Origin: a bacterium
Lineage (GTDB): Bacteria > CAIWAD01
NCBI GenBank assembly: GCA_030429345.1
Contig: JAUIFJ010000005.1
Span: 62,001 to 126,000 of the forward strand
Direction: 5' to 3'
Length of the DNA stretch: 64,000 nucleotides
Part shown: in pieces, positions 1 through 64,000 of the stretch
Layout: every line of letters starts with the position of its first letter
Position numbering within the stretch: position 1 is the first letter of the stretch
The notes under the pieces: generated by a model
Databases searched by the model: none
Seen by the model: only the letters and a program-made list of their open reading frames with translations
Told to the model about the DNA's origin: nothing
Position numbers and translations under genes: made by a program

Positions 1-1100
1 GTATCACAGGACAGCGCCGCCAGGTAGGCCGTCTCGATGGGCATGAAGAGCAGCACGAAATCGGGAGAGTTGACGCCGATCAGGCTGGAATAGTCCTTTT
101 CGGAAAGCGCCTTGATGTGGGCGTCGACGCGTGCCACATGCGCCTTCAGCGCCAGTTCCGCGGTCTCGCCCTCCACGGCATTGACGCTGTCGATGTAGTC
201 GTTGAGCGAGACCTTGCTGTCAATGATGATGTGCTTGTCCTCGGGCAGGTAGAGCACGAAATCCGGCCGCCGCAGGTCTCCGTCCACCGTGCGGAAGCTG
301 TCCTCCCGCCGGTAGTCCCGGTCCCTGACCAGCCCTGCGCCCTCCAGCAGGCGCTCGACCTGGATCTCGCCCCAGTTGCCCAGGGTCTTCTTCTCGTTCC
401 GCAGGGCCTTGGCCAGGTTCTCGGCCTGCGAACTCAGGCCCTCGTTCAACTTGCCCAGTGCCTGCAGCTGCTTGTCCAGCCTGCCCTGGTCGCGCACCTG
501 TTCCGAATGGATCACGTTGACGCGCGTCTGGAACTCCTCCAGCTGCTTCTTCAGCGGTTCGACAATGCTGCCGATGCCGCTGTCGTTGGATTCCTTCAGC
601 GCCTTCGAGCGGGCCTCGAGGATCTCCTGGGAAAGCGCCTTGAACTCGTCCTTGAAGCCGCGGGCCTGCTCGGCGAACTGGGCCTTCAACTCCTCGAGCC
701 TTGTCTCACGCTCCTTGAGCGACTCCTCGCGCAGGGACAGGTCCCGCTCCAGGGTCGCGACACGCTCGCGCAGCTCCTCGCGGCTTGCCTTCAGGCTTTC
801 GGCCTCCCCGTCACGCTCTTCCAGCGAGCGGGCGGCCTGATCCGCCTTTTCCTGCAGGACCGCCAGCTCCCGCTCAAGGACCGCTGTCCGCGCGGCAAGA
901 TCCTCCCGCTTCGTGCGGCTGTCGGAAAGCTCCTGGCGCAGGGTTTCCAGCTCCTCGCCGGCGCGCTGGTGCTCCCGCCGCAGCAGCTCCAGTTCGCGCA
1001 GCAGCGAATGGGCCTTCAGCAACTGACGCACGAAGAGCGCTCCCAGCACCAGAACAGCAGCCAGCAGGGCCGCGAGCAGGCTCAGGGTATTTGCGTCCAT
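1..1100 (-). CDS. rmuC: DNA recombination protein RmuC, 3' part cut by window edge
   Basis: RmuC-family protein, a predicted nuclease-fold factor that limits recombination between inverted repeats. Reading from the ATG at 1100, an N-terminal membrane segment (about residues 5-25) is followed by a long coiled coil rich in Glu, Arg and Leu (about 30-190). The RmuC domain then begins, with the motifs GNWGEIQVERLLE, RRPDFVLYLPEDKH and IDSKVSLNDY, and the family signature PDFVLLFMPIE close to the edge. About 366 codons are present and no stop occurs before position 1, so the C-terminus lies outside. A strong GAGGAGG ribosome-binding site precedes the start. RmuC proteins usually have 400-500 residues, so perhaps 50-130 are missing. 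The family is certain; its biochemical role is poorly established in general. Confidence 0.93.
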   Translation of the reverse strand, partial: MDANTLSLLAALLAAVLVLGALFVRQLLKAHSLLRELELLRREHQRAGEELETLRQELSDSRTKREDLAARTAVLERELAVLQEKADQAARSLEERDGEAESLKASREELRERVATLERDLSLREESLKERETRLEELKAQFAEQARGFKDEFKALSQEILEARSKALKESNDSGIGSIVEPLKKQLEEFQTRVNVIHSEQVRDQGRLDKQLQALGKLNEGLSSQAENLAKALRNEKKTLGNWGEIQVERLLEGAGLVRDRDYRREDSFRTVDGDLRRPDFVLYLPEDKHIIIDSKVSLNDYIDSVNAVEGETAELALKAHVARVDAHIKALSEKDYSSLIGVNSPDFVLLFMPIETAYLAALSCD

Positions 1101-1178
1101 ATCCTCCTCTTTTCTCGGTGCTGCATCCTGGCGGGTCCTTTCATCGAAGTGGCAGAATGCGCAAGGGGTGGGACAGAC

Positions 1179-1841
1179 CTAGGCTCCGCACCAGCGCAGG
1201 AACCGTTCCCGGCAGAGCTCGACGGCCGCCTGCAGGTCCTCCTGCGTTCGGTCGGTACCGGCGTATACGACCAGCAGCAGGCGAGTGGTCCCTTCCGTGA
1301 CACAACTGCGAAGCGAGTCGCTGCTCGGGCTGCCGAAGCCTCCTTCGCGGTCGAAGAGGCCCAGCCGGTTCTCCAGGTTGATCCGCCCCTTGCGGATGCC
1401 CTCGTAGCCCTCGCCTTCCCGGCCCAGGCGGCAGCTCAGGGGCGGATGCAGGCGATCCATGTCATACAGGCCCAGCGGCAGGAGCAGGTCCAGGCTGCAG
1501 TAGTTGCAGACATCGACGGCGTTGTGGATCACGGGCAGCTCCTGGCCCTTCAGCGTGCGACGCAGCAGGGCTTCGGAACTGGGGCGATGCCGGGTGGGAT
1601 CCATGCCGGCCGCCCGGTAGACGGCGCGGGCTTCGGCCAGGCCGGGAATCTCTCCGGGGCGGGAATCGCCACAATCGGCGCGGAGGCGCTTCTGCAAAGC
1701 CCGGATCCGGTGGGCCAGCTCCTCCGCCGCCGGGCCCACACGAACCGGCTCGATCAGCGCCTGCCCCAGCCGCAGTGCAGGCCGCAGGGAGTCATCGAGC
1801 CGGACAAGCGGCGCCGCTTCGCTGGAAAGGTGTCGGGACAT
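1179..1841 (-). CDS. B3/B4 domain-containing protein (tRNA-editing-like)
   Basis: Protein of 220 residues resembling the stand-alone B3/B4 domain found in the beta subunit of phenylalanyl-tRNA synthetase, where it binds or edits mischarged tRNA. Recognisable family segments are an N-terminal helical part, SEALLRRTLKGQELPVIHN with VDVCNYCSLDLLLPLG in the middle, and a C-terminal GTTRLLLVVYAG strand. Stand-alone members are thought to hydrolyse or bind aminoacyl-tRNA or amino-acid derivatives, but most are uncharacterised. The ATG at 1841 was chosen. The frame is open upstream to a TTG at 1871, which would abut the upstream gene exactly, but that extension does not look conserved. It follows the GrpB-family gene by about 30 bases and may be co-transcribed with it. 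Confidence 0.8.
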   Translation of the reverse strand: MSRHLSSEAAPLVRLDDSLRPALRLGQALIEPVRVGPAAEELAHRIRALQKRLRADCGDSRPGEIPGLAEARAVYRAAGMDPTRHRPSSEALLRRTLKGQELPVIHNAVDVCNYCSLDLLLPLGLYDMDRLHPPLSCRLGREGEGYEGIRKGRINLENRLGLFDREGGFGSPSSDSLRSCVTEGTTRLLLVVYAGTDRTQEDLQAAVELCRERFLRWCGA

Positions 1842-1871
1842 GCAGGGAGAGTAGCGAATCCGTGGCAGCAA

Positions 1872-2441
1872 TCAGGCGCGCGATTCATCGCCGGGACTCG
1901 GATGGCCGCCCGCTTTCCAGCCTGTCGACCACCAGGCGAGCGCCTGGGCCTCGACCTGCTTGATGAAGGGGTCCTTGCCGTCCATGTAGGCCTCGATGTC
2001 CGCCGGATACAGGTTCGCCAGCCGGCGCTTGATTTCATCATAGGCGCCCGCGGCCCGGGGGTGGGCGATCAGGTAGTCGCGAAAGGCAATGTGTCGCAGA
2101 ATGTGCGCGCTGCCGCGTTCGAAGGCATGCAGCTGGTGGCTGCGCCGGCCGCCGTCATTGCGGCGGAAATAGCGCCGGTCAGGAATGCCGAACTCGCCCA
2201 TGCACTCATAGCCCAGGGCCTGGAGCGAAGCGCTGCGCTGGTCCAGTTCGTCCAGGGAGTCGACTTCGAGCAGCAGATCGATGATCGGCTTGGCATGGAT
2301 TCCGGGAATCGCGGTGCTGCCGATGTGCTCGGCGCGCAGGGCGTGTTCACCCAGAAGCCGTTGAAGTCGGCCAAGTTCGTGCCGAGCCATGCCGGCCCAC
2401 TCTTTTCGATGGGGTACAAGTTGTACGCGCAGGCCATTCAT
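1872..2441 (-). CDS. GrpB family protein (UPF0157, nucleotidyltransferase fold)
   Basis: GrpB/UPF0157 family, 189 residues from the ATG at 2441. These proteins have a nucleotidyltransferase-like fold; some are dephospho-CoA kinase-linked domains and the free-standing ones are of unknown substrate. The diagnostic core is EHIGSTAIPGIHAKPIIDLLL, split here as the GSTAIPG loop plus the KPIIDLLLEV strand with the acidic residue, followed by YRF-type and HQLHAFERGS segments and a C-terminal helical end. An in-frame ATG five codons upstream (2456) is also possible; further upstream the frame is open to 2624 but reads like non-coding sequence (Arg/Pro rich). The downstream neighbour is the B3/B4 protein. 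Confidence 0.85.
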   Translation of the reverse strand: MNGLRVQLVPHRKEWAGMARHELGRLQRLLGEHALRAEHIGSTAIPGIHAKPIIDLLLEVDSLDELDQRSASLQALGYECMGEFGIPDRRYFRRNDGGRRSHQLHAFERGSAHILRHIAFRDYLIAHPRAAGAYDEIKRRLANLYPADIEAYMDGKDPFIKQVEAQALAWWSTGWKAGGHPSPGDESRA

Positions 2442-2682
2442 GGGCGGGGACTCCATGAGAGGCCGGCAGGGATCCCGGGCGGAAACCGGCCGACGAACCA
2501 GCTGTTCTTTCGCTTCCGCTCGGATTCTTCGCCCTGACGGAGCACATTGAATCCCGAGGCCCACTACGAATGTCCACGGAAGAACAGCACAGTGATGATT
2601 CGAGTTGCCGGCAGACAGGGGCACGGGCCGGCTCAGGCGTTTCCGGTCAAACGCTGTTCGCCAGTATAGGAAACTGTTTGGA

Positions 2683-2994
2683 TCAGAAGAACCCGAGCTG
2701 CAGGCGGGCCGCCTCGCTCATCATGCTCTTGTCCCACATGGGTTCCCATACCAGGTCCACGGTCACCTCGCCGACGCAGTCCAGGTCGCGCACCTTGTTG
2801 CGCACTTCCGGCGGCAGGCTCTCGGCCACGGGGCAGGTGGGCGAGGTCAAGGTCATCTTGATGTCCACGGCCTTGTCTTCGTGTACATGGATGTCGTAGA
2901 TCAGCCCCATGTCGTAGATGTTGACCGGGATCTCGGGGTCGAAGATGCTCTGCAGCACCTTCTTGACCTCTTCGCGGATCTCGTCCCTGTTCAT
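2683..2994 (-). CDS. sufT: SUF-associated MIP18/DUF59 protein SufT
   Basis: DUF59/MIP18-family protein of 103 residues, last gene of the SUF operon. Family members (SufT, PaaD-like, eukaryotic CIA2) help mature or deliver iron-sulfur clusters. It shows the characteristic SIFDPEIPVNIYDMGLIYDI motif, then LTSPTCPVAESLPPEV containing the conserved Cys, and the C-terminal VDLVWEPMWDKSMMSEAARLQLG signature in pieces. It starts 9 bases downstream of the sufU stop, with a GGGGAAC ribosome-binding site. Its place right after sufU in a SUF cluster supports a role as an auxiliary assembly factor. Confidence 0.92.
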   Translation of the reverse strand: MNRDEIREEVKKVLQSIFDPEIPVNIYDMGLIYDIHVHEDKAVDIKMTLTSPTCPVAESLPPEVRNKVRDLDCVGEVTVDLVWEPMWDKSMMSEAARLQLGFF

Positions 2995-3003
2995 CTGTTC
3001 CCC

Positions 3004-3450
3004 CTATTCGGTGGTGGCGGTCGCGCCCTTGTCGACAGCGGATTTCAGCGTGTGCCAGCACAGGGTGGCGCACTTGACCCGAGTCGGAAACTCGGCGACA
3101 CCGGCGAAGATCTTCAGTTTGCCCAGCAGCTGGGCCTCTTCAGGATCCAGCTTTCCAGTGGCCACTTCGTGGAACTCGTGCAGCAGCGCCTCCACGTCCT
3201 TCGCCGGACGGCCCTTGACGTGTTCGGTCATCATCGACGCGCTGGCCGTGGAGATGGCGCATCCCTTGCCTTCGAAGCGCAGGTCCTGGATCACTCCCTC
3301 GTCGTCGACGACCAGGGTCAGGTGGAGCTGGTCGCCGCAGAGCGGATTGTGTCCGTGCGCCTCGTGGCTCGGTCCTTCCAGGGCGCCGTAGTTGCGCGGA
3401 TGGCGGTTGTGATCCAGGATGATCTCCTGGTAGAGGGACTTGAGGTCCAT
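3004..3450 (-). CDS. sufU: Iron-sulfur cluster assembly protein SufU
   Basis: SufU, 148 residues, the zinc-dependent sulfur acceptor that takes persulfide from SufS and passes it to the SufBCD scaffold. The start MDLKSLYQEIILDHNRHPRN is typical. The metal and sulfur ligands are visible: NPLCGDQ (Cys and Asp), GKGCAISTAS (Cys, mobile catalytic) and RVKCATLCWHTL (Cys). It overlaps the sufS stop by one base (TGATG), so the two are translationally coupled, as expected for partners that exchange their zinc ligand. The open frame runs far upstream inside sufS, but the Met at 3450 is the true start by homology. Confidence 0.95.
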   Translation of the reverse strand: MDLKSLYQEIILDHNRHPRNYGALEGPSHEAHGHNPLCGDQLHLTLVVDDEGVIQDLRFEGKGCAISTASASMMTEHVKGRPAKDVEALLHEFHEVATGKLDPEEAQLLGKLKIFAGVAEFPTRVKCATLCWHTLKSAVDKGATATTE

Positions 3451-4727
3451 CAGGAAAGCACCTCCTGAGCCTTGCGGATCGCCGCCGCCAGGGCGTCGAT
3501 CTCCTCGATGGTGTTGTATACGGCGAGCGAGGCCCGGGTCGTCGCGGCCAGGCCGAAGCGCTCGATGGCCGGCTGCGCGCAATGGTGTCCGGTGCGCACG
3601 GCGACGCCCTGCATGTCGAGCACGGTGCCCACGTCGTGGGCGTGGATGCCGTCGAGCACGAAGGAGATGGCGCAGGACTGCTCCTTCGCCGTCCCCACCA
3701 GGCGCAAGCCCGGGATCTCGCGCAGGCGGTGCTGCGCGTGCGCCAGCAGCCGCTGCTCCCATTCGTCGATCCGGCGGATGCCGTGGTTGCAGATGTAGCA
3801 CAGGGCTGCGGTCAGGCCGGCGGCGCCGCTGATGTTCGGCGTTCCCGCCTCGAAGCGGAAAGGCGGCTCGTTGTAGATCGTCTTCTCGAAGCCGACGCTG
3901 AGGATCATGTCCCCGCCCCCCTGCCAGGGCGGCATGTCCTGCAGGATCTCCTTGCGCCCGTAGAGCACGCCGATTCCCGAAGGCCCGTAGATCTTGTGTC
4001 CGGAGAAGGCGTAGAAGTCCGCCTGCAGCTCCTGGACGTCGACGGGCTTGTGCGCCACGGCCTGCGCCCCGTCGACCAGGGTGGTCACGCCCTGCTCGCG
4101 GGCCATGCGGAGGATCTGCGCGATGGGATTGACCGTGCCCAGCGCGTTGCTGATGTGTGAGACACTGACCAGCTTCGTGCGCGGGTTCAGCAGTTTCTCG
4201 TACTCCTCCAGGATCAGGTCGCCGTCGTCGTCGATCGGAATGACGCGCAGCACGATGCCCTGGCTTTCCCGCAGCATCTGCCAGGGCACGATGTTCGAAT
4301 GGTGCTCCAGCTCGCTCAGGATCACCTCGTCGCCTTCGCGCAGGTTGACGCGCCCCCAGCTGTTGGCCACCAGGTTGATCGCCTCGGTGGTGCCGCGCGT
4401 GAAGATGATCTCGGAGGTCTCACGGGCATTCAGGTGGCAGCGCACCCGTTCGCGGGCATTCTCGTAGACCGCCGTCGCCCGCTGGCTCAGCGTGTGCACC
4501 CCGCGATGGATATTGGAGTAGTCACGAAGGTACATGGCCGAGACCGCGTCGATCACGGCCAACGGCTTGTGCGTCGAGGCGGCGTTGTCCAGGTAGACCA
4601 GGGGCTTGTCGCGCACATCCTGGTGCAGAACCGGGAAATCCGCGCGAATCGCTTCCACGTCGATGGGAGGCTGTTCGCCGGCGCAGCCCTTGCAGGTGAC
4701 CGCGTCCAGCGACGCACTCTCAGCCAT
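3450..4727 (-). CDS. sufS: Cysteine desulfurase SufS
   Basis: Group II cysteine desulfurase, 425 residues, PLP-dependent; converts cysteine to alanine and forms a protein persulfide used for Fe-S cluster assembly. Seen directly are the VYLDNAASTHKPLAV start motif, the HHSNIVPWQ segment, the PLP lysine in FYAFSGHKIYGPSGIGVLYG, and the catalytic loop VAVRTGHHCAQP with its Cys. About 20 extra N-terminal residues contain a CKGC pair before the core; this is a small oddity. It overlaps sufD by 8 bases and sufU by one, all within one operon. Confidence 0.97.
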   Translation of the reverse strand: MAESASLDAVTCKGCAGEQPPIDVEAIRADFPVLHQDVRDKPLVYLDNAASTHKPLAVIDAVSAMYLRDYSNIHRGVHTLSQRATAVYENARERVRCHLNARETSEIIFTRGTTEAINLVANSWGRVNLREGDEVILSELEHHSNIVPWQMLRESQGIVLRVIPIDDDGDLILEEYEKLLNPRTKLVSVSHISNALGTVNPIAQILRMAREQGVTTLVDGAQAVAHKPVDVQELQADFYAFSGHKIYGPSGIGVLYGRKEILQDMPPWQGGGDMILSVGFEKTIYNEPPFRFEAGTPNISGAAGLTAALCYICNHGIRRIDEWEQRLLAHAQHRLREIPGLRLVGTAKEQSCAISFVLDGIHAHDVGTVLDMQGVAVRTGHHCAQPAIERFGLAATTRASLAVYNTIEEIDALAAAIRKAQEVLS

Positions 4728-5996
4728 GTATATTCTCCATTCGCTCTCCGACCAGCGTTTCCAGGCGTTCCCGGAAAGAGCTGTCGCTCAGGGATTCCAG
4801 CACTTCGGCGCAGAAGGCCCGGACCAGCAGCTGCCGTGCCCGCACGGAATCGATTCCGCGGGAGCGAAGGTAGAAAAGCTGCTCCTCCTCCAGGCTCCCT
4901 ACCGTGGATCCATGCGTGCACTTGACGTCGTCGGCGTAGATCTCCAGCTGGGGGCGGGCGTTGGCCCGCGCCTCTGCAGAAAGCAGCAGAGCCTTGCTGT
5001 CCTGCACCGCGTCGGTGAGCTGGGCGTCCTGTCGTACCAGGATGTGTCCGGAATAGACCGAACGCGAACGGTCTGCAAGCACGCTGCGGAAGTTCTGGCC
5101 GCTGGTGCAGGAAGGCACGGCGTGATCCATCCAGGTGTGGCTGTCCATGTGACGCACGTCGTCCAGCAGCCCCAGGGAACTGAAGTCGCAGTGGGCCCCG
5201 CTTTCGCGCAGGCAGGCGCTGGATTCGTTGCGCACGAGCTGCCCGTCCAGGCCCAGGGTCAGACCGTCATAGCGGCTGCCGGAAAGCTGGTCGATGTGCT
5301 GCAGGGTATACAGCCACTCGACGGATCCCGCCCGCTGCAGGCGGATGTGCTCGCAGCGGCTGTCGCGCGCAAGGCGGATCTCCGCCACCTGGCCGGCCAG
5401 GATCTCGGCGGAGGGCGCGTCAGCCAGGAAGGACTCGCGCAGCTCGAGCTTCGCGCCTTCGCCGACTTCGACCCTCACGCGGCTCTGCAGGCAGGTCGCG
5501 TCCTCTCCGGATTCGCTGAGCAGGTGCACCAGGTGCAGCGCCGCCTGGGCTCCGGGCTGCACGCGGATCACGGCTCCGCCCTGGAAGGCGGCCGCGTTGA
5601 GCGTGTCCAGCGGATGGCGCTCTCCCCCGCGCTGAATGGCGGCAGCCAGCAGGGCCGTCTCGTCGGCAGGCTCCAGGGCTCCGGCCTCGCAACCGGCGGG
5701 CAGGGTGCCCAGGCGGGAAAGCTCAGGCTGGAAGCGGCCGTTCAGAAGCACGAGACACGGCAGATCCTTGCCGGCCAGCTCCTCGGCCTGCGCCAGCAGC
5801 TCTGTCGCGCCATCGATTCCGGCTTTGCCCGCGGCACGCCACTCGCGCTCCGCGAGCTCCTTGAGGCGTGTATACTTCCAATTCTCGCTGCGCGGGCCGG
5901 GCAGGCCCTGCTTGTGGAAGGCCTGCAGCAGCTGGGCGCGCTCGCCGCTGAGGGTCTCGCCCAGAGGCTTGAAGCCATCGGTCTTCATGGAAGGAC

Positions 5997-6000
<4 letters not shown>
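4720..6000 (-). CDS. sufD: Fe-S cluster assembly protein SufD
   Basis: SufD, 426 residues, beta-helix partner of SufB in the SufBC2D scaffold. The N-terminal helical part is variable (GPRSENWKYTRLKEL is typical of SufD). The conserved C-terminal beta-helix includes DHAVPSCTSGQNFRSVLADR, the YSGHILVRQDAQLTDAVQ stretch, and ADDVKCTHGSTVGSLEEEQLFYLRSRGI, holding the conserved Cys-His near the C-terminus. The start at 6000 overlaps the sufC stop by four bases (ATGA) and is preceded by a strong AGGAGGAG site; an alternative Met lies four codons in. Confidence 0.96.
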
Positions 6001-6746
<746 letters not shown>

Positions 6747-6762
6747 GTGATACATCCCTTCC

Positions 6763-8226
6763 TTATCCGACACTGCCTTCGAGGCTCACGCCCAGCAGCT
6801 TCTGTGCTTCAACGGCGAACTCCATCGGCAGCTCGCTCATCACTTCCTTGCAGAATCCGTTGACGATCATCGAGACCGCCTCCTCCAGGTCGATGCCCCG
6901 CTGCTGGCAGAAGAAGATCTGGTCCTCGCTGATCTTCGAGGTGGTGGCTTCGTGTTCCACCTTGGCCTTGGGGTTGCGGACATCGATGTAGGGGAAGGTG
7001 TGCGCTCCGCAGCGGTCGCCCATCAGCATGGAATCGCATTGGCTGAAGTTGCGCGCCCCTTCCGCTCCGCGATGGATCTCGACCAGGCCGCGGTAGGTGT
7101 TCTGGCCCTGTCCCGCGCTGATTCCCTTGCTGATCACGGTGCTGGAGGTGTTCTTGCCGATGTGCACCATCTTGGTGCCCGTGTCCGCCTGCTGGAAGTT
7201 GTTGGTCAGCGCGACGCTGTAGAACTCGCCGACGCTGTCGTCGCCCTTGAGGATGCAGCCCGGGTACTTCCAGGTGATGGCGCTGCCGGTCTCGACCTGT
7301 GTCCAGCTGATGCGCGAGGCGCGACCGGCGCACAATCCGCGCTTGGTGACGAAATTGTAGATCCCGCCCTTCCCGTTCTTGTCGCCCGGGTACCAGTTCT
7401 GCACGGTGGAGTACTTGATCTTCGCCTCGTCCAGGGCCACCAGCTCGACCACCGCTGCATGCAGCTGGTTCTCGTCGCGCATCGGCGCGGTGCAGCCCTC
7501 CAGGTAGCTCACCTGTGCGCCCTCGTCGGCGATAATCAGGGTCCGCTCGAACTGCCCCGTGTTCTGCGCGTTTATGCGGAAGTAGGTCGACAGCTCCATC
7601 GGGCAGCGCACGCCCTTGGGAATGTATACGAAACTCCCGTCGCTGAAGACCGCGCTGTTGAGGGCCGAGAAGAAGTTGTCCCCGGTCGGCACCACGGAGC
7701 CCAGGTACTTGCGCACCAGCTCCGGATGGTTCTGCACGGCCTCCGAAATGGGGCAGAAGATGATGCCCAGCTCGGTCAGTTTTTCCTTGAAAGTGGTGGC
7801 CACGCTGACGCTGTCGAAGACCGCGTCGACGGCTACGCCGGCCAGGCGCTCGCGCTCGCCCAACGGAATGCCCAGCTTCTCGAAGGTCTCGAGCAGTTCG
7901 GGATCCACCTCGTCGAGGCTTTTCGGACCGTCCTTCTTCTTCGGCGCGCTGAAGTAGCTGATCGCCTGGTAGTCGACCGGATCGATCTTCAGCTTGGCCC
8001 AGTCCGGCTCTTCCATCTGCTGCCATTTGCGGAAGGCCCGCAGGCGGAACTCAAGCATGAAGGGAGGCTCGTTCTTCTTCGCCGAGATCGCCGCGATCAC
8101 CTCCTCGTCCAGTCCGGGCGGCAGGGAGTCGCTTTCGATGTCCGTCACGAAGCCGTACTTGTAGTCGGCGTTCGTCAGGTCTTCGAGGTGCTGTTCGTCC
8201 TCGCTCAGGTGTGTCTTGTCGCTCAT
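6763..8226 (-). CDS. sufB: Fe-S cluster assembly protein SufB
   Basis: SufB, 487 residues, main scaffold subunit on which the Fe-S cluster is built. Typical SufB features are the [12 protein letters not shown] start, [38 protein letters not shown], the [24 protein letters not shown] region in parts, and [25 protein letters not shown] near the C-terminus. Its ATG overlaps the stop of the Rrf2 regulator by four bases (ATGA), so scaffold and regulator are translationally coupled. Confidence 0.97.
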
Positions 8227-8738
8227 CGGGCGTTCTTCTTCCTTCCGTTGGATGTGGCGGAATCCGCCGGCTGGAAACAGGTGCCCTTGTTCTCGGCAAA
8301 GGCCTGTTCCAGCGGGAACTCCTGCTGCTCCTCTTCCCAGTTGCACATTTCAGCCAGCGATACCTGCATCAGCGCGTCCTGGATCGCCCGGTTGATGCGG
8401 CTCCAGTTGCTGTGCATGGGGCAGACGCTGCGGAAGCGGCATTCGCAGTCTTCTTCCATGCACTCGGTAATAGCGATTGGGCCGTCGATGGCTTCAATGA
8501 TCTCGCCTACTTTCAAGCGCTCCGGCGCGCGCGCGAGGAAATAGCCTCCCTGGACTCCGCGCTTCGAATCCAGGATGCCCTTCCGCACCAGGCCCTTGAG
8601 GATCTTGCTGATCATGGGCAAGGGCAGCGGCGTGCGCTCGTCCAGTTCGCTGGCGCTGATCAAGGTCCCCGGCTTTTCACGGGCAAAAAGGGTCATCAGG
8701 AAGACCCCATAGTCCGTCTGTCGGCTGATGCGCAGCAT
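8223..8738 (-). CDS. sufR: Rrf2-family SUF operon regulator
   Basis: Rrf2/IscR-type transcription factor, 171 residues, first gene of the SUF operon. The start [19 protein letters not shown] and the winged-helix segment [23 protein letters not shown] are typical of the SUF-system regulator subfamily. A Cys cluster follows: [14 protein letters not shown], spaced C-x4-C-x-C-x5-C, and would bind an Fe-S cluster for sensing. The C-terminal tail of about 50 residues after MCNWEEEQ is longer than usual. By analogy with IscR and related proteins it probably represses the operon when clusters are sufficient. The gene symbol is used by function; the protein is unrelated to the cyanobacterial SufR (DeoR type). 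Confidence 0.9.
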
Positions 8739-8790
8739 GATGTCTCCTGAATCTGGACTCTGAAAGTCCCCTTTGTAGGGAAACGCGACA

Positions 8791-8819
8791 ATGGTAACGC
8801 TGCCCGGGTAAAAGGTCAA
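8791..8819 (-). promoter_or_regulatory. Sigma70 promoter of the SUF operon
   Basis: On the minus strand TTGACC (8819-8814) is followed by exactly 17 bases and TACCAT (8796-8791), a good match to -35/-10 consensus. About 20-40 bases downstream lies the inverted repeat GGACT-N5-AGTCC (8755-8769), in the leader before the Rrf2 start codon at 8738. This is a candidate operator, but it does not obviously match a known IscR box. Confidence 0.6.
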
Positions 8820-9007
8820 CGCATTCAGGCCCGGGATGGTCCCGTTTCGTCATTGCTTCTGCCAATTGCCAGGCAAGGAAGGTTCTATCCAGCCAAGTCT
8901 ACCAGTCCGCTGGGTTGCGGATCCTGAAGTGTCGATGAGGCTGCCAGAAGATGTTGAAGCGACAGGGTAGGGAACGGCTTCCGGGACTGATATATTCAGC
9001 CCTCATT

Positions 9008-9931
9008 ATGGCTGAACAACAACCGACATCCTCATCCGGTGAGCGCAAGGGAGGCGGCGGCGACCGCCGACGCCGCAGGCGCTCTTCTTCGCGCGGCGCT
9101 TCTTCGAAATCCCCCGAAACTCCCCGCAACGAAAACGGCAAGCCTGCCGCTGCAGGCGGCGGATCCACTTCGGACAGCCGGCGCCGCCGTCGCGGTGGCC
9201 AGAGCTCCCGTCGACGCGAAGCTTCCGATGGCAACGACAATCGCAAACGCCGCGGCGAGGGCGACTCGCCCCGTGGAAGTTCCGAAGAGGCCCGTGGCCA
9301 GAAGGAGGGCGGAAGCCGGCGCGGTCGTTCCCGACGCGGAGCGGAGGGGGCAAAAACCGGCGAAAGCCGCGGCCGCAAAGACAGCCAGCGCCGGGAAGGC
9401 GGAGGCCGGGATGGCGGCCGCAGGGATGGCGCTCGTCGCGACGGCGGAAGGCGCGAGCGCGGCAAACGGGAGAAGGTCGTCGAGACACCGACCCTGCCAC
9501 TGGAGCACTGGAGTCTGCCGCTGAGAGGCTACACCGTCTGGGTCAGTTTCCAGCGTATTCTGCCCTGGATCAACTCCCGGCGCCAGATGCGCGCATATGT
9601 AATTGATATATACGCCGATGGCTTCGAACTGCAGGAGGACAAGCTGCCTGCCCTGGCCGAGTTGAAAAACCTGCAGGGAATCGGCGACAGCCAGGAGATC
9701 GCGATCGCGGAGCTGCAAAAGGCGCTTGAACACTGCGCCGAAGAGCTGGCTCTCCCCACGGCCGCCGAGCACATCGAGGCCCATCCGCCGGAGCCTCTCG
9801 TAGAGGCCGATCCCGACGAGCCGCTTCTCCCCGTATACGATCCCGCCATCTTCGACGACTGGGAGATCCTGCCCGAGGAGGAAGTCGAAACGAAAAAGGC
9901 ACCCGAACGGACTCCACCGCCGGCGCGGTAG
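9008..9931 (+). CDS. Arg/Gly-rich disordered protein of unknown function
   Basis: Not recognised as any named family. The protein has 307 residues from the ATG at 9008 (an upstream in-frame start at 8951 is less likely). Residues 1 to about 155 are extremely basic and low in complexity, with runs such as DRRRRRRSSSRG and repeated GRRDGGRR/GRDGGRRDGAR patterns, resembling RGG/RS-type disordered nucleic-acid-binding tails. From about 160 a compact part follows: LPLEHWSLPLRGYTVWVSF, YVIDIYADGFELQEDKLPAL, and a helical segment to about 260. The C-terminus is acidic and Pro-rich (LVEADPDEPLLPVYDP). It is divergent from the SUF operon. The basic tail plus acidic end could favour RNA binding or condensate formation; that is inference. 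A TATATT box (8986-8993) lies 15 bases before the start without a clear -35. Confidence 0.7.
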   Translation: MAEQQPTSSSGERKGGGGDRRRRRRSSSRGASSKSPETPRNENGKPAAAGGGSTSDSRRRRRGGQSSRRREASDGNDNRKRRGEGDSPRGSSEEARGQKEGGSRRGRSRRGAEGAKTGESRGRKDSQRREGGGRDGGRRDGARRDGGRRERGKREKVVETPTLPLEHWSLPLRGYTVWVSFQRILPWINSRRQMRAYVIDIYADGFELQEDKLPALAELKNLQGIGDSQEIAIAELQKALEHCAEELALPTAAEHIEAHPPEPLVEADPDEPLLPVYDPAIFDDWEILPEEEVETKKAPERTPPPAR

Positions 9932-9946
9932 AAGTAGCTGCCCATT

Positions 9947-10080
9947 GCGGGCGGGTTGTCCATTGCGGGCTGGGGTTGTCCGCTGCGGGTGGGGTTGTCC
10001 GCTGCGGGTGGGGTTGTCCGCTGCGGGTGGGGTTGTCCGCTGCGCGGGTTGTCCGCTGCGGGCTGGCGGCCGCAGCTACC
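9947..10080. repeat. 19-bp GC-rich tandem repeat array
   Basis: Tandem copies of the 19-bp unit TTGTCCGCTGCGGGTGGGG, perfect in the centre and degenerate at both ends (variants with CCATTGCGGGC at the left, truncated units at the right). The array begins a few bases after the stop of the disordered protein. It is part of a 612-bp gene-free stretch (9932-10543). Confidence 0.85.
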
Positions 10081-10279
10081 TCTTAGCCGGCGCCTTCGCG
10101 CCTTGGTCTCTCTGTTGTCCACCTGTAGGGGCCATCGCAGGCTGTCCGGTTCAAGTGCGAGCCCTGCTCGATTGCGACACACGAAACTGCCGTATTCATC
10201 CCCGAAGAACCGTACCCCAACCAACACAGCCAGCCGCGAATGCGGCGGCTCAAGGGTAGCTGCGGCCGTCAGCCCGCAG
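10056..10279. repeat. Inverted repeat with 25-bp arms
   Basis: The arm 10056-10080 is the reverse complement of 10255-10279 at 24 of 25 positions. A weaker match continues inward on both sides for about 28 more bases. The arms share the core GCGGGCTGNCGGCCGCAGCTA with a copy near 22109-22131, so this looks like a dispersed palindromic element family. The approximately 175 bp between the arms contain no convincing gene. Confidence 0.75.
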
Positions 10280-10347
10280 CGCCATACCCGAGGCCGTCAG
10301 CCCGCAGCGCCATACCCGAGGCCGCAAGCCCGCAGCGGTACTCTCCA
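10264..10347. repeat. 28-bp direct repeat, about 2.8 copies
   Basis: A 28-bp unit starts at 10264 and is repeated exactly at 10292. A third partial, diverged copy starts at 10320. The units contain the AGCCCGCAGCG core that is also the inner part of the neighbouring inverted repeat. No spacers are present, so this is not a CRISPR array. Confidence 0.85.
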
Positions 10348-10351
10348 GCAC

Positions 10352-10378
10352 TAAAGGATTTTCCGCAGCACCCGAAAG
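10352..10378 (+). promoter_or_regulatory. Possible sigma28 promoter of flagellin 1
   Basis: TAAA (10352-10355), 15 bases, then CCCGAAAG (10371-10378), against the sigma28 pattern TAAA-N15-GCCGATAA. The CCGA core and exact spacing are present, but only 5 of 8 bases of the -10 match. It would give a leader of about 160 bases before the flagellin at 10544. Confidence 0.35.
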
Positions 10379-10543
10379 AAGGGGTGTGGAGAAGATCGGC
10401 CCGAACGTGGGGCCGCAGACAACCAGTCAGAATCAGCACTCGCGACGCTGGGAAACCACACCTCGCTGGATTTGACGCAAGACGAACGGAGGCCCGGGAA
10501 ATATCTGTCTCACGGCAGGACTCCGGGTTCCATGGAGGGTTCA

Positions 10544-11395
10544 ATGTCTTTGCGAATGAATCAGAATGTGCTCTCGATGCGCACGCATCGCCATCTGTTC
10601 AGGATGGACCGACAGAGCGAGACGCACGTAACACGCCTCGCGTCCGGATTGCGCGTGAACCACGCCTGGGACGATCCGGCGGCGATCTCCGTTTCCGAGC
10701 GCATGAGGGCCCAGATCAGCTCCATGACGGAAGCCGAGCGCAACATCAGCCACGCCATCAACCTGCTCAACACGGCCGAATCCAGCCTGGGGTCCATCGA
10801 CGACAAGCTGATCCGCATGCGGGCGCTCGCCCTGGAGGCCAGCAACGGCACCCTTTCCAGTTCCGATCGCAGCTACCTGGACCGGGAATTCCAGCAGCTG
10901 AAGAGCGAGATCACGCGGGTTGCCTCGATCACCGAGTACAACGGCCTGCACCTGCTGGACGGCACCTATTCCAGCGGCGCCTCCGGAGCCAACGGCCAGG
11001 GGATCAAGATCCACCTGGGCGTACACAACGTGGCCAACGAGGACTACTACTACGTCAACTTCAACGACATGCGCGCCGCGGCTCTCGGCCTGGACACCGC
11101 TTCCATCGCCGACACGGCGAATTCGCAGGCGGCGCTGGCGCGGATCGATCTCGCGCTGGACAACAAGAACAGCGAGCAGACGCGCATCGGCAGCTATGTC
11201 ACACGCCTGCAGCACTCGCTGAACTCGCTGATGCAGTTCCGTGAAAGCACGACCGAATCCGAATCCACCCTGAGAGACGCGGACATCGCGCGCAGCATGA
11301 GCGATCTGACACGCAGCCAGATCCTGATGCAGAGCAGCATTTCGATGACCACGCAGGCCAACCAGTTGCCAAACATCGTGGCCGGGTTGTTCTAG
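10544..11395 (+). CDS. Flagellin 1 (short)
   Basis: Flagellin, 283 residues, structural subunit of the flagellar filament. Only the conserved D0/D1 ends are present: an N-terminal coiled region (LASGLRVNHAWDDPAAISVSERMRAQI), the DRSYLDREFQQLKSEI segment, and the C-terminal ESTLRDADIARSMSDLTRSQILMQSS with a final LPNIVAGLF. The variable D2/D3 domains are missing, with only a short loop in the middle. The N-terminus is unusual (MSLRMNQNVLSMRTHRHLFRMDRQ) and more divergent from consensus than flagellin 2. The ATG at 10544 follows a GGAGGG site; the longer open frame upstream is not flagellin-like. A terminator follows. Confidence 0.95.
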   Translation: MSLRMNQNVLSMRTHRHLFRMDRQSETHVTRLASGLRVNHAWDDPAAISVSERMRAQISSMTEAERNISHAINLLNTAESSLGSIDDKLIRMRALALEASNGTLSSSDRSYLDREFQQLKSEITRVASITEYNGLHLLDGTYSSGASGANGQGIKIHLGVHNVANEDYYYVNFNDMRAAALGLDTASIADTANSQAALARIDLALDNKNSEQTRIGSYVTRLQHSLNSLMQFRESTTESESTLRDADIARSMSDLTRSQILMQSSISMTTQANQLPNIVAGLF

Positions 11396-11436
11396 GCTCA
11401 CAACAGCCCGGAATCCCACGAGGTGTCTCGCCTCGG

Positions 11437-11470
11437 AAGCGGGTCGTGCGGAACGCGCGGCCCGCTTTCT
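11437..11470 (+). terminator. Terminator after flagellin 1
   Basis: Hairpin with a 12-bp stem (AAGCGGGTCGTGC pairing with GCGCGGCCCGCTT, two G-U pairs), tetraloop GGAA, then TTTCTCC. It lies about 40 bases after the flagellin stop. Confidence 0.7.
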
Positions 11471-11623
11471 CCATTTCCTCTATAGACGCCGCAGCTTAGG
11501 GCTCAAGGCGTCTTCGGCAGATCTGATCGTTTCGCGCCCCTCCAGGGACATGGAAACTCTATTGCACGGGCAATGCCTTCGGGCAATTCCTGCCCCTGCT
11601 TTCCGAAAAAACGCATGCCTTTC

Positions 11624-11745
11624 AAGTTCTGAACTTCAAAAGCCCTGAAGATCCGCACTTCCAATCTTATTGTTATTCCTTCACTTACGGTTCTAGCGAT
11701 TGTGTAAGCGATTGTTTTTCCTAGACTGAAGAAAGTTCAGAACTT
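11624..11745. promoter_or_regulatory. Two AAGTTC-N-GAACTT palindromes before flagellin 2
   Basis: The 13-bp palindrome AAGTTCTGAACTT at 11624-11636 recurs as AAGTTCAGAACTT at 11733-11745, 109 bases downstream. The second copy fills most of the spacer of the sigma28-like promoter, so a dimer bound there would block RNA polymerase, and the pair could loop. A direct repeat GCGATTGT (11696-11703 and 11708-11715) lies between them. This is a candidate operator pair; the binding protein is unknown. Confidence 0.5.
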
Positions 11746-11753
11746 CCCGATAG
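11727..11753 (+). promoter_or_regulatory. Sigma28-like promoter of flagellin 2
   Basis: TGAA (11727-11730), 15 bases, CCCGATAG (11746-11753), matching TAAA-N15-GCCGATAA at 3/4 and 6/8 positions with exact spacing. It would start transcription about 20 bases before the flagellin ATG. Confidence 0.55.
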
Positions 11754-11781
11754 GTGGGCCAGCAACGAGTCTGGAGGACCC

Positions 11782-12624
11782 ATGTCTTTACGCATCAACC
11801 ACAACATCACTTCGCTGAGCGCCCAACGGAACCTGGCGAGGAATAGCAGTGACCTGGAACAGGCCGTGCAACGCCTGTCCTCCGGTCTACGAGTCAACAA
11901 TGCCTGGGACGATCCGGCCGGTCTTGGCGTGTCCGAGCGACTGCGTTCGCAGATTGCCAGCATGGAAGAGGCCGAACGGAACGCCAACTACGGCATCAAC
12001 CTGCTGGCGACGGCGGAAGGAGCCATGCAGACCATCGACGAGAAGCTGATCCGCATGAGGGCCCTGGCGGTGGAGGCTGCCAGCGGCACCTTGACCAGCC
12101 TGGATCGCAGCTACCTGGACGTGGAGTTCCAGCAGCTGAAGAGCGAGATCTCGCGTATTGCCAATGTGACCAACTACAATGGCATGCAGTTGATCGACGG
12201 CAGCTACAGCTCGGGCAGCACGAACGGCGGCATTCGGCTCCAGGTGGGGATTGACACGACCGTCAACGAGGACTACTACGCGGTCACCCTGGAAAACATG
12301 AACGCCAGCGCCCTGGGCCTGAACACGACCTCGCTGACCAATACGGCCAACGCCGCCGCCGCCATCACCCTGATGGATTCGGCCATCAATACCAAGGACA
12401 CCGAGCGCACCCGCGTCGGCGCCTATGTCAGCCGGCTGAACTACACCATCAGCAACCTGCAGATCTCGCAGGAGAACGCGACGGCTTCCGAGTCGACGAT
12501 CCGCGACGCAGATTTCGCCATGGAAACGGCGAACCTGACACGCTCGCAGATCCTCATGCAGTCCGCGACGGCCATGCTGGCGCAGGCCAACAGCATGCCC
12601 AACTACGTGCTGTCATTGCTTTGA
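11782..12624 (+). CDS. Flagellin 2 (short)
   Basis: Flagellin, 280 residues, closer to consensus than its neighbour. It begins MSLRINHNITSLSAQRNLARN, has LSSGLRVNNAWDDPAGLGVSERLRSQI, and ends with ESTIRDADFAMETANLTRSQILMQSATAMLAQANSMPNYVLSLL in pieces. Again only D0/D1 are present, with a short central loop. Both flagellins carry AWDDPA in place of the usual AADDPA. A GGAGG site precedes the ATG and a strong terminator follows. Two flagellins with separate promoters and terminators suggest different levels or timing in one filament. Confidence 0.97.
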   Translation: MSLRINHNITSLSAQRNLARNSSDLEQAVQRLSSGLRVNNAWDDPAGLGVSERLRSQIASMEEAERNANYGINLLATAEGAMQTIDEKLIRMRALAVEAASGTLTSLDRSYLDVEFQQLKSEISRIANVTNYNGMQLIDGSYSSGSTNGGIRLQVGIDTTVNEDYYAVTLENMNASALGLNTTSLTNTANAAAAITLMDSAINTKDTERTRVGAYVSRLNYTISNLQISQENATASESTIRDADFAMETANLTRSQILMQSATAMLAQANSMPNYVLSLL

Positions 12625-12657
12625 TCTCTCCGTCCTCCGAAGGACAGATTCTCTGCT

Positions 12658-12694
12658 CAAGGGGTTCCGGGTCACGACGGAACCCCTTTGCATT
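12658..12694 (+). terminator. Terminator after flagellin 2
   Basis: Perfect 11-bp stem AAGGGGTTCCG / CGGAACCCCTT around an 8-base loop, followed by TTGCATTTC. It starts 34 bases after the stop. Confidence 0.8.
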
Positions 12695-13127
12695 TCACCT
12701 CATTCGAGTGGTCCGCGGCACAGGCTGGAACAGCGCGCTCGCCTACTTTCGTTGAAGAATGGATCAACTGCCGGTCCCGGGCAGCTAGCTCGAAGGCGCA
12801 TGACCGCGTTTGACAGAGAGCTCGCAGACATGTCCCTCCCCCAGTTGAAGTTCTTCCGGTCGCGGTTGACAGGAGAGTGGCTGAGATCAGCCAACTCCAG
12901 GCTACAGGCGGCGGAACGCGCGAAATAAACGCAGAAAAAGATTTGCAGGGCGGCTTTTTTCCTTGGAAGATTTCTCCAGATCCCTACTTTCGGCTCACTC
13001 CGAGAGACCTGCGACTGTCGAATTTCCGACAGGGAAGGGAAAGCCGACTGGGGGGTTGGCGCAGACGCGAAGGACAATCGGAGGCCGGACAGCAAACCGG
13101 CATGGTAGTTATGGAAAAGGGGGACTC
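12695..13127. other. Gene-free stretch between flagellin 2 and the 54-residue gene
   Basis: About 430 bases in which no convincing gene was found. Open frames on both strands here (for example 12700-13095 on the minus strand) have no recognisable start signal and read as low-complexity Ser/Arg/Ala sequence. TTGACA hexamers occur near 12808 and 12866 but without a good -10 at the right distance. It may hold the leader and promoter of the small gene downstream. Confidence 0.4.
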
Positions 13128-13292
13128 ATGAATCCTGCTGAAGCAATTGCTCTTCTTGGCAAAGAAAAAGTCGACCAGATCCTGCAGGACAGCAGTGACC
13201 TGGTGGACATGATTCTTCGCGGTGACCATCCCACCCTGAAGATGAACAACGGCGCCAAGGAAGAAGAAAAGGTCGAGGAAACGATCCACTAG
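13128..13292 (+). CDS. Small protein, 54 residues, unknown
   Basis: Not recognised. The frame starts MNPAEAIALLGKEKVDQILQ, is helical in its first half (LGKEKVDQILQDSSDLVDMIL) and ends in a charged tail (KEEEKVEETIH). The ATG follows a purine-rich AAAAGGGGG site, and an efficient terminator lies 22 bases after the stop, which together support a real, well-expressed small gene. The position after two flagellins could mean a link to motility, but nothing in the sequence proves it. Confidence 0.6.
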   Translation: MNPAEAIALLGKEKVDQILQDSSDLVDMILRGDHPTLKMNNGAKEEEKVEETIH

Positions 13293-13313
13293 GGTCCTCC
13301 TTCGTCCTCTTCC

Positions 13314-13361
13314 ATTCCCGACCCGGGTAGATGCTCATCTGCCGGGGTCGGGAATTTTTTT
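13314..13361 (+). terminator. Strong terminator after the 54-residue gene
   Basis: ATTCCCGACCCGG pairs with CCGGGGTCGGGAAT (13-14 bp, one bulge) around a 15-base loop, followed by seven T residues. Confidence 0.88.
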
Positions 13362-13478
13362 GTGCTCCGGCAATGAATGCTCATAGGCGGAAATTGACCG
13401 AGATCAGAGAGAGACGGATAGGCGAATCCGAAGCTCTGGGAACTGAATGGCTCCAAACCCCATTTTCCGGAATCCGCC

Positions 13479-14783
13479 ATGTTTCAGGTTCATCTTCTCT
13501 TCGCCCTCCTTCTCCTGCCGATCCAGCTGCACGCCCAACGAGGTAGCGCCTCTGCGAACTGGACGCAGGCCGGAACGGATCCGGAAACCACAGCCCTGGG
13601 ACGCGCCAGCTCCATGTTCGGCAGCAATGCCCTGGCCCAGATGCAGTTTTATCCCAACTCCATCAGCCGGCTGAAAGAAGGGCAGAGCGCGTTCTCGGCG
13701 CAGCACCAGCAGAACTTTGCCTTCGGTAATTTCAACTACAACAGTTACCGCGCCGCCTGGAAGCCGCCTTCCCGGAGCGGGACCTGGAACTACAGCATCG
13801 GGTTCAGCCACCTGAGATGGGCTCCCCATCCCAGGCCGTATACGAACGAGCAGGGCGTTGTGCTTGGAAAGACCCATGCGATCGAGACCATGACCGGATT
13901 TACCGGGGCCATGGAGCGCCGCTGGGGTCCGGGACGCCTCGAACTGGGCCTCGGGCTGGATTGGATCCGGCTCGACTATGGCGACATCAAGATTGGAAAC
14001 ATACTGGATGGCGTAGGCAATGCGCTGACCTTCAATCTGGGGGCAGGTTACGCAGCGAGCTCGCCCCTGTGGCAGCCGGTGGAGAACCGGCCCGGCCTGC
14101 AGTTCGAGGCGGGGCTGCAGACTGCGATCAACCGCGTCGGCAGCAAGATCCGCTTCTCGGACTACGCCAGCCCCGCGCTGCGCATGATGCTGGGCTCCGC
14201 CAGTTCCCGTGTGACACTGCGCCTTCCGGACGGCCTGCCCCTGCTGGCCGTGTCCGGAGTGATGGAACGACAGGTCGACCTGATCAAACCGGAGGCCGAC
14301 ATCACGGTCCACGGTGTTCCGGACTCGCGGATCGGGGATCCGGACAATCCGCACAATCCGGACAACCAGACCGGCTACGCCAACCTGAGCTTCCAGGAGC
14401 GGCAGGAAGAGGGCGCAGATGACCCGGACGTCTACTTCTACGACACCGGCTTCGACTGGTGGCCCAACGAATTGCTCGCCGGATCCGAGGATGTATCACG
14501 CCACAACGGCTACAGCCTGACGCTGCTCGATGTGGTCAGCTGGAACCGGGGCAGGTACTACAGCACTTATTCCCCAAAGCCCTACGCGACTCGCGGCTGG
14601 AGTTTCCACAGTCGCGGGTTGAAGCCGCTGCTCGACCGGCTCTTCCCCGGTTCCGAATGGACCCGCTGGCTGGAGAAGGTCGAAGCCGTCTTCAGCGAGG
14701 CCCGCTATACGGCCCCGGAAGCCGAGAACATTCTTCCCTTCCGGGCCTTCTACCGCTCCTTCGAACTGCGGATCAGGATCTAG
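13479..14783 (+). CDS. Exported protein, probable outer-membrane beta-barrel, paralogue A
   Basis: Protein of 434 residues with a clear signal peptide (MFQVHLLFALLLLPIQLHAQ). The rest alternates aromatic/polar strands (LELGLGLDWIRLDYGDI, LQFEAGLQTAINRVG, YSLTLLDVVSW) and ends in FYRSFELRIRI, like a beta-barrel with a terminal strand. No named family was recognised. A landmark segment, GVPDSRIGDPDNPHNPDNQT followed by GYANLSFQERQEEGADDPD, recurs almost word for word in the next gene (36% or more similarity overall by eye), so the two are tandem paralogues. The Asp/Asn/Pro-rich loop could bind calcium. Function unknown. Confidence 0.8.
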   Translation: MFQVHLLFALLLLPIQLHAQRGSASANWTQAGTDPETTALGRASSMFGSNALAQMQFYPNSISRLKEGQSAFSAQHQQNFAFGNFNYNSYRAAWKPPSRSGTWNYSIGFSHLRWAPHPRPYTNEQGVVLGKTHAIETMTGFTGAMERRWGPGRLELGLGLDWIRLDYGDIKIGNILDGVGNALTFNLGAGYAASSPLWQPVENRPGLQFEAGLQTAINRVGSKIRFSDYASPALRMMLGSASSRVTLRLPDGLPLLAVSGVMERQVDLIKPEADITVHGVPDSRIGDPDNPHNPDNQTGYANLSFQERQEEGADDPDVYFYDTGFDWWPNELLAGSEDVSRHNGYSLTLLDVVSWNRGRYYSTYSPKPYATRGWSFHSRGLKPLLDRLFPGSEWTRWLEKVEAVFSEARYTAPEAENILPFRAFYRSFELRIRI

Positions 14784-14883
14784 CCCGGAACCGCCAGGGC
14801 GGAATTCCGTACAAGAGCCGAACCCGATCGCTGAACCCCGGGAACGGTCATTCCAGACCCGTTCCGCCTTTGTGGAATCATTC

Positions 14884-16191
14884 ATGCCATTCTTCCCCTG
14901 TGTCACCTTTCTGGCACTCCTCCTCCTGCAGCCGGCAATCGCCCAGGAACCCGGCCCGGCCGTGTCCTGGACCCGCTTCAGCAACAATGCCGAAAGTGCC
15001 GCTCGCGGGCGCACCCACTCCGTCTTCGACCGGGAAATCCTGGGACAGATCCAATTCTATCCCAATGCCCTCGCGCGGCTGGCGGAAGGGGAATTGGCCT
15101 TCTCCGCTCAGCGCGCACGGTCGGATGGACTCGACTTCCAGCGCTTCGACAGCTACCGCGTGGCCTGGGGCCGTCGAAAACCGGAACACTTTCTGCTGCA
15201 GAACATGGCCCTGAGCTTCGTCCGGCAACAGGCCGTTCCCTATCCCTATTGGCTGGATTTCGGACTCCAGCTCGAGCACTCCAGGGAATGGATGCTCAGT
15301 TTCGGCACGGCCGGGCTTCGCTGGCTCGGCCCGGGCCTGCTGGAAGCGGGGCTTTCTGTAGACTGGATCCACAGCGAACCGGGGGAGTATGCGTATCACA
15401 AGGCGCGGGGCGAGACGGGCAAGGCCCTGGCGCTGAACATGGGCCTGGGCTACCGCTACCATTCCAGGAAGTGGACACACCGCGAATCGGGCGCGACCCT
15501 GGGCTGGGAAGCCGGTGTCCAGACCTCCTTCAACCGCTACGGTCCGCCCTTGTCCTACACGAATGGCGAGGAGGACGCACTGCCCTTCACCGCACTGGCG
15601 TCCGCCAGCCTGCGGACGACACTCGGCAGTGCAGCGGGAAGGCCGATCCTGCAGCTGATGGCCGTGATGGAGCGCCAGGCGGACCTGGTCCGATATCGGC
15701 GTGTGACAGAGAGCGTCCAGGGCGTGCCCGACTCTCAGCCGGGCGATCCGGAGAACCCCTTCAACCCGGACAACCCGACGGGCTACGATCACCTCAGTTT
15801 CCAGGAGCGCCAGGAGGATGGCGCGGACGACCCGGACATCCACAGCTGGGATTCGTCCTACAGGCTCTGGCCCGGCGCATTGCCCGGTGGCTCGGGGGTC
15901 CTGTCCAACAGAATCGGATATACGGTGACGCTGCTGGGAGTCGCCTCCGTGCACATCGGCAGCTACAAGGGAGCGGAAGGGCTGCCGCACCACGATACAC
16001 GCGGCTGGAGCGTGCGCGGCGAAGGTTTTGCCGCTCTCTTCGAGTCGATGGATCCCGGCAACTCCTGGAGCCGTTTCCTGAGGAAGTACCGGTTGTACTA
16101 CAGCAACGCAAGCTTCTCCGACAAACCCGGGAGCGCCCTGGACTCCGGCGTGGATCACCTGCAGTCCCTGGAACTGCGCGTCGGCTTCTGA
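14884..16191 (+). CDS. Exported protein, probable outer-membrane beta-barrel, paralogue B
   Basis: Protein of 435 residues from the ATG at 14884 (an in-frame GTG four codons upstream is possible). The signal peptide is MPFFPCVTFLALLLLQPAIAQ. It is homologous to the preceding gene along its whole length: R-A/G-R-x-S/H-S start, QIQFYPNALARLAEGELAFS, GVPDSQPGDPENPFNPDNPT and GYDHLSFQERQEDGADDPD, and a C-terminal SLELRVGF ending in Phe, as in many outer-membrane barrels. It is 100 bases downstream, probably in the same transcription unit. Function unknown; a surface or cell-envelope role is inferred. Confidence 0.8.
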   Translation: MPFFPCVTFLALLLLQPAIAQEPGPAVSWTRFSNNAESAARGRTHSVFDREILGQIQFYPNALARLAEGELAFSAQRARSDGLDFQRFDSYRVAWGRRKPEHFLLQNMALSFVRQQAVPYPYWLDFGLQLEHSREWMLSFGTAGLRWLGPGLLEAGLSVDWIHSEPGEYAYHKARGETGKALALNMGLGYRYHSRKWTHRESGATLGWEAGVQTSFNRYGPPLSYTNGEEDALPFTALASASLRTTLGSAAGRPILQLMAVMERQADLVRYRRVTESVQGVPDSQPGDPENPFNPDNPTGYDHLSFQERQEDGADDPDIHSWDSSYRLWPGALPGGSGVLSNRIGYTVTLLGVASVHIGSYKGAEGLPHHDTRGWSVRGEGFAALFESMDPGNSWSRFLRKYRLYYSNASFSDKPGSALDSGVDHLQSLELRVGF

Positions 16192-16222
16192 TCCTGCCCG
16201 CAGGAAAGCCCTGAAACGAGAA

Positions 16223-16247
16223 GTCCCCGCTCGCCAGGAGCGGGGAC
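16223..16247. terminator. Bidirectional hairpin between convergent genes
   Basis: GTCCCCGCTC / GAGCGGGGAC, a perfect 10-bp stem with a 5-base loop. On the minus strand it is followed by TTCTCGTTT, so it best serves the minus-strand gene ending at 16271. It lies between two convergent genes. Confidence 0.65.
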
Positions 16248-16270
16248 CGGCTGGCAGAAGCGCGTCGGGA

Positions 16271-16729
16271 CTAGAAGACGCGTTCCTTCGAATACTTCTG
16301 TGTGACCGTTGTCGGCGCGCTGGGCATCCGGACGCGCAGCCGATCGCCTTCGACGGCGGCGCTCAGCGTTTCCAGCACATCCCTGCCCAGCCAGCCAAGG
16401 CAGCTGCCGTCTTCCGGGCCGTCCGTCGACGAGACCTGCGGCAGGTGATGCACTTCCAGGTCTTCCCCGTCGAAGGGCAGCACGAGCACGGGCTCGTCCT
16501 GCTCCAGCCCCAGCGGACGGATCACGATTGAATTCTCCCTCTCGGGATCCACCCAGACCCAGCCCTGCTGCTCGCCGCAGCTCGCCTGCAGGACGAGGCG
16601 GCCGTTTTCGTGTCGTGTCCCTTCGGCCTCGCGCCACTCTCCTGTGTCTTCGGCTCCAGAGCGTCCCGGCAGGGCCACGGCCAGGAAAGCCAGCAGGCCG
16701 GGAAAGAGGATCGGAATCGGTTTCTTCAT
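16271..16729 (-). CDS. Small exported protein, unknown
   Basis: Protein of 152 residues with a signal peptide (MKKPIPILFPGLLAFLAVALPG). The mature part shows REAEGTRHENGRLVLQASCGEQQGWVWVDPE in pieces, then VIRPLGLEQDEPVLVLPFDGED and a C-terminal QKYSKERVF. Two Cys residues (ASCGE and GSCLG) could form a disulfide. The start at 16729 was chosen because it begins the signal peptide; upstream in-frame starts add ten unlikely residues. No family recognised. It follows the SHOCT-like gene by about 100 bases. Confidence 0.65.
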   Translation of the reverse strand: MKKPIPILFPGLLAFLAVALPGRSGAEDTGEWREAEGTRHENGRLVLQASCGEQQGWVWVDPERENSIVIRPLGLEQDEPVLVLPFDGEDLEVHHLPQVSSTDGPEDGSCLGWLGRDVLETLSAAVEGDRLRVRMPSAPTTVTQKYSKERVF

Positions 16730-16833
16730 GGACGTACTCTTGTTGCGTATGACATTCACTTTTCAGCGGGAACAGCTTCTTTCCGCGCACTTGTCGCACA
16801 CTGTTCGACGACCTTGCGTCACCGCGCGAGGAC

Positions 16834-17307
16834 CTATTCGCAAAAGACCCGTACGACATCTCCGTCGCCGGAGTCCACATCGACCTTGAGCTCGCGCAGG
16901 GCCTCGATCAGTTCCTCGCCCTGCAGGCCGCTCAGCGCGCCGATATCCACGCCTTTGGCCTTCAGCTTCTCGCGCGCCTCTTCGGGGATCATCGTACTCA
17001 GCTTGAGCCCCGTGCGCACCAGGTCAATCGGAATGCGGATGTTGATCACATCCTTCTTGCGGCTGTTGATCATGATGCGCAGAAAACGCAGCGGCCGACG
17101 CGGCGCCGGCGGTTCGGGCGGGGTCGGCATGCCGTCCTCGTCCAGATTGGGTCCCAGGTGGATCACGGAAGCACTCACCCGGGGCTCTTCCGGCCGGTGG
17201 GGCTCCTCCCTGCTCCGGCTGATTTTTTCCAGAAGTCGTTCGGCGTCCGCGGGATTGATCTTTCCTTCGGAAAGCATTTCCAGGATCTGCATGCGCTCGT
17301 GGTTCAT
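16834..17307 (-). CDS. SHOCT-like / YvlB-type regulator-associated protein
   Basis: Protein of 157 residues. The N-terminus MNHERMQILEMLSEGKINPADAERLLEKI is a SHOCT-like helical hairpin, found in short proteins next to DUF2089 regulators and in YvlB/LiaX-type envelope-stress proteins. A Pro-rich linker follows (about 50-75), then a compact part with LRIMINSRKKDVINIRIPIDLVRTGLKL and a repeat-like EEAREKLKAKGVDIGAL/GEELIEALRELKVDV end. It starts 9 bases after the DUF2089 gene stop, so the pair forms an operon. It is probably a signalling partner of that protein; the detailed role is unknown. Confidence 0.75.
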   Translation of the reverse strand: MNHERMQILEMLSEGKINPADAERLLEKISRSREEPHRPEEPRVSASVIHLGPNLDEDGMPTPPEPPAPRRPLRFLRIMINSRKKDVINIRIPIDLVRTGLKLSTMIPEEAREKLKAKGVDIGALSGLQGEELIEALRELKVDVDSGDGDVVRVFCE

Positions 17308-17316
17308 CGGTTCCTC

Positions 17317-17667
17317 CTATTGCAGCAGGCGCAAGGCCTCGTCGACACTGATCTCTCCTTTGGACAGGCGCTCGAGCACGGCCTGGTTGGGCGTGGGAGC
17401 GTCCAGCTGGGAGTCCAGTTCGCGGACAATGCGATGCAGGCGTTTCTTGATGGTGGGGTAGCTGGTGGAAAACTCGGCTTCCATGCGACGGATCGAACCA
17501 TGATGGCGCAGGAAAGCAGTAACGAAAATCTGGTCTTCGAGTCCAAGGCGGGCCAGGGGTGGAAAATCGAACGAGCCTTCGATAATGGTGTCGTCGTCGG
17601 GGCAGGCCAGCCGCTGGATCTTCAGCGGCTTGTCGCTGTTCGTGCAGCGTGTCGGTGCGATGGCCAT
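17317..17667 (-). CDS. DUF2089 family putative regulator with reduced zinc ribbon
   Basis: Protein of 116 residues of the DUF2089 type: an N-terminal zinc-ribbon-like part, a helix-turn-helix core (FLRHHGSIRRMEAEFSTSYPTIKKRLHRIV) and a C-terminal SHOCT-like tail, ERLSKGEISVDEALRLLQ. The ribbon is degenerate: where the family usually has two CxxC pairs, only one Cys remains in each position (RCTNS and ACPDD), so zinc binding is probably lost. The C-terminal tail resembles the N-terminus of the downstream gene product, consistent with interaction. A 13-bp palindrome TTGAATTATTCAA (17706-17718), about 40 bases upstream in AT-rich DNA, may be an autoregulatory site. Confidence 0.78.
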   Translation of the reverse strand: MAIAPTRCTNSDKPLKIQRLACPDDDTIIEGSFDFPPLARLGLEDQIFVTAFLRHHGSIRRMEAEFSTSYPTIKKRLHRIVRELDSQLDAPTPNQAVLERLSKGEISVDEALRLLQ

Positions 17668-17844
17668 TTCTTCTCCTTGATTTTCGCTGAAGATCGATCA
17701 CGCAATTGAATTATTCAACTCTGAGTTTGAAATTTTTAAGGTTTTTCGACCATAGACTTAATTTTCTTAATTGTTGCACATGCGAGCCCCCCACATCCGG
17801 ACCTGCTACCTTGGCCAATCACCCATTGATGAGTCCGGCCACCC

Positions 17845-19077
17845 ATGATCCACATTGCCCTTCCCGTCCTGAATGAAGAAGAACGCCTGCCCGCCTGTCT
17901 CGAGTCGCTGGCGGCCCAGGCGCAGCCACCGGAATGCCGGTTGTGGATCTGCGTCAACCAGCCGGAATCCTGGTGGCAGGATCCCGGCAAACGGGCCCAG
18001 TGCGAAGCCAACCAGCGCACCCTGGCCTGGCTGCGGGAACAGCAGCCTGCTGCGCGCCTGCTGGATCACAGTTCTCCGGGGCGGGGCTGGCCCGCGGGGC
18101 GGGAAGGCATCGGGCAGGCGCGTCATGCCCTGCTCGCCGCCATCCTGGAAGAGGATGCGGGCGAAGGCCTCTTCCTGAGCCTGGACGCGGACACCCGCCT
18201 GGAGCCGGAGTACCTGCGCCAGGTCGAAGGGGTATTCGCGCGCCACCCCGAAGCGGCGGGACTCGCCGCGCCCTACCGGCACCCGCTCGGCGAAAGCGAG
18301 GCCGAGGACCGCGCGGTCCTGCGCTACGAGTTCTACCTGCGGCACTACCTGCTGTGTCTCTTGTATACGGAATCGCCCTGGGCCTTCACGGCCATCGGCT
18401 CCGGCATGGCGGCGCGGCTTTCCGTCTGCCGTCGCATTGGCGGACTGACCCCGAAGAAGAGCGGCGAAGATTTCTACTTCCTGCAGAAACTGCGCAAGTA
18501 CGGCCCCCTGGCCCTGCACCTGTCTTCGCGCGTGCTCCCCGCCGGACGCTTCTCGCAGCGCGTGATCTTCGGCACGGGGCCGGCCATGGTCAAGGGACAC
18601 GCGGGGGACTGGGAAAGCTATCCGCTCTACGCGCTCAGGCACTTCGAGGAGGTCCGCCGCAGCATGGACCTCTTCGGCGAGTTGCAACACAAGGATATTC
18701 CGCTTCCTGTGACACAGCATTGCCCCGACCTGCTGGGACCGGACCCCTGGAGTCCCCTGCGCCGAAACCACCCCCGGCCGGAATCCTTCCGACGAGCCTG
18801 CCGGGAAAAGCTGGATGCCCTGCGCCTGCTGCAGTACCTGCGGCAGAGGCGAATGCAGGAGCCGGCATCGGACGAAGACGAGCTGACCGCGGGTCTCGCC
18901 GCCTATGGCGGGCCGGGAGCCCAGCGCGCCCTGGAGACCGTGCTGTCTACTGGAGGACTGCTGCGCGCGCCCCTGGAACGACTTGCGCAACTCCGCGGGG
19001 AAATGGAGATTCTGGAAGACGCCGCCCGCAGGAAGCAGGACCGGCGCAGCTTCGAACCAACAGGGAGAACCACATGA
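17845..19077 (+). CDS. Family 2 glycosyltransferase
   Basis: GT-A fold glycosyltransferase, 410 residues, cytoplasmic. The start MIHIALPVLNEEERLPACLESL is the nucleotide-sugar-binding strand and helix; LFLSLDADTRLEPEYL carries the metal-binding DAD motif; FTAIGSGMAARLSVCRRIGGL and KKSGEDFYFLQKL match the acceptor and catalytic-base (ED) region. The C-terminal 130 residues are charged and helical with no membrane segments, unlike processive synthases. Its stop overlaps the start of the secreted esterase (ATGA). Sugar donor and acceptor cannot be inferred. Confidence 0.88.
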   Translation: MIHIALPVLNEEERLPACLESLAAQAQPPECRLWICVNQPESWWQDPGKRAQCEANQRTLAWLREQQPAARLLDHSSPGRGWPAGREGIGQARHALLAAILEEDAGEGLFLSLDADTRLEPEYLRQVEGVFARHPEAAGLAAPYRHPLGESEAEDRAVLRYEFYLRHYLLCLLYTESPWAFTAIGSGMAARLSVCRRIGGLTPKKSGEDFYFLQKLRKYGPLALHLSSRVLPAGRFSQRVIFGTGPAMVKGHAGDWESYPLYALRHFEEVRRSMDLFGELQHKDIPLPVTQHCPDLLGPDPWSPLRRNHPRPESFRRACREKLDALRLLQYLRQRRMQEPASDEDELTAGLAAYGGPGAQRALETVLSTGGLLRAPLERLAQLRGEMEILEDAARRKQDRRSFEPTGRTT

Positions 19078-20483
19078 GCACCCGACTGCTGCTTCTGCTT
19101 TGCTGTGTGACATTGGCCCGGGCCCAGGGAATGAGTTCCTTCATCGGCCAGCTCTTCGGAACGCCTTCCGATCAGCGCCAGGCCATCGTCGACAGCCTGC
19201 TGGCCGACCTGCCACTGGGCGAGACCCCCATCCGCGAAGACGGCACGGCCTGGTTCGTGGCCTGGCAGACCGCCAGCCAGGTGCAGGTGGCGGGCGACAT
19301 GACCGGCTGGTCGCCGGAACTCTCCCTCAACCAGATGGGCGGCACCAATTTCTGGTTCGCCAACTTCGACTGCGCCAACGATGCTCGACTGGACTACAAG
19401 TTCGTCATCAACAACAGCAGCTGGATTCTCGACCCGCACAATCCGCACACGGTCTCCGGCGGCTTCGGGCCGAACTCGGAGCTGGCGATGCCGGACTATG
19501 TCCAGCCGGTCGAGATCCAGGACTACGGCTACCCGGAATGCGAAGAGCTCCTCTGGGAGGATGTACACAGCGAAGAGCTGGGCAACGCGCGCGACATCCG
19601 CATCCTGTTGCCGCCCGGCCACGACCCCGGGTCGCCGGCGCGAGTCCTTGTGGTACACGACGGCCACGAGTACCTGGGCCTGGGTTCGCTGCGCGAAGTC
19701 CTGGCCTGGATGGCTGTCCACCGCCCGGGCATCCGCCTGCCGGTCTGCGTCTGCATTCCCCCGGTCAACCGAACGGCGGAGTACGAGAATACGAACCGGG
19801 CCGATTTCGTCGATTTCGTGATGCAGACCGTGCTTCCCATGGTCCGCGAGGAAGTCTTGTGCTCGGAAGACCCCGCGGACTGGGGACAGATGGGCGCCAG
19901 CAGCGGCGGATCGATCTCCGGCTACTTCCTCGGCGCGCACCCGGAGGTCTTCAGCAAGGGCATCCTGATGAGCCCCCACCTGCCGCAAACCGTATACAAC
20001 GGCATACAGGAGCGTACGCTCGAGGACCTGCGCCTGTATCTCAACTGGGGCAGCTACGACATTCCGTCCCTGCTGCCGCTGATCGCCTCCTTCAACGCGA
20101 TGATCGACGAGCGCGGCATTCCGAATGTGAGACAAGAATACGCGGAAGGGCACAGCTGGGGACTGTGGCGGGCGACGATCGTCGAAGGCCTGGAGGCCGT
20201 CTGGCCGGCCGAGAGTTCCCTGGACGAGGGCCGTTTACGGCCGGATGCGCTGGAACTGCGGGCCTGGCCCAATCCCTTCAATGGATCCCTGAGCATCAAA
20301 ATGCCCCGCAGCAGGGCGGGGCATGTGGAGATCTACAATCTGCTGGGAGAAAGGGTCCAGGTCCTGAAAGGCGAAGGGCCGCTCCTGCGCTGGCATCCTG
20401 CGGAACTGGCCAGCGGAAGCTATTGGCTGGTCGCGCCCGGCCTGCCGGGCGTCGACGCCAGGCAGGTGCTCTACCTTCGCTAG
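19074..20483 (+). CDS. Secreted esterase with early-set domain and type-IX-like C-terminal domain
   Basis: Protein of 469 residues. Signal peptide MSTRLLLLLCCVTLARAQ, then an early-set/isoamylase-like domain (VAWQTASQVQVAGDMTGWS, RLDYKFVINNSSWILDP), then an esterase D/enterochelin-esterase-like alpha/beta hydrolase (LPPGHDPGSPARVLVVHDGHEYL; nucleophile Ser in GQMGASSGGSISGYFLG; likely catalytic His in AEGHSWGLW). The last 75 residues (WPNPFNGSLSIKM, VEIYNLLGERVQVL, ASGSYWLVA) form a FlgD-like or type IX secretion sorting domain. The start overlaps the glycosyltransferase stop by four bases. It probably removes acyl groups from an extracellular substrate; the exact substrate is unknown. The frame is open far upstream, but that is a shadow of the glycosyltransferase. 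Confidence 0.88.
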   Translation: MSTRLLLLLCCVTLARAQGMSSFIGQLFGTPSDQRQAIVDSLLADLPLGETPIREDGTAWFVAWQTASQVQVAGDMTGWSPELSLNQMGGTNFWFANFDCANDARLDYKFVINNSSWILDPHNPHTVSGGFGPNSELAMPDYVQPVEIQDYGYPECEELLWEDVHSEELGNARDIRILLPPGHDPGSPARVLVVHDGHEYLGLGSLREVLAWMAVHRPGIRLPVCVCIPPVNRTAEYENTNRADFVDFVMQTVLPMVREEVLCSEDPADWGQMGASSGGSISGYFLGAHPEVFSKGILMSPHLPQTVYNGIQERTLEDLRLYLNWGSYDIPSLLPLIASFNAMIDERGIPNVRQEYAEGHSWGLWRATIVEGLEAVWPAESSLDEGRLRPDALELRAWPNPFNGSLSIKMPRSRAGHVEIYNLLGERVQVLKGEGPLLRWHPAELASGSYWLVAPGLPGVDARQVLYLR

Positions 20484-20498
20484 CCGAAAAGCGAAGAC

Positions 20499-20753
20499 TC
20501 AGGCCGTTACGACCAGTTCACCGCACTTGGGACACTTCGCCAGCTTTGAAATCGCGAATCCGGCAACGACTGCGCCCAGCACCCCACCGAAAAACGCAAA
20601 GATCAGCGCTCCCACGAAGAGTCCGATCAGACCGATGCCGGTACCGGTAAAAGCGCCAATCGCCGCGCCGAGAATAATGGCGCTCAATCGAATGAAAAGC
20701 GTGTTCTGCGGAAAGTGTTCTCCGCACTTGGGGCAGGTCAACAGTTCCTTCAT
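20499..20753 (-). CDS. Small membrane protein with two CxxC pairs
   Basis: Protein of 84 residues from the ATG at 20753. It starts MKELLTCPKCGEHF and ends AKCPKCGELVVTA, so two CPKCGE knuckles flank two Gly/Ala-rich membrane helices (IILGAAIGAFTGTGIGLIGLFVGALIF and the GGVLGAVVAGFAI part). The Cys pairs could jointly bind one metal on the cytoplasmic side. Such zinc-ribbon membrane proteins are common but uncharacterised. It is convergent with the esterase gene, only 15 bases apart. Confidence 0.75.
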   Translation of the reverse strand: MKELLTCPKCGEHFPQNTLFIRLSAIILGAAIGAFTGTGIGLIGLFVGALIFAFFGGVLGAVVAGFAISKLAKCPKCGELVVTA

Positions 20754-21013
20754 GTCAAACTCCCGGGAATCAATGGGGGTTGCGGCCTGGATCCGATTGG
20801 ATTCCATCGCCATCTGTATTCCTGGACTCGACCTTGCAGTCGAGGGGCAACCAGGTAAAACAGAGGCATTGTGACATTGATATCGGTCATTCGGGCCCGC
20901 GGGTGAACCCTTGGGCCATTTCCGTCGATACTCCCCCTATCGTACAACGCCGACACCCGCATCCGCGCCAGGAGCACATTCGCCGGCATTGATATGAAGG
21001 AACTGTCTGCGGA

Positions 21014-21967
21014 ATGAATCCGATCCAGAAGAACAGGCATCGCAAGGTGCTGGTTGTCGAAGATGACCCTGTCAGCGCGCGCCTGGTCTGCCGCGCACTG
21101 GAGGAAAGCGGCTACGCAACAACCAGCTGCCTCGATGGGCTGGCTGCCATGGAAGCCCTGCAGAAGGATGCCTTTTCCTTCCTCATCACGGATTGGAACA
21201 TGCCCGGCATGAGCGGATTGGATCTTTGCCGGCAGATTCGCGTCCAGCAGCGAGAAGGCTATCTCTACACCATCCTGCTGACCGCAAGGAACAGCCGCGA
21301 GGATCTGCTTTCCGGCCTGAGCGCGGGTGCCGACGACTACCTGACCAAACCCCTGGATCGCCAGGAGCTGCTGGCCCGCATGCAGACCGGCCTGCGTTTC
21401 CTCCATCTGGAAGAGGATCTGCGACGCGCCAATCGCGAGATCCAGGAGCTGGCCAATCGCGACGGCCTTACCGGCTGCTACAACCGGGCCTACCTCAACC
21501 TGAACGGCCCCCGGGAAGTGGCCCGCGCGCGACGCTACGGCCGGCCGCTTTCCCTGATCATGGTCGACATCGACCATTTCAAGAACATCAACGACACCCT
21601 GGGGCATCTCGCGGGGGATCAGATCCTGAAGACCTTTGTCTCACGGCTTCAGGACGGCCTGCGCGACGGCATGGACTGGATGGCGCGCTACGGGGGCGAG
21701 GAATTCGTCATCGTGCTGCCGGAGACCCGCGAGAAGGACGCCGTGATCACTGCCGATCGCCTGCGCGGCTGCCTGGCGAAGGAGTCCTTCCACGTCGACG
21801 GAAGCAGCGTCCGCATCACAGCCAGCTTCGGCGTCAGCGACGCGGATGCGCTGGATCACAAGGACTACAATTTCGACGAGCTGCTGCGTCACGTCGACAG
21901 CCTGCTGCTGCACAGCAAGGAAAACGGCCGCGATCGCGTCACCACCAGCCTGGCCGGCACGACCTGA
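21014..21967 (+). CDS. Response regulator diguanylate cyclase (REC-GGDEF)
   Basis: Protein of 317 residues joining a receiver domain to a GGDEF domain; makes cyclic di-GMP when phosphorylated. Receiver: acidic pair in VLVVEDDP, phospho-acceptor Asp60 in FLITDWNMPGMSGLD, Thr in LLTAR and Lys in YLTKPLD. A helical linker (130-147) leads to LANRDGLTGCYNRAYL and the catalytic loop GGEEF at 227-231, with VDIDHFKNIND as the metal-binding strand. The inhibitory RxxD site is absent (DGMD at that position), so product inhibition is probably lost. It stands alone without a kinase beside it. Motility or biofilm control is the usual output. Confidence 0.95.
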   Translation: MNPIQKNRHRKVLVVEDDPVSARLVCRALEESGYATTSCLDGLAAMEALQKDAFSFLITDWNMPGMSGLDLCRQIRVQQREGYLYTILLTARNSREDLLSGLSAGADDYLTKPLDRQELLARMQTGLRFLHLEEDLRRANREIQELANRDGLTGCYNRAYLNLNGPREVARARRYGRPLSLIMVDIDHFKNINDTLGHLAGDQILKTFVSRLQDGLRDGMDWMARYGGEEFVIVLPETREKDAVITADRLRGCLAKESFHVDGSSVRITASFGVSDADALDHKDYNFDELLRHVDSLLLHSKENGRDRVTTSLAGTT

Positions 21968-22036
21968 ATCGCATCCAGGTGCCCGCAGCATGAACTGCTC
22001 GCGATGGTTCAAGGATGTTGGTTGTATTACAGGTGC

Positions 22037-22134
22037 CCGCAGCATTCTGCTGCGGCTCTATGCATGCACCGCTACGCGGTGCGAAAGGCGAATGGGCCGC
22101 CGGGCGCCGCGGGCTTACGACCGCGGCTATTCGC
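22037..22134. repeat. Cluster of three hairpins (REP-like)
   Basis: Three palindromes in a row between two genes: CCGCAGCA-TTC-TGCTGCGG (22037-22055, perfect), GCACCGC-TAC-GCGGTGC (22066-22082, perfect), and a larger imperfect one with outer arms GCGAAT/ATTCGC (about 22088-22134). The last includes GCGGGCTTACGACCGCGGCT, related to the inverted-repeat arms near 10056 and 10279. A 16-bp direct repeat (CAGGTGCCCGCAGCAT) occurs at 21976 and 22030. The cluster lies between a plus-strand and a minus-strand gene that converge, so it may act in transcript ending or stability. Confidence 0.7.
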
Positions 22135-22232
22135 TTGAAACCTTAGCTGGTAAAATCCATCGATTGCAGTAATCATGAAAGAGGAAGCCCCGCCCGACTC
22201 ACCCACTTCATACTTCATACTTCATACTTCCC

Positions 22233-22607
22233 CTAAAACTGCCCCAGGTTCAGCATCACCAGCGTGCAGTTCTCCACCACTTCGATTCCCGCGTCCGACA
22301 AGACCTTGGCCAGACGGGGATTCTCGCTGCCGGGATTGAAGATCACGCGGCGCGGGGCCAACCGTTTCAGGGGCCCTTCCACGCCGTCGGAAATCGCGGC
22401 GCGCAGGTAGACGGATACGGTGTCGACCGTCTTGTCGTCCTGCATCAGCGCGTCCAGATCGGCGTAGACAGTCAGACCCTCGACCTGCTCAAGCTTCGGA
22501 TGCACGGGCAGCACCGTGTGGCCGTGTTCGCCCAGCAGGCGGACGGCCTTGTTGGAATAGCGTTCGGGCTTGTCACTGGCGCCCAGGACGGCGACGGATT
22601 CAGGCAT
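22233..22607 (-). CDS. CoA-binding protein (YccU-type)
   Basis: CoA-binding Rossmann-fold protein of 124 residues, stand-alone relative of the succinyl-CoA synthetase alpha N-terminal domain. Typical are VAVLGASDKPERYSNKAVRLL (phosphate loop), HTVLPVHPKLEQVEGLTVYADL, DTVSVYLRAAIS, and RRVIFNPGSENPRL ending in ENCTLVML. Such proteins bind CoA or nucleotide; their role is unknown. An AAGGAGG site precedes the ATG. It lies 25 bases downstream of tsaE. Confidence 0.88.
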   Translation of the reverse strand: MPESVAVLGASDKPERYSNKAVRLLGEHGHTVLPVHPKLEQVEGLTVYADLDALMQDDKTVDTVSVYLRAAISDGVEGPLKRLAPRRVIFNPGSENPRLAKVLSDAGIEVVENCTLVMLNLGQF

Positions 22608-22632
22608 GGTTCCTCCTTGCTGCCGGCGCGGA

Positions 22633-23067
22633 TCACGCCAGCGTTTTCATTTCCCATTCCACCTTGCGCGCCTCGCCGTCGTGCTCCAGGCGGATCACCA
22701 GCACCTCGCCGCGAAAAAGCTCCGCGGCGAGTTCGGGCCATTCGACCAGGCACTGGCAGGAGCCGTCCAGGCTTTCCAGCAGGCCGATCTCGCGCAGCTC
22801 CTCTTCGTGTTCCAGGCGATAGAGATCATAGTGGTGCAGCTCGCCCTTCGGGCTGCGGTATACATTGCAGATGGCGAAGGTCGGGCTGGGAATCGCCTGG
22901 CCCACGCCCAGGCCCTGGGCCCAGCCGCGGGCCAGGGTGGTCTTGCCGGCGCCCAGATCCCCGATCAGGAGCACATTCAGCCCCGGCGGGGCCGCGGCGG
23001 CCAGCTCGCGCCCCAGGGCCTGCATGGCGGCTTCGCTCTCCAGACGGCGCGCTCCCTTCGCGATCAT
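22633..23067 (-). CDS. tsaE: tRNA t6A modification ATPase TsaE
   Basis: TsaE, 144 residues, the P-loop ATPase that works with TsaB, TsaC and TsaD to make N6-threonylcarbamoyl-adenosine at tRNA position 37. Walker A is GDLGAGKTTLARG, switch segment SPTFAICNVY, then HHYDLYRLEHEEELREIGLLE and the LVEWPELAAEL motif. The ATG overlaps the porX stop by four bases (ATGA), so it is in an operon with that regulator. The other t6A genes are not in the window. Confidence 0.95.
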   Translation of the reverse strand: MIAKGARRLESEAAMQALGRELAAAAPPGLNVLLIGDLGAGKTTLARGWAQGLGVGQAIPSPTFAICNVYRSPKGELHHYDLYRLEHEEELREIGLLESLDGSCQCLVEWPELAAELFRGEVLVIRLEHDGEARKVEWEMKTLA

Positions 23068-24626
23068 CGGCCGCGCGGCTCCAGCAGGGCCACGGGTAGG
23101 ATCATCTCCTCCATCGAGATGCCGCCGTGCTGGAAGCTGTCCTTGTAGTGGTTGAAGTACTTGTTGTAGTTGTTGCCGTAGAGCAGGATGTAGTCCTCCG
23201 GCGCGAAGACCAGGGTCTGGCTGCCGCCGCTGGAGGGCAGGCGGATCGCTTCCGGCGAGGGAACCACGTAGGCCTCGCGCTCGTCGTCGACGCGCAGGTT
23301 GCGGCCGATCTTGTAGCGCAGGCCCTGCGTTGTATCACGATCGCAGTAGATGCGCGCCCCGCGCTGCACGCGGATGCTGCCGTGATCGCTGGTCACGACC
23401 ACGTGGTAGCCCTTGTCCTGGAAGGCGCGCATGATCTCGTAGAGCGGGCTGTGGCGGAACCAGGAATCGACCACGCTGCGGTAGGCCGCCTCGTTGGGCA
23501 CCATTTCGCGCACGATCTCGTTCTGGCTGCGGCTGTGCGCCAGGATGTCGACGAAGTTCCAGACCATGGAAACGAAGCGGTGGTTGAACAGATTATCCAC
23601 CTTCTTCAGCGTGTTCTGCGCCTCCTGCAGGTCGATGACCTTGATGTACTTGTGCCCCGGCTTGAAGTCGAGGCCGTTGATCGCCAGCTGGTGATCGAGA
23701 AACTGCCGCTCGTTGCGGTTGGTGCTGCCCTCGTCCTCCATGTTGCGTGTCCAGAGCTCGGGATGCGAACGGCTGATATCCAGCGGATACAATCCGGCGA
23801 AGATCGAGTTGCGCGAATAGGGCGTCGCCGTCGGCAGGATCGACATGTGATACTTGCGCTCCACGTGGAAGATGTTGCGCAGGGTCTTCTCGAGCACCAT
23901 CCAGTGGTCCAGCCGCATGCAGTCGATCACGCAGAAGAGCACCTTCTCCTCCCGGCGCAGCAGGGGCACCACATATTCGCGCACCACGCCGGGGCTCATC
24001 ACGGGTCCGCCCTCTCCCGTGATCCAGTCCGTATACTCGTTCTGCACCAGGCGGCTGAACTCGCGGTTGCACTCGCGGCGCTGGTCTTCCAGGGTCTGGC
24101 CGAAGCCCAGGCCCGGATTCTCGTCCAGGGCCAGCTCCCAGGAGCAGAGCTGCTGGTGCATCTGCAGGAAGTCTTCCCACTCCGCTCCCATGGACAGCCG
24201 GCGGCTGATGTCCGCCAGGCCCTGGATGTAGTCCTGGCTCATGCGGGCCTGCGTGATCCGGCTGCTGTCGATGTGCTTCTTGCAGGCGGCGATGATCTGG
24301 CTCGGATTGACGGGCTTGATCAGGTAGTCGTCGATCTTGCCGCCGATCGCCTGGTCCATCAGGCTTTCTTCCTCGCTCTTGGTGATCATGATGCAGGGCA
24401 GGGTCGGGTCCTGCTCCTTGATCAGCTGCAGCGTGTCGAGCCCCGTCTTGCCCGGCATCATCTCGTCGAGCAGCACCAGGTCGTAGTGTTCGGCCTGCAC
24501 CTGCTCCAGGGCGTCCTCGCCGTTGGTCACCGGCGTGACCGAGTAGCCCTGCTTCTCCAGGATCAGGATATGCGGGCGCAGCAGCTCGATCTCGTCGTCG
24601 GCCCAGAGGATTTTTCGCTCGGACAT
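23064..24626 (-). CDS. porX: PorX-type response regulator with PglZ phosphatase domain
   Basis: Protein of 520 residues: receiver domain (phospho-acceptor Asp54 in LVLLDEMMPGKTG, Thr in MITKSEEES, Lys in YLIKPVNPSQ), a helical middle (about 125-210), then a PglZ alkaline-phosphatase-superfamily domain with LFCVIDCMRLDHW, PTATPYSRNSIFAGLYP, and HVVVTSDHGSIRVQ holding metal ligands. Length and order match PorX of Bacteroidota, which with PorY controls type IX secretion and degrades oligonucleotides. The start at 24626 gives the receiver domain from residue 1; the frame is open upstream but overlaps the next gene in a shadow frame. No type IX structural gene is nearby, but two proteins in the window end in type-IX-like domains. 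Confidence 0.93.
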   Translation of the reverse strand: MSERKILWADDEIELLRPHILILEKQGYSVTPVTNGEDALEQVQAEHYDLVLLDEMMPGKTGLDTLQLIKEQDPTLPCIMITKSEEESLMDQAIGGKIDDYLIKPVNPSQIIAACKKHIDSSRITQARMSQDYIQGLADISRRLSMGAEWEDFLQMHQQLCSWELALDENPGLGFGQTLEDQRRECNREFSRLVQNEYTDWITGEGGPVMSPGVVREYVVPLLRREEKVLFCVIDCMRLDHWMVLEKTLRNIFHVERKYHMSILPTATPYSRNSIFAGLYPLDISRSHPELWTRNMEDEGSTNRNERQFLDHQLAINGLDFKPGHKYIKVIDLQEAQNTLKKVDNLFNHRFVSMVWNFVDILAHSRSQNEIVREMVPNEAAYRSVVDSWFRHSPLYEIMRAFQDKGYHVVVTSDHGSIRVQRGARIYCDRDTTQGLRYKIGRNLRVDDEREAYVVPSPEAIRLPSSGGSQTLVFAPEDYILLYGNNYNKYFNHYKDSFQHGGISMEEMILPVALLEPRGR

Positions 24627-24726
24627 TGGGGTTCCTTTCGTATCACGGGTTCTTCCGGCGAAGAGCTCGCACGGAGAACACGGAGGAGGCAGAGACCACG
24701 GAGAAGAATGAGTCTTGAGTCCGTGC

Positions 24727-25596
24727 TCAGCGTCCGTTCTTGCTGTGTGACAGCAGTTTCTCCAGTTCCGCCTGCTTCTCCTCCGGCAGCAGGCCAGCGT
24801 CCTCGACGAGGGACAGCAGCCGGGTCGAGAGCAGCCGGTAGATAACACTCGCCTCGGGCGGCTGGTGTTCCTCCAGCCAGTCCAGGTGCCTGTTGAGAGT
24901 GCCCTTGTCTCCGCGGCGCAAGGGGCCGCTGAGCAGTTCGCCCATGGGCTGGCGCTGGCCTTCGACCTGGTGCAGCAGGGTCGTCGAGAGAATCGGCAGA
25001 AGGGCCTGGCGAATCCGCTCACGGCGCTCGGAAGGCCAGAGGGCCAGGGCCTGGTCCAGGAGAGCGGGCAGGAAATTGCAGGTGAAGACAGCGCTCAGAT
25101 GCCAGGGCAGCAGCTCGACCTCCAAGAGGCGTTCCACCTGCGCGCCGTCGGCCCGGAGCAGCTCTTTCAGGAACGTCGCCTCTTCGTCGGCGCAGCAGAG
25201 GCCCCACCAGGGAATCTGCAGCACCTGCCCTCGCTGGCGGAAACTCTGCAATGGGTGCAGCACGGCCGTGGGGCAACCCGCCGTTGCCAACGGGCTGAGC
25301 ACCTTGCGGCCCGCTGCAGGACTCAGGTGCGCCACGATCGGCGGCGTGTCCCCGAGCGGCAGTCCGGCCAGCCGGCGCGCGCAGTCTTCCAGCGCGTCAT
25401 CGGGCAGGGCGAGCAGCAGCAGGTGCGTATCGGCAAGGGAATCGGGCAGGCCCCGCAGGGTTTGTCGTCCAAGAAGCTCGCGAGGGCTGCGGTTGTGGAA
25501 GGCCCGCCAGCTCAGGGCGGGGTGCGCGGCAAGCGCGGAAGCGACACTGGGCGCGGCATGTCCGGCGCCGATCAGGATGCTTTGGAAAGAATCCAC
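24727..25596 (-). CDS. Rossmann-fold DUF2520 protein
   Basis: Protein of 289 residues: N-terminal NAD(P)-binding Rossmann fold (SILIGAGHAAPSVASAL, LLLLALPDDALEDCARRL) and C-terminal helical DUF2520 domain (LHPLQSFRQ, AVFTCNFLPALLDQAL, GPLRRGDKGTLNRHLDWL). It resembles ketopantoate-reductase/ProC-like dehydrogenases of unknown substrate. The GTG at 25596 is preferred because GGGAG lies 7 bases before it and the Rossmann strand begins at once; an ATG at 25620 is the alternative. It sits between purA and porX. Confidence 0.85.
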   Translation of the reverse strand: MDSFQSILIGAGHAAPSVASALAAHPALSWRAFHNRSPRELLGRQTLRGLPDSLADTHLLLLALPDDALEDCARRLAGLPLGDTPPIVAHLSPAAGRKVLSPLATAGCPTAVLHPLQSFRQRGQVLQIPWWGLCCADEEATFLKELLRADGAQVERLLEVELLPWHLSAVFTCNFLPALLDQALALWPSERRERIRQALLPILSTTLLHQVEGQRQPMGELLSGPLRRGDKGTLNRHLDWLEEHQPPEASVIYRLLSTRLLSLVEDAGLLPEEKQAELEKLLSHSKNGR

Positions 25597-25656
25597 CCTG
25601 CGCTCCCTGGATGAAGACATCGCGGACTGTGGCAATCGAGGCGCGGACCGACGGCC

Positions 25657-26934
25657 CTAGGGGCAGCGAATCACCTGGTCGCTGCCGGGGCCGGTCGAAA
25701 CCCAGCCGATGCGGCAGCCCATTTCCGCGGAAAGGAAATCCAGATAGGCGCGGGCGTTCTTCGGCAACTCCTCCAGCGAGGAAGCCCTGCTGAGATCGCC
25801 CTCCCAGCCGGGCAATGTCCGAAAGACCGCTTCGACCGGCCCTTCGAGCAAGGCGCTGTCTTCCGGAAAGTCCTCCAGGACTTCGCCGCCGACCCGGTAG
25901 CCCACGCAGACCTGAATGTCGGGCAGTCCGCTGAGGATATCCAGCTTGGTGAAAACCAGGTCCGTCAGTCCGTTGATCCGTGCCGAGTGCCGCGCCGCGA
26001 CCAGGTCGAACCAGCCGCAACGACGATTCCGCCCGGTGGTCGCGCCGAATTCACCTGCGCGCTGCCGGAACTCGTCATGAAAGGCCTCGTCCTGGAATTC
26101 GCTGGGAAAGGGGCCGTTGCCGACGCGGGTCTGGTAGGTCTTGAAAATGCCGATCACCCGTTCGACGGTCATCGGCGAGACGCCGCCGCCGGTGCAGGCG
26201 CCGCCGGCCAGGGGATTGGAACTGGTGACGAAGGGGTAGGTGCCCCAGTCCACATCCAGCAGTGTGCCCTGGGCGCCTTCCATCAGAACCGCTTCACCGG
26301 CCTCGAGCATGTTGCGCACGGGCCGGGCGCTGTCTCCCAGGTAGTCGATCAGCTCCCGCATCAGGGGCCGGCACTCTTCCAGCAGGGCTTCCACATCCAG
26401 GACAGGCTTGCCGGCCTGCATCAGCTGGGCGTCGATGCTTTCCCTGTGCGCCTCGATCCTGTGGCGAAGACGCTCCTCGTCGACGAAATCCGCGAAGCGA
26501 ATGCCGCGGCGGGCGGTCTTGTCGATGTAGCAGGGGCCAATGCCGCGACGGGTCGTGCCGATGGCGCCGCCGCCGGCGCGGTCTTCCTGGCAGCCGTCCA
26601 GGTCGCGATGCCAGGGCATGATCACATGGCAGGCGGGGGAAATCACCAGCATTTCCGAATTGAATCCGGCCGAATGCAGTTCGTCGATTTCCTGGCGCAG
26701 GGCCCAGGGGTCCAATACCACTCCGGGCGCCAGAAAACAGTGCACGTCTGCTTGAAGGATGCCGGTCGGCAGCTGGTGCAGAACCAGGCGGCGGTCATCG
26801 CGCACCACCGTATGCCCGGCGTTGGGGCCGCCCTGGTAGCGGACAACGGCACGGAAGCCGGCGCTCAGGGCGTCGACGATCTTGCCCTTGCCCTCGTCTC
26901 CCCACTGGCCGCCGACTACGATGGTCACAGGCAT
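25657..26934 (-). CDS. purA: Adenylosuccinate synthetase
   Basis: PurA, 425 residues; GTP-dependent condensation of IMP and aspartate, the first committed step to AMP. The N-terminus has GGQWGDEGKGKIVDALS with the catalytic Asp and P-loop; further motifs are GGPNAGHTV (His), GTTRRGIGPCYIDK, ANMLEAGEAVLMEGAQGTLLD in part, TTGRNRRCGWFDL and the GTP-binding KLDILSG. Length is normal. It has its own short upstream gap (about 90 bases) after secF and may head the purA-DUF2520-porX stretch. Confidence 0.98.
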   Translation of the reverse strand: MPVTIVVGGQWGDEGKGKIVDALSAGFRAVVRYQGGPNAGHTVVRDDRRLVLHQLPTGILQADVHCFLAPGVVLDPWALRQEIDELHSAGFNSEMLVISPACHVIMPWHRDLDGCQEDRAGGGAIGTTRRGIGPCYIDKTARRGIRFADFVDEERLRHRIEAHRESIDAQLMQAGKPVLDVEALLEECRPLMRELIDYLGDSARPVRNMLEAGEAVLMEGAQGTLLDVDWGTYPFVTSSNPLAGGACTGGGVSPMTVERVIGIFKTYQTRVGNGPFPSEFQDEAFHDEFRQRAGEFGATTGRNRRCGWFDLVAARHSARINGLTDLVFTKLDILSGLPDIQVCVGYRVGGEVLEDFPEDSALLEGPVEAVFRTLPGWEGDLSRASSLEELPKNARAYLDFLSAEMGCRIGWVSTGPGSDQVIRCP

Positions 26935-27025
26935 GAGTGCTCCCGAGGATCAGAGTGCAGGCACCGCCGGAGCTGGAAACCCCGACGAAGCGGATAAGGA
27001 GTCCGGGTGAAAATCGCCCGAGAAC

Positions 27026-27943
27026 CTAGCCCTTGAGGGCCTTCTTGGCCTGAACGCGCGCGGACCATTCAATGAGCACGGGCGAAGCCACGAAGATAGA
27101 GGAATAGGTTCCGACCAGCACGCCCAGCATCAGGGCGAAGACCATATTGTGAATGGTCTCGCCGCCGAAGATGAACATGATCAGCACGACCACGAAAGTG
27201 GTCAGCGATGTGAGCAAGGTACGGCTGAGCGTCTGGTTGATGCTGGTGTTGATGATGTCGATGGTCTTGCGGCCCTGCATGCGCTTCATGTTCTCGCGAA
27301 TGCGGTCGAAGACGACGATCGTGTCATTGAGGGAATAGCCGACGATGGTCAGCAGGGCCGCGATGATCGGCAGGCTGATTTCCACGGAAAGGATCGAGAA
27401 CACGCCCAGCGCGACCAGTACGTCGTGCGCCAGCGCGACCAGCGCGCCGATGGCGTACATGAACTCGAAACGGATCGAGATGTAGAACACGATCAGCACC
27501 AGGGAAATCAGGATCGCCTTCAGCGCGCCCCATTTCAGCTCCTCGCCGACACGGGGACCGATGCGATCGATCTTGCGCAGCTCGAAGTCGTTCCCGGGAA
27601 AGCTTGTCTGCAACACGCCCTGCAGTTCGGCCTGGGCTTCCGGGCTGATCTGGTCGCCCTGAATCTTGATCATCGATTCCGGCAGTCCTCCCTGCAGGTC
27701 CTGGAGGGAGGTCACCTCGGCGGCGAAGCCAGCGTCACGCAAGGCGCCGCGCAGGTCCTCTTCGGGAATCGGCTCCTCGAAGCGGTACTGCAGCTGAGTG
27801 CCGCCGGTGAAGTCGATGCTGTAGACCAGCCCGTGATGCAGGAAGATGAAATAGATGCCGATCAGCAGCACGATGGCGGAAATCGCCATGGCGGGGAAGC
27901 GCTTGCCGGCAAAGTCGATGTTACTTTCGCGAATGATCTGCAT
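27026..27943 (-). CDS. secF: Protein-export membrane protein SecF
   Basis: SecF, 305 residues, six-TM partner of SecD; uses proton flow to complete protein export through SecYEG. The N-terminal FAGKRFPAMAISAIVLLIGI helix is followed by the periplasmic domain (YSIDFTGGTQLQYRF), and the membrane domain has SVEISLPIIAALLTIVGYSLNDTIVVFDRIREN, the family hallmark. It starts 15 bases after the secD stop, in one operon. Confidence 0.97.
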   Translation of the reverse strand: MQIIRESNIDFAGKRFPAMAISAIVLLIGIYFIFLHHGLVYSIDFTGGTQLQYRFEEPIPEEDLRGALRDAGFAAEVTSLQDLQGGLPESMIKIQGDQISPEAQAELQGVLQTSFPGNDFELRKIDRIGPRVGEELKWGALKAILISLVLIVFYISIRFEFMYAIGALVALAHDVLVALGVFSILSVEISLPIIAALLTIVGYSLNDTIVVFDRIRENMKRMQGRKTIDIINTSINQTLSRTLLTSLTTFVVVLIMFIFGGETIHNMVFALMLGVLVGTYSSIFVASPVLIEWSARVQAKKALKG

Positions 27944-27958
27944 GAGTCGTACGGGCTC

Positions 27959-29893
27959 CTAGATGCTCAGCTTGGAGGCGTCATAATTGGTGAAGGCCTC
28001 GTAGAGCAGTTTGGTGACGACGATCGCCGTATACATCGAACAGGCGATGCCGATCATCAGGGTCAGGGCGAAACCGCGGATCGGGCCGGTACCGAACTGG
28101 TACAGCACGACGCCGGCGATCAGCGTGGTCACATTGGCGTCGACGATCGTGCGGAAGGCGCGGTCGTAGCCCGCGTCGACCGCGGCGCGAATGCTGCGAC
28201 CCAGGCGCAGCTCCTCGCGGATGCGTTCGAAGATCAGCACGTTGGCGTCGACCGCCATACCGATGGTCAGGATGATGCCGGCAATGCCCGGCAGGGTCAG
28301 CGTGGCGTTGAAGGCCGCCAGGATGCCCATGATGAAGAGCATGTTCAGCAGCAGGGCGACCACGCTGAAAATGCCCGACTTCTTGTAGTACACCATCATG
28401 AAGAGGATCACCAGCACGAAGCCGATCATCACGCTGGTCTTGCCCTTGGCGACGGATTCAGCGCCCAGGCTGGCGCCCACCGTGCGCTCCTCGACCACCT
28501 TGACCGTGGACGGCAGGGCGCCGTGCTTCAGCAGGTTGGCCAGCTCGCGGGCTTCTTCGGTGCTTTCCATGCCCTCGATGATGGCGCGGCCGTTGGGAAT
28601 CTTGCTGCGGATCACGGGGGCCATGTAAACCTTGTCGTCCAGCACGATGGCCAGGCGGCGGTCCGTGTAGTCGCCGGTGATGCGGGCGAACTTGCGCGCG
28701 CCTTCGCTGTTCATCGACAGTTCGACAATGGCGGAACCGGCGCGGCCCGAACTGTAGCCCTGATCGATGTTGACATTGGCCGTTTCCAGCACCTTGCCCG
28801 TCAGGTCGGCTTCCTTGCGGACCAGGAAGAGCTCGGCCATCTGCTGGTCTTCGCCGACGGTCTCCATGCGGCCCAGAATGAAATGGCTGGTCGGGGGAAT
28901 CAGGCGCTGCACATCCTCGCGCTCGAGAATCTTCATCAGCGCCGGGCGGTTCGCTTCTTCGATCCAGACGCCGTTCTGGAATTGGATCAGCAGCGAGAAG
29001 AGCGGATTTTCGCGATCCGCCGGGGCATCGATGTCGCCGGTCATCTCGTTGTCGGCGAGCGGATCGAAGATCTCCTCGCTGTCGGCGGCTTCCTCGCCGC
29101 TCTGCAGCTGGGCGATGGTGTCCGCGTTTTCTTCGGTGATGCCCGCGCTCTCGTCCGCCAGCTGCTCCGCGTCGGCGAGGGAATCCTCCGCCAGGGTGTC
29201 GCTGGGGATCGGGTCTCCGGCCAGCAGGGAGTTGATGTCGATCAGCACGGTATTGAAGCGCGCCGTGTCCTCGACCAGCTTGAACTCGAGCAGCGCGGTC
29301 TTGCCGATCAGGCGGCGCGCCGTTTCGGGGTCGTTGACGCCGGCCAGCTCGACGACGATGCGGCGCTGGCCCTGCTTTGTGATCGAGGGCTCCTGCAGAC
29401 CGGTACCGTCGACGCGGTTGCGCAGAATGGTCAGGCTGTTGTCGATGGCGTCGACCGCCTGCTGCTGCAGTTCGGTGACGACTTCGGCATTCTCGCGCCG
29501 GCCGCGTTCGTTGCGATTGAAGTACTTGCTCAGCTGGACATCGCTGAAGCGCTCCTCGAAGAGCGACCAGAAGTCGGAGAGGGCGTTCAGTTCGGAATCA
29601 AGCTGCTCGAGGCGGGTCGTGAACTGGCTGTCCTTGTTGCGGGCCAGGTTGTCCACCAGGCCGACCAGGTCCACCTCCAGGACGAGGTGCATGCCGCCCT
29701 GCAGGTCGAGGCCCTGCTTGATGCTGCGACTGCGCAGGTCAACGAGACGCTGGGGATCGTTCTCCTCCAGCTCCTGCACCGTTTCCGTATCCATCTGCGA
29801 GAGCTGGATCGTCGGAAAGAGCTTATAACCCGCCAGCGCGACGAAGATCACCAGAAGGATCCAGCGAAAGCGGTTATTGTGGCCTTGTTCCAT
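27959..29893 (-). CDS. secD: Protein translocase subunit SecD with acidic insertion
   Basis: SecD, 644 residues. It has an N-terminal helix (about 11-28), KQGLDLQGGMHLVLEV, the P1 periplasmic domain with LRNRVDGTGLQEPSI and RRIVVELAGV, and six-TM RND part with AEESVAKGKTSVMIGFVLV-like and GMAVDANVLIFERIREEL motifs. Residues about 231-295 form a very acidic insertion (25 or more Asp/Glu, few basic residues) between the GDPIPSD and RENPLFSLL segments of P1, which most SecD proteins lack; the negatively charged loop would face the periplasm. Divergent from the Nudix gene, with a 12-bp inverted repeat in the shared upstream region. Confidence 0.96.
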   Translation of the reverse strand: MEQGHNNRFRWILLVIFVALAGYKLFPTIQLSQMDTETVQELEENDPQRLVDLRSRSIKQGLDLQGGMHLVLEVDLVGLVDNLARNKDSQFTTRLEQLDSELNALSDFWSLFEERFSDVQLSKYFNRNERGRRENAEVVTELQQQAVDAIDNSLTILRNRVDGTGLQEPSITKQGQRRIVVELAGVNDPETARRLIGKTALLEFKLVEDTARFNTVLIDINSLLAGDPIPSDTLAEDSLADAEQLADESAGITEENADTIAQLQSGEEAADSEEIFDPLADNEMTGDIDAPADRENPLFSLLIQFQNGVWIEEANRPALMKILEREDVQRLIPPTSHFILGRMETVGEDQQMAELFLVRKEADLTGKVLETANVNIDQGYSSGRAGSAIVELSMNSEGARKFARITGDYTDRRLAIVLDDKVYMAPVIRSKIPNGRAIIEGMESTEEARELANLLKHGALPSTVKVVEERTVGASLGAESVAKGKTSVMIGFVLVILFMMVYYKKSGIFSVVALLLNMLFIMGILAAFNATLTLPGIAGIILTIGMAVDANVLIFERIREELRLGRSIRAAVDAGYDRAFRTIVDANVTTLIAGVVLYQFGTGPIRGFALTLMIGIACSMYTAIVVTKLLYEAFTNYDASKLSI

Positions 29894-29900
29894 ACCTTAG

Positions 29901-29979
29901 AGGCTCCATGGGTCGATTTTTTGCAAACCCGCAAAGTAGGATTGCGCCGATCAATTCGCAAAGAGACCCCGTGGAGCCT
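29901..29979. promoter_or_regulatory. Divergent regulatory region secD / Nudix gene with inverted repeat
   Basis: The 12-bp arms AGGCTCCATGGG (29901-29912) and CCCGTGGAGCCT (29968-29979) are complementary at 11 of 12 positions, 55 bases apart. They bracket AT-richer DNA containing possible minus-strand TTGCGA-N17-TACTTT promoter elements for secD. Whether the arms bind a regulator is unknown. Confidence 0.35.
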
Positions 29980-30002
29980 TTTCATCTAAATGGAAGAAAC
30001 CT

Positions 30003-30650
30003 GTGGACAACTCGAGAACAAATCCCTGGCGGAGGCACGGCAGCGAGAGCATCGTCGAAAATCCCTGGTTCCGTCTGCGCAAGGACGCGGTCGAGCACCG
30101 TCGCAGCGGGAAGGGGGAGTACTGGGTCATCGAGGCCCGCCCTGCGCTGGGCGTGCTTGCCGTCGACAGCGAGCAGCGGTTGGTGATGGTCGGCCAGTAC
30201 CGCTATCCGCTGAAGCAGTGGTCCTGGGAACTGCCCGAGGGCGGCGGCGCGGAGGGAGAATCCATCCTGCAGACCGCCATGCGCGAACTGAAGGAGGAAA
30301 CCGGCCTGCAGGCGCGACGTTGGCGCTACCTCGGACGGATCCATACATCCAATTGCTTCACCAATGAAGAAGGCAGCTTCTTCCTGGCCGAAGAGCTGGA
30401 AGAAGGGGAGGCGCAACCGGATCCGACCGAGGAGCTGGTCCTCGAACGCTGGACCCTGGAAGAGGCGCTCGCACGCCTTCGCGCAGGCGAGATCACGGAT
30501 GCCATGACGGTGGCCGGTCTCTATTTTTACCTCGATTACCTGGAAGGGCTTCGCCCGGGAAAGCCGGTGCCGGAAGACGAGGTGCGCCAGACCTGGCAGG
30601 CTCTTGCTGCCGGGCGAGACCAGGGCGCGCCAGGGGCGGCCGAGCGCTGA
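30003..30650 (+). CDS. Nudix hydrolase, ADP-ribose pyrophosphatase type
   Basis: Nudix protein of 215 residues. The N-terminal strand part SIVENPWFRLRKDAVEHRRSG and GVLAVDSEQRLVMVGQYRYP resemble ADP-ribose pyrophosphatases. The Nudix box reads G-x5-E-x7-REL-KEET-GL around residues 80-102 (ending AMRELKEETGLQA). It likely hydrolyses ADP-ribose or a similar nucleoside diphosphate to clear toxic metabolites. The start is GTG, preceded 8 bases upstream by GGAAG; an ATG upstream is in another frame. Confidence 0.9.
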   Translation: MDNSRTNPWRRHGSESIVENPWFRLRKDAVEHRRSGKGEYWVIEARPALGVLAVDSEQRLVMVGQYRYPLKQWSWELPEGGGAEGESILQTAMRELKEETGLQARRWRYLGRIHTSNCFTNEEGSFFLAEELEEGEAQPDPTEELVLERWTLEEALARLRAGEITDAMTVAGLYFYLDYLEGLRPGKPVPEDEVRQTWQALAAGRDQGAPGAAER

Positions 30651-30651
30651 T

Positions 30652-30679
30652 TTGATTGCTTGGCGGCAATTTGTAAAAT
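30652..30679 (+). promoter_or_regulatory. Sigma70-type promoter before the M23 peptidase
   Basis: TTGATT (30652-30657), 16 bases, TAAAAT (30674-30679). The spacer contains the inverted repeat ATTGC-N6-GCAAT, a possible operator. It lies just after the Nudix stop and about 85 bases before the peptidase start. Confidence 0.5.
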
Positions 30680-30761
30680 CTGGCTTGTTTAGCGATTAAC
30701 GGCTCGCTGGCCCGATTGCTGAACCGATACAGAATGCAACCAGGGTCCAAGCGGAGTGTGC

Positions 30762-31607
30762 ATGCAGCCCCTCGTCCGATTCGCTCAGCAGTGCGCGCGC
30801 CGTCTCCCCGACGCGCTCAGCCTGGGCGCGCTCACAGTGGCCGCGATTCTGGTCTACCAGCTCTACACCGACATTGCCAACCAGAAGCTCTTCGACGAGA
30901 ACTTCCGTCTGCTCGCCGAACTGGACCGGACGCGCCAGGAGCTGCGCGAGGTCGAGGAGCGCATCGCAACCCTGCATGTCCGGGATCGCGACCTTCGCGC
31001 CTTTGCCGAACTGGATTCGATTCCGGAAGATGTGCGCGCCGTCGGAGTAGGCGGATCCGTTCCCTCGGCCTGGTCCCCGGAGAAGGACGAAACCGGGCTG
31101 GCGCTGGAGCGCCTGGACCGCGAACTGACCCTGCTCGAATCCAGCATGGGCGAAATCCGTGACGCGGTCGCGAGCCGGGTCGAAGAGCTGAAACACATTC
31201 CCTCGATCCGCCCGGTGCGCGAGGGACGCATCAGTTCCGGCTACGGGCCGCGCAGGGATCCATTTACACGGCATCGCCGCATGCACAAGGGAGTCGACTT
31301 CCAGGCTCCGCGCGGCACGGAAATCGTCGCGCCGGCCGCCGGCCGCGTGATCTACGCCAACCGCATGTCCAGCTTCGGACGCACGATCAAGATCGACCAC
31401 GGCAACGGCATCGAGACCCTTTTCGGCCACCTGCACCGGATTCATGTCCAGGTGGGACAAAACATCGAGCGGGGGGACGTGATCGGCCAGGTCGGCTCGA
31501 CGGGACGCAGCACGAGCAGCCACCTGCACTACGAGGTCCGCATCGACGGCCGTCACACGAATCCCCGCGACTACTTCATCACCGACGAGTTCGCCTGGGA
31601 CGAATAG
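30762..31607 (+). CDS. M23 family metallopeptidase (LytM-type)
   Basis: Protein of 281 residues, probable periplasmic peptidoglycan endopeptidase anchored by an N-terminal helix (SLGALTVAAILVYQLYTDI). A coiled coil (about 35-75 and 105-140) precedes a LytM domain: SSGYGPRRDPFTRHRRMHKGVDFQAPRGTEI carries HxxxD, followed by FGHLHRIHVQVGQNIERGDVIGQVGSTGRSTSSHLHYEV in pieces with the HLH metal ligands. All catalytic ligands are present, so it should be active, unlike the EnvC-like protein further on. The ATG at 30762 lies 5 bases after GGAG; the GTG at 30756 is too close to that site. Confidence 0.93.
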   Translation: MQPLVRFAQQCARRLPDALSLGALTVAAILVYQLYTDIANQKLFDENFRLLAELDRTRQELREVEERIATLHVRDRDLRAFAELDSIPEDVRAVGVGGSVPSAWSPEKDETGLALERLDRELTLLESSMGEIRDAVASRVEELKHIPSIRPVREGRISSGYGPRRDPFTRHRRMHKGVDFQAPRGTEIVAPAAGRVIYANRMSSFGRTIKIDHGNGIETLFGHLHRIHVQVGQNIERGDVIGQVGSTGRSTSSHLHYEVRIDGRHTNPRDYFITDEFAWDE

Positions 31608-31611
31608 CCCC

Positions 31612-31830
31612 GTGTCACACACCTCCTCCGCCCGCTGCTCCTGCGGGCACGACATCCACCACGAAATGGTCACGCATCACGAGGAATACACCTGGTGGGG
31701 CTGGGTGCGCATCTTCTACGGCGTCTCGGCCCACCCGACGCGCGTGCGCTACCAGTGCCTCAGCTGCGACGAGACCTTCCACACCGAGACCGACCCGAAC
31801 CTGATCCGCGACAAGCGCCGGCACGACTAG
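31612..31830 (+). CDS. Small zinc-ribbon-like protein
   Basis: Protein of 72 residues starting with GTG, four bases after the peptidase stop. It has RCSCGHDIHHEMV near the start and YQCLSCDETFHTETD at the end, so C-x-C and C-x2-C pairs with several His residues could bind zinc. The middle EEYTWWGWVRIFYGVSAHP is aromatic. Not recognised as a named family. Confidence 0.65.
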   Translation: MSHTSSARCSCGHDIHHEMVTHHEEYTWWGWVRIFYGVSAHPTRVRYQCLSCDETFHTETDPNLIRDKRRHD

Positions 31831-31876
31831 GGCATTCCAACTGCGGTCATCCCCCGTCTTCGCGGGGGCAGGCCTT

Positions 31877-32127
31877 CGGCTTGACCGCGGGATCGGCCTC
31901 AATGCCGCAGGCAGGAGGGCTTCTGAGCCCGTCGTATCCAGGAGTGGCCGAAGAAGCACGTCACACACTCCCCCATCCGCTGTCATCCCGCGGCTTGACC
32001 GCGGGATCGGTCTCATGGCCGCAGGCAGGAGGGCCACCGGAAGTGCCACTCCCTGAGAGAGGCTGCAACACGCCAGTCCTGTCTGCGACGCGGACGAGGA
32101 TCCCGCGGTCAAGCCGCGGGATGACAG
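31877..32127. repeat. Intergenic repeat cluster with direct and inverted copies
   Basis: A 44-bp element (CGGCTTGACCGCGGGATCGG...) occurs at 31877-31920 and 31991-32034 (41/44 identical). Its flank, CTGTCATCCCGCGG plus the next 15 bases (31980-32008), is found exactly inverted at 32099-32127, which would allow a 29-bp stem. Each unit also contains a CCCGCGG...CCGCGGG palindrome. This fills most of the 372-bp gap between the zinc-ribbon gene and the DUF4097 gene; no gene was found in it. Confidence 0.85.
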
Positions 32128-32142
32128 GCGGAACCGGGGGGA

Positions 32143-32180
32143 GAGAAAAAGGGCCGGAACGCAGGCGTCCCGGCCCTTCG
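32143..32180 (-). terminator. Terminator of the DUF4097 gene
   Basis: Read on the minus strand: AAGGGCCGG, 12-base loop, CCGGCCCTT, then TTTCTCTC. It lies about 25 bases after the minus-strand stop at 32203. Confidence 0.85.
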
Positions 32181-32202
32181 TGTCAACACATGCTTCTGTG
32201 TG

Positions 32203-33168
32203 TTACAACTCGTTCAGCTCGATGCTTCCGGCGCTGGTCTCGAGCACAAGGCGAGGGCCGCCGCGGTTGATCTTTCCGCGGGCCTCGTAGGTCATGAACT
32301 CGCCTTCCACATCCACCGGAAAGTCGCTGTGGATGCGCCCGGCGCTGGTCTCGGCGCGCAGGTCGAAGTCCAGGCCCTTCTTGATGCCCACGTTGACGCT
32401 TCCGGCGGAAGTGCTCATGCGGCTGTCGCCGTCGGGCTGGCGCGTGAAGTTGGCGTGGATGCTGCCGCCGGACGTGGAGAGGTCCACGGGCCCGCCGGCC
32501 TCGTCCAGGCGGATGCCGCCTCCGGAAGTGTGGGCGTATACGCTCCCCCCGGCACGCTCGATGCGGATGTGTCCGCCGCTGGTCTCGGCATAGAGGTCGC
32601 CGCTGACCTCGCCGACCTTGATCGAGCCGCCGGAGGTCTCGACCTTGGCATTGCCCTCGCAGCGGTCCAGGGTGATCTTGCCTCCGGAGGTGCCGGCCTC
32701 GATCTCGCCCTTCACCTCGCCGATCCGGATGCTGCCGCCCGCCGTATCACAGTTCAGCTCGCCCTCCAGCTGGTCCACCTCGATGGCGCCGCCGGCCGTG
32801 TTCAGGTCCGCGTTGTACTTCCGCGGGACGAAGACCGTCAGGTCCAGGTCCAGGTCGTTCTTCCAGTTCCACCATTTCTTCGAGCGCTGTCTCACGATCA
32901 CGCTGACCACGCCCTTGTCCTCGCGGATCTGGAAGTCATAGCGCTCCAGCACCTTCTGCGCCTGGTCCTCGTTGTCGGCGTCGACCTGGCGATCCAGCTC
33001 GACGCGGACCTTCTTCTCCTTCCAGGTGCGAACACGAATGTCGCCCTCGCAGAGATCGGCAATCAGGGTGCCGCCCTTCTTGACCTCGAACTCTTCCTGC
33101 AGCAGAGTGCTGACATCCGCCGAAACGGCTCCGGCCATCAGGCCTCCCAGTACGATCGCTTGCACCAT
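32203..33168 (-). CDS. DUF4097 beta-strand repeat protein (putative adhesin)
   Basis: Protein of 321 residues with a signal-like N-terminus (MVQAIVLGGLMAGAVSA). The body is a series of about 20-residue beta repeats ending in TSGGxI/TAGGSI (for example GEIEAGTSGGKITLDRCEG and GDLYAETSGGHIRIERAGG), typical of DUF4097 putative adhesins that fold as a right-handed beta-solenoid. Two AETSAG variants close the array. The start at 33168 has GGGAGG just upstream; an ATG four codons earlier lacks a site. Function unknown; exported or surface location is inferred. Confidence 0.88.
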   Translation of the reverse strand: MVQAIVLGGLMAGAVSADVSTLLQEEFEVKKGGTLIADLCEGDIRVRTWKEKKVRVELDRQVDADNEDQAQKVLERYDFQIREDKGVVSVIVRQRSKKWWNWKNDLDLDLTVFVPRKYNADLNTAGGAIEVDQLEGELNCDTAGGSIRIGEVKGEIEAGTSGGKITLDRCEGNAKVETSGGSIKVGEVSGDLYAETSGGHIRIERAGGSVYAHTSGGGIRLDEAGGPVDLSTSGGSIHANFTRQPDGDSRMSTSAGSVNVGIKKGLDFDLRAETSAGRIHSDFPVDVEGEFMTYEARGKINRGGPRLVLETSAGSIELNEL

Positions 33169-33252
33169 GTCGCCTCCCATTGCTTGCGTGCGCCGCCGCT
33201 CCTTGGCGGGTTTCCTTCAGACGGCCCGAGTCGCAAAAGGTTACAGCCCGGA

Positions 33253-33954
33253 TCACTCCCGCAGGTCGGCAAACTGGCCGCTGGGCCCCTTCAACAAACG
33301 CGGAAAGGCCTCCAGCAGGTCCAGCGCCAGGTCCTCCGCGCTGCGCATGCCGCCGGCGAGGCGCGTTTCATGCAAGGTCTGCAGGGTGGCGTAGGAAGCG
33401 CGATCCGGCATGTCGGAAAGCTCTTCCTGCATGGGAGTGGCAATGATGCCCGGGGCAAGAGAGGTGAAATGGGTCTTCGGGAACTCGACCGCGTAGAGCC
33501 CGATCAGCATGTTGAGCGCCGCCTTGCTCAGGGCATAGCCGGCGAAACCGTGCAGGGCCTGCGTCGCCGCTCCCGAGCTGATGGCCACCACCTGCGCGGG
33601 CGGCGTCTCGCCGGCCAGCAGCGCATCCAGCAGCAGCTTGTTGGCCCAGGTGTTGACGCGCATCGTCTGTTCCAGGTCCTCGAGAGGGACTTCGGCCAGG
33701 TTGCCCAGTTGCCCCAGGATGCCCGCGTTGAGCACCACCGCCTCCGGCGCCGGACCGGAGGCCAGCCAGGGGGCGAAGTTCTCTTCGACATCGTCCGGGT
33801 CGGCAAGGTCCAGCGAGAGGGCGTCCAGCCCAGGGTGTGATACATCGGGCAGGCGCCGGCTGAGGCTGCGCACCTTCATGCCGCGCTCCAGGCAGGCTTC
33901 CGTCAGCGCCAGGCCGATTCCCGAGCTGCCGCCGGTGATCAGGATGCAGTTCAT
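33253..33954 (-). CDS. Short-chain dehydrogenase/reductase
   Basis: SDR-family oxidoreductase of 233 residues. The cofactor loop is ILITGGSSGIGLAL, with Arg residues (SLSRRLP) suggesting NADP, the VVLNAGILG strand, catalytic Ser in VAISSGAA and the YxxxK pair in GYALSKAALNM. PGIIATPMQEEL is the usual C-terminal loop. Substrate unknown. It overlaps the GSCFA gene by four bases, so the two form a unit. Confidence 0.93.
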   Translation of the reverse strand: MNCILITGGSSGIGLALTEACLERGMKVRSLSRRLPDVSHPGLDALSLDLADPDDVEENFAPWLASGPAPEAVVLNAGILGQLGNLAEVPLEDLEQTMRVNTWANKLLLDALLAGETPPAQVVAISSGAATQALHGFAGYALSKAALNMLIGLYAVEFPKTHFTSLAPGIIATPMQEELSDMPDRASYATLQTLHETRLAGGMRSAEDLALDLLEAFPRLLKGPSGQFADLRE

Positions 33955-35003
33955 GTCTTCCCTTTCTCAAGGCTTCCGGAACGGTGATGCAGATCCAGAA
34001 GCGATTGGCGTTTCTCCTCCATGTCCTCGGTCCGGATGCCGGGCCAGGACCTTGACGCCGTCTCCAGCCGCCGGCCCAGGTCCTCCAGGAAGCGCTTGTA
34101 CTCTCCGGACGCCGGATGACGGGGCCGGTGTTCCAGGCCGATGCGGATCGCCGTCACCTCGTCGACGGCATTGCGCGTGTCCTCGTCGAGCCAGGCCTCG
34201 GCGAAGCGGCGGAAGATGTACTCCACGGCCACCGGGGCGGGATGGACCAGGTCCTCTCCATAATAGCGGTAGTCGCGCAGCTCGTCCTGCAGCAGCTCCC
34301 AGGCCGGAAAATACTTCAGGCGCTCGTCGCGCTCTTCCAGTTCGCGCAGCCCCAGGTGCAGGATCGCCTTGGAGAGCGTGTTGCCGCGGGGGTCCTCCCG
34401 CAGATGTCGTACAGGGCTGACGCTGAGCAGCACCTGCAGCCCTGGAACCGCGTCGAGCACGGCACGGAGCGGCGCCTCGAGCAGTTCGCAGACCTGTGAT
34501 ACATCCAGGACCTCGCGCTCGAAGTCCCGTCCCGGCAGGCGGTGGCAGTTGGCGACGATCTCCCCGGTCGCCTTGCGGCGCCAGACACGGGCCGTTCCCA
34601 GCGTGAGCAGCAGCAGGCCCGTGCCCGGCAAGCGCCGGTGGGCTCCGGTGACCGCCTCGTTCAGCTGACCCAGGCAGGCTTCGCGATCCGGATGACTGAA
34701 GTGCGTGTCGGCCTCCGGACTGAACCAGAGGCCATTGTGCTGCACAAGCTCACCGGTGCCGAAGCTCCGCCCTTCCACCAGCCGCTGCAGGCAGGAAGCC
34801 AGGCTGGCCGGGTTGTAGAGCACACCCATTGGATTCTCGACCACGGAAAGGCCGGCCAACCGAAGGCGCTGGCCGATCTCCCCGGCGAAACAGGAACCCA
34901 GGCAAAGAATGCCCTGGCGCCAGTCCAGCGGACGGCTTGAAGGCGTGATCGGAATGCGCGTGCGGAAGAGGTCATCCGCCCGCCGGCGGTGGCTTGAAGG
35001 CAT
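33951..35003 (-). CDS. GSCFA domain protein
   Basis: Protein of 350 residues of the GSCFA family (SGNH-hydrolase-like), common in Bacteroidota and plants' relatives. The signature is GILCLGSCFAGEIGQRL, followed by NPMGVLYNPASLASCLQRL, LLTLGTARVWRRKATGEIVANCHRLPG in pieces, LLSVSPVRHLRED, SKAILHL, and YFPAWELLQDELRDYRYYGEDLVHP, with Asp and His expected of an SGNH active site. Substrate is unknown. The start at 35003 follows GGGAG by five bases; the upstream Met at 35039 is less likely. Confidence 0.9.
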   Translation of the reverse strand: MPSSHRRRADDLFRTRIPITPSSRPLDWRQGILCLGSCFAGEIGQRLRLAGLSVVENPMGVLYNPASLASCLQRLVEGRSFGTGELVQHNGLWFSPEADTHFSHPDREACLGQLNEAVTGAHRRLPGTGLLLLTLGTARVWRRKATGEIVANCHRLPGRDFEREVLDVSQVCELLEAPLRAVLDAVPGLQVLLSVSPVRHLREDPRGNTLSKAILHLGLRELEERDERLKYFPAWELLQDELRDYRYYGEDLVHPAPVAVEYIFRRFAEAWLDEDTRNAVDEVTAIRIGLEHRPRHPASGEYKRFLEDLGRRLETASRSWPGIRTEDMEEKRQSLLDLHHRSGSLEKGKT

Positions 35004-35099
35004 GGGGACTCCCTGTGCTCGTGGGATGCCTGGCGCCATTTCCTACTTTGCCGCAAAGGCTCCGCGGGAGCCGTGTTCCATTCAGAAAGGAGTTCAGCC

Positions 35100-35861
35100 A
35101 TGGCGCAACAGGACTGGACCACCAGCATAACAAAAACCGGAGCCGGCGAGCTTCGGGTCCGGGGCTACGACATCAATTCGATGATCAAGGGCCTCAGCTT
35201 CGCGCAGACGATCTACCTGATCCTCAAGGGCGAGCTGCCCAGCGAAGCGGAAGCGCGTATGATCGAGGCGATGCTCGTCAGCTCGATCGACCACGGCATC
35301 ACGCCGCCCTCCAACCTGGCGGCGCGCACCGTGATGAGCGGCGGCAACTCGCTCAACTCGAGCGTCGCCGCGGGAATCCTTTGCATCGGCGAGTCACACG
35401 GCGGCGCCATCGAGCAGTGCGCGCGCATCCTGCAGGAATCCGTCGCCGCGGGCAGGTCCGCCGCGGAGGTCGTCGCCTGGCACAAGGAGCGGAAGATCCG
35501 CCTGCCGGGCTTCGGACACCGCATCCACGAACGGGACCCGCGTACGACAACCCTGCTCGAGGTCGCCGACGCATGCGGCTTCACCGGCGATCACATCCGC
35601 CTGGCTGTCGGCATGATGGAAGAACTGGAAAAAGGCAGCAGCCGCAAGCTGCCGCTCAATGTAGACGGCGCAATCGCCGCGGTGATCTCCGAGATGGGCT
35701 TCGACTGGCGCATGGGCAAGGGCTTCTTCATCATCGCCCGCACGCCCGGCCTGGTGGCTCACGTTTTCGAGGAATGGAGCACGCAGAAGCCCATGCGCAA
35801 GCTCGGTCCGCTCGGCGGCCACTATGACGGCCCCGAGGATCGCGACCTGCCGCAGGGCTGA
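35100..35861 (+). CDS. Citryl-CoA lyase (citrate synthase-like)
   Basis: Protein of 253 residues homologous to the C-terminal part of citrate synthase / ATP-citrate lyase; this short form is citryl-CoA lyase, which splits citryl-CoA to acetyl-CoA and oxaloacetate in the reductive TCA cycle, or the reverse. Catalytic features are seen: VSSIDHGITPPSN, GESHGGAIEQ (His), LPGFGHRIHERDPRT (His) and LPLNVDGAIAAVISEMG (Asp), with the CoA/citrate Arg in FIIARTPGLVAHVFEEW. An AAGGAG site precedes the ATG. No citryl-CoA synthetase is beside it. Annotation as citrate synthase family is certain, the lyase assignment likely. Confidence 0.85.
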   Translation: MAQQDWTTSITKTGAGELRVRGYDINSMIKGLSFAQTIYLILKGELPSEAEARMIEAMLVSSIDHGITPPSNLAARTVMSGGNSLNSSVAAGILCIGESHGGAIEQCARILQESVAAGRSAAEVVAWHKERKIRLPGFGHRIHERDPRTTTLLEVADACGFTGDHIRLAVGMMEELEKGSSRKLPLNVDGAIAAVISEMGFDWRMGKGFFIIARTPGLVAHVFEEWSTQKPMRKLGPLGGHYDGPEDRDLPQG

Positions 35862-35889
35862 ATCTCCTCCACCATCAATGCATCGTTCC

Positions 35890-35922
35890 GGCGATCCTTC
35901 CGAATAGGGGGATCGCCTTTTT
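35890..35922 (+). terminator. Terminator of the citryl-CoA lyase gene
   Basis: GGCGATCC / GGATCGCC, perfect 8-bp stem with a 12-base loop, followed by TTTTT, 28 bases after the stop. Confidence 0.88.
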
Positions 35923-35964
35923 CGTTCCCACCACTCCTTTCGATCTCACTGGGCATGACCGGCT

Positions 35965-36033
35965 CTGACAGCCCAATGACAGCCTGACCGGTGGCCCGGT
36001 CGCCATGTCAGGTTTTGTCAGCTCACCTGTCAG
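35965..36033. promoter_or_regulatory. Symmetric array of TGACA half-sites upstream of hsp20
   Basis: Three TGAC(A/C) half-sites in forward sense (35966, 35977, 35985) are mirrored by three TGTCA in reverse sense (36006, 36016, 36028), with 8-12-base spacings, so that the 69-bp stretch is roughly palindromic about a GGTGGCCCGG centre. It is 75-145 bases upstream of the sigma54 promoter, the usual distance of an activator (enhancer) site. Confidence 0.55.
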
Positions 36034-36108
36034 TACGCTCGTCGTGCAAGATGGGCGAGGAAGCCTCATCCAACCCCATCTACTTGATTTTTATGCTCTT
36101 TCAAAAAT

Positions 36109-36123
36109 TGGCACTGCACTTGC
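36109..36123 (+). promoter_or_regulatory. Sigma54 (-24/-12) promoter of hsp20
   Basis: TGGCAC-TGCAC-TTGC: the GG at 36110-36111 and GC at 36122-36123 are exactly 10 bases apart, matching TGGCAC-N5-TTGC at every defined base. It is preceded by AT-rich DNA (TTTTTATGCTCTTTCAAAAA) and gives a leader of about 65 bases. Confidence 0.72.
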
Positions 36124-36200
36124 CAAGGAAGGAGCCAGAAGCCGACAGCAGATCGCTGTCAGGAAAGACCAACAAACAGACAGATAAAAGGAGACACATC

Positions 36201-36617
36201 ATGTATTACCGCAGCTACCTGCCGACCCTTGCCATCGACCGCGCCCTGCGCAATGACTGCAGCGACAAGACCTGCCACCCGGCCGCCTTCGGTCACCGGC
36301 TGCGCGCCGAACTGCGCGAACTCGGCGAAGGCTGGGAGATCCAGCTGGAGCTGCCCGGCCTGGGCAAGGAGGACCTGGAAATCAGCCTGGACAAGGACGA
36401 GCTGGTGATCGGCGGAACCTTTGTCCGCAAGGACCTGGGCGAACAGGACAAGGTGCTGCACAGCACCCGCTTCCAGGGCAAGTTCGAGCGCCGCTTCCGC
36501 CTGTCGGAGGAAGTGAGCCGCGAAGGCATCCAGGCCAGCATGCAGCACGGTGTCCTGACCGTAAGGCTGCAGAAGGTCGAAAAGGCCCTGCCGACCCGGA
36601 TCGAGATCCAGGGTTAG
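36201..36617 (+). CDS. Small heat-shock protein Hsp20
   Basis: Hsp20/alpha-crystallin chaperone, 138 residues, cytoplasmic holdase. After a short N-terminal arm, the alpha-crystallin domain runs from about residue 38 (WEIQLELPGLGKEDLEISLDKDELVIGG) to HGVLTVRLQKVE, with the conserved A/G-x-L-x-V type motif as HGVLTV. The usual C-terminal I-x-I/V motif is present as RIEIQG at the very end. The N-terminal arm has two Cys (CSDKTCHP). The ATG follows AAAGGAG. No CIRCE element was seen; instead a sigma54-like promoter lies upstream. Confidence 0.95.
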   Translation: MYYRSYLPTLAIDRALRNDCSDKTCHPAAFGHRLRAELRELGEGWEIQLELPGLGKEDLEISLDKDELVIGGTFVRKDLGEQDKVLHSTRFQGKFERRFRLSEEVSREGIQASMQHGVLTVRLQKVEKALPTRIEIQG

Positions 36618-36647
36618 CGGCCGCAGGAAATCGACTCCATCCAACCG

Positions 36648-36714
36648 GATACGGGCAAGGGGCCCGTATCACATCCCTGACATGAACCCCGCCGTCCCGT
36701 GCGGCGGCGGGGTT
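36648..36714. terminator. Two hairpins after hsp20
   Basis: GATACGGGC / GCCCGTATC (36648-36670, perfect 9-bp stem) and AACCCCGCCG / CGGCGGGGTT (36685-36714, perfect 10-bp stem, 10-base loop). Neither has a good T run, so they may end transcription weakly or protect the 3' end of the hsp20 mRNA. Confidence 0.5.
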
Positions 36715-36853
36715 GAGACACAAACCTGATTGAAATAGATCCCACATCCAAACCCACCTTTCTGCTGACGCGAGCGCCTCGGCCATTGGCCGGGGCGTCT
36801 TGTCTCACGGTCACATACAGCGATATAGGATGACTTTCCATCAAAGTTGTCCA

Positions 36854-37786
36854 CTAGCTCAAAACAAGTTTGAGTCCCGGATCAGTTTCTACACTATCGA
36901 TAATTTGGTTATAGGTATCAAGTAAACGGCGAATTTCAACACTCCGCTTGTCTGACTTGAAGGACATCCACTCATATATATTTGTGGCTATGAACTGACC
37001 GATTTCAACTACATCTACCCTATTGGCTAAGCCTTTCGCCTCTGCATGAACTCGAGCGGCCTCCATGCCTTTTGATCTTGTGATAATAATCGGTTGAAAC
37101 CCCTGATTCAAGTTTGTAAGACATCTATCCATCAATGCCTCTCCAGGTGTTGTTGTAACGTGGATTGCAGAGTCACGCACCAAGAAATCCCCCTTTCTGT
37201 CGGTCTGCTCATCAGAAACGGAGTAGCCATGGTGTTTGATGTTATAATCAGGAAGCGCTAGCACGAGTTTTGCCCCAACAAGATGCTGCAGTACAGCTCC
37301 AGCAACAGTTGAGCCAAGTTGTGTACTTTGCCGCTGATAGGCTGCCGTAAGAATATCATCCACAATGCATCGAAGAGACTTCGAGGAATCCGCGCTCACC
37401 TTCATAGGCTTAGCTAGCAGGAAAACTTTTACCCTTTCCACCCACCACTTTTCAACAAAGTTGCAATCAAGTAACCCATCCTTATCGAGCCCATTTACAA
37501 AGTCCACGTAACTTGTCATGCGTTCCATATTGCCGCGACTTGTTCTACCACCTTCTTGTGCCAACACTTTCTCAATACCATAGTCACTAAGAACTTTTTG
37601 AACTGCCGACTTTCCAAGGCCGCGAACCTGCCCTTGCTTTTGTGTCTGAAACTCTTCGTATGTAAATGGTGGCGTGCCTTCCTTCATTAGCCTGGTCAAA
37701 ACGATCATCAATGAAAGAGACCCTTTACTCTCTATCTTGTGCAGGTCTCGAAAAGACGCTAATCGCAGTTCTAGTTCGTCACTCAT
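36854..37786 (-). CDS. DUF4928-like protein, probable type II restriction endonuclease
   Basis: Protein of 310 residues encoded 8 bases after the cytosine methyltransferase. It resembles the DUF4928 group that accompanies C5 methyltransferases and is taken as the restriction partner. Segments: YVDFVNGLDKDGLLDCNFVEKWWVERVKVFL, then LQHLVGAKLVLALPDYNIKHHGYSV, DRKGDFLVRDSAIHVTTTPGEALMDRC (an acidic D...x-I-H-V pattern resembling a nuclease core), and QPIIITRSKGMEAARVHAEAKG. Target sequence unknown. GC is far lower than in the flanking genes, with many A/T-ending codons, showing recent acquisition. Confidence 0.75.
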   Translation of the reverse strand: MSDELELRLASFRDLHKIESKGSLSLMIVLTRLMKEGTPPFTYEEFQTQKQGQVRGLGKSAVQKVLSDYGIEKVLAQEGGRTSRGNMERMTSYVDFVNGLDKDGLLDCNFVEKWWVERVKVFLLAKPMKVSADSSKSLRCIVDDILTAAYQRQSTQLGSTVAGAVLQHLVGAKLVLALPDYNIKHHGYSVSDEQTDRKGDFLVRDSAIHVTTTPGEALMDRCLTNLNQGFQPIIITRSKGMEAARVHAEAKGLANRVDVVEIGQFIATNIYEWMSFKSDKRSVEIRRLLDTYNQIIDSVETDPGLKLVLS

Positions 37787-37794
37787 TTAGATCC

Positions 37795-38961
37795 TCAGGC
37801 AATGTTCTTGAATTTTGATGGAGCATTGCAAATGCCAACCAGCGGGTTCAGGTAGTTCGATGCGATCCAAGAAATGACAGGAACACAAACTGCGTCCCCA
37901 AATCCAAACAGAGCTTGATTAATGGGAACATCAATCTTGAAACCGGGGGCCCCCATGAGTGATGCACATTCTCTTGGTGTCATATGGCGAACAAATACTT
38001 TATCATATCCAACTTTTATCAGGATCTGCTTAGCGCTCCCGCCTTTAGATGTTCGAAGACAGCCAGCGATTCCATCCGTACGAATCTCTGCCATTGTCTT
38101 ACCGCCTCGAACTCTTCTAAACGCTGTGCAATATGACCATTTTCTTTTCTTCTTTTGCGCCTCAAGAGTTGAATAATGTTTGTCACTCATCTGAGATACA
38201 AAGTATTCTACACGGTCTCTAGACCACCACAGATCCGACTTGTGATCAATTTTCTCAATAAGATTACTCAACTTTTCCTTCAGAACTGGTAGCGCTGGCA
38301 GTGTTCGAATGCTCCAGTTAATATCTGGATGATCGAGGATGAAATTCGCCAAGGCTCTTGGCCTATGCTGAGATTCAAAGAACTGGCGCCCTGCAGAAAC
38401 CACCTTAGACCTATCCAAACTAGGTTTTGAACCAACTACAAAAAGCCGTCTTCGACTCTGAGGAACGAAATGTGCCGCGTCTATAATAAAAGCGTCAACT
38501 TCATACCCAAGCTTGTTCATGGCAGATAGAGCACTATAAAAATCAGTGCCAGAATTGGAAGAAATGAATCCAACTACATTCTCCAAGAGAATCACTTGTG
38601 GGCGACGAGCACCCATCTCTTCAACTACACGCATGAATCCCCAAAATGCCGAGGACTCTTTTCCGGAAAGGCCAGATCTTCCGCCAGCAAGCGAAAGATC
38701 TGTACAAGGAAACGATGCTGTTGCAAGAAGGGTAGACGGTACGGACATGCCCTTCACCACATGTACGTCAGTGGCATCAAAATGACTAGATTTGATTCCA
38801 AAGTGCCCTTCATACATGTCCTTTTTCTTTGTACTGATATCATTTGCATAGAGAATTCTCCACCCAGCTTGCTCCAGTCCTAGCCGCATAAGGCCAATTC
38901 CGGCAAAGAACTCTGCAACAGTCAAGTCATCTTGTGTCTGTTCACGCTTGTAGAGCATCAT
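37795..38961 (-). CDS. DNA (cytosine-5-)-methyltransferase
   Basis: C5 cytosine methyltransferase of 388 residues, the modification half of a type II system. The motifs are in canonical order: SAM-binding VAEFFAGIGLMRLGLEQAG (I), TASFPCTDLSLAG with the catalytic Cys (IV), VILLENVVGF (VI), VPQSRRRLFVVG (VIII), target-recognition region with WSYCTAFRRVRGG, and the late TPRECASLMG and GFGDAVCVPVISWIA (IX, X). The ATG at 38961 (MMLYKREQ) is chosen; upstream extension to 39039 reads as non-coding. AT-rich like its partner. A type II pair of this kind acts as a selfish addiction module and phage defence. Confidence 0.93.
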   Translation of the reverse strand: MMLYKREQTQDDLTVAEFFAGIGLMRLGLEQAGWRILYANDISTKKKDMYEGHFGIKSSHFDATDVHVVKGMSVPSTLLATASFPCTDLSLAGGRSGLSGKESSAFWGFMRVVEEMGARRPQVILLENVVGFISSNSGTDFYSALSAMNKLGYEVDAFIIDAAHFVPQSRRRLFVVGSKPSLDRSKVVSAGRQFFESQHRPRALANFILDHPDINWSIRTLPALPVLKEKLSNLIEKIDHKSDLWWSRDRVEYFVSQMSDKHYSTLEAQKKKRKWSYCTAFRRVRGGKTMAEIRTDGIAGCLRTSKGGSAKQILIKVGYDKVFVRHMTPRECASLMGAPGFKIDVPINQALFGFGDAVCVPVISWIASNYLNPLVGICNAPSKFKNIA

Positions 38962-39054
38962 CGTTCCAGTTCGGTTTGTTCTTAATGAATCTAGTTGTGG
39001 GCTGGGACATCTCGCAGTCTGAATATTGAAGCCGGCCAAACACTGAATGAAAAA

Positions 39055-39999
39055 CTAGAGCGGATTCTCCCGGCGGTAGTCCTCGTAGAGGCTGCGTACC
39101 AGGCCGTCGGCCAGGCCCGTGCGGGGGACCATCATCCGCTCCGCCCGGCCGTGCTTCATGCAGTAGGTGTAGATGCGCAGGGCGTGAGGCATGACGTCCG
39201 CGCGATCGGGGCGCAGGCCGAGATCACGGATGCGCCGGGGAATATCCAGGGCCTCGATCTCCTCCGCCCTGGCGCGGATTTCTGTCAGCTCCAGCAGCTC
39301 GCCCTTGCTGGCACTGCTGATCGAGTAGAGCTTGTTGATGTTGCCCCCGCTGCCCATGGCCAGTACGCCGGATTCCGGCCGGTTCCGCTTGAGCCACTTC
39401 TTGAGGTCCTCCCAAAGCAGCGGGCTGTCCTGGCCATGCAGGAGGCGCACGGTTCCCAGCGGGAAGGAACGGCTGCAGGAAGGCTGTTCGCCGCCGAAGA
39501 AGGTCACCTCCGTGCTGCCCCCGCCCACGTCGATGAACAGGCAGCGCTGCTCCCGCGCCGCCAGACCGCTGCGCTCGTTCTCGAGGATCAGCCCGGCCTC
39601 CTCTTCCCCGGTGATACACTGGAGATCCAGGTCGCATTGCAGGTTGAGACGCCGCATGAGCGAGTCGCTGTCCACGAGGCTGCGCAGGGCGGATGTAGCA
39701 CAGGCGCGCCACCGCAGCGGCTGCCAGGCCTTGATCAGCGAGGAGAAGCCCTGCAGCGTGTGCAGCAGGCGGGATTCGGTTTCCGCGCCCAACCGGCCCT
39801 GCAGGAAGGCCTCGGTGCCAAGACGCAGGGGCATGCGCAGCAGGCTGACCTTGCGGAAGACCGGATCGCCGTCGCGGTCGAAGACGGAAGTGAACAGCAG
39901 GCGCAGCGCGTTGGAGCCCACGTCTACCGCAGCGAAACGCAGGCCTTCATCCGGCCGGAGTTCGGGAAGTGTCGGTGTTTCAGTCGCTGGCCGGCTCAT
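39055..39999 (-). CDS. ppx: Ppx/GppA family exopolyphosphatase
   Basis: Protein of 314 residues of the actin-like-fold Ppx/GppA phosphatases, which hydrolyse polyphosphate or pppGpp. It shows LRFAAVDVGSNALRLLF (phosphate loop 1), CATSALRS, ITGEEEAGLILENE, CLFIDVGGGSTEVTFF (phosphate loop 2), FPLGTVRLL and AMGSGGNINKLY. It lacks the C-terminal HD-like domain of E. coli Ppx, so it is a short form. It overlaps the ppk stop by 20 bases, a usual arrangement for opposite polyphosphate activities. Confidence 0.94.
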   Translation of the reverse strand: MSRPATETPTLPELRPDEGLRFAAVDVGSNALRLLFTSVFDRDGDPVFRKVSLLRMPLRLGTEAFLQGRLGAETESRLLHTLQGFSSLIKAWQPLRWRACATSALRSLVDSDSLMRRLNLQCDLDLQCITGEEEAGLILENERSGLAAREQRCLFIDVGGGSTEVTFFGGEQPSCSRSFPLGTVRLLHGQDSPLLWEDLKKWLKRNRPESGVLAMGSGGNINKLYSISSASKGELLELTEIRARAEEIEALDIPRRIRDLGLRPDRADVMPHALRIYTYCMKHGRAERMMVPRTGLADGLVRSLYEDYRRENPL

Positions 40000-42052
40000 G
40001 GAGCTCCCGGTTCAGGCGCGTGAGTGCCTTCTGGACCCGTTCGCCCTTCCCGCGATCGCGGTAGCGGTTCTGCTGGTTGCCGTCCAGCAGCCGGGCTTTG
40101 CGGTCATCCTGCCAGTAGAGATCGAGCATCCGGTCCAGGTAGGCGCGCAGGGAAGGATCGTATACGGGAACCATGACCTCGACACGGCGCTCGAAGTTGC
40201 GCGGCAGGATGTCGGCGCTTCCCAGGTAATATCGGGGATCGCCTCCATTATGGAAACGCCAGATCCGCGAGTGCTCCAGGTAGCGGTCGATGATCGCCAT
40301 CGACTCCATGTTCTCTGTTCCGGGCACCTCGCCCGGACGAGCGGTGAACATGCCGCGGACATTGAGCCGCACCTTCACGCCCGCCGCGGCAGCACGGTAG
40401 AGCAGGCGCACGATCTCTGCATCGCCCAGGTTGTTCATTTTCAAATGGATGTCGGCCTCCCGCCCCTGGCCGGCCTCGCTGGTCTCCTTGTCGATCAGCA
40501 GCTTGAGCGTATCACGGCTGTTCCAGGGCGACACGACCAGGTGGCGCAGGCGGAGCTGGGTGAAGGGACGGCTGAAGAAGCGGAAGAGCTGCGCCACCTC
40601 GCGGCAGATGCCTTCGTGGCAGGTCAGGAGGATGAGGTCCTCGAAGGTGCGCGAGGTGTCCTCGTTGAAGTTGCCCGTCCCGATGCAGGCATAGCGCTTG
40701 CGACCCGTCTTCTCCTCGCGCTCGATCAGCACCAGCTTGCTGTGGACCTTCAATCCCGCCACGCCGAAGATCACCTCGACGCCCTCCTCGGCCAGTTCTT
40801 CGGCCCAGTGCAGATTGGCCCGCTCGTCGAAGCGCGCCTGCAGCTCGACCACCGCCGTCACCTGCTTCCCGTTGCGGCGCGCGGTGATCAGCGCGCGGAT
40901 CACATCGCTGTTGCGCGCCAGGCGGTAGAGGGTCGTCTTGATCTTGCGCACACGTGGATCCAGGGCCGCTTCGCGCAGGATGGAGACGAACTGCTGGAAG
41001 GGATTGTAGGGCGTGTGCAGCAGAAGGTCCTGCTTGCGCATCACGGTCAACTTGCTGCGCCGGTGGGGCAGGCGGGAATGATCGACCTGTTCCAGGGGAG
41101 GATAGCGCAGGCTCGCCGAACCGACCTCCGGGAAGTCGATCAGGTCCCTCCGGTTGTGGTAGCGGCCGCCGGGAAGGAGGGTGTCATTCCGTGATACACC
41201 AAGCCGCTTCATCAGCGCGGACAGGAAGCGCGGCTCGATGGTCTCGTCGTAGACGAAGCGAACAGGCAGCCCCTTCTCGCGCTTCTTCAGGCCGCCCATC
41301 AGCTTCTCGCTGTAGCTCAGGGAAACGTCGTCGTCCAGGTCGAGCTCCGCGTCGCGGGTCAGCTTGATCGTCCAGGCCTGGAAGGTGTCGTGGCGGAAGA
41401 GCGAGAAGATGCTGGGCAGCATCAGGCGGATCACGTCGTCGATCATGATAATCGTTGTCTCACGCCCTCTCTTCGGCAGGACGATGAAACGGTCCAGATG
41501 CCGCGGCAGCTCGATCAGGGCATAGCGCTTCTTGCGCCGCACCCGGCTGTCGCTGAGCACCACGGCCAGGTAGATGCTGCGATCCTGCAGGGAAGGCATC
41601 TCGTGTTTCAGGTCCAGCAGGATCGGACTCAGCTCCGCCTGCAGCACGCGGTAGAAGAAGCTTTCGATCCAGGCGACCTGCTCCTCGTCGAGACCCTGCT
41701 CGTTGACCAGGAAGATCCTGTTGCTGGCCAGCTCGGCGATCACCTCGTTGTAGGTGTTGTTGTACTTCTTGTGCAGATCGATCACACAGCGCTGCACCTG
41801 TTCGAGCACCACCGCTGGATCATGGCCAATGAGCGTCCGGGCCCGATCGCCGATCTGGCAGAGCCGGCGCAGGGTGGCCACGCGGACACGAAAGAACTCG
41901 TCCAGGTTGGAGGAGTAGATTCCCAGGAAGCGCACGCGCTCGATCAAGGGTACGCTTGGATCACGCGCCTCCTGGAGCACTCGGGCATTGAAGGAAAGCC
42001 AGCTCAGCTCCTTCGGGACAAGATCCCCTTCCAGCTCGGGCATCCGGAACAC
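39980..42052 (-). CDS. ppk: Polyphosphate kinase
   Basis: Ppk1, 690 residues; reversible transfer of ATP gamma-phosphate to polyphosphate, membrane associated. N-terminal PKELSWLSFNARVLQEARD and the SSNLDEFFRVRVATLRR motif; SILREAALDPRVRKIKTTLYRLARNSDVIRALI; VTAVVELQARFDERANLHWAEEL with autophosphorylation His region further on (GLKVHSKLVLIER), YACIGTGNFNEDTSRTFEDL, and the C-terminal HNGGDPRYYLGSADILPRNFERRVEVMVP. A GTG at 42052 lies 5 bases after AAGGAGG; the next ATG (42043) lies too far from it. A terminator for the upstream gene lies inside the longer open frame, excluding the earlier start at 42292. Confidence 0.96.
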   Translation of the reverse strand: MFRMPELEGDLVPKELSWLSFNARVLQEARDPSVPLIERVRFLGIYSSNLDEFFRVRVATLRRLCQIGDRARTLIGHDPAVVLEQVQRCVIDLHKKYNNTYNEVIAELASNRIFLVNEQGLDEEQVAWIESFFYRVLQAELSPILLDLKHEMPSLQDRSIYLAVVLSDSRVRRKKRYALIELPRHLDRFIVLPKRGRETTIIMIDDVIRLMLPSIFSLFRHDTFQAWTIKLTRDAELDLDDDVSLSYSEKLMGGLKKREKGLPVRFVYDETIEPRFLSALMKRLGVSRNDTLLPGGRYHNRRDLIDFPEVGSASLRYPPLEQVDHSRLPHRRSKLTVMRKQDLLLHTPYNPFQQFVSILREAALDPRVRKIKTTLYRLARNSDVIRALITARRNGKQVTAVVELQARFDERANLHWAEELAEEGVEVIFGVAGLKVHSKLVLIEREEKTGRKRYACIGTGNFNEDTSRTFEDLILLTCHEGICREVAQLFRFFSRPFTQLRLRHLVVSPWNSRDTLKLLIDKETSEAGQGREADIHLKMNNLGDAEIVRLLYRAAAAGVKVRLNVRGMFTARPGEVPGTENMESMAIIDRYLEHSRIWRFHNGGDPRYYLGSADILPRNFERRVEVMVPVYDPSLRAYLDRMLDLYWQDDRKARLLDGNQQNRYRDRGKGERVQKALTRLNRELHEPASD

Positions 42053-42174
42053 GCGCGCCTCCTTGTTCCACTTCCATACTTGCCGGTCATTCGCGGCCTG
42101 GACCAAAATTGCAGATCCCTCGCTGACAGTCCAGAGAAAGCGAAGGAGCTTCTTCCACTTTGCCCCGTATTGCG

Positions 42175-42202
42175 AAAAAGCCCCGCCGGAAACCGGCGGG
42201 GC
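42175..42202 (-). terminator. Terminator of the subtilase gene
   Basis: Read on the minus strand: GCCCCGCCGG, loop TTT, CCGGCGGGGC, then TTTTT. Perfect 10-bp stem 26 bases after the subtilase stop. Confidence 0.93.
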
Positions 42203-42228
42203 CTGGAGGTTTCGCAGCCCTGTTGACG

Positions 42229-45090
42229 CTAGTCGTTCTGCAGGGGCATGACCTGGTAGAGGCGCATGTCGCCAGGCATGGGACCGGTCCACTGCGTCTG
42301 CGCCTGCGTGGCTTCTTCCACGTAGGGCGCGCCCAGCATGGGGGAGGACAGGATCCGGTAGGAATCCGCGGCGGGCACGGCACTCCAGTCAAGGGTCACC
42401 AGGGCGCCGTTGACCGTGATCGTCAGGTCCGTGATCGGCGTCAGCTCCGGAGCATTCAGCTCGAGCATGCCCGTCGAGAAGAGGATGCTCAGGCCGGAGA
42501 CGAAGGGATCACAGTGCTCGCCCAGCGTGCCACCGGGCACGTTGACGCCGTCGTCCTTGCCATGCCAGTACTGCAGACCGTCCATCCCGTCGGGGCTCTC
42601 GATGCCCACCGCCGTGTTGTCCGTATTCGTCAGATCGCCGTACCAGAACAGGAAGGCGCCGTCGCCGGTCTCGGTCTCATGCACGGCGGGATCCAGCAGA
42701 TGCACGGCGAAGGTCTCGAAGGCGTCGGCGGGGAAGTACTGGCGCACATTGTTGAACTCGACGATGAAGGCTCCGGCGGCGCTGTTGTAATACGTGCTCA
42801 CATTTCCGCTCTCGGCCGTCTGGGGAGACATGTCCTCCCAGAAGGGCGCCAGCATGGCCAACGGGCCGTCGTCGGGGTCCGGAATCTCGTAGCCGCTGTA
42901 GTCGTTGTTCGTCGTCTCGCCCATGGCGATCCAGCCGTTGGCGCAGATCGAGATCTGGTCATAGTCCTGCCCGTAGTAGGGGAAGGTGAAGGGCAGATCC
43001 AGGGTCAGGGTCAGGTCGTCGTCGTTCTCGCCGTATACGATCGCCGTTCCGGCGCCGCCCTGCTCGGGGTCGATCAAGACATGCGGAAAGGCCGAGGTCC
43101 GGTTGCGGCCCTGCATGTCCCGCTGCAGGCCTTCGGCGGGAATCGTCACTTCCGCCTCTTCCCAGTCGGCGTCACTCGGGTCGAAGGCGCGGTAGCCGTA
43201 GGTGTCCGGTCCCAGCGGCAGCGTCTCATCGGCGGCGCTGCTGCGCGAGCGCACCGTGAAGGTCTCGCCGACAGGCAGCGAGAAGCCGTAGGCGCCGTCC
43301 AGGCCGGTGGTCTGCGCGGCAAGCGGCGTGTCGAGGACTTCGACGACAGCGCCGGAAACCGGCTGGTCGTCGGCGTCGCGTACGACACCTTCGAGCATGG
43401 CCGAAGGCACCGTGTTCAGGGCTACATCCTGTGTCACAGGAGTATCCTCGACGACCATCACCATCTCGCTGGCGGTCTCGTAGCCGAAGTAGCTGTACTC
43501 CAGGGTGTAGTCGCCGGCAGCCAGGTTGAAGAGATAGCCGCCGGTCTCGTCGGTCAGCTGGGAGGCGCCGCCGAGCACCTGGACCTGCACTCCCTCGATG
43601 GGCAGCAGGGTCGCCTGGTCGGTGACCGTGCCGCGGACTTCCGCGAAGCCCGTCATCGCCATCTGCACGGCGACGAAGGCGTCTACCATGCCGTGTCCGT
43701 AGGTGTTGTCCTCGCCCACCGATCCCAGGTCGACGGCGGTCTCCATCAGGATCTCCTTGATGGTGATCACGTCCAGGTCCGGATTGGCGGCGCGCATCAG
43801 GCCAACGACACCGGCCACGTGCGGACCGGCCATCGAGGTGCCGCTCTTGTAGGTGTAACCGCCCAAGGCATCCACGCTGTAGATGTTGCTGCCCGGGGCG
43901 CAGACCTCGGGCTTGGTCGGATAGGCGGCGTCGCCGCAGGTGCTGGGACCACGACTGGAGAAACTGCTGATGGTGTAGGGAGCATCGGTGATCGTGCTGC
44001 CCACGCTGAAGGAGCTGGTCGGTGTTTCGGCGCGGTCCGCGGGACTGCGGTGCGTGCCGGCGGAGGGGCCTTCGTTGCCCGCCGACCAGGTGACGACCAC
44101 TCCGGCCGCCTCGCAGTTGTCGATGGCCGTCCACCAGCGCGAGTCGCAATCCACGTAGCCGCTGAAGCTCTCGTTGACGCCCCAGCTGTTCTGTACTACA
44201 TCCGGCACGTCGGCCGTCGTCAGCTCGTTGCCGTCGGGATCGGCGAACCACTCGAAGGCGGCCAGAATGTCGTTGTCGAAGGCGCTGCCCGAGCCCTGGT
44301 TGATCGCATTGCAGGCGATCCACTCCGCGCCGGGGGCGACCCCGATGCTGTCGTTGGCCGCCAGCCCGGCGATCGTGCCCATGACATGGCTCCCGTGTCC
44401 ATGGCTGTCGCTCGGGAAACTCGAGCTGCCGAGCACATCCAGCCAGGCCTCCTCGGCCGGAGCCGTGTTCCCGCGCCAGCGGCTGCTGAGAGCCTCGTGG
44501 TTCGCGTTGACTCCGGTGTCCAGGCAGCCGACCAGGACGCCTTCGCCGGTGATCCCCAGTTCGTACCACACGCGGTCGGCATTGATCGCCTGCACGCCCG
44601 GCGTGATCCCGATGTCGTCCCGCAGGGCGCCGTCCTCGATGTCCGGTCGCAGGGGTTCGATCAGTTCGGCGACCAGGTCGGCCTCGACGCGATCAACACC
44701 CTGCAGGCCGGTCAGCTCGGGAACGGCTTCCACCGGCATGCGGGCGATCACGGAGTTGATCAGCCAGTGCGGCGTATACCCCAGCAGCTTTCCCTGGGCT
44801 TTCAAGGCATCCAACTGCTCCAGCACGCGTGGCTGGCTGCTGCTCGCCACATCCTTGAGGCTGCGGATCACCATTTCATGGCGCTCGTCGAAGGACGCGC
44901 AGCGCTCGTGCAGTTCCCGATCCAGCTGGGCAATGTCCGCCTGCTCGTTCAGCAGCAGCAGGACTTTCAGTTCCGTGCCGCTGGGGCTGTCCGCCAGCTG
45001 CTGCTGAAGCCCCGGGCTCAGCTCGGCCGCCTGCAGCCCGCCGGCGGCAAGCGCCAGGGCAACAAGGGAACAATTCAAAGGCTTGATCAT
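42229..45090 (-). CDS. Secreted subtilisin-like serine protease (S8)
   Basis: Protein of 953 residues. Signal peptide (MIKPLNCSLVALALAAGGLQA), inhibitor I9-like propeptide (about 25-120), then S8 catalytic domain with Asp in VLVGCLDTGVNANH, His in DSHGHGSHVMGTIAG, oxyanion Asn near VVQNSWGVN and Ser in SGTSMAGPHVAGVVGL. Two carboxypeptidase-regulatory-like beta sandwiches follow (AEVRGTVTDQATLLPIEGV and MLEGVVRDADDQPVSGA), then a nidogen/NHL-like beta region (TFPYYGQDYDQISICANGWI) and a final fibronectin-like module (LVTLDWSAVPAADSYRILSS ... LYQVMPLQND). That last module resembles the C-terminus of the LamG protein. No type IX sorting domain is present. A sigma54-like promoter lies about 195 bases upstream. 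Confidence 0.95.
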   Translation of the reverse strand: MIKPLNCSLVALALAAGGLQAAELSPGLQQQLADSPSGTELKVLLLLNEQADIAQLDRELHERCASFDERHEMVIRSLKDVASSSQPRVLEQLDALKAQGKLLGYTPHWLINSVIARMPVEAVPELTGLQGVDRVEADLVAELIEPLRPDIEDGALRDDIGITPGVQAINADRVWYELGITGEGVLVGCLDTGVNANHEALSSRWRGNTAPAEEAWLDVLGSSSFPSDSHGHGSHVMGTIAGLAANDSIGVAPGAEWIACNAINQGSGSAFDNDILAAFEWFADPDGNELTTADVPDVVQNSWGVNESFSGYVDCDSRWWTAIDNCEAAGVVVTWSAGNEGPSAGTHRSPADRAETPTSSFSVGSTITDAPYTISSFSSRGPSTCGDAAYPTKPEVCAPGSNIYSVDALGGYTYKSGTSMAGPHVAGVVGLMRAANPDLDVITIKEILMETAVDLGSVGEDNTYGHGMVDAFVAVQMAMTGFAEVRGTVTDQATLLPIEGVQVQVLGGASQLTDETGGYLFNLAAGDYTLEYSYFGYETASEMVMVVEDTPVTQDVALNTVPSAMLEGVVRDADDQPVSGAVVEVLDTPLAAQTTGLDGAYGFSLPVGETFTVRSRSSAADETLPLGPDTYGYRAFDPSDADWEEAEVTIPAEGLQRDMQGRNRTSAFPHVLIDPEQGGAGTAIVYGENDDDLTLTLDLPFTFPYYGQDYDQISICANGWIAMGETTNNDYSGYEIPDPDDGPLAMLAPFWEDMSPQTAESGNVSTYYNSAAGAFIVEFNNVRQYFPADAFETFAVHLLDPAVHETETGDGAFLFWYGDLTNTDNTAVGIESPDGMDGLQYWHGKDDGVNVPGGTLGEHCDPFVSGLSILFSTGMLELNAPELTPITDLTITVNGALVTLDWSAVPAADSYRILSSPMLGAPYVEEATQAQTQWTGPMPGDMRLYQVMPLQND

Positions 45091-45283
45091 GCTTCCTCCT
45101 GGAAATGGTCCTTCGCAGCCCCGCTGTCCACGCTCCGCCTCAAGGCTCAGACTCCATTGGAGAGAATCCGACACTTCGGCAAAAAACGGAGACGCGAGAA
45201 GCCAAGTCCCGGTCTTGTTTATCAGTCACTTAGGCAGATCGCTGCGCGCTGGGGTTGGGTTGGGCGGCAATCGCCCAGCAACA

Positions 45284-45299
45284 GGCAAAGGTTGTGCCA
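45284..45299 (-). promoter_or_regulatory. Sigma54 (-24/-12) promoter of the subtilase gene
   Basis: On the minus strand TGGCAC-AACCT-TTGC: GG (45298-45297) and GC (45286-45285) are 10 bases apart and all defined bases of TGGCAC-N5-TTGC match. It lies about 12 bases after the stop of the upstream glycosyltransferase gene, and would give a leader of about 180 bases before the subtilase ATG. Confidence 0.65.
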
Positions 45300-45310
45300 G
45301 AGGTGGAAGA

Positions 45311-46585
45311 TCACGGGCGCAGGGAGGCCAGCGGATCCATTGCCGCGTCCAGGCCATTCTCATCCTGGATCCGCCGGGCAAGATCCTGCGCCGGATGGCC
45401 GACCGAGCCCGAGGAATGGAGCTCTTCCAGCCGCTGCCGGAACCGGTCGACCTCCAGCGCCGCCCGCGGCAGCGGTTTCGGCCCCGCGCCCAGCGCGTGG
45501 ACACGCCAGCCCCAGAAGGCCTGGTCGAGGGCGAAGGGCACGACCAGGCTAGGCAGGCCGTGACGCAGGACAGCCGCCGTTGTTCCGGCGCCGCCGTGAT
45601 GCACCACGGCCGAAAGGCGGGGGAAGAGCAGGTCGTGTGAGACGGGATCACAGATGTGCACGTTTTCAGGCAGGTCGGGCAGGCCCCATTCACCCCAGCC
45701 GCGCAGGAGCACGGCGCGGATTCCGCTGACCTTCAAGGCCTGGATCACGATCTCCAGTCCGCCGCGGGGATCCTCTTCCAGCATGCTGCCGAAAGTGATC
45801 CCCAAGGGGGGCTCGCCGGCCGCCAGGAAGCGCTCGAGTTCCGGGGGCAGGGTCCCCTCGGCCGAGCCTGGATCACGCCAATAGCCGCAGACCACGCGGT
45901 CAGCCGGCCAGTCGGCGGGAGGCGGGACCACATGGCGACTGAATCCGTACAGCCGCAGCCCGGGCCGTGTCAGCCAGCGGGCTGTCGCCTTCCAGCCGGC
46001 GGGCGGCAGTCCCAGGTCGCGTATGCGCCATTCGTTGAAGGCCCGTCTCACGCGCGGCCAGAGCAGGCCCGCGGGCAGGAAATGGCTCAGCCGGTTGAGA
46101 GGACCCAGGCCGCGCGCGGCCAGGAAAGGGGACGGGAAGGCGCGGGTGGGATCGATGGGCTGCAGGGCCGTGCAGACGAAGGGCGGAGCTCCGGCCTCCG
46201 ACAGCGAGGCCGCCATGCCCAGCAGCTGCGGACTGACCGTATACGCCCTCGCATCGCGGATCACGGCGCGGCAGGCCTCGTGGAGCTCCCGTGTTCCGGC
46301 GGCCAGCAGGTCCGCGGCGCGCAGGAATTCCCGGAAGAGGTCCACGCGGCCTCCATGGCGCGCGGCGGCGCCGGTCATGCGTTCCATGATGGCGCGGATA
46401 TCCGCTCCCGGCAGGGCGTGGAAATCCAGTCCGTAGGCCAGTTCGCGGAACTCGGGATGGCTGAGGAAACGAAGGGGCACTCCCCGGCGCACCAGGCCCC
46501 GTGCCAGCGCGGCCAGCGGCTGTACGTCCCCGCGGCTGCCCACGGCGATCATCACGAAAGGACCGCGGCCCGGGGAGGTGCTCAT
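45311..46585 (-). CDS. GT1-family (UGT/MGT-like) glycosyltransferase
   Basis: GT-B fold glycosyltransferase of 424 residues similar to macrolide/sterol glycosyltransferases. The N-terminus VMIAVGSRGDVQPLAALARGLVRRG is the acceptor domain start; the C-terminal donor site has LGITFGSMLEEDPRG, HICDPVSHDLLFPRLSAVVHHGGAGTTAAVL with the diagnostic HHGGAGTT loop, and LPSLVVPFALDQAFWG (D/Q pair). Donor and acceptor are unknown; a sterol, lipid or secondary metabolite is possible. It is two bases downstream of the BY-kinase stop. Confidence 0.92.
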   Translation of the reverse strand: MSTSPGRGPFVMIAVGSRGDVQPLAALARGLVRRGVPLRFLSHPEFRELAYGLDFHALPGADIRAIMERMTGAAARHGGRVDLFREFLRAADLLAAGTRELHEACRAVIRDARAYTVSPQLLGMAASLSEAGAPPFVCTALQPIDPTRAFPSPFLAARGLGPLNRLSHFLPAGLLWPRVRRAFNEWRIRDLGLPPAGWKATARWLTRPGLRLYGFSRHVVPPPADWPADRVVCGYWRDPGSAEGTLPPELERFLAAGEPPLGITFGSMLEEDPRGGLEIVIQALKVSGIRAVLLRGWGEWGLPDLPENVHICDPVSHDLLFPRLSAVVHHGGAGTTAAVLRHGLPSLVVPFALDQAFWGWRVHALGAGPKPLPRAALEVDRFRQRLEELHSSGSVGHPAQDLARRIQDENGLDAAMDPLASLRP

Positions 46586-46587
46586 GC

Positions 46588-48939
46588 TCAGGCTTCCACG
46601 GCCTCCCCGCGGGAACGCTTGCGGCGCTGCTTCTGGCGGCCGCCGCGCCCGTCCTTGCGGTAGTAGTAGTAGTTGTCGTAGTAGTGGTAGTAGTAATAGT
46701 AGCTGCCGTATACGCGCTTCAGGTCGTAGTCGTTGAGGATCAAGCCCGTGATTTGCGCATTTGCGGCATTGAGCCCGGCAATGGCCTGGTTCAGCTCCCG
46801 GCGATGGCTGCGCCGGCTGCGCACGACGACCATCAACGCGTCGGCCATCTGCGAGATGACCAGCGGATCGGTCACCGGCAGCACGGGCGGCGTGTCGACG
46901 AGTACGAAATCGTAGGTCTTGCGGGCCCAGGCCAGCAGTTCGCGCATCTTCTCGCTGCCCAGCAGCTCGGCGGGGTTCGCCGGGATCGGGCCGGCGGTCA
47001 GCACGAAGAGGTTGTCGACATCCGTATCACAGATCACGCTTTCCGCCGTGTGACCGTTGCCGAGCACGTTGCTCAGCCCCTCCCCGCGCTCCAGGTCGAA
47101 GTTGCGGTGGGCCGTCGGACGACGCATGTCGGCGTCGATCAGCAGCGTGCGCCGACCTGTCTGGGCCAGTGTCACACTCAGGTTGGCGCAGGTCAGGCTC
47201 TTGCCCTCCTGGGTCGCGCTGCTGGTGACCATCATCATGTTGCGGTCGGACTTCTTCTCGTCGCCCATGCCCAGCTCGATCAGGATCTGCGTACGCAGGC
47301 TGCGATAGGCCTCGCTGATGGGGCTCTTGGGACTGAAGTGCGTGATCAGGTTGTTCTGGATCTTGCGCCGGTGGCGGTCCGCCAGGCCCTTGCCGTTCTC
47401 CTTGCGCAACACGGCGTCCAGCTTGCGCACATTGATGCTTGGAATCACGCCGCGCACCTCGAGACGCGTGAACTTGAGGTCTTCCGGCGTGATCAGCCGG
47501 CTGTCGAGCAGGTAGTTGAGCAGCGAGATGCCCAGGCCCAGCAGCAGGCCGACGAAGAGCCCGATCATCAGGTTGAACTTCTTGTTCGGCGAGATGGGAT
47601 TCTCCGGTACCTCCGCCTGATCCATCAGCTGCACGTTGCCGATCTTGCCCGCCGCGACGACCTGGTTCTCCTGGTATTTCTCCGTCAGCAGGCGATAGAG
47701 CTTCTCGTTGATCTCCACTTCCCGCGTGAGACGAATGTAGGCCAGGCTCGTTTCCGGGAGCTTCGAGAGCCGCGCCTCGTACTCCAGGACCGTCTCCTCC
47801 TGTACCTTGCGCGAGGCGCGCAGGGCCTTGTTGTCCACTTCCAGCCCGATGATGCGATCGAAGATCTGCTGCATGGTGCCCAGGGGATCGGCGCTCTTCA
47901 TGCCCGTGGAAGCGAGCTTCTGCGTTTCCGTGGAAAGCGACTCGCGCAGGCGGCGCAATTCGTCCTCCATGCGCTGCACGTACTGCTCGCTGCCCGCCTC
48001 GCCGCGGGAGCGCACGCCGGCGATCTCCGCCTCCTTGCGGCTGATGTCCTCCACCAGGCGGTCGATGGTCGCCGAATTGAAGTTCTCCAGGTCCTCCATG
48101 ACGGTCGACTGCCCGGAGGCGTACTGCTGGCGCAGCTCGCCCAGGCTAATCTCGTTGGCGCGCAGCTCCAGGTCGATCTTGTTGAGCTCGGAACGGGCGG
48201 CGCTCGAGCGCTCGACGATCTCGCGGGTCTCGACATCGAGCTGGCTCAGCTTGGTCTTCTCCTTGAAGCCCGTGAGACGCATCTCGGCCTCGGAGAGCTT
48301 TTGCGAGACCTGGTCCAGCTGGTTGCCCAGGAAGCTGGTCAGCTCCGTATACTCGGCGCGGCTGTACTGCTGGTTCTGGTCCTGGAAGTTGCGGGCCAGG
48401 GTATTGGCCAGGTAGGCCGCCTCGAAGCCGGAGGGGGCCTCGACGCTGATCTGGATCACATTGGAGTTGCCGACCTGCTTGACGGTGGTCTTGCCGAGCA
48501 GGTTGCGCACCGCGTATTCCGCGGGGACGGAAAGGGGCTCGTCCGGGTAGCCCAGCAGGTAGAGCTGGCTGGCGTAGGCACCTTCCATCACCTCGTCGAC
48601 GACCTTGCGGGCCAGGCTGCGGCTGTTGAGAATCTGCAGCTGGTCCGTGATACTCATCGAGGGCGTGCGTGTCACGCTTCCCACCAGCGCGCCCGATTCC
48701 CAGGGACTGGTCGAGATCACCATGGCCGTCGCCGTCGAGCGGTAGACGTAGCTCAGGTTGCTGTTGAGGTAGAGCGTGGTGCCCAGGGAGAGCAGCAGGA
48801 AACCCAGGATGTAGTACCGGCCCTGGAAGAGGCTGCGGTAGATGTCCAGCAGGTTGAAGCTCAATCCCGATTCTTCTTCGTGGTGCCCATGGCGCGCGTC
48901 ACGCCGATGCATCGTCTCTGGTTTCACTCGCTTCTCCAT
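46588..48939 (-). CDS. Polysaccharide co-polymerase / tyrosine autokinase (Wzc-type)
   Basis: Protein of 783 residues that controls exopolysaccharide chain export and length. N-terminal Wzz domain with two membrane helices (about 38-60 and 455-475) and long coiled coils between; C-terminal BY-kinase with Walker A SSATQEGKSLTCANLS, Walker A' LLIDADMRRP, and Walker B FVLVDTPPVLPVTD. The C-terminus carries a remarkable Tyr cluster (YGSYYYYYHYYDNYYYY) for autophosphorylation, then a basic tail. The cluster is coded by a run of TAC triplets at about 46655-46705. It overlaps the next upstream gene by 41 bases. Confidence 0.95.
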   Translation of the reverse strand: MEKRVKPETMHRRDARHGHHEEESGLSFNLLDIYRSLFQGRYYILGFLLLSLGTTLYLNSNLSYVYRSTATAMVISTSPWESGALVGSVTRTPSMSITDQLQILNSRSLARKVVDEVMEGAYASQLYLLGYPDEPLSVPAEYAVRNLLGKTTVKQVGNSNVIQISVEAPSGFEAAYLANTLARNFQDQNQQYSRAEYTELTSFLGNQLDQVSQKLSEAEMRLTGFKEKTKLSQLDVETREIVERSSAARSELNKIDLELRANEISLGELRQQYASGQSTVMEDLENFNSATIDRLVEDISRKEAEIAGVRSRGEAGSEQYVQRMEDELRRLRESLSTETQKLASTGMKSADPLGTMQQIFDRIIGLEVDNKALRASRKVQEETVLEYEARLSKLPETSLAYIRLTREVEINEKLYRLLTEKYQENQVVAAGKIGNVQLMDQAEVPENPISPNKKFNLMIGLFVGLLLGLGISLLNYLLDSRLITPEDLKFTRLEVRGVIPSINVRKLDAVLRKENGKGLADRHRRKIQNNLITHFSPKSPISEAYRSLRTQILIELGMGDEKKSDRNMMMVTSSATQEGKSLTCANLSVTLAQTGRRTLLIDADMRRPTAHRNFDLERGEGLSNVLGNGHTAESVICDTDVDNLFVLTAGPIPANPAELLGSEKMRELLAWARKTYDFVLVDTPPVLPVTDPLVISQMADALMVVVRSRRSHRRELNQAIAGLNAANAQITGLILNDYDLKRVYGSYYYYYHYYDNYYYYRKDGRGGRQKQRRKRSRGEAVEA

Positions 48940-50014
48940 GCTGCCATTTGAGCAGGTCCCCGAAACGGATCCGCAGGGTCCCCAGGGCGATCACGCCCAG
49001 GCCGGTCAGAATGATATAGGTCAGGAAGTGGTTCACCAGCGCGAAGCCCCCTGCGGGCGACGCCGGTACCCCCAGCAGTTCCAGACCCAATGCTGTAAAG
49101 TACTGAACTGTGCCAATCGCTCCCGGCGCGGCCGGGATCATGTAGCCGACAGTCACGAAAACCATCACCAGCAGGGTGGATCCGAAAGGATACTGCGCCA
49201 GCAGCGCGGTCGCCGTGCCGTCCAGGCCCATGGCGAGCAGGATGCATTTCAGGGACAGGAAATAGCAGGCATAGAGCAGCAGGGTCTGTCCCAGGACCAG
49301 CAGGATCCGCGGCAGCGAATCCAGCAGGGTCAATCCGGCGGTGAAGGATTCTGTCAACTTCGTGACTCTATCGGCAAATCGCGCCGGCAGAATCAGCGCC
49401 AGGCGCCCGATCCAGCCCTGAATGCGATCGCGGAACAGCACCAGCAGGATCAGCAGGATCAGTCCCGCCCCGGTCAGCGCGGCCAGCAAAGGCAGCAGCC
49501 CGCTCAAGGTCTCTGCCTGTTCCCCCAGCACTTCCCGGGGCAGGGCGACCAGCAGCAGGAAGAGCAGGCCCAAGGCGCCCAAAAGATCCAGGATGCGCTC
49601 GACCACGACCGTGCCCAGCGCAGCGGGAAAATCAAGGCGCGACTTCTGCGCCAGCACGGCGCTGCGCAGGATCTCGCCCAGCCGCATGGGCAGCAGGTTG
49701 TTGGCCATATAGCCCAGATTGTTCAGGCCGAAGACCGTTCCCAGGCCCAGGCGGTCCATGGGCCAGAGAATCGAGCGCCAGCGAAAGCTGCGCACGACCA
49801 TGGCCGCCAGCAGCCAGCCGGCGGCGGCCGCCAGCCAGAGCGGCTTCATGCGGCGGATCTGTTCGCCGATGGCGCCCCATTCCAGGCGACTGGCGAAGAA
49901 GGCCTGCCCGGCGGAAAGCTCACCGCCGAGCCAGAGCCTGGGACTGAAATCGAAAAGGAAGAGATACAGGAAGATCAGCGTCAGCAGAAAAGACAACAGG
50001 CTGTTGCGATTCAT
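48899..50014 (-). CDS. Flippase-like membrane protein (LPG synthase TM / UPF0104)
   Basis: Integral membrane protein of 371 residues with about eight hydrophobic helices, of the lysylphosphatidylglycerol-synthetase TM / UPF0104 type. Characteristic are NNLGYMANNLLPMRLGEILRSAVLAQKS, VVVERILDLLGALGLLFLL, and FVTVGYMIPAAPGAIGTVQYF. Such proteins are proposed lipid or glycolipid flippases. It overlaps lolA by four bases (ATGA) upstream and the BY-kinase by 41 bases downstream, so the envelope genes are tightly coupled. The ATG at 50014 starts the first helix; the frame upstream is Pro/Arg rich and not coding. Confidence 0.88.
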   Translation of the reverse strand: MNRNSLLSFLLTLIFLYLFLFDFSPRLWLGGELSAGQAFFASRLEWGAIGEQIRRMKPLWLAAAAGWLLAAMVVRSFRWRSILWPMDRLGLGTVFGLNNLGYMANNLLPMRLGEILRSAVLAQKSRLDFPAALGTVVVERILDLLGALGLLFLLLVALPREVLGEQAETLSGLLPLLAALTGAGLILLILLVLFRDRIQGWIGRLALILPARFADRVTKLTESFTAGLTLLDSLPRILLVLGQTLLLYACYFLSLKCILLAMGLDGTATALLAQYPFGSTLLVMVFVTVGYMIPAAPGAIGTVQYFTALGLELLGVPASPAGGFALVNHFLTYIILTGLGVIALGTLRIRFGDLLKWQHGEASETRDDASA

Positions 50015-50658
50015 GGGCGCAGGTCGATCAGGTCCATGCCCGGAGGCAGGGTGAACTCGAGCCCCGCCGCCTGGCCTTCCGGCAGGGCCTCCAGGCTTTC
50101 GAAGGGCTGGCGCTCGAGCAGTTCGTAGCGATGCCGGTTGCCCTGGATGTCCACGAAAGCCAGCTGGCGGACGACCCATTCGCGCCCGTCCTTGTCGGCC
50201 AGCAGTTCGATGGAGGACATGAACTCGCTGTCGCCGCGTGGTTCAAGGGGAAGACGAACGCTCCCGTCTTCCTGCTTCTGCGCCTCCCCGGGACGGAAAT
50301 GGCTCTCCAGGTCCACCAGCAGCTGCTGCGGAAGGATCACGTCCGGGTCGTTCTCCAGGGACTCGAGCAGCACCTGCTCCCCGCCTTCCTGCCAGCGCCA
50401 GAGTGCGCCGTCGCGCGCCAGCAGGCGCTGGGCGCCGACCTCTACGCGGAAGACCTTCTCGCCCGCCAGCAGCAGGCGCCCCTCCTCGACGACTTCCTCG
50501 CCGGTCATCTCCCAGTAGAAGGAATGGCGGAAGGAGACCGTCCAGACCGGGTACTCGCGGTAGCCTTCGCGCACCGCTTCCAGAATGCGCTCCCCCCGCG
50601 CCGCCGACGCGTTCTGCGCCAGCAGCAGGAAGAGCAGGATGGCCAGGGCATGTCTCAC
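50011..50658 (-). CDS. lolA: LolA-type outer-membrane lipoprotein carrier
   Basis: Protein of 215 residues with a signal peptide (MRHALAILLFLLLAQNASA), probably a periplasmic chaperone carrying lipoproteins to the outer membrane. The unclosed beta-barrel strands are visible (WTVSFRHSFYWEMTGEEVVEEGRLLL, KVFRVEVGAQRLLARDGALWRW and IELLADKDGREWVVRQLAFVDIQGN). Sequence similarity within LolA is always low, so the family call rests on this pattern and on its position after ftsK, where lolA is found in many bacteria. Confidence 0.8.
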   Translation of the reverse strand: MRHALAILLFLLLAQNASAARGERILEAVREGYREYPVWTVSFRHSFYWEMTGEEVVEEGRLLLAGEKVFRVEVGAQRLLARDGALWRWQEGGEQVLLESLENDPDVILPQQLLVDLESHFRPGEAQKQEDGSVRLPLEPRGDSEFMSSIELLADKDGREWVVRQLAFVDIQGNRHRYELLERQPFESLEALPEGQAAGLEFTLPPGMDLIDLRP

Positions 50659-50675
50659 GACGCGCCTTTCGTGTT

Positions 50676-53186
50676 TCAGGACCGGTTCTCGTCCAGCCAG
50701 CTTTCGTCTACAAGCACTTCGCGGGCCTTGCTGCCGTCGAAGGGGCCGACCACGCCGGCGATCTCCAGTTCGTCGATCAGGCGGCTGGCCCGGCTGTGGC
50801 CGATGCGCAGCCTTCTCTGCAGGACGCTGATCGAGCCCTGCTTGGAACGGATCACGTGCTCGGCGGCCTCGAAGAAAAGCTCGTCGCGCTCACTGGCCTC
50901 CTCGGCAAAGCTGCGCTCGATCCTCTCCTCCGCCGGCAGGCAGAACTTCTCGAAATCGAGGCTCTGCTTGCGCACATGGTCGATGATGCGGCGGATCTCC
51001 TTGCCGCTGATGAAACAGTTGTGAATGCGCAGGGGTTCCGGAGTGCTGGTGGCCAGGTAGAGCATGTCGCCCTTGCCCAGCAGCTTGTCGGCGCCCATGG
51101 CGTCGATGATCGTTCGGCTGTCCACCTTCTGTCGCACGGCGAAGGCGATGCGCGCCGGAAAATTGGCCTTGATCATGCCGGTGAGCACGTCGACGCTGGG
51201 GCGCTGGGTGGCGACCACCAGGTGCATGCCGACGGCGCGCGCCTTCTGCGCCAGGCGGGCAATGCTGAACTCGATGTCCTTGCCGGCCTGCATCATCAGG
51301 TCGGCCAGCTCGTCGACGATAATCACCAGGTAGACCATCGGGCGCGCCGGGGATCCGTCCGACATCTCGCGGAATTCGCCTTCGCGGATGGCGTCGTTGA
51401 ATTCGCTGATGTTGCGGTAGCCCGTCTCGCTCAGGTAGCGGTAGCGCCGGTCCATTTCGCGCTCGCAGGCCTCCAGGACGGTGACCGCGTCCTTGGGGTC
51501 CGTGATCACTTCGCCTTCCAGGCCCGGCATCCAGGCCAGGAAATGCCTGGCCATGCGGCGGTAGTCGCTCAGCTCGATCATCTTGGGATCGATGAGCACG
51601 AACTGCACCTCGGTGGGCTTGGCGCGCAGCAGGATCGAGCAGATAATGGAATTGATGCAGACGCTCTTGCCGGCGCCCGTCTGTCCGGCGACCAGCAGGT
51701 GCGGCATGGAGCGCAGATCGGCCACATAGGTCTCGCCGCTGCTCGTCTTGCCCAGGGCCAGCGCCAGCGGGCTTCCCAGCGAGCTGAAGGCCTCCGTGTT
51801 GACGATGCTGCGCATGTAGACGGTGTTGCGCTTCTTGTTGGGGATCTCGACGCCGACGGCGGCCTTGCCCGGAACCGGGGCGATAATGCGGATCCGTTCC
51901 GCGCGCAGGGCCAGGGCCAGGTCGTCGGCCAAGCTGACGATGCGGTTGACCTTGACGCCGGCGGCCGGCTCCAGGTCGTAGCGCGTGATCACCGGCCCCG
52001 GATTGACATGTACGACACGGGCGTCCACGTTGAAGTCCTTCAGCGTGCTCTCGAGCATGCGCGAGTAGACTTCCATGTCCTCCTGTGTGACGTGATACTC
52101 GTCTTCCGGAGGCGAGTTGAGAATGTCTACGGGAGGCGGCGTATACCGGTACTCGCGGACCTTCTCGGCCTTGAAGCGCTTCTCCTGCTCGATCACCTCC
52201 TCGGTGATCTCGAACTCCGGCACTTCATCGGGCTCGCCCTCGAGGGCCTCGTCGGGTTCCCCCGTTCCGTTGTCCGCCTCGCGGGGCGGGGTGATGGCCT
52301 CCTCCGCAGGCGGCTGCTCCGAGGCTTCGTGCTGCTCTTCGGCCCGTTCGCGCGGCAGGGGCTCTTCCTCGGGCAGGTCGCTGGCGGTGATCTTCTCCAG
52401 GGCCTTGCGGTCTTCCTCGCGCTGCCGCTCTTCGGCCTGGCGCTGTTCCTCCGCCAGGCGCTCTGCTTCCTCGCGGCGTTTCATCTCCTGACGGGCGGCC
52501 TCGTTGCGCGCTTCCTGCTCGCGTTGCCGCTGCAGCTTCTCCGCTTCCTTCTGCTGTTTCTTCTTCTCCTTGCGACGGGCTTCGCGATTCTTGCGCGCCT
52601 GCCGCCACCTGTCGGACAGGGTCTTGCGCAGCGTGGCGACTCCCTGGACAAGGGCTTCGACGATGCGCGCCGGATTCCAGCCGAAGAAGAGCGCCGCCAG
52701 CATGGCGTCGAAAGCGAGCACGAGAATCGTCGCGCCCAGCAGGCTTGTATACGTGATCAGCACCTGCGAAAGCAGCACGGGCAGGGCGCCGGCCCACCAG
52801 GCTCCGCCCAGCGAACCCTGCACGGGCCCCTCGGCAAGGAAGAGCGTCAACGTCAGCGCCCCGGCAGCGGCCAGCAGGAGCTGGCGAAGCCAGCCACGCC
52901 AGGCCCCGTCGATCCCGCGGCTGCGCAGGAGGCTCCATCCGGCCTGGATCACGATCAGCGGAAAGACGAGGGAGAACACGCGCCCCAGGCCGAAGGTGAT
53001 CAGGTGCCAGGAAAGGACCACGCCGACCAGGCTGAGCGGATTGCGGACCTCCGCCGCCGGCAGATGCAGCTCATCGGCCGGATCGGCGAAAAGGATCGCC
53101 AGCAGGCAGAGCAGCCCCAGGGCCAGCAGGGCAATGCCGAGCGCCTGGCGCACGGGGCGGGACTGTTGTCGGCGGGAAGCCTTCAT
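50676..53186 (-). CDS. ftsK: DNA translocase FtsK
   Basis: FtsK/SpoIIIE-type protein of 836 residues that pumps chromosomes during cell division. Four or five N-terminal membrane helices (about 12-165), a long charged linker (about 175-360, rich in Lys/Glu/Arg), the alpha/beta motor (HLLVAGQTGAGKSVCINSI Walker A, VYLVIIVDELADLMM Walker B, ATQRPSVDVLTGMIKANFPARIAF) and a C-terminal gamma winged helix (SISVLQRRLRIGHSRASRLIDELE) that reads KOPS. All elements of a full FtsK are present. The ATG at 53186 was chosen as the membrane part begins just after. Confidence 0.96.
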   Translation of the reverse strand: MKASRRQQSRPVRQALGIALLALGLLCLLAILFADPADELHLPAAEVRNPLSLVGVVLSWHLITFGLGRVFSLVFPLIVIQAGWSLLRSRGIDGAWRGWLRQLLLAAAGALTLTLFLAEGPVQGSLGGAWWAGALPVLLSQVLITYTSLLGATILVLAFDAMLAALFFGWNPARIVEALVQGVATLRKTLSDRWRQARKNREARRKEKKKQQKEAEKLQRQREQEARNEAARQEMKRREEAERLAEEQRQAEERQREEDRKALEKITASDLPEEEPLPRERAEEQHEASEQPPAEEAITPPREADNGTGEPDEALEGEPDEVPEFEITEEVIEQEKRFKAEKVREYRYTPPPVDILNSPPEDEYHVTQEDMEVYSRMLESTLKDFNVDARVVHVNPGPVITRYDLEPAAGVKVNRIVSLADDLALALRAERIRIIAPVPGKAAVGVEIPNKKRNTVYMRSIVNTEAFSSLGSPLALALGKTSSGETYVADLRSMPHLLVAGQTGAGKSVCINSIICSILLRAKPTEVQFVLIDPKMIELSDYRRMARHFLAWMPGLEGEVITDPKDAVTVLEACEREMDRRYRYLSETGYRNISEFNDAIREGEFREMSDGSPARPMVYLVIIVDELADLMMQAGKDIEFSIARLAQKARAVGMHLVVATQRPSVDVLTGMIKANFPARIAFAVRQKVDSRTIIDAMGADKLLGKGDMLYLATSTPEPLRIHNCFISGKEIRRIIDHVRKQSLDFEKFCLPAEERIERSFAEEASERDELFFEAAEHVIRSKQGSISVLQRRLRIGHSRASRLIDELEIAGVVGPFDGSKAREVLVDESWLDENRS

Positions 53187-53202
53187 GAAAGCGGGGTTTT
53201 CC

Positions 53203-53997
53203 TCAGGTAGACGCGGCGTCGGCCGCGTCTCCGTCCAGCTCGCCGGAAGGAGGATCCAGCGGCAGCTCGACTTCCGGCTGCAGCGTGATCCGTTCCTTGC
53301 TGTAGAAGGGCAGGACATCCAGGGTGTCTACGGCGGCGCAGAGTTCCAGGTCGGACTCGAAGCCGGCCCGGATCAGGGTCTGCCCGTGGCTGCACTCGCG
53401 AAAGCAGGTCAGCAGATCCCCGGAATAGGACCCGGCCAGCACCAGGCCGACGCGGGCGGCGTCGTTGAGCTCGATGTTCTCCGCGGAGCGCAGCAGGCGC
53501 TCGACGAGCAGCCCGGCGCAGACGCTGTCCTCCAGGCAGAACTGGTCCTTGCTGCCGGCGCAGCAGATGACCACGTTGCCCTTGTGATCCGCCAGGAAGT
53601 CGACCACGCGCTGCAGGTTGGCCAGGCTGGCGATCAGCACGCAGGGAGCGTTCTTGAAACGGCTGATGATGCGTGATCCATTGGTCGTCAGGAAGATGAT
53701 GTCGCTGCCGGCGACAGCCTCCGGCGTATACTCCGCCGGGCTGTTGCCGAAGTCGAATCCGGAGATCTTCTTGCCGTCGCGCTCGCCGCCGATCAGGCAG
53801 TTGCCGCGGCCAAGGCTTTCCACGAAGGCCGTGACCTGGCCCAGGTCGCCGACGGGAATCATCTTGTCGCAGCCGGCGGCCAGGGCGTGGCAGATGGAGG
53901 TCGTGGCGCGCAGGACGTCGATGACGACCACCGCCGTGTCCTCGCGGATCGTCTCCTCGCCCACCTGGGGCAGGGTGAAAAAGACCTCGATCTTCAC
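53203..53997 (-). CDS. comB: 2-phosphosulfolactate phosphatase ComB-like
   Basis: ComB-family protein of 264 residues. Members dephosphorylate 2-phosphosulfolactate in coenzyme M biosynthesis, but bacterial homologues may have other substrates. The family hallmark is AVVVIDVLRATTSICHALAAG, followed by LIGGERDGKKISGFDFGNSPAEYTPE, IFLTTNGSRIISR and SYSGDLLTCFREC. The start is GTG at 53997, overlapping the gcvT stop (GTGA), the only start that begins at the first strand (VKIEVFFTLPQ). It lies between gcvT and ftsK in one operon. Confidence 0.88.
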   Translation of the reverse strand: MKIEVFFTLPQVGEETIREDTAVVVIDVLRATTSICHALAAGCDKMIPVGDLGQVTAFVESLGRGNCLIGGERDGKKISGFDFGNSPAEYTPEAVAGSDIIFLTTNGSRIISRFKNAPCVLIASLANLQRVVDFLADHKGNVVICCAGSKDQFCLEDSVCAGLLVERLLRSAENIELNDAARVGLVLAGSYSGDLLTCFRECSHGQTLIRAGFESDLELCAAVDTLDVLPFYSKERITLQPEVELPLDPPSGELDGDAADAAST

Positions 53998-55100
53998 CGC
54001 GCGGGCAGCTCCGGTTCGTAGAAGGGGGTCGGTACGACACGGGCGCGCAGCCTTTTGCCGCGGATCTCGACCTCGAAGTCGCTGCCTTCTTCGGCCAGGT
54101 CGCTGCGCAGGTAGGCCATGCCGATGGCCTTGCCCAGGCTGGGACTCATCGCCCCGGAGGTCACACGGCCGATCTCTTCGGCCCCGCGGTGGCAGGTCGC
54201 GCCCTGGCGGGCAATGCCCTTGTCCAGCAGCTCGAATCCGATCAGCAGGCGCGGCGGCCCTTCGGCCAGGTGCTTGCGGACGACCTCCTTCCCCAGGAAA
54301 TCCACCGGCTTCTTGTGCCGTGTGATCCAACCCAGGTTGGCCTCGATGGTGCTCGTCTCCATGTCGATGTCGTTGCCGTAGAGCGCGAACTTCATTTCCA
54401 GGCGCAGAGTGTCCCTTGCTCCCAGCCCCACCGGCTGGATGTCCACCGTCCGGCCCTCCTCGAAGAGCAGCTTCCAGAGCGCCACCGCATGCTCGTTCCT
54501 CACATAGAGCTCGAAGCCGCGCTCGCCCGTGTATCCCGTGCGGGAGATGAGGGCCGGAATGCCGCGCAGGTGGCCGTGGCGGAACCAGTAGTAGGGCAGT
54601 TCCTCGAGCCCGCCCTCGTCACACAGCGAGCAGACCAGCGGCCAGGCCTTCGGACCCTGGACGGCCAGCAGGCTGGTGGCGTCGGACTCGTCCTCGATCG
54701 TGATCCCTTCCGGGGCGTGGCGGCGCAGCCAGGCCATGTCCTTGTCGCGGTTGGAGGCGTTGACGACGAGCAGGAACTCGTCCTCCGCCTCGCAGTAGAC
54801 GAGCAGGTCGTCCACGATGCCGCCTTCGGGGGTCATCATGGCGCTGTACTGCACCTGGCCGATGGCCAGCTTGCGCGTGTTGTTCACCGTGACACGATTG
54901 AGGAAGGTACGGGCCTCCGCCCCGCGCACGCGGAACTCGCCCATGTGAGACACGTCGAAGACGCCGGCGCTCTCGCGCACGGCGCGGTGCTCGTGAAGGA
55001 TTCCCTTGTACTGGAGGGGCATGCGGTAGCCGGCGAAATCGACCAGCTTCGCTCCCGCTTCCTCGTGCACGGGAAGCAGGGCAGTGGCTTTGGCGCTCAT
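53994..55100 (-). CDS. gcvT: Glycine cleavage system T protein (aminomethyltransferase)
   Basis: GcvT, 368 residues, transfers the aminomethyl carbon to tetrahydrofolate. Segments: LVDFAGYRMPLQYKGILHEHRAVRESAGVFDVSHMGEFRV in pieces (with the folate-binding D and SHM), ALLAVQGPKAW, SRTGYTGERGFELYV, LGARDTLRLEMKFALYGNDID, and the C-terminal VTSGAMSPSLGKAIGMAYL. The start at 55100 is after a long hairpin in the leader. The other glycine cleavage genes are not in the window. Confidence 0.97.
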   Translation of the reverse strand: MSAKATALLPVHEEAGAKLVDFAGYRMPLQYKGILHEHRAVRESAGVFDVSHMGEFRVRGAEARTFLNRVTVNNTRKLAIGQVQYSAMMTPEGGIVDDLLVYCEAEDEFLLVVNASNRDKDMAWLRRHAPEGITIEDESDATSLLAVQGPKAWPLVCSLCDEGGLEELPYYWFRHGHLRGIPALISRTGYTGERGFELYVRNEHAVALWKLLFEEGRTVDIQPVGLGARDTLRLEMKFALYGNDIDMETSTIEANLGWITRHKKPVDFLGKEVVRKHLAEGPPRLLIGFELLDKGIARQGATCHRGAEEIGRVTSGAMSPSLGKAIGMAYLRSDLAEEGSDFEVEIRGKRLRARVVPTPFYEPELPAR

Positions 55101-55121
55101 GGGCGGTCCAGGGCTGATACA

Positions 55122-55162
55122 GGGTTCAGGGCCGGTCAAAACCGTGACCGGCCAGCGAACCC
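55122..55162 (-). promoter_or_regulatory. Leader hairpin before gcvT
   Basis: GGGTTC, a short internal loop, GGCCGGTCA, a 6-base loop, TGACCGGCC and GAACCC form a 15-bp stem within 41 bases, 22 bases from the gcvT start and in the short space between the divergent gcvT and envC-like genes. There is no T run, so it is not a terminator. It has no glycine-riboswitch core. Confidence 0.45.
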
Positions 55163-55243
55163 TCAAGGTAGGATTCAGCGCCTTAAATTCCCCGGGAAGG
55201 AATGTCGGAGACGCGGATCCGCGAAGGCCCGGAAAGGACAATC

Positions 55244-56581
55244 GTGACGGGACGGCTTTTCATTCTCTTGCTGCTGACGGCGGCATCGGCCCTGGCCAGC
55301 ACGCGCCTGCAGGAAGAGCAGGCCCGGCTGGACTCGCTGGCCGGGGCGCTGGATCGCTTCCGCCAGGAGAGTCGCGCCCTGCAGGGACAGCAGCAGACGG
55401 GGCTCGAACGCCTGGATCGCCTGCAGCAGCAGCTCAGCCGTTCCAGCCAGCTGGTGCTGCGGCTGCAGGAGCAGGTGACGGCCCTGGACCTCTCGCTGGA
55501 AGAGGGGGAAGCCTTCCTGAACCGCAATCAGCGGACCCTGGATTCGCTGGGCCTGGAAAGCCGTTCGCGGGAAGCGCACCAGCTCGACCTGCGAGAGCAG
55601 TACCGCGAAATGGTGCTGCGGCTCTTCAAAGGGCGTCGGGAGGACCCGCTTTTCTGGCTGCTGGCCTCCGGCAGTCCCGGAGAAGCCTGGGAACGGGCGC
55701 GCTGGTTTCCCTGGTTCAGCCGCGGGCTGCAGCGACTGCAGCATACGCTGGAAGGGGAACAGCAGCACCTGGCGCGCCTCAGCCGCGAACGGCAGCGCGT
55801 GCAGCTGGAACAGGGCCGAAAACAGCGGCAGCAGGAAGAGGAGCGAAGCCTGGCGGAGCAGAACCGCCAACGCACCAGCGAAAGCCTTCAGGAACTGCGC
55901 CAGGACCGGCGCCTGGTGGACGAAAAACTGCGCCAGGTGCAAGAGGACCAGCGCCTGCTCGACCAGGCCAGGGTGCAGGCCGAAGCCGCGCAAAGCGGCA
56001 TTCGCGAAGCGGTCGAGAAGCTGCAGGAGCGCTGGAAGAGCCGGCAGCAGCGCCTGGAATCCGAAGCCAGCGAACGGGAAAGCCTGCAGAAGCTTCTGGG
56101 ACAGGAGGAACCCCGTCCTTCTCGGCAGCCGCTGCGTGAAAGCGCGCCCACGACCTACGAGGAAGGAAGACTGAGCGATCTGCGCGGCCGGAAAGGCAGC
56201 CTGGATCGGCCGGTGCAGGGACGCCTCGCCCGGCGCTACGGCATGCACCGGGACGCGGCGACCGGCACCCAGACCGACAACCCGGGCTGCGACTACCGTT
56301 GCGAACCGGGGGCCGAGGTACGCCTGGTGCACCCGGGGCAGGTTGTCCGAGTCACCTGGCTGCCGGGCTTCGGCAACACGGTGCTGGTGGACCACGGACA
56401 CGGCGCGATCAGCGTCTACTCCAAGCTGGAAAGCGTGATCGAGCTTCCCGAACAGGTGCTGCCGGCCGGGACCGTGATCGGTCGGGCGGGCAGTTTCGAC
56501 GAAGCGGGCGCCGGCAGCGTCCACTTCGAACTCTGGCTCGAGCGCGAGAGCCAGGACCCGGAGAAGTGGCTCAGGCGCTAG
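55244..56581 (+). CDS. EnvC-like murein hydrolase activator with degenerate LytM domain
   Basis: Protein of 445 residues: signal peptide (after the GTG, TGRLFILLLLTAASALA), long coiled coils (about 20-120 and 160-300, rich in Gln/Arg/Leu/Glu), then a C-terminal LytM fold (RYGMHRDAATGTQTDNPGC..., TVLVDHGHGAISVYSKLESV). The zinc ligands are lost: the HxxxD site reads NPGCD and the HxH motif reads SVHFE, so it should activate amidases as EnvC does rather than cut. The GTG at 55244 follows GGAAAGGA and begins the signal peptide; an ATG at 55202 has a site too close. The last 68 bases of the gene recur at 63722, flanking the insert downstream. Confidence 0.88.
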   Translation: MTGRLFILLLLTAASALASTRLQEEQARLDSLAGALDRFRQESRALQGQQQTGLERLDRLQQQLSRSSQLVLRLQEQVTALDLSLEEGEAFLNRNQRTLDSLGLESRSREAHQLDLREQYREMVLRLFKGRREDPLFWLLASGSPGEAWERARWFPWFSRGLQRLQHTLEGEQQHLARLSRERQRVQLEQGRKQRQQEEERSLAEQNRQRTSESLQELRQDRRLVDEKLRQVQEDQRLLDQARVQAEAAQSGIREAVEKLQERWKSRQQRLESEASERESLQKLLGQEEPRPSRQPLRESAPTTYEEGRLSDLRGRKGSLDRPVQGRLARRYGMHRDAATGTQTDNPGCDYRCEPGAEVRLVHPGQVVRVTWLPGFGNTVLVDHGHGAISVYSKLESVIELPEQVLPAGTVIGRAGSFDEAGAGSVHFELWLERESQDPEKWLRR

Positions 56582-56593
56582 GGGCGTGTCCGG
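56513..56593. repeat. Left copy of the 81-bp direct repeat flanking the island
   Basis: Covers the last 23 codons of the EnvC-like gene plus 12 bases after its stop. It matches 63722-63802 in the same orientation at 77 of 81 positions (differences within CACTT/CACTC, AGTGG/AGGGG, CAGG/CAAG and GTGTC/GCGTC). The two copies bracket 7128 bases of lower-GC DNA. Confidence 0.93.
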
Positions 56594-56688
56594 CAGCGCT
56601 GACGGTTTTTTTGGGATTGAAGCCGTGCACCGTGAGTAGGAGCGTGTAGCTCACCATTTCGTCCATCTTGTCTGTTTACATGGACATG

Positions 56689-56731
56689 GCGAAACAAAAG
56701 AACCCGCCCAAGGAAAGTTGGGCAGGTTCTT
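56689..56731 (-). terminator. Terminator of the LamG gene
   Basis: Read on the minus strand: GAACCTGCCCAA, 6-base loop, TTGGGCGGGTTC (11 of 12 paired), then TTTTGTTTCG. It lies about 80 bases after the LamG stop and near the left edge of the insert. Confidence 0.85.
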
Positions 56732-56810
56732 TACTGTGTCTTGCCTGGCGAGGAGGAAGCACCTCCCCGCCAGGATCTGCGGGGCGAATCACTCGTCCCG
56801 CGGGGGGGGA

Positions 56811-59594
56811 CTAGTTGCCGCAGCCGATCACACGGTATTGGCGCATGCCACTGTCGACAGGACGCACGATGGAGTGTGTTGTCATCGTGGCTTCTGTTTG
56901 CCATTCCTCGCTTGCATCCTTCCGTCCCTGAACCAAGTACGCCGAATGAGCCGGATGATCCTCCCACTCCAGCAACAGCTGTCCATTGGCAAATCGGATG
57001 TCCAAGTGGATCGGATCATACATGCGTTTCAGCGCCAGGATCTCCTCCTGCGAGAGGGCGCGATCATGAATTGTGATCTCATCTATCCTGCCCTCGAAGG
57101 GCACAGAGATACTGGAACAGGCGCCCAGTCCGCCACAGCCGATGGTAAACCCAGTCTCGGACGAGATTGGCGTTCCCTCGGCGGGCGACAGCGCGTCAAG
57201 TACCCCATCGACATACAGGGCGACATAGTCGTTCTTCTTGTACACCGCAGAGACAAACACCCACTCGTCCTCTATGAGAACCTGGTTGCCTGTGATCACC
57301 GGGGGATTCGACACAATTGTATCCGTATCCATTACGAAGCGGAGAGCCCCGTTGGTATCGATGAAGAACCCCATGTTCCTGACGACGGAATCGCCCTTGC
57401 CGAGAAAGGCCATTTTCTGGGCCGGAGTCACCAGGTAGGGACGGATGTAGGCGCTAAAAGTGCAACTTCCGGTCATGTTGAAGGCATCATTCTGGCTGGC
57501 ATCCGACAGGAACAGAACATCTCCACCGCCGAACTCGTAAGCGCCATCAGGAGTACCGGCATAGCCCGTCGCCAACTGCGCCCCATCCGTATCACAGTGG
57601 AATGCGTTCCCGCTGAGGTCGGAGGCGTTCCCATGAACGGGGTAGTATGCCAGTGGTCCGGCCGGATCATAGAGTTCACGGGCCTGGCACTGCGTGAACG
57701 CTCGATCATACAGGCGGACATCGTCGATGAATCCTTCGAAGGGCACGGACTGGGAGTAGCATGCCCCATCGCCGCCGCAGCCGATCGCCAGCCCAACTGG
57801 GCTCAGCACGGGATCGCCGGCGGCCACATTGCTGTTGTCCAGTTCTCCGTTGAGATAAAGTGCAACAATCTGGTCCTTCCGATATACGGCCGTAACCTGA
57901 ACCCACTCACCCGGCAACAGCTGTGATGCGCTTTCCAGAACAGGGGGGTAGTCACTGGCTTCCTGTGTATCGATCACGAGTCTCACCCGGCTGTCCGGTG
58001 TTATAAAGAGTCCGTAGTTGCGCAAGGCCGAATCACCCTTTCCGAGAATAGCCATTTTCATTCCCGGTGTGACCATGTCAGGACGGATCCAAACCGAGAG
58101 GGTCATGCTTCCCTCGAAATCAAGCAGGTGATCCTGGGTTACGCTACCATCGAGGCGGCAGTAGTCGGTTCCGCCAACCACGTATGCAGCTTGTTCATCC
58201 CCGAAACGTCCCGTCGCAAAAGTGCCCCCTTCCAGCACGCAGTGCAGTTCATTGCCGGAGACATCCAGCGAGTTACCCGAAAAAGGATAGTGGGCGACCA
58301 AACCGCCAGGTTCGACGATCTGCATTATGTCCTGCTCCGACAACGGGGCATTGTAAAGGCGGATCTCGTCGATCTCCCCTTCGAAAGGCACGGAGAGGTT
58401 CAAACACTGGCCGACGCCCTGGCAACCGATAGCAGACAAGGTTGCAGTGGGTTCGGGAAGGCCGCTAGCTACCATCAGGGTATCCAGCACACCATCGATG
58501 TAAAGCGCCATGTGGGAATCCACGTCGTAGACAAACCCCACATGCACCCACTCGCCGGCAGCCAGAGCACTGCGGCTGTTCAGCGTGCCCACATTGTCGA
58601 TGACAAAACGCAGTCGACCGTCGGGTTGGACATATGCACCATAATTCCTGTGTGCGGGATTCCCTTTGCCCAGAATCGACATCTTCTGCGGCGGTGTGAC
58701 GTTCAACGGCCGGATCCAGGACAGCAGGCTCATGCTGTGAGACATGGACAACAGCGTGTCGGCATCCGAATCCGCCAGCCGCAAATGGGCTCCGCCGCTG
58801 AAACTGTAGGCGCCTTGCGGCTCGCCGTATGGCCCTGTCACGAGAGTGGCCCCGTCGGTGATGCAATGCAGGCCCAAGGGACCCGCATCGTCGGCATTGC
58901 CGGCTACGGGATAATACGCCAGAAGCCCGCCGGGCTGATGGATTTCGTGCACCTGTGCTGCGGTCAGGGCTCGGTTGAAGAGTCGCACTTCGTCCAGGGC
59001 TCCGACATAGGGCTCAGAAAGATTGAAGCAGCTGCCGCTTCCCTGGCATCCCAGGGCAAACTGCTGCGAACTGGCCACAGGAAAACCGGTGGCAGTGGTC
59101 AGAGTATCCAGTTCGCCATTGATGTAGATCGCCATAGAATGATTGATTCTGTATACGAGACACACATCCACCCAGACATCAACCTCAAGAACGGCAGAAC
59201 TGAACAACATCTCGCTCACACCGTCCACACTCCACTGAAGGCGTCCGTTCGGGGCAATAAAGAGAGCGTAGTTTCGCAGCGCACTGTCCCCCTTGCCAAG
59301 AACACCCATCTTGCCGGCAGGGTGGGTCACCTCGGGACGAATCCGCGCAGAGAGTGACATGCTGTCGTACAGGTTGAAGACGTCGCTTTCAGGCATCACG
59401 ATAGGAGCACCGCCCGAGAAGCGGGCAGCGGAATGGGGATTCCCATCTGCGTCCTCGACCCAGGTGACATCCCCACCACTTCCATCAAGTGCATTGGGTC
59501 CCTCATCGTTCGCATTCCCGTTCAAGGGGTAATACGCGAACTGGGCCTGAACGACCAAGGCATAGCACAACAGAATCAGAATAGTCGTCTTCAT
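56811..59594 (-). CDS. Exported protein with four LamG-like domains
   Basis: Protein of 927 residues. Signal peptide MKTTILILLCYALVVQAQ, then four tandem concanavalin-A/LamG-like domains of about 205 residues each. Every unit starts with (A)YYP-type strands (FAYYPLNGNANDEGPNALDG, LAYYPVAGNADDAGP, VAHYPFSGNSLDVSG, LAYYPVHGNASDLSG), contains a KMxxLGKGDSALRNYxxFI core and ends in a DEVRLFNRAL-type helix. The last 70 residues form a fibronectin-like module (QLLLEWEDHPAHSAYLVQG ... RQYRVIGCGN). LamG domains bind glycans or proteins at the surface. Start: GAGGGAGG precedes the ATG. Lower GC than the chromosome. Target of the neighbouring sigma54 system by inference. Confidence 0.92.
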   Translation of the reverse strand: MKTTILILLCYALVVQAQFAYYPLNGNANDEGPNALDGSGGDVTWVEDADGNPHSAARFSGGAPIVMPESDVFNLYDSMSLSARIRPEVTHPAGKMGVLGKGDSALRNYALFIAPNGRLQWSVDGVSEMLFSSAVLEVDVWVDVCLVYRINHSMAIYINGELDTLTTATGFPVASSQQFALGCQGSGSCFNLSEPYVGALDEVRLFNRALTAAQVHEIHQPGGLLAYYPVAGNADDAGPLGLHCITDGATLVTGPYGEPQGAYSFSGGAHLRLADSDADTLLSMSHSMSLLSWIRPLNVTPPQKMSILGKGNPAHRNYGAYVQPDGRLRFVIDNVGTLNSRSALAAGEWVHVGFVYDVDSHMALYIDGVLDTLMVASGLPEPTATLSAIGCQGVGQCLNLSVPFEGEIDEIRLYNAPLSEQDIMQIVEPGGLVAHYPFSGNSLDVSGNELHCVLEGGTFATGRFGDEQAAYVVGGTDYCRLDGSVTQDHLLDFEGSMTLSVWIRPDMVTPGMKMAILGKGDSALRNYGLFITPDSRVRLVIDTQEASDYPPVLESASQLLPGEWVQVTAVYRKDQIVALYLNGELDNSNVAAGDPVLSPVGLAIGCGGDGACYSQSVPFEGFIDDVRLYDRAFTQCQARELYDPAGPLAYYPVHGNASDLSGNAFHCDTDGAQLATGYAGTPDGAYEFGGGDVLFLSDASQNDAFNMTGSCTFSAYIRPYLVTPAQKMAFLGKGDSVVRNMGFFIDTNGALRFVMDTDTIVSNPPVITGNQVLIEDEWVFVSAVYKKNDYVALYVDGVLDALSPAEGTPISSETGFTIGCGGLGACSSISVPFEGRIDEITIHDRALSQEEILALKRMYDPIHLDIRFANGQLLLEWEDHPAHSAYLVQGRKDASEEWQTEATMTTHSIVRPVDSGMRQYRVIGCGN

Positions 59595-59636
59595 TGCTCC
59601 TCCCTCGATTGAAATCGTGTTTGCAATCGAAGGATT

Positions 59637-59653
59637 GGCAATAGGCGGGCCAA
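59637..59653 (-). promoter_or_regulatory. Sigma54 (-24/-12) promoter of the LamG gene
   Basis: On the minus strand TTGGCCC-GCCTA-TTGCC: GG (59651-59650) and GC (59639-59638) are exactly 10 bases apart; only one base of TGGCAC-N5-TTGC differs (C for A). It lies about 45 bases before the LamG ATG and after the stop of the sigma54 activator gene. The palindrome GGCCAATTGGCC (59648-59659) overlaps the -24 element, and a 7-bp inverted repeat TCGATTG/CAATCGA (59605-59630) lies in the leader. Confidence 0.68.
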
Positions 59654-59737
59654 TTGGCCAGTAGCTTTGAAGACGCGATGGACGCCCGGGTGAAATCACG
59701 TGAACGTATCCACAGCACACGAAGATGTGGGAAAAGG

Positions 59738-61165
59738 CTACGAGTGAGGGGAGGACTGCCGTCTGTTTCGGAGTTCTGGCAGAACATCATAGAATTTCTT
59801 CCGGTGTACACCGGCGAGTTCTGCTGCTGTGGCAATGATTCCATTTGCCTCTTCCAGCTTGGCTCGGAAGTAGCGCAACTCGATTTCGGCCTTGACTTCC
59901 TTCCAGGTCTTGTCCAGCGCAAAACCACTTTCGTCGGCGATGTCCGTTTCTTGACCCAGAAGACGCAGGTCCCAGTGCACCCGCTCTCTTTCGACCAGCC
60001 AGGACTGGATCTGTGACTGCTCCGCGTGAACACACAACGCCTGAACGAACTGCATCAATTGGCGCACATTGCCTTCCCAATCGATCCTCGCGAGGGCCTC
60101 AAGGGCATCAGGCTGGATCATGACTGGTTGAGTATGCCTGGCTCGATTTCGAGCTTCCAGAACATGCCCGACAAGCAAAGGAATGTCCTCCAGCCTTTCC
60201 TGCAAAGGCGGTATACGGATGCGCAGCCCGCTAAGCCTGTGAAGCAGATCATCGCGAAAGGCACCCATTCGCACTTGCTGGAGCAGGTTTCGGTTGGATG
60301 CAGCTACCAACTGAACATCTGTGCGACGGATTTTCCCTTCTCCCAGCCGGGAGAAGGTTCCCGTTTCGAGAACCCTCAGGAACTTGCCTTGCACCTCCAG
60401 AGGCAGTTCGGAGATCTCGTCGACGAACAGAACACCATTATTGGCATTTTCGAAAGCACCTGGCCTAGCCTTCCCGGCACCGGTGTATGCGCCGTCTACA
60501 TGCCCAAAAAGTTTGGTTTCCGCCAAGGACACCTGGATGTTGGTGCAATCCAAGACGGTCAATTCTTTGTGTGCTCGTGGACTCTGCCGGTGGATCGCTT
60601 CTGCGACGAGCTCCTTGCCAGTTCCCGTTTCTCCCTCGACTAGAATCGACAAGTCTTCCTCGCTTGCGTAGGTGCGGATCCGGGCACGCAACTCTTGCAT
60701 GACCTGGCTTTGACCTAGTAATGGATCTTCCGCAGGTTCTTCTTCCCGGCGCCATGCGCACAGACTTTCCGCTTCCTTCAGGGCGGGTCGAAGATCGGCA
60801 GCTGCGGACTCCTTAACCACGTATTGAACCATGCCCAGGTTCGCAAAGCGATGGACCAGGCTCGTATTGCCACTCATGGTAATCACGATTACGGGAATCG
60901 CATGCCGATTCTGCCGCAGGTCCTGCAGTAAATGCAGCCCGCCGTTGACATCTCCGGGAAACTCATTATCCAGAAGCAGGACATCCGGCTTCCAGGAGTG
61001 GATCAACTCCTCGACAGATTCCAGATCCGGCGTCCACTCCGCTTCGTATCCCCAGCGCTGCAGGTTCTTTCGGTAGAGCACTCCATACTCCTGCTGATCC
61101 TCTACAATCAGGACACGGTATTTCCGGTTGCCGGCTTGGCGTTCAGGCATGTGACACTCCATCAA
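59738..61165 (-). CDS. Sigma54-dependent response regulator (NtrC/AtoC type)
   Basis: Protein of 475 residues. Receiver domain with phospho-acceptor Asp66 (VLLLDNEFPGD) and Lys118; AAA+ domain with Walker A GETGTGKE (178-185), the sigma54-contact loop GAYTGA (225-230, Tyr in place of the usual Phe), Walker B GVLFVDEI (244-251), sensor/arginine-finger FRDDLLHRL; C-terminal Fis-like helix-turn-helix (AAELAGVHRKKFYDVLPELR). Everything needed to activate sigma54 RNA polymerase is present. It overlaps the histidine kinase stop by 23 bases and is followed by a sigma54 promoter for the LamG gene, its probable target. Confidence 0.95.
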   Translation of the reverse strand: MMECHMPERQAGNRKYRVLIVEDQQEYGVLYRKNLQRWGYEAEWTPDLESVEELIHSWKPDVLLLDNEFPGDVNGGLHLLQDLRQNRHAIPVIVITMSGNTSLVHRFANLGMVQYVVKESAAADLRPALKEAESLCAWRREEEPAEDPLLGQSQVMQELRARIRTYASEEDLSILVEGETGTGKELVAEAIHRQSPRAHKELTVLDCTNIQVSLAETKLFGHVDGAYTGAGKARPGAFENANNGVLFVDEISELPLEVQGKFLRVLETGTFSRLGEGKIRRTDVQLVAASNRNLLQQVRMGAFRDDLLHRLSGLRIRIPPLQERLEDIPLLVGHVLEARNRARHTQPVMIQPDALEALARIDWEGNVRQLMQFVQALCVHAEQSQIQSWLVERERVHWDLRLLGQETDIADESGFALDKTWKEVKAEIELRYFRAKLEEANGIIATAAELAGVHRKKFYDVLPELRNRRQSSPHS

Positions 61166-63572
61166 GTAACTGTTCCTGCCGTACTAGCGGGAGCCGCAAG
61201 TAGACAGCTGCTCCACCGATCTCCTTGTTCCTGACAGTCAATTCCCCCCCGTGCTCATGGGCAATATGCCGCGAAAGAAACAGGCCGAATCCGGAACCTT
61301 CGTCCTTTGTCGTGAATCCCGGTTCCCAGATCCTGTCCAGGACATCCGGCGGAATGCCGGGACCATTGTCCTCGATGCGCAGAACAGCCATTTCTTCCTC
61401 CTGCTGCAACAGAAAGTGGAGCGTCCCTTTCCGGCGCATCGCTTCCACGGCATTCCTCAGCATGCTCTCGATCATCGCCTGGACTGAAGCTGTGGCTACG
61501 TATACGGGAAGCAACTCCGCCTGACGGGAAGAGGTGACATCGATTGTCGACATGGCATCCAATCCCAGATCCGTGCAGGCATTCTCGAGCAGCGTGCCCA
61601 GATCTACCGATTCCCGCTCCTCCCCTACTTTGATGAGGGCCAGAAAACGCTTGATCCGTTCCCGGCAGAACCGGTGGGCCACTTGCATTTCTTCAACTGC
61701 CTCACGGAAGCCAGAATCCTTCTCAAGGCCTGCCTCTTGGATCGACTCCTGCAGATTCACGACCGCGAATTCGGCAGGCAGCAGGGCCTTGCCCAGATTG
61801 TGGGTCAAGATCCCTGCAAAGCTTTCTAGCCTCCCCAAATGTTCCCTTGTCATTCGGTTCGTGTCATCAATTCCCTGAATGTACCACCCTATCCTGGAGG
61901 CTTGAATGTGTGTTTCCCGGGCAATCCAGCGAAACAGCCGTCCGTCCTGCCAGCTATCGATGAATCCCGATTCCCTGGCTCGGGCATGCCCGATCACGCG
62001 ATCCAGCAGATCCCCTGGGACCAGTTCGCGAAATCGCGTATTTGCATAGAGCAACTCTCCCTGGTCATCTGTGAGTGCTGCTGCTGTCACTCCGTCAGAC
62101 AGCATTCCGCTCAACACCCGCTCCTGGCGGCGTACTCTGTAGGACAGATACACCAGCAAGAGGACAAAGGACACAGCGAATGCTGGGGGGATCGCGGGAT
62201 TCGCCATCAAGCGTGATACGAATGGAACATGACTGATCGTGAAGGACTGCAACAACTGACCATCCGAAACATGAATGCGGCTGTTCTCAAGCGTACCGTC
62301 TACGGATTCCAGCAGGATCCGATTCTTATTCCCTGCAGTACTGATCTCGACCAGTGGTTGCCCCTCCGGGGAATAGAGCCTGTATCCGGTCGCGGGGCGG
62401 AATGCGAGCCAGTACGCCTCTTGGACAAGCCCGATCAGGATGCTGTCACGGAATCCACGCAGGTGCCCCGCCGGCACAAGTCTTCCTGAATCGAAAAAAA
62501 ACTTGAATAATCGTCCGTCCTGGTTGACAAGGAGTGCGTGGTTCTGGCGGATCAGACAGAAGTTCTCCAGACCAGCCAAACGAGCCGAAGTAAGCACGCT
62601 GTCCTTCCAAGCATCCAGGACGACCAGGTTATGCGTCTCGGGAACGTCAACCCTGTCAAAGACCTGCTTGGTCTGCAGGTAGATCCGACGGCGGTCCTGC
62701 AGAACGTGGGCATTCAATGCCGTGTGCGCCATCCCCATGCGAATCTGCTCGACAAAACCGGAATCGGGATCCATCAGAAACAAAGGTGCTTCCCCGTCGT
62801 TGACACCACCCAGTTCCCTGCCGTTGCGGGTGGCATGCCCACCCATTGCGTACAAGGAATGGCCATCGGGGGTCAGCAGCGTCTGATTTGAGTAGGGGGC
62901 TGGCGCAATGGCATTGGGAAACAAGTCAACGATCTGCAGCGATAGGGGATCGATGAGAACACCACCACGCCAGCCTTCAAAATGGCCGAACAGGGACAGG
63001 TAAAGCAACTCTCGCCCCTTGTGCTCCAGGCGATTCGCCTCAATGACCCATGGCGCTTCCCTTATTGAAACAGGCACCTGATCCGAGTGAAACAGCGGCA
63101 GGTCCGCTTCCTCAATCCCGCTGCCGAAGGGCCAGCGTCGAAGACACAAGTATACGGCGCTGGAGTCGCGTGTTAGCAGACACAGTGTCGGGGCCCCTGC
63201 AAGCGTATCGAAGAAATGGGGACGAAGAACAATCTCATCCCCTGGAAAGTAGAGCTGCTTGGCCGGACGTCGCTGGAGCGGAGTATTGTACTCGATCGTC
63301 ATCGAAGCGCCATGGAGCTTCGAGCGGGATTCGCGCATTCGCTCGGCGAAACCATCTTGATCGATATCCCCGACCGCAACAAACCCCGCCGTCATGCTGG
63401 AGTCGAACCGTTGGATTCGGTGTGATACACCAGGTTGAAACCAGAATTCCATCGCGCACCCGATGAGCAAGGACAGGAGCACACAAAATGCGACACCGAT
63501 CAATAGAGTCTTCTTGTAATGAACAAGGAAGCTGCGACGATAGGGTAGACCCTTGTTGGCGACACCGAACAT
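61143..63572 (-). CDS. Sensor histidine kinase with large periplasmic propeller-like domain
   Basis: Protein of 809 residues. First membrane helix at about 22-44; periplasmic part 45-460 with an FG-GAP-like GDIDQDGFAE motif (68-77) and repeated strands (LLTPDGHSLYAMGG, FLMDPDSGFVEQI, NLVVLDAWKDSVL, ALLVNQDGRLFKF) suggesting a beta propeller; second helix at about 461-479; a PAS-like segment (AALTDDQGELLYANTRFRELV); a dimerisation helix with the phospho-acceptor His591 in an unusual box (GILTHNLGKALLPAEF); HATPase with N box RNAVEAM, DNGPGIP and GSGFGLFLS. It probably senses an extracytoplasmic ligand, perhaps the product or glycan bound by the LamG protein, and phosphorylates the activator next to it. 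Confidence 0.93.
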   Translation of the reverse strand: MFGVANKGLPYRRSFLVHYKKTLLIGVAFCVLLSLLIGCAMEFWFQPGVSHRIQRFDSSMTAGFVAVGDIDQDGFAERMRESRSKLHGASMTIEYNTPLQRRPAKQLYFPGDEIVLRPHFFDTLAGAPTLCLLTRDSSAVYLCLRRWPFGSGIEEADLPLFHSDQVPVSIREAPWVIEANRLEHKGRELLYLSLFGHFEGWRGGVLIDPLSLQIVDLFPNAIAPAPYSNQTLLTPDGHSLYAMGGHATRNGRELGGVNDGEAPLFLMDPDSGFVEQIRMGMAHTALNAHVLQDRRRIYLQTKQVFDRVDVPETHNLVVLDAWKDSVLTSARLAGLENFCLIRQNHALLVNQDGRLFKFFFDSGRLVPAGHLRGFRDSILIGLVQEAYWLAFRPATGYRLYSPEGQPLVEISTAGNKNRILLESVDGTLENSRIHVSDGQLLQSFTISHVPFVSRLMANPAIPPAFAVSFVLLLVYLSYRVRRQERVLSGMLSDGVTAAALTDDQGELLYANTRFRELVPGDLLDRVIGHARARESGFIDSWQDGRLFRWIARETHIQASRIGWYIQGIDDTNRMTREHLGRLESFAGILTHNLGKALLPAEFAVVNLQESIQEAGLEKDSGFREAVEEMQVAHRFCRERIKRFLALIKVGEERESVDLGTLLENACTDLGLDAMSTIDVTSSRQAELLPVYVATASVQAMIESMLRNAVEAMRRKGTLHFLLQQEEEMAVLRIEDNGPGIPPDVLDRIWEPGFTTKDEGSGFGLFLSRHIAHEHGGELTVRNKEIGGAAVYLRLPLVRQEQLLDGVSHA

Positions 63573-63682
63573 GAACCGAGACCCCTACTGCTGCGGATGT
63601 TGTACCTGGTTCGCACAAGATTGTACCCTTTTCCCACACATCATTCCATTCAAGGTGGGCTTGGGCGGGCACAAGGAATCAA

Positions 63683-63699
63683 CAGCAATCTACATGCCT
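63683..63699 (-). promoter_or_regulatory. Possible sigma54 promoter of the kinase-activator operon
   Basis: On the minus strand AGGCAT-GTAGA-TTGCT: GG (63698-63697) and GC (63686-63685) 10 bases apart, GGCA and TTGC(T) conserved, first and sixth bases differing from consensus. It lies about 110 bases before the kinase start and just inside the right edge of the insert. If real, the operon would be autoregulated. A TACAAT sigma70-like box also occurs downstream (near 63625), without a good -35. Confidence 0.4.
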
Positions 63700-63721
63700 G
63701 CTGAAACAGCCGCTCCGTGTA

Positions 63722-63790
63722 GGCAGCGTCCACTCCGAACTCTGGCTCGAGCGCGAGAGCCAGGACCCGGAGAAGGGGCTCAAGCGCTAG
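63722..63790 (+). pseudogene. 3' fragment of the EnvC-like gene
   Basis: The repeat still reads in frame as GSVHSELWLERESQDPEKGL plus KR and a TAG stop, matching the EnvC-like C-terminus with three substitutions. There is no start or upstream part, so it is a dead remnant produced when the insert arose. Confidence 0.8.
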
Positions 63791-63802
63791 GGGCGCGTCC
63801 GG
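63722..63802. repeat. Right copy of the 81-bp direct repeat flanking the island
   Basis: Second copy of the sequence at 56513-56593 (77/81), including the last codons and stop of the EnvC-like gene. It is the outer edge of the insert, in front of the terminator and C-terminus of the next chromosomal gene. Confidence 0.93.
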
Positions 63803-63817
63803 TACAGAGAGCGGAAA

Positions 63818-63855
63818 GGTCCCGCCCCGGCATTGAGGGGCGGGCCCTTCTCTTG
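63818..63855. terminator. Bidirectional terminator at the right end
   Basis: GGTCCCGCCCC, 8-base loop, GGGGCGGGCCC (one mismatch), followed by TTCTCTT on the plus strand and TTTCC on the minus strand. It separates the EnvC fragment from the convergent partial gene. Confidence 0.75.
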
Positions 63856-63869
63856 ATGCCTCACCGTGC

Positions 63870-64000
63870 TTATTTGATCAGCGTCATTCTATCGGCCAGC
63901 AGGCCTCTGCCGAAATCGACCACATAGATGTAGGACCCGCTGGCGGCCGGACGACCCGCCTCCGTCAGGCCGTCCCAGCGCACCTCGTAGAGTCCGGCCC
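63870..64000 (-). CDS. C-terminus of a secreted protein with FlgD/type-IX-like domain (partial)
   Basis: Only the last 43 residues are in the window. The end reads LYEVRWDGLTEAGRPAASGS, YIYVVDFGRG and a final DRMTLIK before TAA, the typical FlgD Ig-like or type IX secretion sorting domain (W-D-G ... A-S-G-x-Y-x-Y). The rest of the gene, including the start, lies beyond position 64000, so its catalytic or binding domains cannot be seen. Confidence 0.8.
   Translation of the reverse strand, partial: AGLYEVRWDGLTEAGRPAASGSYIYVVDFGRGLLADRMTLIK

What the first reader, a model, noticed from the sequence alone, without database searches (positions are those of the whole stretch)
35965..36201. hsp20 driven by sigma54 with a symmetric TGACA enhancer array
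TGGCAC-N5-TTGC at 36109-36123 matches sigma54 consensus fully. Starting 75 bases upstream are three TGAC(A/C) half-sites and three TGTCA half-sites arranged as a 69-bp near-palindrome, at the right distance for an activator hexamer. A sigma54 promoter is reported for E. coli ibpB, but sigma54 control of small heat-shock genes with such an array is unusual.
Basis: partly seen in the sequence, partly recalled or inferred. Interest (0 to 1): 0.65.

Follow-up and report, generated by a model that had tools for sequence, protein, structure and literature searches.

The report
Sigma54 heat-shock promoter with enhancer array
In a little-studied group of uncultured bacteria, the genes for two protein-rescuing chaperones (Hsp20 and DnaK) seem to be switched on by an activator-dependent start signal preceded by a row of short DNA docking sites, which suggests heat-stress control without the usual heat-shock sigma factor.

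Summary
The core observation holds. An exact sigma54 box (TGGCAC-N5-TTGC, 36109-36123) lies 77 bp before the hsp20 start codon. Five TGACA/TGTCA sites (35966-36032) lie 76-143 bp upstream of it, denser than in any simulated window. The 'symmetric palindrome' is the weak part: the unit is the palindromic pentamer TGNCA, ungapped symmetry is near chance, and relatives arrange the array differently. Box plus array precede hsp20 in 5 of 5 genomes of the class (probably Candidatus Delongbacteria). They also precede dnaK in 4 of 4 genomes where its start was found, though one dnaK has only two sites. All five genomes have RpoN and none has a protein above the RpoH cut-off; groES carries HrcA/CIRCE instead. 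I read this as a sigma54-dependent heat-shock arm for hsp20 and dnaK, with the array as the activator's enhancer. The best activator candidate is a response-regulator-type sigma54 activator (EBP) encoded beside a DnaJ-like gene, clustered with a second hsp20 and lon; that link rests on gene neighbourhood only. Sigma54 at chaperone genes is already reported (E. coli ibpB, Chlamydia hrcA-grpE-dnaK, predictions elsewhere), so this is a new variant of a known kind. No expression data were available.

The parts
36109..36123 (+). sigma54 -24/-12 box TGGCAC-N5-TTGC of hsp20
   Evidence: exact match; conserved at hsp20 in 5 of 5 class genomes; 49 boxes in genome against 6 for the control
35956..36032 (.). 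TGNCA array: TGACC 35956, TGACA 35966, TGACA 35977, TGACC 35985, TGTCA 36006, TGTCA 36016, TGTCA 36028; presumed activator binding sites
   Evidence: cluster beyond 60 Markov simulations; arrays upstream of hsp20 and dnaK boxes in relatives
36124..36200 (+). predicted start of transcription (about 36134) and 5' leader with AAAGGAG ribosome site
   Evidence: read from sequence; leader fold ordinary, z -0.8; start site inferred, not mapped
36201..36617 (+). hsp20 (small heat-shock protein, 138 aa)
   Evidence: PF00011 E 2.2e-18
35890..35917 (+). terminator-like hairpin plus T run after the upstream citrate synthase-family gene, separating it from hsp20

Best explanation
This is the control region of a sigma54-dependent heat-shock (protein-damage) arm. 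RNA polymerase with RpoN sits closed on the 36109-36123 box. A sigma54 activator (EBP) binds the row of TGNCA sites 76-143 bp upstream as an oligomer, reaches the polymerase by DNA looping and opens the promoter with ATP, so hsp20 is transcribed only when the activator is switched on. dnaK uses the same kind of box and array, so the two genes would be induced together, while groES is handled separately through HrcA/CIRCE. Shown: box, array, conservation, RpoN present, no RpoH above cut-off, CIRCE at groES. Inferred: that the array binds an EBP, that the signal is heat or protein damage, and that the activator is the REC-AAA+-HTH protein of the dnaJ-EBP-RR-HDOD-hsp20b-lon cluster (about 50% likely).
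For: Exact box and dense array. Box plus 5, 7, 6, 5, 6 TGNCA at hsp20 of G000-G004, and 3, 4, 2, 4 at dnaK of G000-G003. Nine hsp20/dnaK boxes average 4.7 TGNCA against 0.62 in 138 other boxes, nominal p 4e-8. RpoN in 5 of 5. RpoH above cut-off in 0 of 5. CIRCE at groES in 4 of 4 and at none of the nine hsp20/dnaK promoters. Candidate EBP with GAFTGA, REC, AAA+ and Fis-type HTH; dnaJ-EBP adjacent in 5 of 5, with hsp20b following in 4 of 5 and lon seen in 3 of 5.
Against: No transcript or binding data. The candidate EBP's own operon and lon lack box plus array. Four genomes of other lineages with a similar HTH have no sigma54 hsp20. G002 dnaK has only 2 TGNCA. The genomes are related, so the statistics overstate independence. 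A weak sigma32-like string lies at 36056-36081 (3 of 14 mismatches).
Confidence: 0.72

Rival explanations
1. The promoter and array are real, but the activator is one of the other 16 EBPs and the signal is not protein damage (for example envelope, redox or nutrient stress).
For: 17 EBPs in the genome; the dnaJ-linked EBP is tied to the array only by neighbourhood; 21 of 49 sigma54 boxes precede a signal-peptide-like ORF by a crude test, so sigma54 here also serves exported proteins.
Against: Both conserved targets with the array are cytoplasmic chaperones (hsp20, dnaK), and the only EBP seen beside chaperone and protease genes is this one (the neighbourhoods of the other EBPs were not surveyed).
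Confidence: 0.35
2. The array is a repressor or transcript-hairpin element, or serves another promoter, and does not activate the sigma54 box.
For: The strand can fold (z -3.1); arrays of palindromic sites can also bind repressors (general knowledge).
Against: It lies upstream of the predicted start, so it is not transcribed from this promoter. In nine promoters the sites lie 55-162 bp before the box, typical of sigma54 enhancers. The hairpin geometry is not conserved.
Confidence: 0.12
3. hsp20 is mainly driven by a sigma32- or sigma70-type promoter and the sigma54 box is minor or chance.
For: A sigma32-like string with 3 of 14 mismatches at 36056-36081 (consensus recalled). In E. coli, sigma54 at ibpB is secondary to sigma32 (PMC4316790, passage read).
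Against: No protein above the RpoH cut-off in 5 of 5 genomes; no sigma70-like site in 35862-36300; the sigma54 box is conserved in 5 of 5, whereas the best sigma32-like strings in the other four hsp20 promoters have 4-5 mismatches.
Confidence: 0.1

Closest known systems
E. coli ibpB sigma54 promoter (PMC4316790, one passage read; original work not held)
   Same: A small heat-shock gene with a sigma54-dependent promoter.
   Different: There sigma54 lies inside a sigma32-controlled ibpAB operon; here no RpoH was found, hsp20 has its own promoter with a TGNCA array, and dnaK shares it.
Chlamydia trachomatis hrcA-grpE-dnaK tandem sigma66/sigma54 promoters (PMC8762339, passages read)
   Same: Sigma54 at a dnaK operon in a bacterium without a typical heat-shock sigma factor; HrcA present.
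   Different: There the operon also has sigma66 and HrcA control and the activator is AtoC; here the dnaK promoters lack CIRCE and hsp20 is included.
Myxococcus xanthus HsfA / lonD (PMC9109919, passages read; original paper not held)
   Same: An NtrC-like response regulator controls a heat-shock protease gene; here a REC-AAA+-HTH EBP lies near lon.
   Different: The EBP here is next to dnaJ; no hybrid kinase partner was seen; lon here has no box plus array; HsfA sequence was not compared.
PSSM-predicted sigma54 control of chaperone COGs in Planctomycetota and Bacteroidota (PMC12316311, passages read)
   Same: Predicts sigma54 promoters at IbpA and DnaK family genes.
   Different: Other phyla; GroEL/GroES are included there but are of CIRCE type here; no enhancer array or activator is named in the passages read.
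TGTC-type enhancer sites of GlrR and PilR (recalled, no call)
   Same: EBPs known to bind TGTC/GACA repeats upstream of sigma54 boxes.
   Different: Different target genes and HTH sequences; here the element is TGNCA with a free middle base.

Membership tests
Sigma54-dependent, EBP-activated promoter | GG and GC dinucleotides at -24/-12 with fixed spacing | tested here: met
   TGGCAC-N5-TTGC exact, conserved in 5 of 5 genomes
Sigma54-dependent, EBP-activated promoter | rpoN and EBPs in the genome | tested here: met
   RpoN 5 of 5; 17 EBPs in G000
Sigma54-dependent, EBP-activated promoter | conserved activator sites upstream of the box | tested here: met
   TGNCA arrays 55-162 bp upstream in nine promoters
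Sigma54-dependent, EBP-activated promoter | transcription starts at the box and needs RpoN, an EBP and ATP | not testable with these tools
   needs expression experiments
RpoH (sigma32) heat-shock promoter | an RpoH sigma factor in the genome | tested here: not met
   TIGR02392: 0 of 5 genomes over the cut-off (best about 170 against 323 bits)
HrcA/CIRCE regulon | CIRCE element at the promoter | tested here: not met
   hsp20 and dnaK promoters 8-9 mismatches of 18 (9 of 9), groES 1-3 mismatches (4 of 4)
HsfA-type heat-shock activator system (M. xanthus) | NtrC-like REC-AAA+-HTH regulator acting on a Lon gene | tested here: inconclusive
   architecture met and lon in the same cluster in 3 genomes, but no box plus array at lon in G000; HsfA sequence and binding site not compared
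Symmetric (palindromic) enhancer | inverted arrangement of half-sites kept in relatives | tested here: not met
   ungapped symmetry near chance; G001 array has five TGACA in one orientation

The most novel reading that the evidence does not exclude
A bacterial lineage without RpoH has handed its DnaK/Hsp20 heat-shock arm to sigma54. An EBP encoded with DnaJ, a second Hsp20 and Lon would read protein damage, perhaps by being held inactive by its neighbouring DnaJ, as DnaK/DnaJ restrain sigma32 in E. coli (recalled). TGNCA arrays with sigma54 boxes at hsp20 in other lineages (G011, G049, G010) would mark the same solution elsewhere.
Probability: 0.25. Interest if true: 0.8.

Novelty: new variant of a known kind. 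Interest (0 to 1): 0.52.

Why it matters
Bacterial heat-shock control is mostly described as RpoH-type sigma factors or repressors such as HrcA (general knowledge). A conserved sigma54 switch for dnaK and hsp20, in a lineage where no RpoH was found, would be a third design that stays off until an activator fires. It comes with a testable candidate sensor (an activator encoded next to DnaJ) and with a sequence signature (TGNCA array plus -24/-12 box before chaperone genes) that can be searched in other uncultured phyla.

Tried and rejected
Symmetric palindrome: tested and rejected as a conserved feature. RNA thermometer in the leader: the 36134-36220 fold is ordinary (z -0.8). IHF site between array and box: an exact consensus was found in 1 of 13 regions (consensus recalled), so not claimed. 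Wider regulon: of 118 boxes that are not hsp20 or dnaK in G000, G001 and G003, six have 3 or more TGNCA; one is a simple tandem repeat (L295), one is a promoter divergent from groES in G001 (L170), and four were not pursued. In G000, clpB, clpC, hrcA-grpE, hsp20b, lon and dnaJ-EBP show no box with an array. The activator HTH as a marker in other lineages failed: no sigma54 box was found at hsp20 in G066, G207, G225 or G035 (two of the three G035 loci were short and only roughly placed). The named-genome scan with hsp20 found nothing.

Rows dropped or partial: sigma54-box loci were read for G000 49 of 49, G001 38 of 38, G003 37 of 37, G004 13 of 33 and G002 10 of 44; the G002 and G004 sets include their hsp20 (and G002 dnaK) by choice. 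Of 60 genomes searched for hsp20, 54 matched, and the 30 loci of the best matches were read. A full dnaK was not found in G004, only a distant match (genome 67% complete). The TGNCA element was defined after seeing the hsp20 promoters of relatives; the G001-G003 dnaK promoters were looked at afterwards.

Full report
Where it is. The window is G000:C13:62001-126000 of a 4.24 Mb genome. Its held relatives are three genomes of the same family (G001-G003) and one of the same class (G004); all others returned were related only at the level of domain. A named record whose contig length equals that of the G004 activator contig (22,192 bases) is titled Candidatus Delongbacteria bacterium, so the lineage is probably Delongbacteria-like (inference).

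The observation. The sigma54 box TGGCAC-N5-TTGC is exact at 36109-36123. The genome holds 49 TGGCAYN5TTGC against 6 matches for the reversed-pattern control. Upstream lie TGACA at 35966 and 35977, TGACC at 35956 and 35985, and TGTCA at 36006, 36016 and 36028. Five TGWCA within 70 bp is the densest cluster in the window; 60 Markov simulations of 64 kb peaked at 2 (44 runs), 3 (14) or 4 (2). The palindrome claim is weaker. Without gaps, the symmetry is matched or exceeded at 9-11% of all positions. With gaps it folds (z -3.1), but TGACA and TGTCA are each other's complement, so a mixture of both will pair. In G001 all five TGACA have one orientation.

Conservation. From box start to the hsp20 ATG is 92 bp here and 94, 114, 97 and 100 bp in G001, G002, G003 and G004. 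With the element widened to TGNCA, counts in the interval -170 to -20 are 5, 7, 6, 5 and 6 for G000-G004. Over 54 sites in 13 promoters the middle base is free and the flanks lean to A/C before and G/T after, as expected of a palindromic site; 19 of 39 gaps under 40 bp are 8-12 bp. The gene upstream is of the citrate synthase family here and of a different family in G001-G003, so the control region is kept where synteny is not.

A second gene: dnaK. Among the 49 boxes in G000, one lies 69 bp (from box start) before dnaK. All four family genomes have the box at dnaK, with 3, 4, 2 and 4 TGNCA. A full dnaK was not found in the 67%-complete G004. The nine hsp20/dnaK promoters average 4.7 TGNCA against 0.62 in 138 other boxes (Mann-Whitney p 4e-8, nominal because the genomes are related). 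In the fully covered genomes G000, G001 and G003, 6 of 6 hsp20/dnaK boxes and 6 of 118 others have 3 or more; one of those six is a tandem repeat. Of the 147 boxes, 9 have four or more TGNCA; for seven other palindromic pentamers the number was 0 in five cases, 1 in one and 3 in one.

Other heat-shock control. None of the five genomes has a protein above the RpoH cut-off; the best matches (about 164-170 bits against 323) are presumably the primary sigma factor. RpoN is present in 5 of 5. HrcA is present in 5 of 5. groES in 4 of 4 genomes has a CIRCE element with 1-3 mismatches of 18, while the nine hsp20/dnaK promoters have none better than 8 mismatches. The picture is two arms: HrcA/CIRCE for groES, sigma54 plus TGNCA for hsp20 and dnaK.

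The activator. G000 has 19 PF00158 matches; two of them (L048, L049) are ClpC- and ClpB-like by their sequence (names recalled), leaving 17 EBPs. One, with receiver, AAA+ and Fis-type HTH domains, lies downstream of a DnaJ/DnaJ_C gene and upstream of a response regulator, an HDOD protein, a second hsp20 and lon. The same order is seen in G001, G002 and G003 (the G003 contig ends inside hsp20b), and dnaJ-EBP adjacency in G004. Full-length identity to the G000 protein is 46-53%. This is neighbourhood evidence. Against it: the dnaJ-EBP and hsp20b-lon units show no box plus array, and four genomes of other lineages with similar HTHs have no sigma54 hsp20.

Beyond the class. Among 25 hsp20 loci from other lineages (from the best matches), 2 have the exact box (G005, G011) and 2 a near box (G049, G010); their TGNCA counts are 1, 4, 4 and 3. 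This suggests, but does not show, that the pairing is wider. No activator orthologous to the dnaJ-linked EBP was established in those genomes.

Comparison with the literature (passages read, not whole papers). E. coli ibpB has a sigma54 promoter beside sigma32 control (PMC4316790). Chlamydia hrcA-grpE-dnaK has tandem sigma66/sigma54 promoters (PMC8762339). M. xanthus HsfA, an NtrC-like regulator, drives lonD (PMC9109919). A 2025 PSSM study predicts sigma54 control of IbpA, DnaK and GroEL COGs in Planctomycetota and Bacteroidota (PMC12316311). A Geobacter Hsp20 gene, GSU2408, is listed with a changed level in an IHF study, with no promoter statement seen (PMC7962754). In the D. vulgaris sigma54 regulome paper 'heat shock' occurs only in the reference list (PMC4641369). 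The searches listed no paper that by title or abstract start describes a sigma54 hsp20/dnaK arm in Delongbacteria or a TGNCA array; most subscription journals are not held. The kind is known; the paired targets, the array and the candidate activator make it a new variant.

What remains open. No transcript start, binding or induction data exist here. The signal, the activator and even the direction of control are inferred.

Noticed in passing
window 36854-39039 (-): A C-5 cytosine methyltransferase (PF00145) and a DUF4928 protein sit next to hsp20 in a stretch of 44-47% G+C, against about 64-67% around it: probably a horizontally acquired restriction-modification pair.
   Followed up: partly
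window 59738-63572 (-): Another EBP with receiver and AAA+ domains (59738-61165) lies next to a histidine kinase (61143-63572); its C-terminus gave no Pfam HTH match.
   Followed up: no
window 45285-45299 (-): A second exact sigma54 box in the window (TGGCACAACCTTTGC) lies before an ORF with a signal-peptide-like start.
   Followed up: no
G000, 49 sigma54 boxes (L050-L098): By a crude test 21 of 49 boxes precede a signal-peptide-like ORF; sigma54 in this genome may mainly serve exported proteins, with the chaperones as an exception.
   Followed up: partly
L170 (G001:C5, between groES and a divergent gene): In G001 the groES upstream region also holds a divergent sigma54 box with four TGNCA, driving a lipoprotein-like gene.
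   Followed up: no
L204 (G035:C168), 1027-1671 +: A receiver-HTH protein without the AAA+ domain has nearly the same HTH as the candidate activator.
   Followed up: no
L295 (G003:C226): An about 11-bp tandem repeat (TGGCACCGCTC-like) runs into a sigma54-like box and mimics a TGNCA array; probably simple repeat DNA.
   Followed up: no

Follow-up and report, generated by a model that had tools for sequence, protein, structure and literature searches.

Insertion of the prophage e14 within the 3' end of the E. coli icd gene leaves a 163-bp displaced copy, icd' (PMC6379469), and this is the closest precedent for the locus described here, in which a protein-coding gene has likewise received an insertion within its 3' end, bordered by a working end and a displaced copy of that end. 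However, e14 is a prophage of about 15 kb that integrates site-specifically, whereas the island behind the envC-like gene (hereafter envC) is a 7.1-kb, three-gene cargo with neither phage genes nor a recombinase, for which a site-specific step of the e14 type is putative. The envC island shares with the e14 type the repeat of the target-gene end and the intact target gene, but not the element-encoded integrase. Integrase-borne islands in the 3' ends of genes such as guaA are also comparable, as they combine a gene-end target with flanking direct repeats, but the envC island has no integrase, mobility genes or second occupied site. The cargo itself resembles NtrC/NtrB-type systems, with a HATPase kinase, a receiver-AAA+-HTH regulator and a -24/-12 element upstream of a neighboring gene; it differs from them in the large beta-rich sensor of the kinase, in an H-box that reads HNLGK instead of HELK(T/S), and in the LamG protein as presumed target.

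The features of the locus, located in a 64-kb stretch of DNA analyzed as a whole (the window), are collected in Table 1. The original prediction had described an 81-bp direct repeat of the envC gene end enclosing three minus-strand genes of lower GC, and both the repeat and the enclosed genes were recovered as described. The two repeat copies are identical at 77/81 positions (95%; BLAST E 3e-32), with a spacing of 7209, and comprise the final 69 bp of envC, including the stop codon, plus 12 bp. They differ by four mismatches, and the longest exact shared stretch is a 40-bp block. All three coding differences alter the protein: in the right copy, HFE has become HSE and a W has become G, and the residues affected, F442 and W456, do not vary among the four aligned EnvC proteins (orthologues in the three family relatives G001-G003 are 32-34% identical). 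The envC frame is complete at the left junction, with the conserved HFE and P..WL. On this alignment, the gene end that works and is under selection is the left copy; the right copy, having lost residues invariant in all four proteins, is a displaced remnant in decay. The divergence of approximately 5% between copies suggests that the insertion event is not recent. No third degenerate envC end was detected near holB (the score was below the shuffled maximum), a scan of the genome contigs with EnvC returned only a remote M23 match, and the core sequence of the repeat has no further occurrence in the genome.

Table 1. Features of the envC locus (positions in the window).
Feature	Position	Strand	Basis
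envC-like gene encoding an M23 peptidase of 459 aa; insertion site at its 3' end	55202..56581	+	Pfam M23 5.9e-15
Left repeat copy, functional gene end	56513..56593	+	Repeat search, EnvC alignment
Inverted repeat CTGGCTC-N8-GAGCCAG, possible recombinase core	56533..56554, also 63742-63763	+	Within 40-bp identical block
Copy of 37-copy dispersed extragenic repeat, REP-like, RAYT-linked	56606..56650	+	Genome repeat search
Hairpin flanked on each side by T-runs; likely bidirectional terminator separating envC from LamG gene	56700..56729	.	Direct reading of sequence
LamG gene; signal-peptide-like N-terminus, four LamG/ConA domains	56811..59594	-	Pfam Laminin_G_3 2.1e-84, 4 stretches
Sigma-54 -24/-12-like element TGGCCCGCCTATTGC, 44 bp upstream of LamG ATG	59638..59652	-	Strict motif scan
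NtrC-type response regulator; receiver, AAA+ sigma-54 domain, C-terminal helix-turn-helix-like segment	59738..61165	-	PF00072, PF00158
Membrane histidine kinase; HATPase, probable TM-flanked beta-rich sensor; overlaps regulator gene	61143..63572	-	Pfam, alignment, model
Right repeat copy, displaced and decayed envC 3' end	63722..63802	+	Repeat search, EnvC alignment
GC-rich hairpin followed by TTCTCTT, after right copy; likely terminator	63818..63847	.	Direct reading of sequence

The genes between the repeat copies encode a protein with four LamG domains, a sigma-54 response regulator and a histidine kinase, and they are set apart from their surroundings by composition (GC 0.555-0.574 and GC3 0.62-0.66, versus GC 0.66-0.68 for FtsK, GcvT and EnvC, with GC3 of 0.87 for FtsK and 0.82 for EnvC). 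The four genes to the right of the island have a host-like GC3 of 0.82-0.89, and the homologues in G001 have a GC content of 69-71%, matching that of their own host. Neither an integrase nor any other recombinase or remnant was found within the island, in agreement with the absence of integrase and transposase noted originally, and no Rfam matches were obtained within the window. A further low-GC stretch (0.53) is present at window positions 36000-40000.

Alignment of related genomes across the locus showed that G001-G003, which belong to the same family, have the order comB-gcvT / envC-holB, with only 53-110 bp from the envC stop to the holB start, and lack the island, the second repeat copy and the 8.4-kb block found to its right. 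No empty single-copy site was found in this comparison, which covered relatives at the family level. In the genome under study, envC and holB are 15.6 kb apart, a gap made up of the 7.1-kb module, the second envC end and the 8.4-kb block, which contains genes for a VWA protein, a PAS-GAF protein, a DUF6090-like protein and a beta-helix protein. The first of these, encoding a 692-aa protein with a FlgD-Ig/T9SS-like tail, lies on the minus strand and is therefore convergent with envC outside the island, as had been proposed for this type-IX-like neighbor. What had not been foreseen is that this neighbor, as judged from gene order, is part of a block specific to this lineage, since envC directly adjoins holB in the relatives. 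Given that the same flanks are here 15.6 kb apart and that a block of host-like composition lies beside the module, at least two additions have probably taken place behind envC, with the repeat as the boundary between them.

The structure is that of an insertion of a signaling module with a duplicated and decayed gene end, an event of an ordinary kind; what was added is a three-gene module behind a cell-wall hydrolase gene. Five observations form the basis for an insertion: the duplicated end, the sharp edges, the foreign composition, the absence from the three family relatives and the decay of the right copy. The original interpretation is therefore supported in its first part, namely that an insertion at the 3' end of envC left the gene end duplicated. 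Its second part, a small passive element or one mobilized in trans, is not supported: the core is unique, the island has no recombinase, the integrase contexts sampled lack duplicated gene ends, no cargo relatives were found in viral contigs and the divergence between the copies has reached 5%. Indeed, mobilization in trans is unsupported because no integrase, second use of the site, empty site or sign of present mobility of the island was found.

The reading that we tentatively favor, at a little under even confidence, is that recombination within the final ~81 bp of envC brought in the module in a single piece, with a lost integrase as the most likely agent. The incoming DNA would have carried an envC end of its own, now completing the gene at the left junction, and the original end would have been pushed to the right junction, where it would have decayed, as with e14 in icd; the integrase responsible would since have been lost. 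The 7-8-7 inverted repeat within the identical block favors this explanation, with its chance level of 1-3% (1.25% of 40-bp windows contain such a repeat by chance) counting against it. Also counted against an integrase were its absence from the island, the uniqueness of the core in the genome and the fact that no convincing duplicated gene ends were found around the integrase contexts sampled (all twelve tyrosine-recombinase matches in the genome lie outside the island), as well as the location of both copies on a single contig of 183 kb within a draft assembly. The direct-repeat searches covered selected stretches of the genome.

Nearly as likely as a lost integrase, and still a doubtful proposition in itself, is the capture, mediated by RecA, of a segment linked to envC in a congener. 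Here, congener DNA with the module already behind envC would have recombined homologously within envC, with an illegitimate junction formed 81 bp short of the resident gene's end, so that the repeat would consist of the donor and recipient gene ends. Such a capture explains why the similarity stops 12 bp past the stop codon, why the copies are 5% divergent and why no recombinase is present; the lineage-specific repeat located between envC and the LamG gene points to a donor from within that lineage. Both homology-facilitated illegitimate recombination and single crossover of circularized fragments have been documented (PMC3240628). However, this explanation requires a donor that has not been seen, and the mechanism is rare, with a frequency of 3e-10 per recipient cell in an E. 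coli conjugation system (PMC3240628). An internal rearrangement, in which deletion would have reduced a once longer duplicate of the envC region to a scar of its last 81 bp and the module would derive from a separate event, appears improbable: it involves a single locus and needs no recombinase, but both edges are sharp, no further envC remnant lies nearby and the composition of the module differs from that on both sides.

An active or in-trans mobilized element using the envC end as attachment site is more improbable still. The att-like geometry with its inverted repeat and the twelve tyrosine recombinases potentially encoded elsewhere in the genome would be in keeping with it, but the core is unique, the right copy is decayed, no cargo relatives were found in viral contigs, and plasmid matches to the cargo were restricted to the kinase domain, none being full-length. 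Scarcely any credence is given to the related proposal of an integrase-free cassette at the envC 3' end, moved in trans and spreading surface-sensing circuits within the uncultured phylum. If the site were an active attachment site, it would offer a natural locus for integration in an uncultured group. Least probable of all is an assembly artifact: the genome is a draft of 92 contigs, but misassembly at the repeat is unlikely because the two copies share no exact match longer than 40 bp and carry four mismatches, and because the locus is enclosed within a 183-kb contig.

Returning to the module, which we take to have been inserted as a unit, its gene content points to a coherent circuit formed by a histidine kinase, an NtrC-type sigma-54 activator and a LamG protein that is probably secreted. 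The kinase would sense a signal in the envelope and phosphorylate the regulator, which in turn would activate sigma-54-dependent transcription of the LamG gene. For this gene, the ATG at 59594 is preferred as start over the listed upstream GTG, and no LamG paralogue is present in the genome. The upstream element, TGGCCCGCCTATTGC, is the only strict -24/-12 match in the 64 kb, where 0.36 would be expected by chance. Other window sites score slightly above it in a weighted sigma-54 scan; therefore, it is the placement of the site that outweighs its score. The regulator carries GAYTGA, a variant of the GAFTGA motif, and the kinase ends in a HATPase domain (PF02518, 1.5e-19). The phospho-acceptor H591 is invariant in three homologues, and the H-box of the two homologues in G001 is HELK(T/S). 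Two membrane helices are predicted, with low confidence, around the beta-rich region; the AlphaFold model of the sensor was too poor for use (mean pLDDT 50.7). The receiver and AAA+ domains, the adjacent kinase, the predicted -24/-12 site and the presence of rpoN in the genome place the pair among sigma-54 two-component systems.

Among the 386 genomes searched, full-length members of the kinase family were found only in this genome and in G001, with a partial one in G003, and the large beta-rich sensor region was restricted to this taxonomic family, where it occurs in four places. In G001, the homologous pair follows a gene for a C25 peptidase, and a near-perfect -24/-12 element (TGGCACCGCCTTTGCT) is located 174 bp before the ATG of that gene. 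The kinase-regulator family has so far been seen in a single taxonomic family, where the surface or secreted proteins paired with it differ. The locus documents the addition of what would be a complete sense-and-respond circuit, with a probably secreted protein, behind a cell-wall gene in an uncultured phylum, without breaking that gene. In G003, the family is represented at L216:3433-5447 by a shortened kinase and a regulator with an internal deletion, both apparently in decay.

A dispersed repeat lies 12 bp to the island side of the left repeat copy. It contains the near-invariant sequence TGTGAGTAGGAGCGTG, is present in 37 copies in this genome, mostly behind genes (according to approximate gene calls), and was absent from the 40 other genomes searched. 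Two copies in direct orientation (C75:130066 and C75:130921, corresponding to L171:9567 and L171:10422) flank a RAYT gene at C75:130401 (NF047646, 80.1 bits, cut-off 80), and for this reason the repeat is best read, from its arrangement in the genome, as REP-like. REP pairs are usually inverted, whereas several pairs of this repeat, 177-237 bp apart, are in direct orientation. Its predicted fold consists of a 5-bp outer stem and a 13-nt loop, with a stability not above that of shuffled sequence. GTAG REPs are extragenic, are often found between convergent genes and flank RAYT genes (PMC3733652); the repeat resembles them in being dispersed, extragenic and GTAG-containing with a RAYT-flanking pair, but differs in its weak palindrome, its direct-orientation pairs and its low number of copies. 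The repeat was also considered as an island end or attachment site and rejected: the 36 other copies border no duplicated gene ends, no consistent drop in GC occurs on either side, and copies flank a RAYT gene instead.

A PF01797 search of this genome of an uncultured phylum yielded ten Y1 transposase (IS200/RAYT-like) matches. On the contig that carries the envC island, a second low-GC stretch of ~7.5 kb (G000:C13:141500-149000; L176:9500-17000) also begins at a copy of the dispersed repeat and contains genes for two beta-helix proteins with T9SS-type tails, with no gene-end duplication. The 3' ends of T9SS-cargo genes, together with the dispersed repeat, share 88% DNA identity between contigs C48 and C13 (L163:17010-17833 and L176:9485-10308), and shorter parts of these gene ends also occur at two C75 loci (L172 and L173). 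These common T9SS-cargo gene ends possibly reflect gene conversion or the spread of sorting-tail ends.
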